This document shows positions 1 to 21,858 of a stretch of 21,858 nt of DNA, piece after piece. The notes below the pieces were generated by a model. That model had not been told where the DNA came from. It saw nothing but the letters and a program-made list of their open reading frames with translations, and made no database searches. The stretch lies in the NCBI GenBank assembly GCA_014383605.1, contig JACNHM010000266.1, positions 1-21,858 on the forward strand. Reading direction: 5' to 3'. The stretch is from Chloroflexota bacterium. Its GTDB lineage: Bacteria > Chloroflexota > Anaerolineae > UBA3071. Position 1 is the first letter of the stretch, and each line of letters begins with the position of its first letter. A program made the translations under genes and the position numbers.

Positions 1-232
1 TGGTAGATTGGTAGATTGGTAGATTGGTAGATTGGTAGATTGGTGGATTGGTAGACTGGTAGATTGGTAGATTGGTAGATTGGTGGATTGGTGGATTGGT
101 AGACTGGTAGATTGGTAGATTGGTAGACTGGTAGATTGGTAGATTGCTAGATTGGTAGATTGGGTATCACTATCCCAATTTACCAATTTACCGGTTTCCC
201 AATCTACCGATTTCCCAGTTTCCCAGTTTACC
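1..232. repeat. Octanucleotide array with inverted second half, inside hdrA
   Basis: Positions 1-160 are twenty near-perfect copies of TGGTAGAT (variants TGGTGGAT, TGGTAGAC), continuing off the left edge. After a short centre with ATTGGGTA facing TATCCCAAT (about 160-180), positions 175-232 carry the opposite orientation as CCAATTTA, CCAGTTTC and CCAATCTA units. The whole forms a very large potential hairpin. It is read in frame by hdrA on the minus strand, giving 8-residue repeats such as WETGKLVN and LPIYQSTN. Confidence 0.95.
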
Positions 233-3200
233 AGCGCCTCTTCCAGCTCACGTTGGGTGATGACACCGGGCAGCTCGCCGTAGCCGTACTCCGTGGGCGT
301 GATCTGCTGTGCGCCGGTGGCGACGACGGTAGCGCCGTGGCTGATTTCCTGCAATTTGCCGTCGTCCAGCCGCACCAGCGTGCGGAACTTGCCCATGTAG
401 CCGCTGACTTCCTCTATCTCCGCCCCTGTAAACGCCGTGATGAGCGGGGTGGCAGACACGCGGCGGATGGTGTCACGGAGAAGCTCTTGGGGGTGGCTGT
501 GGTTGGATATTGGGTGTTGGATATTGGAATATCCAATATCCAGTATCTGTTTCCCAATGCCCACGTGGATGTGTCTGAGATTCCCGCCCAGTTCGTGCTC
601 TCTCTCGACAAGGTACACCGGATAGCCCTGCTCGGCGATGGAGAGAGCCGCGGTCATGCCCGCCAGCCCGCCGCCGATGACCAGGGCGTGGTGGTCAATG
701 TCGAAGGTGCCCGGCTCGAGAGCGTGCAGCCGGCGGGCCCTGGCCACGGACATGCGCACCAGGTCTTTGGCCTTGGCGGTGGCGATCTCCGGCGTGGCGC
801 GATGCACCCAGGAGTCCTGCTCGCGGATGTTGGCCAGGTGGAAGAGATGCGGGTTCAGGCCGGCCTGGCGCAGCGTGTCCTGGAACAGTGGCTCGTGCGT
901 GCGCGGTGTGCAGGAGGCCACGATGACCCGGTTCAGCCCCTGCTCTTCGATGCACTTCACGATGCGCTCCTGGGTGTCCTGCGAGCAGGTGTACAGGTTC
1001 TGATCGGCGAAGACCACGTCGGGCAGCGTGCTGGCGTACTCGACCACACTGGGCACGTCCACCACGGCGCCGATGTTGATGCCGCAATGACAGATGAAGA
1101 CGCCCACGCGGGGCGGTTCGTCGCTCACGTCCCGTTCTATCGGGTATACTGGTGTGCGGGTCAGCGTGTGACGGGCGGGCGCCAGCAGCGCCGAGGCCTG
1201 CGCCGCCGCGCAGGAGGCCTCGATGACCGTCTCCGGGATGTCCTTGGGCTCGGCGAAAGCGCCGGCCACGAAGACGCCAGGGCGTGAGGTCTGGCCGGGG
1301 GTGAAGAGGTCAGGCTCGGCGAAGCCGTAGTCGTTGAGTTCGACGCCCAGCCGCTGGGCCATCTCCACCGTCTCCGCCGAGGGCCGCAGCCCCACGGCCA
1401 GCACCACCATGTCAAATTCCTCTTCGTGGGGGATCGGCCGCCGCTGTCCATCGCCGTCCCTGCCCTCGAACGTGACATAACTCAGGCGGAGGTTGTGAGT
1501 TCCCGGGGCTTCCTTGACCGCCGAGACCATGCTGCGCACGTAGCGCACGCCGTATTCCTGCTCCGCCTGCTCGATGTAGCGCTCGAATCCCTTGCCGAAG
1601 GAGCGGATGTCCATGTAAAAGATGGTCGGCTCGATGTGGGCGTCGTGCTCGCGGGCGATGAGGGCCTCCTTGGTGGCGTACATGCAGCAGACCGACGAGC
1701 AGTAGCCTTGATCGCAGGTGATATCGCGGGAGCCAACGCACTGGATCCAGGCCACCTTGCGCGGGTGCTGCCCGTCCGATGGGCGCTTCACCTCGCCGGT
1801 GAAGGGGCCGGAGGCGCTGAGCATGCGCTCGAATTCCAGGCTGGTGACCACGTTGGGGTAACGCCCGTGGCCGAACTCGGGGCGGATGTCGCCGGGCAGC
1901 GGCTCCACGCCGGGCACCAGCAGCACGGCGCCGACGTCGAGCTGTACTTCCTGCTCCACCTGGTTGTGGTCAATGGCGTCGGCCTGGCAGGCGAAGGCGC
2001 ATTGCAGACATTCGGAGCAGATGCCGCAGGTGAGGCAGCGGGCCGCCTCGGCGCGTGCCGCCTCTTCGGTCAGACCGCCGTACACCTCGCGGAAGTCCTG
2101 CGTGCGCTCGGCGGCCGGCAGCTTGGGCATCTCCTGCCGGGCCGCAGCCGAAGCCTCTCCGCCGGCAACCTTGGCCCGAGCCTCGGCTTCAGTCAGCTCA
2201 ACGACCGGCATATTGGTAGATTGGTATATTGGTAGATTGGTAAGCTGGTCCACCAATTTCCCAATTTCCCAATTTCCCAATTTCCCAGTTTCCCAATCTC
2301 CCAATCTACCCTGGAGATAGAGATCAATGGCCCACGCCGCCCGATGCCCGGCGGCGATGGCGTCCACGATGAACTGCGTCCCCGTTACCGCGTCGCCGCC
2401 GGCGAAGAGGCCGGGCACGCTGGTGGCCAGCGTCTCCTTGTCCACGATGGGGAAGCGGCCGCGTATCTTCTCCACTTCGTCGTCCAAACAGGAGACGTCG
2501 GGCCGCTGGCCGATGGCGAAGATGACCACGTCGGCGGCGAGCACGTGCTCCGTTTCGGGGAACATGTTGAAGTCGGGGCGGCCATCCACGAAGCCGCGGA
2601 AGTCCACCTCCAGGCAGCGCACACCGGTCACCTGGCCGTCCTGGCTGGTGACCTCCTTGAACGTGCGCGAGGGGAAGAGCTCGATCCCTTCCTCCTGGGC
2701 GTCCAGGATCTCCCACTCGTGGGCGGGCATCGTCTCCCGGGATTCCAGGCAGGCCATGCCCACCCAGGCCGCGCCCAGCCGCACGGCGGTGGTGGCGGCA
2801 TCTACGGCCACGGCGCCGCCGCCCAGTACCAGTACTCGGTGATCGGGGATCAGTGATCGGTGATCAGGCATTTCCTGATCACTGAGACCGGATACCTGAT
2901 CACTGCTGAGGGCCACCTCGCGCAAGAAGTCCGTCGCCACGAGCACGCCGGGCAGGTCGGCGCCGGGGATAGGCAGCCGGGCGCCGACGTGGGTGCCGAT
3001 GGCCACGAAGACGGCGTCGTAGTCCTCCAGCAGCGCCGTGGCGTCCTCGACGCGGTGGTTGAGCTTCAGTTCGACCCCCTCGGCGACGATGGCGTCAATC
3101 TCCCGCTGCACCACCTCCGGCGGCAGCCGCAAGTCCGGCACGCCCACGCGCATCATGCCACCGGCCACCGGCAGCGCCTCGAACACGGTGGCGGAGTAGC

Positions 3201-4053
3201 CTTGACGCACCAGATCAAGCCCCGCTGTCAGCCCCGCCGGCCCCGCCCCCACAATCGCCACCCGCGCTTCGATTGCGGATTGCGGATTGCGGATTGCGGA
3301 TTGCCCCTTCGCTTGCGCCACTTCTTCCACATGCTCGTACGCCCAGTCGGCCACAAACCGCTTCAGGGCCATGATGTTGATGGGATCGTCCACCTTGCCG
3401 CGGCTGCAAGCATCTTCGCAGCGGTGGTTGCAGACCCGCCCGCAGATCGAAGGGAAGGGGTTGTCTTCCAGGATGGTGCGGTAAGCGTCGGCGTGGCGTC
3501 CCTCGGCGACGAGGGCCACGTAGCCCTGGGCGCGCTGGTGGATGGGGCAGGCGTCACGGCAGGGCGACGTGCCCAGCTTCTCGATGGCGTAGGCGTTGGG
3601 GATGGCCTGGGGATAGAGCTTGTAGACGGCATGCCGTTCGGAGAGGCCGCAGTTGAAGTCGTCCAACAGGGTGATGGGGCAGGCCGCCGCGCAATCGCCG
3701 CAGCCGGTGCACTTCTCCACGTCCACGTAGCGGGGGTGCTGCTTCACGGTGACGGTGAAGTGACCCGGCTCGCCCTCGACGCGCTCCACGTCGGCGCAGG
3801 TAAGCAGCTCGATGTTCAGATGCCGCCCCACCTCCACCAGCTTGGGAGACATGATGCACATGGCGCAGTCGTTGGTGGGGAAGGTCTTGTCGAGCTGGGC
3901 CATGACCCCGCCGATGGCCGTGGCCTTGTCCAGCAGGTAGACCTTGAGGCCGGCTTCGGCCAGGTCCAGCGAGGCCTGCATGCCGCCGATTCCGGCGCCG
4001 ACGACCAGCACAGCGCCGATGGGCTCTTTTCCGTCATCTGAAGGGATTGCCAT
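1..4053 (-). CDS. hdrA: HdrA-type heterodisulfide reductase subunit A fused to a GltD-like flavoprotein (3' end outside window)
   Basis: Large iron-sulfur flavoprotein, probably cytoplasmic, that would pass electrons between NAD(P)H and the HdrCB partner encoded just upstream. I read the frame triplet by triplet from ATG 4053 to base 1 and saw no stop, so at least 1351 residues. Domains: FAD motif GAGIGG at 19-24 followed by the HdrA signature FPTNDCAMCIMSPKL; a 4Fe-4S set C115/C118/C121/C125; a GltD-type Cys domain from C165/C169; a second Rossmann motif GAGPAG at 269-274; a nucleotide-binding GGG at 411-413; AGGDAVTG ending at 558; a second HdrA module with Cys 673-689 and WIQCVGSRD with C772; FICHCG at C988/C990; a third flavin motif GGGLAG at 1127-1132. 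Repeat-derived peptides interrupt it near 258-268, 384-408, 583-614, 1155-1178 and from 1274 onward. An RBS (GAGGAT) precedes ATG 4053. The family is certain; bifurcation is inference. Confidence 0.9.
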   Translation of the reverse strand, partial: MAIPSDDGKEPIGAVLVVGAGIGGMQASLDLAEAGLKVYLLDKATAIGGVMAQLDKTFPTNDCAMCIMSPKLVEVGRHLNIELLTCADVERVEGEPGHFTVTVKQHPRYVDVEKCTGCGDCAAACPITLLDDFNCGLSERHAVYKLYPQAIPNAYAIEKLGTSPCRDACPIHQRAQGYVALVAEGRHADAYRTILEDNPFPSICGRVCNHRCEDACSRGKVDDPINIMALKRFVADWAYEHVEEVAQAKGQSAIRNPQSAIEARVAIVGAGPAGLTAGLDLVRQGYSATVFEALPVAGGMMRVGVPDLRLPPEVVQREIDAIVAEGVELKLNHRVEDATALLEDYDAVFVAIGTHVGARLPIPGADLPGVLVATDFLREVALSSDQVSGLSDQEMPDHRSLIPDHRVLVLGGGAVAVDAATTAVRLGAAWVGMACLESRETMPAHEWEILDAQEEGIELFPSRTFKEVTSQDGQVTGVRCLEVDFRGFVDGRPDFNMFPETEHVLAADVVIFAIGQRPDVSCLDDEVEKIRGRFPIVDKETLATSVPGLFAGGDAVTGTQFIVDAIAAGHRAAWAIDLYLQGRLGDWETGKLGNWEIGKLVDQLTNLPIYQSTNMPVVELTEAEARAKVAGGEASAAARQEMPKLPAAERTQDFREVYGGLTEEAARAEAARCLTCGICSECLQCAFACQADAIDHNQVEQEVQLDVGAVLLVPGVEPLPGDIRPEFGHGRYPNVVTSLEFERMLSASGPFTGEVKRPSDGQHPRKVAWIQCVGSRDITCDQGYCSSVCCMYATKEALIAREHDAHIEPTIFYMDIRSFGKGFERYIEQAEQEYGVRYVRSMVSAVKEAPGTHNLRLSYVTFEGRDGDGQRRPIPHEEEFDMVVLAVGLRPSAETVEMAQRLGVELNDYGFAEPDLFTPGQTSRPGVFVAGAFAEPKDIPETVIEASCAAAQASALLAPARHTLTRTPVYPIERDVSDEPPRVGVFICHCGINIGAVVDVPSVVEYASTLPDVVFADQNLYTCSQDTQERIVKCIEEQGLNRVIVASCTPRTHEPLFQDTLRQAGLNPHLFHLANIREQDSWVHRATPEIATAKAKDLVRMSVARARRLHALEPGTFDIDHHALVIGGGLAGMTAALSIAEQGYPVYLVEREHELGGNLRHIHVGIGKQILDIGYSNIQHPISNHSHPQELLRDTIRRVSATPLITAFTGAEIEEVSGYMGKFRTLVRLDDGKLQEISHGATVVATGAQQITPTEYGYGELPGVITQRELEEALVNWETGKSVDWETGKLVNWDSDTQSTNLAIYQSTSLPIYQSTSLPIHQSTNLPIYQSTSLPIHQSTNLPIYQSTNLP
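505..545. repeat. Palindromic repeat insert inside hdrA
   Basis: Two copies of GGATATTGG (from about 505 and 519) lead into a perfect 11-bp inverted repeat, TGGATATTGGA at 518-528 and its complement at 532-542, with a 3-nt centre. It is translated in hdrA as an Ile/Asn/Ser-rich segment (GKQILDIGYSNIQ) that interrupts the otherwise conserved third flavin domain directly after ELGGNLRHI. Confidence 0.8.
2212..2310. repeat. Second octanucleotide inverted array inside hdrA
   Basis: About four TTGGTAGA-type units (2212-2245) are followed by a short centre and about six CCAATTTC-type units (2262-2310) in the opposite orientation, the same architecture as the array at 1-232. It encodes residues about 583-614 of HdrA, between the GltD-like half (ending AWAIDLYLQG) and the second HdrA module (starting MPVVELTEAEAR), so it sits at a domain linker and keeps the frame. 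Confidence 0.92.
2838..2906. repeat. GTGATC-type repeat with hairpin inside hdrA
   Basis: Several GTGATC/GATCAC words. The clearest structure is GTGATCAGG (2860-2868) facing CCTGATCAC (2874-2882) across a 5-nt loop, with a second CCTGATCACTG copy shortly after. It is translated in frame as a Ser/Asp/His-rich stretch just before the nucleotide-binding strand VLVLGGG of HdrA. A related copy is at 17111-17130. Confidence 0.8.
3271..3305. repeat. Heptanucleotide GATTGCG repeat inside hdrA
   Basis: Four tandem GATTGCG-like units. On the minus strand they give the peptide GQSAIRNPQSAIEA, placed exactly between the GltD-type Cys domain and the second Rossmann strand ARVAIVGAG. The frame is preserved across the array. 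Confidence 0.85.
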
Positions 4054-4082
4054 CCTGTGTATCCTCGTTTCGATACCACAAA

Positions 4083-4133
4083 CCGTGATGCGTGATCCGT
4101 GATCAGGTCACGTTTCACGCATCACGGATCACG
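4083..4133. repeat. Hairpin repeat at the hdrCB/hdrA junction
   Basis: CCGTGATGCGTG (4083-4094) pairs perfectly with CACGCATCACGG (4116-4127); alternatively CGTGATCCGTGAT (4091-4103) pairs with 4121-4133. The element fills most of the gap between the two genes and overlaps the last codons and stop of hdrCB (NVIRDA). It could stabilise or attenuate the mRNA between the two cistrons. No T-run follows, so it is not a classical terminator. Confidence 0.85.
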
Positions 4134-5389
4134 TTTCGCGTTGCTTCCATCGCCTGCTGCACCAGTTCCACCACGTCCATGGAGCGGAGGCGCAGGCGGC
4201 GGGCGTCTTTGTGCTGGCGCACGGCGCTGTTCAACGTGCGCTCGCACTGCTGGCAGGCGGAGGCGATGACCTGCGCTTCGATCTCGCAGGCCTGATCCAG
4301 CCGGCGCAGCGACACCTCGGAGACGACGTCGGGGTCGAAGCTCTCCAGGTTGCCGCCGCCGCCGCAGCAGTCCGATTCGTTGCCGTAGCCGGCCATCTCC
4401 ACGAACTCCAGGCCGGGGATGGACCGCAGCACGCGGCGCGGCGGGTCGAACACGCCGCTCTTGCGCCCCAGGTCGCAGGGGTCGTGGAAGGTCACCCGCG
4501 TCGGCATCTCGCCCAGCGTGATGGCCTGCTGCGCGATGAGTTCCTCCAGCAACTCCGTGGCGTGCAGGATCTCGAGGCCGATGTCCTCGCCCGTGGCCTC
4601 GGGGTAGATGAACTTCCAGACGTGGTAGCAGGAGGGGCAGGTGGTCACCAGGCGGGACGCGCCCAATTCCTTCACCTGGGCGATGTTGTGGCGCATCAGT
4701 TCCTCGGCCTCGGCCTGTCGCCCCATGGAAAGCAGCGGGAAGCCGCAGCACCACTCCTGTCCGCCCAGGGTGGTGAAATCGGCGCCGGCAGCTTCCAGGA
4801 TGCTGGCCAGCGCCTGGGGCACGCGGTAGCTGCGGGGGAAGAAAGACCCGACGCAGCCGACGAAATAGATGATCTCCGCCCCCCGCCGGCTTTCCAATCC
4901 CTCCGGGATGCGCGCCAGGTTCTGGCTCCAGATCAGCCGCTGGCGGTTGTCGTCGCCGCTGATGTTGTAGGATTCGGCAATGGTTTGCCCAAGCTGGTTC
5001 AAACGGCCCAGCCCGACGCACAGCCGGTCGTCAATGGTCGCTTGCGGCCGCTGCGCCAGGTAGTCGGCCAGGATCTCGCGCAGTTCCTGGCAGTCGCCTT
5101 GCCGGTAGCCGCGCTCGCCAGCCACGCGCCGCAGGGCGAGGATCACCTGTCCGGCGTCAATGTCGTTGGGGCAATGGGCGCCGCAATTCTCGCAGCCCAG
5201 GCAGAGCCAGATGTCGCGGCTGGTCAGCAGTTGCTCGGCCTGGCCGAACTGGATCATGCGCAGGGCGCGATCCGGCCCGTAGTCCATGGCGGAGACCACC
5301 GGGCAGCCGGCCGTGCACTTGTGGCAGTGGTAGCAGAGCTGGACGGTCTGGCCGCTCAGCGTGTTGATCTGTTCGAGAAAACGTGTCAT
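4115..5389 (-). CDS. hdrCB: HdrC-HdrB fusion (heterodisulfide reductase-like iron-sulfur / CCG-domain protein)
   Basis: 424 residues. The N-terminal HdrC part has two 4Fe-4S motifs, C19/C22/C25/C29 (CYHCHKCTAGCP) and C63/C66/C69/C73 (CLGCENCGAHCP). The C-terminal HdrB part has two CCG domains: EWCCGFPL with TTCPSC, and SDCCGGGGN with SACQQC, which in the family bind non-cubane 4Fe-4S clusters at the disulfide-reducing site. The ATG at 5389 is preceded by GGAG with 9-nt spacing. It is the first gene of the minus-strand operon and lies 61 nt upstream of hdrA, its expected electron donor. Family members reduce CoM-S-S-CoB in methanogens; the bacterial substrate is unknown. The C-terminal end is encoded by repeat sequence. 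Confidence 0.93.
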   Translation of the reverse strand: MTRFLEQINTLSGQTVQLCYHCHKCTAGCPVVSAMDYGPDRALRMIQFGQAEQLLTSRDIWLCLGCENCGAHCPNDIDAGQVILALRRVAGERGYRQGDCQELREILADYLAQRPQATIDDRLCVGLGRLNQLGQTIAESYNISGDDNRQRLIWSQNLARIPEGLESRRGAEIIYFVGCVGSFFPRSYRVPQALASILEAAGADFTTLGGQEWCCGFPLLSMGRQAEAEELMRHNIAQVKELGASRLVTTCPSCYHVWKFIYPEATGEDIGLEILHATELLEELIAQQAITLGEMPTRVTFHDPCDLGRKSGVFDPPRRVLRSIPGLEFVEMAGYGNESDCCGGGGNLESFDPDVVSEVSLRRLDQACEIEAQVIASACQQCERTLNSAVRQHKDARRLRLRSMDVVELVQQAMEATRNVIRDA

Positions 5390-5640
5390 CGAAGGTTACT
5401 CCGTTTCGTCCGGAGGTGTGCTACTGGCGGGCGCGAGGGGATGCGTGACGGTGCTGTGAGGGTCAAGAGAGCGCATTCCCGAACCGTTCATGACTCCATC
5501 GTCCTGGGGGGCAGTTCTTCGATGCTGAACTGAAAATGGGCTTGCGCAGCGCCAGCGCGCAGACGAGGGGAAGGCAAAGAAGTTGAGTACGACGTCCCAC
5601 ACACCGGCCGGCGCTCTCGCTGCGCATGCCCAAACACAGC
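5390..5640. other. Long untranslated leader of the hdr operon, no gene seen
   Basis: About 250 bases lie between the hdr promoter and hdrCB. I see no convincing coding frame: the short minus ORF here has no RBS and a low-complexity product. A small inverted repeat CAGTTC/GAACTG (about 5513-5533) and a GCGC-rich stem could fold in the leader. I recognise no riboswitch. Confidence 0.5.
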
Positions 5641-5643
5641 GCT

Positions 5644-5672
5644 ATGATAGCACAAATCCGGACATCTGTCAA
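5644..5672 (-). promoter_or_regulatory. Sigma70-type promoter for hdrCB-hdrA
   Basis: On the minus strand TTGACA (5667-5672, full consensus), a 17-nt spacer and TATCAT (5644-5649, five of six) form a strong promoter pointing at hdrCB. It lies immediately beside the paired palindromes at 5677-5711. Confidence 0.8.
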
Positions 5673-5676
5673 AATC

Positions 5677-5711
5677 ACTGACCGCCAGTCAGTAACTGTC
5701 CGGCGGTCAGC
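5677..5711. promoter_or_regulatory. Paired palindromic operator, TetR-like
   Basis: ACTGACCGCCAGTCAGT (5677-5693) is a perfect 6-bp inverted repeat with a 5-nt centre. A second, related 17-mer, ACTGTCCGGCGGTCAGC (5695-5711), matches it in inverted orientation. The pair lies between the -35 box of the hdr promoter and the promoter for the plus-strand gene, so one repressor could control both. The regulator gene is not in the window. Confidence 0.65.
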
Positions 5712-5733
5712 AAACGACGTGATCAACCGCGCT

Positions 5734-5761
5734 TTGCAAATGGGGCAAGTTGTGCTATGAT
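5734..5761 (+). promoter_or_regulatory. Sigma70-type promoter for the NHL/PA14 gene
   Basis: TTGCAA (5734-5739), a 16-nt spacer and TATGAT (5756-5761). It shares the word TTGTGCTAT before its -10 with the divergent hdr promoter. The leader to the start codon is about 200 nt. Confidence 0.6.
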
Positions 5762-5762
5762 A

Positions 5763-5803
5763 TGTTCCGGGTTCAAGGTTCGGTGTTCAGAGTTCGGGGT
5801 TCA
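5763..5803. repeat. Degenerate GGTTC/GTTCAG repeat in the leader
   Basis: Four to five degenerate copies of a GGTTCAAG / GTTCAGAG / GTTCGGG unit directly downstream of the promoter. It is the same style of short tandem repeat as the others here, but a different sequence. 5804-5969 otherwise holds only the leader, with no gene that I can support. Confidence 0.55.
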
Positions 5804-5969
5804 GCGGCATGGATCAGGTGCGACATTTAGTGCCGTCAATTCGATGAATCCTCTCTATTCGTTGTCATATTTTGGGACAGTTGCACAACAACAGTCAACG
5901 GGGAGAGCATCACAAGATGCGACGCACTTGGAAAGTGCATCGCGCCTGATGAAGACAAGGAGGTGTGCA

Positions 5970-6866
5970 ATGAAATCCCAAGTCTATCGCTCTATTGTGG
6001 GATTCGTCCTTCTGGCCTTCCTGGCGGCAGCCTTGCTGGCCGCCGGCACGAGGCCGACGGCGGCTCAGGGCCCCCTTCCCGACAAGTTCCTCTTCGCCAT
6101 CGGCGCCCAGGCTCCGGTGGGGCAGTTCAACTACCCCTATGGCGTGGCGGTAGCCCCTGAGGGCACGGTCTACGTGGCCGACACTCACAACCACCGCATC
6201 CAGCGCTTCTCGGCCAGCGGCCAGTTCCTGGGCAAGTGGGGCTCCTATGGCAGCGGCGACGGGCAGTTCTATGGGTCCTCTGGCGTGGCCGTGGCCCCCG
6301 ACGGCACGGTCTACGTGGCGGACACCTGGAACCACCGCATCCAGGCCTTCGGCGCGGCCTACCCGGCCACCTGGCGGGGGGAGTTCTTCGCCAACCGCTG
6401 GCTGGCCGAGCGGCCATTGGTCATCACCCAGACGGCCGAGGTGGACTTCGACTGGGGCACCGGCGCGCCCGATCCGGCCCTCCCCGCCGACGGCTTCTCC
6501 GCCCGCTTCCAGCGCTACCTGCCGCTCCCCGCCGGCACTTACCTCTTCACCGTCGAGGCCGACGATGGGGTACGGCTGTGGGTGGACGGGCGGCTGCTGG
6601 TGGACCGCTGGGATGGCCCGGCGGGGACGTACAGCGGCGCCATGTCCCTGGCTTCCGGCGATCACCCGGTACGCCTGGAGTACAATGACCTCAGCGGCCC
6701 GGCCCGTGTGCGCCTGACCTGGACGGCAGAGCCGACGCCGACCCCAACACCAACACCAACGGCCACGGCCACACCGACGCCGACCCCAACGCCAACACCA
6801 ACGGCCACGGCCACACCGACACCGTCGCATCGCCTGTATCTGCCAGCAGCGGTGAAAAACTGGTAA
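5970..6866 (+). CDS. Secreted NHL-repeat and PA14-domain protein with Thr-Pro linker
   Basis: 298 residues. ATG 5970 follows a strong AGGAGGTG. A signal peptide (about 1-33, KSQVYRSIVGFVLLAFLAAALLAAG, cut near TAAQG) is followed by two NHL-type beta-propeller repeats (about 38-128, each with GVAVAP-GTVYVADT-NHRIQ), a PA14 domain (about 130-255, with FTVEADDGVRLWVDG), a PTPTPTAT linker and the C-terminal tail HRLYLPAAVKNW. PA14 domains usually bind carbohydrate; two NHL repeats are too few for a full propeller, so oligomerisation or a reduced fold is likely. The TP linker plus YLP-V-K-like tail is a recurring end of Chloroflexota exported proteins and may be an anchoring signal (inference). 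Function unknown. Confidence 0.88.
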   Translation: MKSQVYRSIVGFVLLAFLAAALLAAGTRPTAAQGPLPDKFLFAIGAQAPVGQFNYPYGVAVAPEGTVYVADTHNHRIQRFSASGQFLGKWGSYGSGDGQFYGSSGVAVAPDGTVYVADTWNHRIQAFGAAYPATWRGEFFANRWLAERPLVITQTAEVDFDWGTGAPDPALPADGFSARFQRYLPLPAGTYLFTVEADDGVRLWVDGRLLVDRWDGPAGTYSGAMSLASGDHPVRLEYNDLSGPARVRLTWTAEPTPTPTPTPTATATPTPTPTPTPTATATPTPSHRLYLPAAVKNW

Positions 6867-6881
6867 CCAGGGAGGTTGAGC

Positions 6882-7208
6882 ATGGTTCAAGTGGATGCCA
6901 GACTGATGGAAGAGATCGTTCGCCGCATCGTGGAGACAGTCCATCCCAGGCAGGTCATTCTGTTCGGCAGCCGGGTGCGGGGCGACGCACGGCCGGACGG
7001 TGACATTGACCTTTTAGTGATCGCCGATTCCGCAGAGCCGCGATATCGCCGCGCTGCGCCACTGTACGGGGTCTTGAGTGACGTTCTTGCACCCATGGAC
7101 ATCCTGGTTTACACCCCGGAGGAGGTCAAAGCATGGAGCGAGGTCCGGCAGGCGTTCGTGACCACGGCGGTGCGGGAGGGAAAAGTTCTCTATGAAGACC
7201 GTAGCTGA
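6882..7208 (+). CDS. MNT-type nucleotidyltransferase (MntA-like)
   Basis: 108 residues, minimal nucleotidyltransferase of the pol-beta fold. The core motif is FGSRVRGDARPDGDIDLLV: the Gly-Ser pair and the Asp-x-Asp metal site of the family are present. ATG 6882 has GGAGG six bases upstream and is preferred to the in-frame TTG at 6876. The HEPN gene overlaps its 3' end by 17 bases, indicating coupled translation. In known MntA/HepT modules the MNT protein is the antitoxin that nucleotidylates the HEPN toxin; related pairs have other roles, so the toxin-antitoxin reading is by family. Confidence 0.9.
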   Translation: MVQVDARLMEEIVRRIVETVHPRQVILFGSRVRGDARPDGDIDLLVIADSAEPRYRRAAPLYGVLSDVLAPMDILVYTPEEVKAWSEVRQAFVTTAVREGKVLYEDRS

Positions 7209-7596
7209 CCTGGTCAGAGGCTGGCTCCTGAAAGCGGAGAGCGATCTGACCAATGCCAGGATGTGCGTGGCTGCCGGTCAGTCCCTGGACACGGCTTGTT
7301 TCCATGCCCAGCAAGCGGCCGAGAAATTCCTCAAGGCCTACCTGACCGCCTACGGCATTGATTTCCCGTTTATCCACAACCTGGAGAAGTTGATCGAACT
7401 GGGTGCGAAGCACGACCCATCCTTCCTGAGCATCAAGGCCCCAGGCCAAGAGCTTACCCCGTACGCAGTCGAACTTCGCTACGACGACGAGTTCTGGCCT
7501 TCGGTTGAAACCGCCTGTCAAGCCCTGGATGCGGCCTTGACGATCAAGGATTTCGTGATGGATCGGCTACCCCCAGAGATGAAGCCTCGAGGCTGA
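7192..7596 (+). CDS. HEPN-domain protein, partner of the MNT protein
   Basis: 134 residues, all-helical HEPN domain. The conserved block ACFHAQQAAEKFLKAYL (about 35-51) and the following FIHNLEKLIEL match the HEPN family with the QQAAEK core. I do not see the R-x4-6-H ribonuclease motif of HepT-type toxins, so catalytic activity is uncertain. It begins inside the MNT gene (ATG 7192, 17-base overlap), the usual arrangement of MNT-HEPN pairs. Likely cytoplasmic. Confidence 0.88.
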   Translation: MKTVADLVRGWLLKAESDLTNARMCVAAGQSLDTACFHAQQAAEKFLKAYLTAYGIDFPFIHNLEKLIELGAKHDPSFLSIKAPGQELTPYAVELRYDDEFWPSVETACQALDAALTIKDFVMDRLPPEMKPRG

Positions 7597-7658
7597 TGGC
7601 ATATGGCTGATAACGTCTCGCAATGACAATCAGCGACTTTGACAGAGCCCTGCTGAAA

Positions 7659-7763
7659 CCCTTTGGTGCATCACCGTAAAACTTAAGCTCTGAGCCCCGT
7701 CCCCGGGGCGGCCCGAGGACGGGCCTTCGAGCCTTAAGTTTACGGGAATGCCCTTTGGTGCAT
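7659..7763. repeat. Small hairpin element bounded by 13-bp direct repeats (MITE-like)
   Basis: CCCTTTGGTGCAT occurs at 7659-7671 and again at 7751-7763. Between them is an imperfect palindrome: ACCGTAAAACTTAAG (7673-7687) facing CTTAAGTTTACGGG (7733-7746), with further pairing of GCCCCGTCC against GGACGGGC inside. The arrangement resembles a non-autonomous mobile element with target duplication or a REP/BIME-like unit; it may also end transcription of the MNT-HEPN pair. The rest of 7597-7781 holds nothing else I can support. Confidence 0.6.
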
Positions 7764-7781
7764 TGACAGATGAGGACAAAT

Positions 7782-9422
7782 ATGCTCAATTCCTTTCGCA
7801 GTCACGGACGACGGCTGGCCAGCATGGTCTGGCTGGGGCTATTGGCCGTTGCCCTCGTCGCCTGCCAGCCGCCGCTGCCGCAGCCGGCGGAAGCACCGCC
7901 TTCTGGCCCGCAGTCGGGCGGCCGGTTGATCTACGGCCTGACGCTGGTGGTGTCGGGCATTGACCCGCACGTGGACGCCTCATCGGAGCTGGGCATCCCC
8001 CTCACCAGCGTCTACGACACGTTGGTCTACCAGGCCCTGGACGGCAGCTTCGTCCCCGGCCTGGCCGAGAGCTGGGAGGTCTCCGGCGACGGGCTGGTCT
8101 ATACCTTCCGCCTGCGCAAGGACGTCACCTTCCACGACGGCACACCGTTCAACGCCGCGGCGGTGCAGTTCAACTTCGACCGCATCGCCGACCCGGAGAC
8201 CCAGTCCCGCAAGGCGGCGGGGTTGCTGGGGCCGTACGAGCGCACGGAGGTGGTGGACGAGTTCACGGTGCGCGTGCACTTCCGCCAGCCGCACGCTGCT
8301 TTTCTCGACGCCGCCAGCCAGGTCTACCTGGGCATGGTCAGCCCGACGGCGGTGCAGACGTGGGGGGCGGAATACCAGGAGCATCAGGTGGGCACGGGGC
8401 CTTTCCGGTTCAAGGAATACGTGCCCCGAGATCATCTGCTCCTGGATCGCAATCCGGACTACGCCTGGGCACCGGCGGTGTACGGGCACCGGGGGCCAGC
8501 CTACCTGGACGAGATCGAGTTCCACTTCTTCGCCGACTCCGCCTCGCGGGTGCTGGCGCTGGAATCGGGCCAGGCCCACGTCATGGGCGAGATCCCGCCG
8601 CAGGACGTGGCGCGGCTGCTGGATGCGCCGGAATTCGACATCCTGCGGGTGCCCATTCCCGGCCAGCCGCTGCAGTTTTTCGTCAATACGGAACACCCGC
8701 CCACGGACGACCTGCGGGTGCGGCAGGCGCTTCTCTACGCCGCCGACCGCGCAGCCATCATCCAGGCCATCTTCCGGGCCACCTCGCCGGCGGCCTACGG
8801 CCCGCTGAGCCCTGTCACCTGGGGCTACGACGCTGGCGTGTTGGAGATGTACCGGCACGACCCGGCCCAGGCCGCGGCGCTGCTGGAAGATGCCGGCTGG
8901 GCGGACAGCGACGGCGATGCCATCCGCGAGAAGGAGGGGCAGCCTCTGGCCCTGGAGATGATCCTCATGGGCTGGGGCTACGTGCCGGAGGTGGGGCAGA
9001 TGCTGCAGGCGCAGTTCCGCCAGGTGGGCGTGGACTTGCAGATGCAGGAACTGGCCTTCCCCGCGGCGGTGGCTGCGGCCGGCGAAGGCCAGCATCACCT
9101 GGCCCCCATGGTCTTCTCCTCCAGCGATCCCAGCATCCTCGCCAGCACCTTCCATTCCGCCAACGCCGACGCCGGCTTCAACTGGGCCAAGGTGCGGGAC
9201 GAGGAACTGGACCGGCTGCTGGACACGGGTGCCCAGACCATGGACGAGGAGGAGCGGCTGGCGCTCTACGCCCAGGCGCAGCAGCGCATCATGGATCTGG
9301 CGCTGATCCTGCCCGTGCGGGACTACGTGAACCTGAACGGCATCAGCGTGCCGGTGAAGGGGCTGCGCTACGACCGCCGTGGCTGGTTCCCCTGGCTCTA
9401 CGACGTCTATCTGGCCGAGTAG
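7782..9422 (+). CDS. ABC transporter family 5 substrate-binding lipoprotein (DppA/OppA-like)
   Basis: 546 residues. A lipoprotein signal (hydrophobic WLGLLAVALVAC) ends at Cys28 when started at ATG 7782, which has GAGG six bases upstream; ATG 7770 is in frame but lacks an RBS. The mature protein has the family 5 pattern: GGRLIYGL near the start, LAESWEVSGDGLVYTFRLR, DVTFHDGTPFNA and the GTGPFRFKEYV region. Such proteins bind oligopeptides, nickel or sugars outside the membrane and deliver them to DppBC. It is followed by a DppB-type permease after an 82-base gap with a strong hairpin. The ligand cannot be told from sequence. Confidence 0.93.
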   Translation: MLNSFRSHGRRLASMVWLGLLAVALVACQPPLPQPAEAPPSGPQSGGRLIYGLTLVVSGIDPHVDASSELGIPLTSVYDTLVYQALDGSFVPGLAESWEVSGDGLVYTFRLRKDVTFHDGTPFNAAAVQFNFDRIADPETQSRKAAGLLGPYERTEVVDEFTVRVHFRQPHAAFLDAASQVYLGMVSPTAVQTWGAEYQEHQVGTGPFRFKEYVPRDHLLLDRNPDYAWAPAVYGHRGPAYLDEIEFHFFADSASRVLALESGQAHVMGEIPPQDVARLLDAPEFDILRVPIPGQPLQFFVNTEHPPTDDLRVRQALLYAADRAAIIQAIFRATSPAAYGPLSPVTWGYDAGVLEMYRHDPAQAAALLEDAGWADSDGDAIREKEGQPLALEMILMGWGYVPEVGQMLQAQFRQVGVDLQMQELAFPAAVAAAGEGQHHLAPMVFSSSDPSILASTFHSANADAGFNWAKVRDEELDRLLDTGAQTMDEEERLALYAQAQQRIMDLALILPVRDYVNLNGISVPVKGLRYDRRGWFPWLYDVYLAE

Positions 9423-9444
9423 GGGCGGAGCGTGTTTTGCCGGA

Positions 9445-9477
9445 AGCCTGGCGAAGGTTCCGAACCCTCGCCAGGCT
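9445..9477 (+). terminator. Hairpin between binding protein and permease
   Basis: AGCCTGGCGA (9445-9454) pairs perfectly with TCGCCAGGCT (9468-9477), and GGTTC with GAACC inside it. No T-run follows, so it is more likely a stabiliser or partial attenuator, as is common after genes for abundant binding proteins, than a full terminator. Confidence 0.6.
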
Positions 9478-9504
9478 CCTGTGACCCATTGGGGGGACTG
9501 AGGC

Positions 9505-10428
9505 ATGTGGCGCTACATTGGACGGCGGCTGGCCGTCGCCCTGCCCACGCTGTGGGCCGTAACCACCCTCGTTTTTTTCCTCATGCGTGTCCTGCCCGGC
9601 GATCCGGCGGAGCTGTTGCTGGCTCAGTCAGGCGCTTCGGCGGAGGCCATCGCCCGGCTGCGCACGCAACTGGGGCTCGACCAGCCGCTGCTGGTGCAGT
9701 ACGGGCGGTTCCTCTTCCAGATTCTGCGCGGCGATCTGGGGCGCAGCCTGGTCGCCAACCGTCCGGTGGTGCGCATGATCGGCGAGCAGTTGCCGGCGAC
9801 GCTGGAACTGGCACTGGCGGCCATGGGCATTGCCGTCGTCCTGGGGTTGGCTCTGGGCCTCATCGCCGCGCTGCGGCGGGGCACCTGGGTGGACAGCCTG
9901 TGCATGACCGTGGCCGTCGTTGGCTCGTCGCTGCCCGTCTTCTGGTCAGGTTTGCTGTTCATCCTGTTCTTCAGCATCGCGCTGCGCTGGCTGCCCGCCA
10001 CCGGCGAAGGCACGTGGCGTCATCTGCTGATGCCGGCGGCAGTGCTGGGCATCGCCTCTTCTGGCTCCATCGCCCGTCAGACGCGCTCCAGCGTGCTGGA
10101 GACCTTGGGGCAGGAGTACGTCACCGCCGCGCGGGCCAAGGGACTGCGGGAATGGATGGTCCTCACCCGCCACGTGCTGCGCAATGCCCTGATCCCCGTG
10201 GCCACGGTCATCGGCCTGCGCTTCAGTTTCCTGCTGGGCGGCACCGTGGTCACCGAGACGGTCTTCTCGCGCCGCGGGCTGGGGCGGCTGATCGTGGACG
10301 GCATCCTCTGGAAAGACTTCCCCGTCGTGCAGGGCGTGGTGCTGCTGGTGGCGGCCATCTACGTGCTGGTGAACCTGTTCGTGGACGTGTCCTACGCTCT
10401 CCTCGACCCCCGTGTGCGCTACGACTGA
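9505..10428 (+). CDS. dppB: ABC transporter permease, DppB family
   Basis: 307 residues, complete. It starts MWRYIGRRLAVALPTLWAV and has LPGDPAELLL, the GLDQPLLVQYGRFLFQILRGDLGRS block and the ABC-contact EAA loop ETLGQEYVTAARAKGL, then ends ALLDPRVRYD: the classic DppB layout with about six membrane helices. ATG 9505 has GGGGGA a few bases upstream. It should pair with a DppC permease and DppD/F ATPases, but the next gene is unrelated and starts from its own promoter, so the transporter is incomplete here. Confidence 0.92.
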   Translation: MWRYIGRRLAVALPTLWAVTTLVFFLMRVLPGDPAELLLAQSGASAEAIARLRTQLGLDQPLLVQYGRFLFQILRGDLGRSLVANRPVVRMIGEQLPATLELALAAMGIAVVLGLALGLIAALRRGTWVDSLCMTVAVVGSSLPVFWSGLLFILFFSIALRWLPATGEGTWRHLLMPAAVLGIASSGSIARQTRSSVLETLGQEYVTAARAKGLREWMVLTRHVLRNALIPVATVIGLRFSFLLGGTVVTETVFSRRGLGRLIVDGILWKDFPVVQGVVLLVAAIYVLVNLFVDVSYALLDPRVRYD

Positions 10429-10439
10429 GTTCGCCAATC

Positions 10440-10468
10440 TTGTCCTTTGCGGCCTGCTGTGGTATGAT
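10440..10468 (+). promoter_or_regulatory. Sigma70-type promoter for the nitrilase-like gene
   Basis: TTGTCC (10440-10445), a 17-nt spacer and TATGAT (10463-10468), about 43 bases ahead of the start codon. It suggests that the next gene is not simply the tail of the transporter operon. Confidence 0.6.
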
Positions 10469-10510
10469 CTGGCTGTCTGGAAAGAGGAAAGAGGATCGAA
10501 GGAGGGTACG

Positions 10511-11815
10511 ATGGACAAAGTGATCGTGGCTTGTGTGCAGCAGAGGTTGCGTTTGCACGAAGATCTGGATGGTTGTCGGAGGGACCTGGCGCGGTTCCTG
10601 CGCACGGCCCAGGCCAAAAAAGCACAGCTCATCGTGTTCCCCGAGTTGCTGGGGACGATGGCCGTGTCGCCGCTGCTGCAAGGGCTGCGGGCAGGCCTCT
10701 TGAGGCGGGCAGACCAGGGCCGCCGCACCGGCGCTTCCCTGTGGACGCGAACCAAGAGCAAGGTGGCCGATACCACCGCCGGCGTGCTGAAGGCTGATCT
10801 GCGGCAGAACCTGAGCAATCTGCTGGTGGAGGACCCCGGCCTGGCCTGGGATGCCTACCGCGATCTCTTCGCCGGCGCGGCCCAGGAATACGACATGACG
10901 GTCGTGGCGGGCAGCGGCTATCTTCTGGACGAAGCCAGTGGCGGGATCGTCAATCAGGCCGTGGTTTTTGGCCCCGAAGGAAACATCCTGGGCCGGCAGG
11001 CCAAGGTGAGCCTGAGCGCTGACGATACGGGACTGGCCGTGCCGGGTGCGGAGTGGTCGGCGGTGGACACGGAGGTGGGCCGCATCGGCCTCCTGCTGGG
11101 GAACGATGCTCTCTATCCGGAGGCGGCCCGCATCCTGGCCTATCAGGGAGCGCAGATTCTGATCGGGCTGGGGGCCTGTCCGGGGGCGGGCCTGCACCGC
11201 AAGGTGCGGGATGGGTTACTGGCTCGCGTGCAGGAAAACCAGCTCTACGGGATGATCAGCTTCCTCGTCGGCCACAACGCGCTGGGGCTAGGCGAGCGGC
11301 AGGAGTACGCCGGTCAATCGGCGATCTTCGCCCCGGCGGAATTCACGCTTCGTTACAGCGGCGTGATGGTGGAGTTGGGCACCGCCAGCAGCGAAGGGGT
11401 GATCACCGCCGAATGGGACTTCGGCGCGCTGCGGGAACTGTGGGCGGAGAGCGATACGCCGCTGCGGCGGGCCATGCCCATGACGGCCTTCCGCTCGCTG
11501 GGCGACCGCTATGGGGAAGGGCGCACGCTGCACGAGATGTGGCAGGCCCTGCCGCCAGAGGGGGCGGCGCCGCCACTGCTGCCCGAAGTCGTGCCTGTGG
11601 ACGCCTTGCTGGAGATAGGCGTCGCTCCGCCCGAACCGCCGATTGAGGAGTTGCCTCCGCTGCCAGAGGAACTGCCGGAGGAGCTGTGGGCAGAGGAAGA
11701 AGATATGGCGGACGCCATCTTGGAGGAGTTGCTGGCTGAGGACATTCCCATGATGCCGGAGTGGGGACAGGAAGGGGACGAGGAGCCCATCGAGCCCGAG
11801 GAGGCTGACGCGTAG
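10511..11815 (+). CDS. Carbon-nitrogen hydrolase (nitrilase) fold protein, catalytic Cys missing, acidic tail
   Basis: 434 residues. ATG 10511 follows AAGGAGGG. The N-terminal about 370 residues follow the nitrilase fold: E45 in VFPELLG and K165 in RQAKVSLS match the catalytic Glu and Lys. At the position of the catalytic Cys (normally G-x-x-x-C-x-D-x-x-x-PE) the sequence is GLLLGNDALYPE, with Gly197, so amidase activity by the usual mechanism is not expected. An insert rich in Arg/Lys lies between 55 and 110. The last about 60 residues are a Pro/Glu-rich acidic tail (EELPEELWAEEEDM), atypical for the family. No signal peptide; likely cytoplasmic, perhaps a binding or regulatory protein. Its own promoter lies upstream. 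Confidence 0.85.
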   Translation: MDKVIVACVQQRLRLHEDLDGCRRDLARFLRTAQAKKAQLIVFPELLGTMAVSPLLQGLRAGLLRRADQGRRTGASLWTRTKSKVADTTAGVLKADLRQNLSNLLVEDPGLAWDAYRDLFAGAAQEYDMTVVAGSGYLLDEASGGIVNQAVVFGPEGNILGRQAKVSLSADDTGLAVPGAEWSAVDTEVGRIGLLLGNDALYPEAARILAYQGAQILIGLGACPGAGLHRKVRDGLLARVQENQLYGMISFLVGHNALGLGERQEYAGQSAIFAPAEFTLRYSGVMVELGTASSEGVITAEWDFGALRELWAESDTPLRRAMPMTAFRSLGDRYGEGRTLHEMWQALPPEGAAPPLLPEVVPVDALLEIGVAPPEPPIEELPPLPEELPEELWAEEEDMADAILEELLAEDIPMMPEWGQEGDEEPIEPEEADA

Positions 11816-12013
11816 TCGCTTCGTCGCGTCGTCAGAGTGTTGTCACGTCGCATGATCGTGATGAACAGGACACAACCGCTCATGTATGCGTGGCCCGAGA
11901 ATTGAGAAGGCGAGGTCGTTGCGGAGGGGGGTGAGCGTTCGTTGGATGTCAGTCAAGGTTTTGAACGAAGGAACTGCCCAAAAACACAGATGAGCGCAAG
12001 GAGGTAACTATAG

Positions 12014-13141
12014 GTGAGCGCTAAGAGGCGTACGAGGTCACAGCTTCCCAGGAGCAAACCAGCAGCAGTCACTCCGGTACCACAACAGGAACCATTGGAG
12101 TCGGCAGCGATATCCCAGGAGCCTGTCCAGGTCCCGATAAGCGGTGAAGCCCTGGCGCTGATGCGGCGGCTGGAAGAACTGCGAGACTCGCGGGTTATCA
12201 CCTTCTTCGCCAACCCCGACGTGATCGTTCGTGGCGATGTGCCGTTGCAGGTGTATGACCAGTTGCGACGAATCGGCAAAGTACCACGCCTTGACCTGTT
12301 TGTACACGGCACTGGTGGTCAGACTGAGGTGCCTTGGCGTGTGATCACCCTCATCCGCAACTTCTGTCAACATTTTGGCGTCTTGATCCCTTACATGGCC
12401 TACAGCGCCGCCACCCACCTGGCTATGGGAGCAGACGAGATCGTGATGGGCCCTATGTCAGAGCTGAGTCCGGTGGACCCGGCAAGGAGCCATCCGCTGT
12501 TGCCCAAGGAACGAGAAGGTGGGCCGCCGCTCACTATATCCGTCCAGGATCTGCGTCACTGTATCGAGTTCTTGAAGCGGGAAGGCGGTGAATATACGCC
12601 AGAGTCGTTGGCTTCTATCTATGTAGCCTTGTTTGACAAGATACACCCTCTGGCACTGGGGGCCATTGAACAAAGCTATGCTCTGGGCCGCCTCATCTCC
12701 GAGAAAGCTCTTTCCACCCACATGAACCCAAAGACAGAGAAGGATCAAATCGAACACATCGTCAACACCTTCTCGGAGAAGTTTTTCTCGCATCACTACC
12801 GGATCGGCTGGAAAGAGGCCAGGGAGATTGGCCTGAAAGTCACGTATGTGGACGATGAACTGTGGGAGACAATGTGGAAACTATACGGCCACTACGATGC
12901 CTACAGAGAAATCGCCAGGCCCATCGGTGAGCAGCCTTCGAGAGTGGCCAAACCCATCGTTTGGATAGACAGCTCTGTCCAAAGGCGGATTCTGGAAGAA
13001 ACTTACGCGATCAGCGAGGAGAGAGAGCGTCCGGGCGTTCAGCGGCTGCAGACAGTGGGTGCTCGTTGGTTAGCCATGGATTGGCAATCGGGCCTCGAAG
13101 AACAGAAATCTCCTGTGACATCAATTGCCACAGGGGAATAG
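12014..13141 (+). CDS. SDH/SppA-like Clp-fold serine protease homologue
   Basis: 375 residues. GTG 12014 has GGAGG nine bases upstream. After a basic, Pro/Gln-rich N-terminus (1-45) comes a ClpP/crotonase-like core: LDLFVHGTGG (oxyanion-type Gly motif, 93-102), then VLIPYMAYSAATHLAMGADEI with S131 at the expected nucleophile position, and SELSPVDP (149-156). This matches the serine dehydrogenase proteinase (SDH) group related to SppA. No membrane helix is visible. The MazF/PemK-type gene starts only 12 bases after its stop, so the two are probably co-transcribed. A protease-like partner in place of a usual antitoxin is unusual. The region looks lower in GC than its surroundings. Confidence 0.8.
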   Translation: MSAKRRTRSQLPRSKPAAVTPVPQQEPLESAAISQEPVQVPISGEALALMRRLEELRDSRVITFFANPDVIVRGDVPLQVYDQLRRIGKVPRLDLFVHGTGGQTEVPWRVITLIRNFCQHFGVLIPYMAYSAATHLAMGADEIVMGPMSELSPVDPARSHPLLPKEREGGPPLTISVQDLRHCIEFLKREGGEYTPESLASIYVALFDKIHPLALGAIEQSYALGRLISEKALSTHMNPKTEKDQIEHIVNTFSEKFFSHHYRIGWKEAREIGLKVTYVDDELWETMWKLYGHYDAYREIARPIGEQPSRVAKPIVWIDSSVQRRILEETYAISEERERPGVQRLQTVGARWLAMDWQSGLEEQKSPVTSIATGE

Positions 13142-13153
13142 GGAGGCTCGCCT

Positions 13154-13591
13154 ATGCCATTTCCGTACTACATCCGCCCCAGCAGTTTCACCTTCCGGCG
13201 CTACCCCAGATGGGCCGATGTATATTGGTTTGACTTTGGAGCTGTACACTCAAGCCAAGATAGAACGATGGCCGAGCCTCACCTTGCGGTTGTGGTGAGT
13301 AGCCCGGCCATCACGCTGAAGGGCACTGTGCTCATTGTACCCCTATCTGGTGCCGAACATAGGAGAAAGGGATACGCTTTTCACGTCCTCGTAACCAGGC
13401 GAGAATGTCCCAAGTTGGACAAAGATTCCATCGTCAAAGTGGACCAGATTTATTGCGTCACCGTTAAGCCAGGTTTGCCTGATCAGTATTACTTGACCAC
13501 GTTTAGCATGGAGATCATGAGGCACATCTACGAACAGATGTTGCGGGTATTGAACGTGGATCAGATAGTCAAAGCTCTCTCGTCGAGCTAG
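13154..13591 (+). CDS. MazF/PemK-like toxin-family protein
   Basis: 145 residues. ATG 13154 has GGGAGG seven bases upstream. The PemK/MazF fold is suggested by WADVYWFDFG (start of the first beta strands, normally GDVYWVDF), then EPHLAVVVSS and GTVLIVPLSGAEH, and KVDQIYCVTVK near the third motif. These proteins are small RNases, or in some lineages non-toxic derivatives. The N-terminal about 20 residues before the motif are longer than in typical MazF. No AbrB or RHH antitoxin gene is adjacent; the upstream neighbour is the Clp-fold protease homologue. Its stop TAG overlaps the stop of the convergent gene in the tetramer CTAG (13588-13591). Confidence 0.78.
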   Translation: MPFPYYIRPSSFTFRRYPRWADVYWFDFGAVHSSQDRTMAEPHLAVVVSSPAITLKGTVLIVPLSGAEHRRKGYAFHVLVTRRECPKLDKDSIVKVDQIYCVTVKPGLPDQYYLTTFSMEIMRHIYEQMLRVLNVDQIVKALSSS

Positions 13592-13932
13592 GTTGTGAGC
13601 GTTTCGGGGTTGGCCATGTAGAAAGCTCTTAACTGATGTTCTTGCATTCGAGCTGTTACAGCCAGCCCGCTATCTGGCCCCCTCTCTTCCGTAGCTATCG
13701 CCTGAAAGTGTTCTGGCGGCAGGGAAGTTGCCAAAGCCTCGAAAGAGCGCCCTACCTGTTCCAGGAAAGAAGTCGGGAAAACAACGTAGGGGATCACGTA
13801 GACAAACTCCACCACACGAAGAGGCGGTATAGTGTCCTGGACTTCCTCGCTGGCCGAAAGCAGCCCAAAGCTGGTGGCAAGGACCTCATCGCGGCCGGAA
13901 TGTTCCTTTAGAGACACCTCCAGTGTGTTCAT
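13588..13932 (-). CDS. Hypothetical protein with consensus promoter, convergent to mazF
   Basis: 114 residues, no family recognised. ATG 13932 is chosen because AAGGAG lies six bases upstream; in-frame ATGs at 13938 and 14004 lack a spaced RBS. The product starts MNTLEVSLKEHSGRDEVLA and has a hydrophobic stretch VVEFVYVIPYVVFPTSFLEQVG in the middle, too short and mixed to call a membrane helix with confidence. A perfect TTGACA-17-TATAAT promoter lies about 110 bases upstream, which supports a real gene. It lies in the same lower-GC stretch as the protease and MazF genes and could be an accessory or regulatory member; that is a guess. Confidence 0.65.
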   Translation of the reverse strand: MNTLEVSLKEHSGRDEVLATSFGLLSASEEVQDTIPPLRVVEFVYVIPYVVFPTSFLEQVGRSFEALATSLPPEHFQAIATEERGPDSGLAVTARMQEHQLRAFYMANPETLTT

Positions 13933-14049
13933 CTGCATCTCCTTCGTGGGCTGGCAAAGCGGCATGACAACGATACCGGTTCTTGGGTAGTGGATAACGT
14001 TCACTGGGGAACAAGGAATTGTACCTGCTGGTCTTTTCGATCCAACGCT

Positions 14050-14078
14050 ATTATACTGCTGAAGGCCGGATTTGTCAA
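14050..14078 (-). promoter_or_regulatory. Perfect-consensus sigma70 promoter
   Basis: On the minus strand TTGACA (14073-14078), exactly 17 nt, then TATAAT (14050-14055), matching the consensus at all twelve positions. It drives the gene at 13588-13932. Confidence 0.88.
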
Positions 14079-14084
14079 TCTTGA

Positions 14085-14303
14085 AAGGGGGGCGTCACGT
14101 TCAACGATACCGACGTTTTTGCAGCCATTGAGATGTTGCCGGAGGAAATCGAAACAGTCATTGAAGCGGTCAACAGCGAAGGAAGTGCTGCCTTCGCTTC
14201 AGGCAAGCACAAAGAGGCTGAAGCCACCCTGGCCCGGGTCAAGGTGACCAGCCGACCACGCGACCACGCGACCACGAGACCAACCGACGACGCGACTACC
14301 TGA
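14085..14303 (+). pseudogene. Truncated gene fragment ending in an octanucleotide repeat
   Basis: An open frame from 14085 to the TGA at 14301 reads a helical segment (FNDTDVFAAIEMLPEEIETV, then IEAVNSEGSAAFASGKHKEA) that, from memory, resembles the N-terminal part of Chloroflexota winged-helix/Mrr-like proteins. There is no good start codon before ATG 14133 and no spaced RBS there. The frame then runs straight into a CGACCACG repeat, giving RDHATTRPTDDATT. I read it as a gene remnant, or at most a 56-residue protein from 14133. The family resemblance is from memory and should be searched. Confidence 0.4.
14244..14300. repeat. Octanucleotide CGACCACG repeat
   Basis: About six degenerate 8-bp units (CGACCACG, CGACCACG, AGACCAAC, CGACGACG, CGACTACC). 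It forms the 3' end of the fragment above and abuts the stop of the convergent minus-strand gene at 14296. Confidence 0.8.
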
Positions 14304-14511
14304 CCATGTCGGCCATCTGGCGGCCGGCCTGCAGGATGGACATGCCCAGCTTGAACCACTCGCCGGTGCCGGCCTGCAGACGGCGACGGCCTTGGTCTGG
14401 GGCTTCCTCTGCGTCGAGTTTTTCTCTGGACAGCATGGCCCAGGCCAGCGCTGCACCCAGCAGCGCGCCGGACAGGGCACCGATGAGTAAGCCGCGGGTT
14501 TTCTTGTTCAC
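14296..14511 (-). CDS. Small YtxH-like membrane protein
   Basis: 71 residues. GTG start at 14511 overlaps the stop of the upstream gene (GTGA, 14508-14511), so translation is coupled. A glycine-rich membrane segment (GLLIGALSGALLGAALAWAML, about 7-27) follows a basic N-terminus and precedes a polar helix, the layout of YtxH-type proteins. Function unknown; probably an inner-membrane partner of the preceding gene product. Confidence 0.72.
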   Translation of the reverse strand: MNKKTRGLLIGALSGALLGAALAWAMLSREKLDAEEAPDQGRRRLQAGTGEWFKLGMSILQAGRQMADMVR

Positions 14512-14801
14512 GTTGTGTCCCTTCCCTTGCGTATCAGGGCTTGTTTCGTGCCTTGAGCTTGCGCCCGCAGGCCACTCAGGGCGATGAAGGGGCGCACGAT
14601 GCGTTCGCTGACGTTGTGGGTACCTTGGGCCACGCGACGCAGATGGCCTTGCACCGTCGGGAACAGCGGGTCGAGCTTGCGGCGCAGCGCCTGCATGCCG
14701 CGGATGCCGAAGTAGAAAAGGGCCAGCGGCACCAGGCTCAGCACGAAAGCTTCGACGATCAGGATGACCAGGGCGATGTCTCGCCCGGTAGCTAGATCCA
14801 C
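14508..14801 (-). CDS. Small single-pass membrane protein
   Basis: 97 residues. GTG 14801 has GAGGAG upstream (spacing about 8). A membrane helix (IALVILIVEAFVLSLVPLAL, about 9-31) is followed by a basic amphipathic region with RRKLDPLFPTVQGHLRRVAQG. Its stop overlaps the start of the YtxH-like gene. I recognise no named family. A sigma70-like promoter lies just upstream at 14839-14867. Confidence 0.75.
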   Translation of the reverse strand: MDLATGRDIALVILIVEAFVLSLVPLALFYFGIRGMQALRRKLDPLFPTVQGHLRRVAQGTHNVSERIVRPFIALSGLRAQAQGTKQALIRKGRDTT

Positions 14802-14838
14802 AGTGGTTTCTCCTCGCCGGATTTCAGTTTCGAGCGTT

Positions 14839-14867
14839 ATTGTAGCAGAAAACGGGCAGACATGCAA
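14839..14867 (-). promoter_or_regulatory. Sigma70-like promoter for the membrane-protein pair
   Basis: On the minus strand TTGCAT (14862-14867), 17 nt, TACAAT (14839-14844). The -10 is good and the -35 weak. Confidence 0.5.
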
Positions 14868-14903
14868 CATCAATCTGTCAGAGCATGCAAGGAAGGATGG
14901 AAG

Positions 14904-15938
14904 GTGAAGATATCGGGAAGCGGAATGGTTAGAACTCTCATTGCATCCGTGTGCTTGTTGGCACTGCTTGGCGGCTGTGTCGTGCCGGCAGTGCCAGCGA
15001 CGGCCACACCAGCGCCACCGGCACCCACATCGCTGCCGCCAACGGCGACGTCGGTGCCCCCGACGGCGACACCGGTTCCACCCACCCCCACGCCGGTGCC
15101 ACCACCTGCCATTCCGGCGCCGCTCGCTCTCTCGCTGCTGCACACCAACGACACCTGGGGCTATATGCTGCCCTGCGGTTGACAGCCCCCCACCGGGGGT
15201 GTGGCCCGTCGGGCCACTCTGGTGCAGCAGGAACGAGCGGCAGCGGCCCCTGTGCTGTTGCTGGATGCCGGCGATACCCTGAACAGTGACCAATGGCCGG
15301 CTCAACAGAGCCAGGGAAAGGCCGTCGTTGAGGCCATGAACCTCATGGGCTACGACGCCATGGCCTTGGGCGAGGGAGATCTGCAACTCGGCCCAGAGGT
15401 ATTGCGCCAGCGCATGGCCGACGCCGCCTTCCCTGTCCTTTCGGCCAACGTGGAGTTGGAGGGCGAGCTTTTTGCCGAGCCCTACGTGATCAAAGATGTG
15501 GGCGAGCATCGGGTGGCCATCATCGGCCTCACGGGGATGATGCCCAGCCCCGTGCACGGCTTCCAGGTGGGCGATCCGCTGGCGGCAGCGCAGGCGGTGG
15601 TGGCCGAGCTCGGCTCACAGGCCGATATCATCATCCTTCTGGTGCACGTGGGACAGGCGATGGAGCAGCGACTGCAGCAGGAGATCGAGGGGATTGACGT
15701 CATCGTCGGTGGGACTCAGCCCCGAACGCCCAGCGCCCTCTGGGACGAGACCACCGGGGTGCTGATCCTGCCGTCGGAGCAGCCCAGCCCTGGCCACGCC
15801 GGGAGGCTCATCGGCCTGGCCCGGTTGGACTTCGATGGCTCAGGCCAGTTGACAAACCACGAGTCGCAGATGGTCTCGCTCACACCGGACTTCGCTGATG
15901 ATCTGGAGCAGATGAGCCTGTTGCAGAGCTACAAGTAG
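14904..15938 (+). CDS. 5'-nucleotidase-like (PCGC family) lipoprotein read through an in-frame TGA; candidate selenoprotein
   Basis: 344 residues if TGA 15180-15182 is read as selenocysteine (residue 93); otherwise split into 14904-15182 and a downstream frame from GTG 15201. Start GTG 14904 has AAGGAAGG seven bases upstream; ATG 14925 is an alternative. A lipoprotein signal (LIASVCLLALLGGC) and a Pro/Thr-rich linker precede the N-terminal UshA/5'-nucleotidase-like domain: LLHTNDTWGYMLPCG-TGA-, then QPPTGGVARRATLVQQERA, LLLDAGDTLNSD, DAMALGEGDLQLG and HVGQAME. Relatives carry PCGC followed by GG-ARRAT, so the TGA falls where Cys is expected (knowledge from memory). Usual metal ligands are altered (D-x-W for D-x-H; GEGD for GNHE), and the C-terminal nucleotide-binding domain is absent. 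A SECIS-like hairpin lies at 15201-15217. Confidence 0.75.
15183..15224 (+). promoter_or_regulatory. Candidate bacterial SECIS hairpin
   Basis: Immediately after the in-frame TGA, GTGGCCC (15201-15207) pairs perfectly with GGGCCAC (15211-15217) around the loop GTC, whose first base is G; an outer CACC/GGTG (15191-15194 / 15221-15224) can extend it. The loop lies 25 nt after the TGA. Bacterial SECIS elements are hairpins 16-37 nt after the UGA with a G among the first two loop bases (from memory), which fits. A competing stem CCCCC/GGGGG (15186-15190 / 15195-15199) exists, and GC-rich DNA forms hairpins easily. Confidence 0.5.
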
Positions 15939-15978
15939 CGGTGACGGACGCAGGCAGCGTAAGCCCAAGAGCACATGA

Positions 15979-16024
15979 TGCAAGAGGCAAGAGGCAAGAG
16001 GCAAGAGGCAAGAGGCAAGATGCA
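15979..16024. repeat. Heptanucleotide GAGGCAA array at a translation start
   Basis: Five to six GAGGCAA copies. The complement of the unit (TTGCCTC) reappears at 16070-16076 inside the signal-peptide codons of the next gene, so the array and the start of that gene form an inverted pair. Each unit contains GAGG, which resembles a Shine-Dalgarno core. Confidence 0.85.
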
Positions 16025-16034
16025 GGACACAACG

Positions 16035-17117
16035 ATGTTTCTCGTTTTTCGTCGTTTGCTTCTCGTTTCTTGCCTCCTGCTGCTTCTGCTGGCGCCGTAC
16101 CGCCCCCTGGTGATCGTTGGCCCGCCGCAGACGGTGCAGACCCGCAATCCCCAGATCGGTGTCCACACTCGCCTCACGGACGAGGTGGAGGAGCGCAAGA
16201 TCAAGCGCACGCTGGAGATGGTGCGCCAGATGGGGGCGAGCTGGATCGTGGAGTACTTCCCCTGGGGCTACAGCGAGCGCAAGCCGGGACGGTTCAACTG
16301 GGATCACGCCGACCTGGTGGTGGATCACGCCCGAGCGCAGGGGCTGACGGTCATTGCCCGGTTGGGCTTCGTGCCCGAGTGGGCCCGCCCGGAAGGCACC
16401 TTCGACACCTACCTGCCGGAGGAGAACTTCGACCGCTTCGGTGACTACGTTTACGCCTTCGTTGAGCACTTCCGCGGGCGGGTGGCCCACATCATCATCT
16501 GGAACGAGCCCAACCTGAGCCTGGAGTGGGGCTATCGCCCTGTGGACCCCGCAGGCTACGTGGAACTGCTCCAGATCGCCTATGCCCGGGCCAAGGCGGC
16601 CGATCCGAACGTGCAGGTGCTGGCCGGCGCGCTGGCCCCCACCCTGGCTCCCCCTGACAGCGAGTGGGGCATGGACGACCTCGTCTTCTTGCAGCGCATG
16701 TACGACGCTGGCGCGGCACCCTACTTCGACGTCCTGGCCGCTCACGCCTACGGCTGGAAGTTCCCGCCCGACGCGCCGGCGGAAGCCGATGCCGTCAACT
16801 TCGCCCGCACGGAGCTACTGCGGGAGATCATGCTGCGCAACGGCGACGGCCACAAGCCGGTCATCGTCACCGAAGGCGGCTGGAACGATCACCCCCGCTG
16901 GACCAAGGCCGTGCGCCCCGGACAGCGTATCGCCTACACCCTCCGCGCTTACGAGAAAGCGCAGGAGGAGTGGGACTGGTGCCAGGCGGTCTGCCTGTGG
17001 GCTTTCCGCTTCCCCTGGCCAACGCAGACCTACCAGGACTACTTCACCTTCGTCTCCGCCGACTTCGTGCCCAAACCTCTCTATCTGGAAGTGCAGCAAT
17101 ATGCGCGGGAGCAGTGA
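16035..17117 (+). CDS. Secreted clan-A glycoside hydrolase (GH39/GH5-like TIM barrel)
   Basis: 360 residues from ATG 16035, which has AGGA seven bases upstream; in-frame ATGs at 16020 and 15975 would add the repeat-encoded RQEARGK peptides. The signal peptide is MFLVFRRLLLVSCLLLLLLA. The barrel has IGVHTRLTDE, MVRQMGASWIVEYFPWGYSE, and the clan-A pair: acid/base E158 in IIIWNEPNLS and nucleophile E280 in VIVTEGGWND. Such enzymes cleave beta-linked glycans outside the cell. It follows the nucleotidase-like gene by about 100 bases and precedes the binding-protein gene by 22. The exact GH family and substrate cannot be fixed from sequence alone. The stop codon lies in a GTGATC-type repeat. Confidence 0.85.
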   Translation: MFLVFRRLLLVSCLLLLLLAPYRPLVIVGPPQTVQTRNPQIGVHTRLTDEVEERKIKRTLEMVRQMGASWIVEYFPWGYSERKPGRFNWDHADLVVDHARAQGLTVIARLGFVPEWARPEGTFDTYLPEENFDRFGDYVYAFVEHFRGRVAHIIIWNEPNLSLEWGYRPVDPAGYVELLQIAYARAKAADPNVQVLAGALAPTLAPPDSEWGMDDLVFLQRMYDAGAAPYFDVLAAHAYGWKFPPDAPAEADAVNFARTELLREIMLRNGDGHKPVIVTEGGWNDHPRWTKAVRPGQRIAYTLRAYEKAQEEWDWCQAVCLWAFRFPWPTQTYQDYFTFVSADFVPKPLYLEVQQYAREQ

Positions 17118-17130
17118 TCAGTGATCGGGG
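17111..17130. repeat. GTGATC-type repeat at the end of the hydrolase gene
   Basis: Two CAGTGATC units and a GTGATCGGGG tail, sharing GATCAGTGATCGG with the repeat inside hdrA at 2838-2906. It contains the TGA stop of the glycoside hydrolase gene. Confidence 0.75.
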
Positions 17131-17139
17131 AAAAGGGGA

Positions 17140-17997
17140 ATGAAGGGGCTGAGGGAACTGAGGGGTCTGATGGGCCCCTTCAGACACCCCAGACCCTTTC
17201 GTTGGTCGGACAGGAGGGCTTTGGTTGTCGCCGCGCTGGCTCTGCTGGCCGTGCTGGCGGCGGTCCTGCTCTGGCACACGGTGCGGCGGGGTGAGGACGA
17301 GGTATGGGCGCGCATCCAGCGCAGCGGGGTCTGGCGGGTGGGGATGGATCCCAGCTTCCCGCCCTTCGAAAGCCTGGACGGCGAGGGGCAGCCCATCGGC
17401 TACGACGTGGACCTGGCGCGGGCCATCGCCGCCCGCTGGGGCGTGGAGGTCTCCTTCGAGGGCATCGGCTTCGACGGGCTGGTGGCGGCGCTGTGGGCGC
17501 ACAAGGCCGATAGCGTGATCTCGGCACTGCCTGTGGACCCCCGCCTGACCCGCGACGTGGCCTACTCCATTCCCTACTTCGAGGCGGGGCTGTTGCTCGT
17601 CGTCGCCGAGGGGACGACGGACATCGCCAGCCCGGACGACCTGGCCGGGCGGCGGCTGGCCGTGGAGTGGGGTTCGGAGGGCGACGTGCAGGGGCGCGAG
17701 CTGCGCCGCCGCCTGGAGGGGCTGACCTTGCTGCCGTTCCCGCTGCCGCAGGACGCGCTGGCTGCCGTGGTCGCCGGCGAGGCGGACGCCGCGCTGACCG
17801 ACGCCATCAGCCTGCGCCAGTTTCGGCGAGAGCTGGGCGGACTGCGCGCCGTGGGGCCGCCGCTGGTGTCCGTGCCCTACGTCGTCGCCGTGCCGCGCCA
17901 GGCCCCCAAGCTGCTGGCTGCGGTCAACGAGGCGCTGGCGGCCTTGCAGGAGGAGGGCACGCTGGCGCGCCTGGAAGAGAAGTGGTTCGGGCAGTAG
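17140..17997 (+). CDS. Family 3 (polar amino acid-type) solute-binding protein, membrane-anchored
   Basis: 285 residues. ATG 17140 follows AAAAGGGG. The N-terminal segment ALVVAALALLAVLAAVLLW (about 28-46) has no lipobox Cys and is probably an uncleaved anchor or a type I signal. The domain begins VWRVGMDPSFPPFES, with GYDVDLARAIAARWGVEVSF, then VISALPVDPRLTRDVAYS and WGSEGDVQGRELRRRL, typical SBP_bac_3 motifs; it ends LARLEEKWFGQ. It would bind an amino acid or similar ligand. No permease or ATPase gene lies next to it, so it may serve a distant transporter or act as a sensor. It is followed by the sugar kinase after 33 bases. Confidence 0.9.
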   Translation: MKGLRELRGLMGPFRHPRPFRWSDRRALVVAALALLAVLAAVLLWHTVRRGEDEVWARIQRSGVWRVGMDPSFPPFESLDGEGQPIGYDVDLARAIAARWGVEVSFEGIGFDGLVAALWAHKADSVISALPVDPRLTRDVAYSIPYFEAGLLLVVAEGTTDIASPDDLAGRRLAVEWGSEGDVQGRELRRRLEGLTLLPFPLPQDALAAVVAGEADAALTDAISLRQFRRELGGLRAVGPPLVSVPYVVAVPRQAPKLLAAVNEALAALQEEGTLARLEEKWFGQ

Positions 17998-18030
17998 TAT
18001 CGCCGTACAATGCCACATCGGAGTGACATC

Positions 18031-19224
18031 ATGAGCAATGACATCCCCCCAGCCGTCGTGGCTGGCCATCTTTGCCTGGACATCATCCCCGACCTTTCCG
18101 GCCTGCTGCTGCGGAGCGGCGCCGATTTCTTCGTGCCCGGCAAGCTGCGCCACATCGGGCCGGCCACGCTTTCCACCGGCGGGCCGGTCTCCAACACCGG
18201 GCTGGCGCTGATCAGGCTGGGCATTGACACGGCGCTGATGGGCAAGGTGGGCGACGACCCTTTCGGCTCGCTGATCCGCCTGCTCCTGGCGGAATGGGGC
18301 GTGACCGAGGGGGTGATCGTCGTTGCTGGGGAAACCAGCTCCTACACCATCGTCCTGGACCCGCCGGGGCTGGACCGCATGTTCCTGCACCGCCCGGGCA
18401 CCAACGACACCTTCTCCGCCGCCGACGTCAACTACGACCTGGTGGCCGAGCGTGACCTGTTCCACTTCGGCTATCCGCCCATCATGCAACTGATGCACGC
18501 GGAAGGAGGTCGTCATCTCATCGAGATCTTCCGCCGCGTCCAGGCGCTGGGGGTGACCACGTCGCTGGACATGGCCATGCCCGATCCCCACTCGGAGGCG
18601 GGGCAGGCCGATTGGCAGGCCATCCTGGCCGGCGTGATGCCCTGCGTGGACATCTTCCTGCCCAGCGCTGAGGAGCTGCTGTTCATGCTGGAGCGGGAAC
18701 GTTTCGACGACTACCAGGCCCGCAGCGGCGAGGACATGCTGGCCTTGTTCACCGGCGACGATCTGAGCCGTCTGTCGGAGCGGCTGCTGGCGATGGGCGG
18801 CAAGGTGGTGGGCATCAAGTGCGGCTACCGCGGCGTGTACGTGCGCACGGCGGGCGAGGAGCGCTTGGGGCGTATGGGCAAGGTCAGGCCGGCCGACCTG
18901 AGCAACTGGGCCGGCCGCGAGCTGTGGGAGCCCAGCTTCCACGTCGAGCATTACGCCGGCGGGACGGGCTCGGGCGATTCGTGCATCGCCGGCTTCCTGT
19001 CCGCCTTCCTGCGCGGCCACACGCTGGAGGAAACGGTGCGCTACGCCTGCGCCGCTGGCGGCTTCAACGTCACCGCCCCCGACGCGCTGAGCGGTCTCCG
19101 TCCCTGGCCGGAGATCGTGGCCAAGGTGCAAGCGGGCTGGGCCAAGAACCCCCTGCAGGTGGAGGGGCGCGGCTGGCGCTGCGACGCGGGCGGCCTCTGG
19201 CACGGCCCGCGCGACCGCGGCTGA
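18031..19224 (+). CDS. PfkB-family carbohydrate kinase
   Basis: 397 residues. ATG 18031 has GGAG seven bases upstream; ATG 18010 in the same frame lacks one. It shows the ribokinase-fold hallmarks: AGHLCLDIIPDL near the start, TGGPVSNTGLALIRLG and MGKVGDDPFGSLI for sugar binding, and AGGTGSGDSCIAGFLSAFL with catalytic D316. It should phosphorylate a sugar or sugar-like hydroxyl with ATP. It is longer than typical members (about 300-330), with extra sequence around 225-250 and a C-terminal extension. The following SIS isomerase and aminotransferase suggest a common sugar pathway; the substrate is not known. Confidence 0.9.
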   Translation: MSNDIPPAVVAGHLCLDIIPDLSGLLLRSGADFFVPGKLRHIGPATLSTGGPVSNTGLALIRLGIDTALMGKVGDDPFGSLIRLLLAEWGVTEGVIVVAGETSSYTIVLDPPGLDRMFLHRPGTNDTFSAADVNYDLVAERDLFHFGYPPIMQLMHAEGGRHLIEIFRRVQALGVTTSLDMAMPDPHSEAGQADWQAILAGVMPCVDIFLPSAEELLFMLERERFDDYQARSGEDMLALFTGDDLSRLSERLLAMGGKVVGIKCGYRGVYVRTAGEERLGRMGKVRPADLSNWAGRELWEPSFHVEHYAGGTGSGDSCIAGFLSAFLRGHTLEETVRYACAAGGFNVTAPDALSGLRPWPEIVAKVQAGWAKNPLQVEGRGWRCDAGGLWHGPRDRG

Positions 19225-19257
19225 GGAGTGGAGAGAGGTCTTCGGGGAGTGGTTGCC

Positions 19258-19881
19258 ATGGGCGAGTTGGATCAAACGAAAGCCCTGGCCTTGGCCAGAC
19301 AGCTCATGCGCCGGGAGGCGGAGACCATCCAGGCCCTGGCCGAGGGGCTGGGCGATGGTTTCTGGAAGTGCGCCCGCCTGCTGAGCGAATGCTCCGGGCT
19401 GATCTGGGTGACGGGGGTGGGCGCCTCGGCGGCGGTGGGCGAGCGCTTTGCCCACAACCTGACGTGCTGTGGGGCACGCGCCATGTTCCTGTCGCCCGCG
19501 CAAGGGTTGCACGGCCACAGCGGCGTGATGTCGCCAGGCGACGTGCTGGCGGCCCTGTCGCGCGGCGGCGAGAGCAGCGAGGTCAACCAGATGGTGGACA
19601 TCGCCAAGCAGCGCGGCGTGACCACGGTGGCCTTTGTGCACAACCTGGACTCCACGCTGGCGCGGGCCTGTCAGGTCGTGTTGCCCATTCCCAGCCCGCA
19701 GGAGTACGAGCTGATGGGCTACCTGGCCACCACCAGCACCGTGGCCTTTTCCGCCATGTGCGATGGCCTGTGCGCCGTGGTGCTGGAGGCCAAGGGATAC
19801 ACGCCCGAGCAACTCGGCCAGACGCATCCGGGCGGAGCGGTGGGGCAGGTGCTGGAGACATTCGAACGACCTGACGAATGA
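19258..19881 (+). CDS. SIS-domain sugar-phosphate isomerase (KpsF/GutQ/PHI-like)
   Basis: 207 residues. ATG 19258 has GGGGAG eight bases upstream. A single SIS domain: GLIWVTGVGASAAVGERFAHNL, the phosphate-binding LSRGGESSEVNQMVDIAKQRG, then STLARACQVVLPIPSPQE and a terminal EQLGQTHPGGAVGQVL, which resembles the LAxxHPGGALGRRL end of the KpsF/GutQ arabinose-5-phosphate isomerases. The CBS pair of KpsF is absent. Likely interconverts an aldose and ketose phosphate, possibly the product of the upstream kinase. The last codons run up to a repeat-type hairpin (19884-19910). Confidence 0.88.
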   Translation: MGELDQTKALALARQLMRREAETIQALAEGLGDGFWKCARLLSECSGLIWVTGVGASAAVGERFAHNLTCCGARAMFLSPAQGLHGHSGVMSPGDVLAALSRGGESSEVNQMVDIAKQRGVTTVAFVHNLDSTLARACQVVLPIPSPQEYELMGYLATTSTVAFSAMCDGLCAVVLEAKGYTPEQLGQTHPGGAVGQVLETFERPDE

Positions 19882-19883
19882 CC

Positions 19884-19910
19884 AAGGACGAAAGACGAAC
19901 ATCCGTCCTT
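19884..19910. repeat. Hairpin repeat between isomerase and aminotransferase genes
   Basis: AAGGACG (19884-19890) pairs with CGTCCTT (19904-19910) across a loop holding a second GACGAA-type unit; GACGAA copies also precede it. It lies between the stop of one gene and the RBS of the next, another short-repeat insertion at a gene boundary. Confidence 0.7.
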
Positions 19911-19935
19911 CGTCGGCAACGGAAAAGGAGTGGCT

Positions 19936-21261
19936 ATGTCGGATACATCGTGGGTCCGGGAGATGTATGAGAAAACGACGGAAGAAGAGCTGGCCGCTGG
20001 CCGCCGGGCGCTGCTCAGCGGCTCCGTGGGCGGCGAGTTGCCCCTCCTGGTCGCCAGGGCCCGCGGGGCGTCCCTCTGGGACAGGAGCGGCCGGGAGTAC
20101 ATTGACTGCACCTCTCAGGCCTGGACGCTCAGCGTGGGGGCGTGCCATCCGCGGGTGATGGCCGCCGTGCGCGAGCAGTTGGAATACTTCACCCACGTGC
20201 GCAGCAGCTTCGAGACGGTGCCCAAGCTGCTGCTCTCCAAACGTTTGGCGGAGCTGGCCCCCGGTGATCTCAACCAGGTGGCCTACTGCCTGCATGGCTC
20301 CACGGCCATCGAGGGGGCCATGAAGCTGGCCCTGCGCAACAAGCCGGGGCGCAGATTCTTCATCACGCCTTGGGACGGCTTCTCCGGGCGCACGCTGGCG
20401 GGGATGGAGCTGTGCTACCCCCATCCAGCTCCCTTCCTCGACTACACGGGACACACCGTGCGCGTGCCGCAGGGCTATTGCTACCGCTGTGCCTACGAGC
20501 GGACCTACCCCGACTGCGAGCTGTTCTGCGTGAAGATGATGGGCAAGTTCATCGAGAGCGCGGTGGACGGCCAGCCGGTGGCCTTGATCATGGAGCCCAT
20601 CCAGGGCAGCGGGGGGATGATTGACTTCCCCCAGCCCTACTACCGGGCCGTGCGGGATCTGTGTGACCGCTACGACATGCTGCTGATCTACGACGAGATG
20701 CAGACCGCCTTCGGTCGCCTGGGGCGCATGTTCGCCGCCGATCTGTACGAGACTGTGCCGGACATCCTGGTCTTCGGCAAAGCCCTGGGCGGCGGTTTCC
20801 CCCTGGCGGGCAGCATCTCTCGCCAGGGGTTGGAGGGGTTTCAGCCGGGAGATCACTCCTTCACCTTCGCCCATTTCCCCGTCTCCATGGTGGCGGCGCT
20901 GGCCACGCTGCAGGTGCTGGAGGAGGAGGGTCTCCTGGCGCGGGCGGAGCGGCTGAACGGTTTCTTCACCGGCCGCTTGCTGGAGTTGAAGGACAGGTAC
21001 GAACTCATCGGCGACGTGCGCGGGCCGGGGCTGATGATTGGCATCGAGTTGGTGCGCGACAGGAAGACGAAGGAGCCGGCGCGAGAGGAGTCCTATCGCT
21101 TTGAGAAGGAGGCCCTCCAGCGGGGCGTGCTGCTGGGCACGGCCAAGTACGCCGGCAGGGGCAACGTGGTCAAGATCAAGCCGCCGCTGGTGATCAGCGA
21201 CGCCCAGGCGGAGCGGGTGATGGAGGTATTCGAGGAGGTCGTGCGGCTGCTGTCGCCATGA
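19936..21261 (+). CDS. Class III PLP-dependent aminotransferase
   Basis: 441 residues. ATG 19936 has AAGGAG five bases upstream, better than the in-frame GTG at 19930. It shows the fold-type I pattern: LWDRSGREYIDCTSQAW, GSTAIEGAMKLA, LLIYDEMQTAFGRLG with D253 for the pyridine nitrogen, and VFGKALGGGFPLAG with Schiff-base K282. A four-Cys block (C182, C185, C194, C198 in GYCYRCAYERTYPDCELFC) occurs in some family members and could bind a metal or cluster. It presumably transaminates a keto-substrate linked to the upstream kinase/isomerase, e.g. an amino sugar or omega-amino compound; the substrate is inferred only. Confidence 0.92.
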   Translation: MSDTSWVREMYEKTTEEELAAGRRALLSGSVGGELPLLVARARGASLWDRSGREYIDCTSQAWTLSVGACHPRVMAAVREQLEYFTHVRSSFETVPKLLLSKRLAELAPGDLNQVAYCLHGSTAIEGAMKLALRNKPGRRFFITPWDGFSGRTLAGMELCYPHPAPFLDYTGHTVRVPQGYCYRCAYERTYPDCELFCVKMMGKFIESAVDGQPVALIMEPIQGSGGMIDFPQPYYRAVRDLCDRYDMLLIYDEMQTAFGRLGRMFAADLYETVPDILVFGKALGGGFPLAGSISRQGLEGFQPGDHSFTFAHFPVSMVAALATLQVLEEEGLLARAERLNGFFTGRLLELKDRYELIGDVRGPGLMIGIELVRDRKTKEPAREESYRFEKEALQRGVLLGTAKYAGRGNVVKIKPPLVISDAQAERVMEVFEEVVRLLSP

Positions 21262-21307
21262 TGGCGGTCATGTTGGCGCCAACTGGCAGGCCTCGGGAGG
21301 AGACCTG

Positions 21308-21858
21308 ATGTGCAGGCGGGGTGTAGGTGTCGGTATCGTCATCGTCATGGGCTTCTGGGCGGGTATGGCGCACGCCCAGGGCCCGGCTGAGTACGTCACA
21401 GTGCCCCCTGATCTGCCCCCCATCACCGTCACGGTCGCCTTGCCCGAGGCCAGCGATGGATACGTGTTCATCGCGCCCTACGAGCGCAGAATCGGCGACA
21501 CCCCCTACGCGCCGTACCTGCTCATTGTGGACGGTACAGGCGAGTTGGTCTACTACAAGAGGGTCTTCGTGGCCGCCGAGGATTTCAAGAAACAAGTGAA
21601 TGGCCTGCTCTCGTACACGGTCGGAGGGTCGTCCAGGCACCAGGTCATGGACGCTTCCTACAACGTCGTGGACGTCGTGATGGCTGCCGACGGATTCTAC
21701 GCCGATTTCCACGATTTCCAGTTTCTGTCCGATGGACACATCTTCCTCCTCATCTACGAGGAGCGCCAGATGGACATGAGCCAGATCGTGCCTGGCGGTC
21801 ATCCAGACGCCACCGTGGTGGGATGCCGCATACAGGAACTCGACGAGAGCCGCAACGT
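21308..21858 (+). CDS. Arylsulfotransferase-like secreted protein (3' end outside window)
   Basis: At least 183 residues; the frame is open to the right edge. ATG 21308 follows GGAGGAG. The signal peptide is MCRRGVGVGIVIVMGFWAGM, cut near AHAQG. The mature part has YAPYLLIVDGTGELVYYKRV, HQVMDASYNVVDVV, and ADFHDFQFLSDGHIFLLIYE, which match the first blades of arylsulfotransferase (ASST)-type beta-propeller proteins. The catalytic His of that family cannot be placed on this fragment with certainty. It follows the aminotransferase after 46 bases. Confidence 0.7.
   Translation, partial: MCRRGVGVGIVIVMGFWAGMAHAQGPAEYVTVPPDLPPITVTVALPEASDGYVFIAPYERRIGDTPYAPYLLIVDGTGELVYYKRVFVAAEDFKKQVNGLLSYTVGGSSRHQVMDASYNVVDVVMAADGFYADFHDFQFLSDGHIFLLIYEERQMDMSQIVPGGHPDATVVGCRIQELDESRN

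Follow-up and report, generated by a model that had tools for sequence, protein, structure and literature searches.

A divergent single-domain UshA-like protein of Chloroflexota with a probable in-frame selenocysteine codon

The window (the whole stretch of DNA that was analysed, 21,858 nucleotides) carries a gene whose single in-frame TGA, at 15180-15182, is very probably read as selenocysteine (Sec), as judged from sequence. Comparison with relatives establishes, at the level of sequence, a conserved UGA, a Cys counterpart, a covarying hairpin behind the UGA, Sec-decoding genes in the genomes of relatives and the loss of a metal site. The Sec reading and the assignment of the protein to the UshA-like family are held with high confidence. 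Because the GNH motif is lost in 34 chosen rows of Sec-containing sequences, we propose that the product is a redox protein, anchored in the membrane, in which a dead phosphatase fold carries Cys-Gly-Sec, and a redox role of this protein is rated as moderately probable. Judged by its nearest relatives, the gene would belong to an uncultured Anaerolineae-type Chloroflexota. The gene and the parts of its product are as follows.

14904..15938, + strand: probable complete selenoprotein gene with TGA as Sec, 344 residues from GTG 14904 (open frame and NF041198 match)
14925..14978, + strand: signal peptide with LLGGC at its end, read from sequence; LGGC at residues 22-25 taken as lipobox
14979..15119, + strand: Pro/Thr/Ala-rich linker from membrane anchor to domain (tandem repeat 14991-15103)
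15123..15935, + strand: one domain of metallophosphatase fold, as in the N-terminal domain of CD73/UshA/SoxB, followed by the end of the frame
15174..15182, + strand: Cys91-Gly92-Sec93 motif, TGC GGT TGA, with putative Sec codon 15180-15182; C-G-TGA conserved, CGC in P0157

Apart from the TGA the frame is open up to its terminal stop TAG, with ATG 14925 as an alternative start. Reading through the TGA rebuilds HTNDTWGYMLPCG-U-QPPTGGVARRAT. Upstream of the TGA stand the first strand of the fold and its motif I (HTND); when both halves are modelled as one read-through protein, the pLDDT is 95.4. An earlier note on this DNA had claimed that two halves of one domain stand in the same frame, separated by a lone TGA, and that the product would be a lipoprotein with a Cys-Gly-Sec motif. 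The former is borne out by the open frame, and the latter is supported by the signal peptide with its LGGC, presumably a lipobox at which Cys25 would be lipidated, and by the conserved C-G-TGA. Judged by eye over 22 Sec-clade proteins, a similar signal ending in Cys is present in 17, a hydrophobic segment without a terminal Cys signal in four (L005, L010, L012 and L020), and no signal is visible in the open stretch of L017. A 7-base tandem repeat, GCAAGAG in 6.4 copies, occupies 15980-16024, directly 3' of the gene, where the next open reading frame starts.

Genomes were scanned with one genome per species, and the best 80 of 367 confirmed loci were kept. It was found that 21 of these 80 loci (L001-L020 and L029) have C-G-TGA at the place of residue 93, as in the window, and that the TGA persists down to 35% identity. 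The other 59 of the best 80 lack the motif and belong to more distant proteins of nucleotidase-like type; in 16 of these 59 the aligned column shows a Cys codon, with the first Cys absent. L069 and some other nucleotidases have PC at this place with neither Cys nor TGA two residues on, and they were set outside the clade. The nearest relatives of the window gene are L001 and L002; the closest, L001, is syntenic, with 85% identity in the aligned region and shared flanking genes. A second sample covered 400 genomes from the phylum of L001 (Chloroflexota), and the TGA-interrupted single-domain form occurs in at least six of them. Since at most three candidates per genome were scored in this sample, further copies may have escaped. 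One of the six, L099, is the L001 gene again, and the others (L094-L098) are five new TGA loci. L098, in genome G032, has C-N-T-TGA (CxxU), with the Sec codon one codon closer to the hairpin. Among plasmid records there were 259 distant matches, all below 60% identity and none covering 80% of the query, and among viral contigs there was one distant match.

The Cys counterpart is P0157, a continuous full-length relative of 357 aa that reads ...DACGCSTPKGGVARRA, that is, Cys at the TGA position (motif CGC). When residue 93 is set against its homologues, it is TGA in 21 loci (best 80 of 367) and Cys in P0157, in agreement with the earlier claim of Sec at a conserved Cys position. Such a Cys/Sec pair is a sign by which selenoproteins are recognised, according to PMC13188914.

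The dimetal site was examined by counting motifs over 34 chosen Sec rows, 10 of which are reference rows of the family model NF041198. L016 (a near-copy of L015), L099 (the same gene as L001), L094 and L095 (missed by the pattern used to make the references) and 7 of the 17 reference loci were left out. We take D-x-H, GNH and GGH as the dimetal-site motifs of phosphatases, and two of the changed places in the window protein are these.

15156..15158, + strand: Trp85 in place of the D-x-H His (motif I), which 2 of 34 Sec rows retain
15372..15377, + strand: Glu157-Gly158 at the Asn-His place of GNH; Asn in 0 and His in 1 of 34 Sec rows

The window protein reads HTNDTW, LGEGD and VGGTQ at the places of D-x-H, GNH and GGH, so that the test for a dimetal site was negative, and the GGH His is kept in 3 of the 34 rows. 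GNH is lost in the 10 reference rows too (Asn in none, His in one), while the canonical rows L124 and L125 have the dimetal motifs. With the residues of GNH and D-x-H lost, hydrolysis of phosphate esters is not expected, and phosphatase activity has probably disappeared. The label nucleotidase-like in the earlier note is thus right for the fold and does not hold for the enzyme, since GNH of the dimetal site is gone.

Relatives in another phylum carry haem motifs. In the phylum of L034, 297 genomes were scanned with NF041198; 98 gave a match at E 1e-40 or better and 57 a match over the cut-off, and one in-frame TGA is present in most rows among the matches listed. Thirty loci were fetched (L133-L162), of which the C-x(1-2)-U motif pattern recognised 17 and had no match in 13. 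Downstream of the PCGU domain, 15 of the 17 recognised loci have four CxxCH motifs, and L152 and L157 have none. These counts come from frames in which every TGA was read through; in five of the 15 haem-bearing loci (L137, L138, L139, L151 and L153) the Sec TGA is the sole TGA in the frame. L137, the one locus scanned, matches Pfam Cytochrome_C554 with 52 bits. The fusion to a haem domain in relatives suggests a redox role or electron transfer. No CxxCH is present in the window protein, and no open reading frame of at least 80 aa with two or more CxxCH was found in the flanks of 22 loci, several of these flanks being short. In the search for a partner gene in the same flanks, nothing beyond the gene itself and a mostly antisense cluster of open reading frames was common to more than 4 of the 22 loci. 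The Chloroflexota form must find its partner elsewhere.

These counts also bear on the alternative that survives best, namely that the protein, while a selenoprotein, has remained a hydrolase that depends on metal, with Sec or Cys as a metal ligand and not as the redox centre. The same fold is found in active enzymes, and several residues are retained: motif I has Asp in 33 rows and Glu in 1, the motif II Asp is kept in 34 of 34 and the motif IV His in 19 of 34. On the other hand, the GNH Asn, GNH His, D-x-H His and GGH His are almost entirely lost, as counted above, and the four haem motifs of 15 of the 17 examined reference members speak against hydrolysis as well. We therefore consider this alternative unlikely.

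In the redox reading, which we prefer, SelB and Sec-tRNA would decode the UGA at 15180-15182 as selenocysteine, guided by the hairpin at 15201-15217. The product would be exported, lipid-anchored at Cys25 and kept off the membrane by the Pro/Thr linker, and its single domain would have the UshA/CD73/SoxB N-terminal fold with the metal-site residues lost. The likely catalytic group is Cys91-Gly92-Sec93, which directly follows motif I within what was once the active-site region, and its Cys91-Sec93 selenol/selenenylsulfide couple may act on an extracytoplasmic substrate in a redox reaction. This function is suggested by the motif, taken together with the loss of the metal site and with the fusion of relatives to a haem domain. 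A wider reading, on which we are evenly divided, is that a widespread metallophosphatase-fold lineage swapped its dinuclear metal site for Cys-Gly-Sec and became an extracytoplasmic selenol oxidoreductase, either wired to a tetraheme domain or free-standing as a lipoprotein. The tetraheme-linked form would be that of the relatives in the sulfate-reducer phylum and the free lipoprotein that of Chloroflexota. If this is true, the lineage would form a class of redox enzymes built upon a hydrolase scaffold. The loss of GNH and D-x-H together with C-x-U also gives a testable idea, that UshA-like selenoproteins perform redox chemistry and not phosphate hydrolysis.

Database copies of the protein were compared as well, with 157 relatives drawn from the best 120 of 393 and the best 120 of 2241 matches. 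P0157 is the one exception among the matches listed: the other 156 of the 157 are without the N-terminal part, none is longer than 280 aa, and no C-G-C/W/U..GG motif was found in them. Of the listed relatives, 76 start at most 12 residues before the RRA block. These 156 copies are truncated close to the Sec codon, and since many go by nucleotidase names the protein is probably misnamed too; the read-through frame corrects both faults. Taken at face value, the truncated copies might describe a pair of real proteins, a short lipopeptide that stops at the TGA and a phosphatase-like protein starting from GTG 15201. Gene callers do start the downstream part there, and P0002, which is 98% identical, begins with MARRAT. 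This is very improbable, because the first strand and motif I of the fold are placed upstream of the TGA, both halves are modelled together with the high pLDDT given above, and the Cys form P0157 is a single continuous protein.

The hairpin lies behind the TGA at the following place.

15201..15217, + strand: bacterial SECIS-like hairpin GTGGCCC-GTC-GGGCCAC, within the VARRAT codons

Its stem is formed by 15201-15207 and 15211-15217 and its loop, GTC, is 15208-15210, with 25 nt from the TGA to the loop G. The bSECIS model, as set out in PMC13188914, has a loop of 3-9 nt with G first and then mostly G or U, and a stem of 4-16 bp at 16-37 nt from the UGA with a minimum free energy of -7.5 or lower. 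The window hairpin falls within these published limits: its loop is GTC, its stem has 7 bp, its distance is 25 nt, and the 18-nt stem region has an energy of -13.4 kcal/mol. The GTC-loop hairpin that had been noticed 25 nt downstream is indeed there. Since the hairpin is inside the VARRAT codons, the synonymous positions alone were tested. At both third-position pairs the bases are Watson-Crick partners in all 22 loci (44 of 44 cases), compared with 5000 draws of codons from these genes that average 16.1 and never exceed 28, a null that counts related loci as independent. Compensatory double changes are found in L003/L004 and L009 (T-A) and in L005 (T-A). In five held-out loci the pairs are kept in 10 of 10 cases, with two more double changes (L095 and L098), and in L098 a stem pair is swapped to G-C. 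Among 13 non-Sec loci the pairs are present in 16 of 26 cases, and in 4 of 8 for the four loci sharing the RRA block; 9 of these 13 controls have Lys instead of Ala at one codon. At the second position of the loop, 27 of 27 Sec loci have G or T, where 38.6% is expected, versus 6 of 13 non-Sec loci. On the tree the changes of L003/L004 and L009 need two events, with one event in 0% of 200 bootstrap trees, although the strongly supported branches by themselves do not force two changes for L003/L004 and L009.

The evidence for the hairpin is comparative and not energetic. The energy p values of single loci are just 0.022-0.167, with a combined value of 5.6e-10. In L010 and L012 a Thr codon leads to an A-C mismatch in the stem, and the energy of -6.7 misses the -7.5 of the model. 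The hairpin is absent from the 57-nt minimum-energy structure in 4 of 22 loci (L006, L010, L012 and L029). The folding energy of the window sequence over 51 nt is not better than that of dinucleotide shuffles (z -1.01), and other lengths gave z values of -2.71 (37 nt), -1.53 (43 nt) and -0.47 (71 nt). A hairpin nearer to the TGA (CCCCC...GGGGG), the first one behind it, was dropped as a part of the SECIS, its codon draws giving a combined p of 0.78. Rfam gave no element over its gathering score in the window. The covariation at synonymous sites makes a clear natural case of a SECIS hairpin constrained within a protein motif.

A lone stop that interrupts one domain could also come from a nonsense mutation in a pseudogene or from a sequencing error at the TGA. 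We regard this as extremely unlikely, because the same TGA recurs in separate assemblies, namely in 21 other loci down to 35% identity (best 80 of 367) and in five later loci. The conserved synonymous positions of the hairpin and the 156 of 157 relatives (matches listed) without the part before the TGA argue against it as well. A changed genetic code, in which TGA is an ordinary amino acid throughout, would leave the frame open too, but it is next to incredible, since TGA ends 7 of the 16 listed window genes and is thus a normal stop that has not been reassigned.

Sec insertion in the source cell would need the decoding genes, which were searched for in 21 genomes with C-G-TGA loci, the relatives of the window gene. 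At least one Sec-decoding gene over its cut-off is present in 20 of the 21 (selB in 19, selA in 18 and selD in 19). A tRNA-Sec match is over the gathering score in 18 of 21 genomes and above 60 bits in 14 of 21; the weaker matches, of 47-51 bits, may be ordinary tRNAs. All of selA, selB, selD and a strong tRNA-Sec occur together in 12 of the 21 genomes, and G001, which carries the closest relative L001, is one of these 12. In G003 selA is over the cut-off, selB gives a split match in one frame and no selD is over the cut-off. The selD gene has one in-frame TGA of its own in 18 of the 19 genomes where its match is over the cut-off. No Sec gene over the cut-off was found in G009, the genome of L009. 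L009 is a C-G-TGA relative on a 7.4-kb contig from a metagenome-assembled genome titled Propionibacteriaceae, and in the tree it stands among Anaerolineae rows on a long branch. Given this position and the lack of Sec genes in G009, its contig is likely misbinned.

Elsewhere in the window, period-8 repeats of the TGGTAGAT and CCAATTTC types (24 nt, or 8 codons) lie at 1-233 and 2210-2305. Both are inside a long HdrA-like flavoprotein frame (- strand, 1-4074; Pyr_redox_2), which they leave unbroken and in which they encode NWETGKL/LPIYQST peptide repeats. The adjoining frame at 4115-5389 (- strand) has Fer4 and two CCG stretches in one frame, requires no in-frame TGA and is presumably HdrC-HdrB-like. 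ARAGORN found no tRNA in the window.

As for known systems, a search of the read-through protein against databases gave NCBIfam NF041198, 'UshA-like (seleno)protein', as the best match, with 139.7 bits over residues 75-316. The match begins upstream of the TGA, and the downstream half alone scores 118.2 bits. The C-x-U motif in the UshA-like domain of this model is present in the window protein, and the score is half of the curated cut-off of 275. The match spans positions 23-273 of the 519 in the profile, and the C-terminal half is absent from the window protein. No match over the NF041198 cut-off was found in the 400 sampled Chloroflexota genomes, and Pfam matched neither of the two halves, nor the read-through protein. 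A second model, NF049981 (UshA_like_Sel_2), gave 54.2 bits against a cut-off of 140, and the CxU of the window does not fit its motif. An ocean survey of 2008 listed UshA-like CxU proteins (COG0737) with 76 Sec and 92 Cys sequences (PMC2398784), and UshA-like selenoproteins are table entries in PMC9312934 and PMC13188914. With the UshA-like CxU form in print and the NCBIfam models at hand, the family is already known. The earlier claim of a new selenoprotein therefore stands for a divergent single-domain variant and fails for the family (NF041198, NF049981, PMC2398784, PMC9312934 and PMC13188914). What is new here is a divergent single-domain Chloroflexota subfamily, below the cut-offs of both models. 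No account of this clade of Chloroflexota, or of the loss of the metal site, turned up in a search of open-licence papers, which is weak evidence of absence.

When compared with the UshA and CD73 5'-nucleotidases, the window protein is without GNH, the D-x-H residues and the C-terminal domain, and has Cys-Gly-Sec instead. It is also far below the cut-off of 550 of TIGR04486 for the SoxB thiosulfohydrolase, whose dimetal motifs are lost in it; the kinship of fold with SoxB makes sulfur compounds worth considering as substrates, no more. NF049981 resembles the window protein in being a selenoprotein of single-domain length (262 positions), whereas its motif is CxxU (PMC13188914) and that of the window is CxU; the Chloroflexota relative L098 does have CxxU. 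The closest likeness is to NF041198 (UshA_like_PCGU), which shares with the window protein the C-x-U after motif I, the phosphatase-like domain, the in-frame UGA and the loss of GNH, while the window protein stops after the first domain and has none of the four CxxCH present in 15 of the 17 examined reference members.
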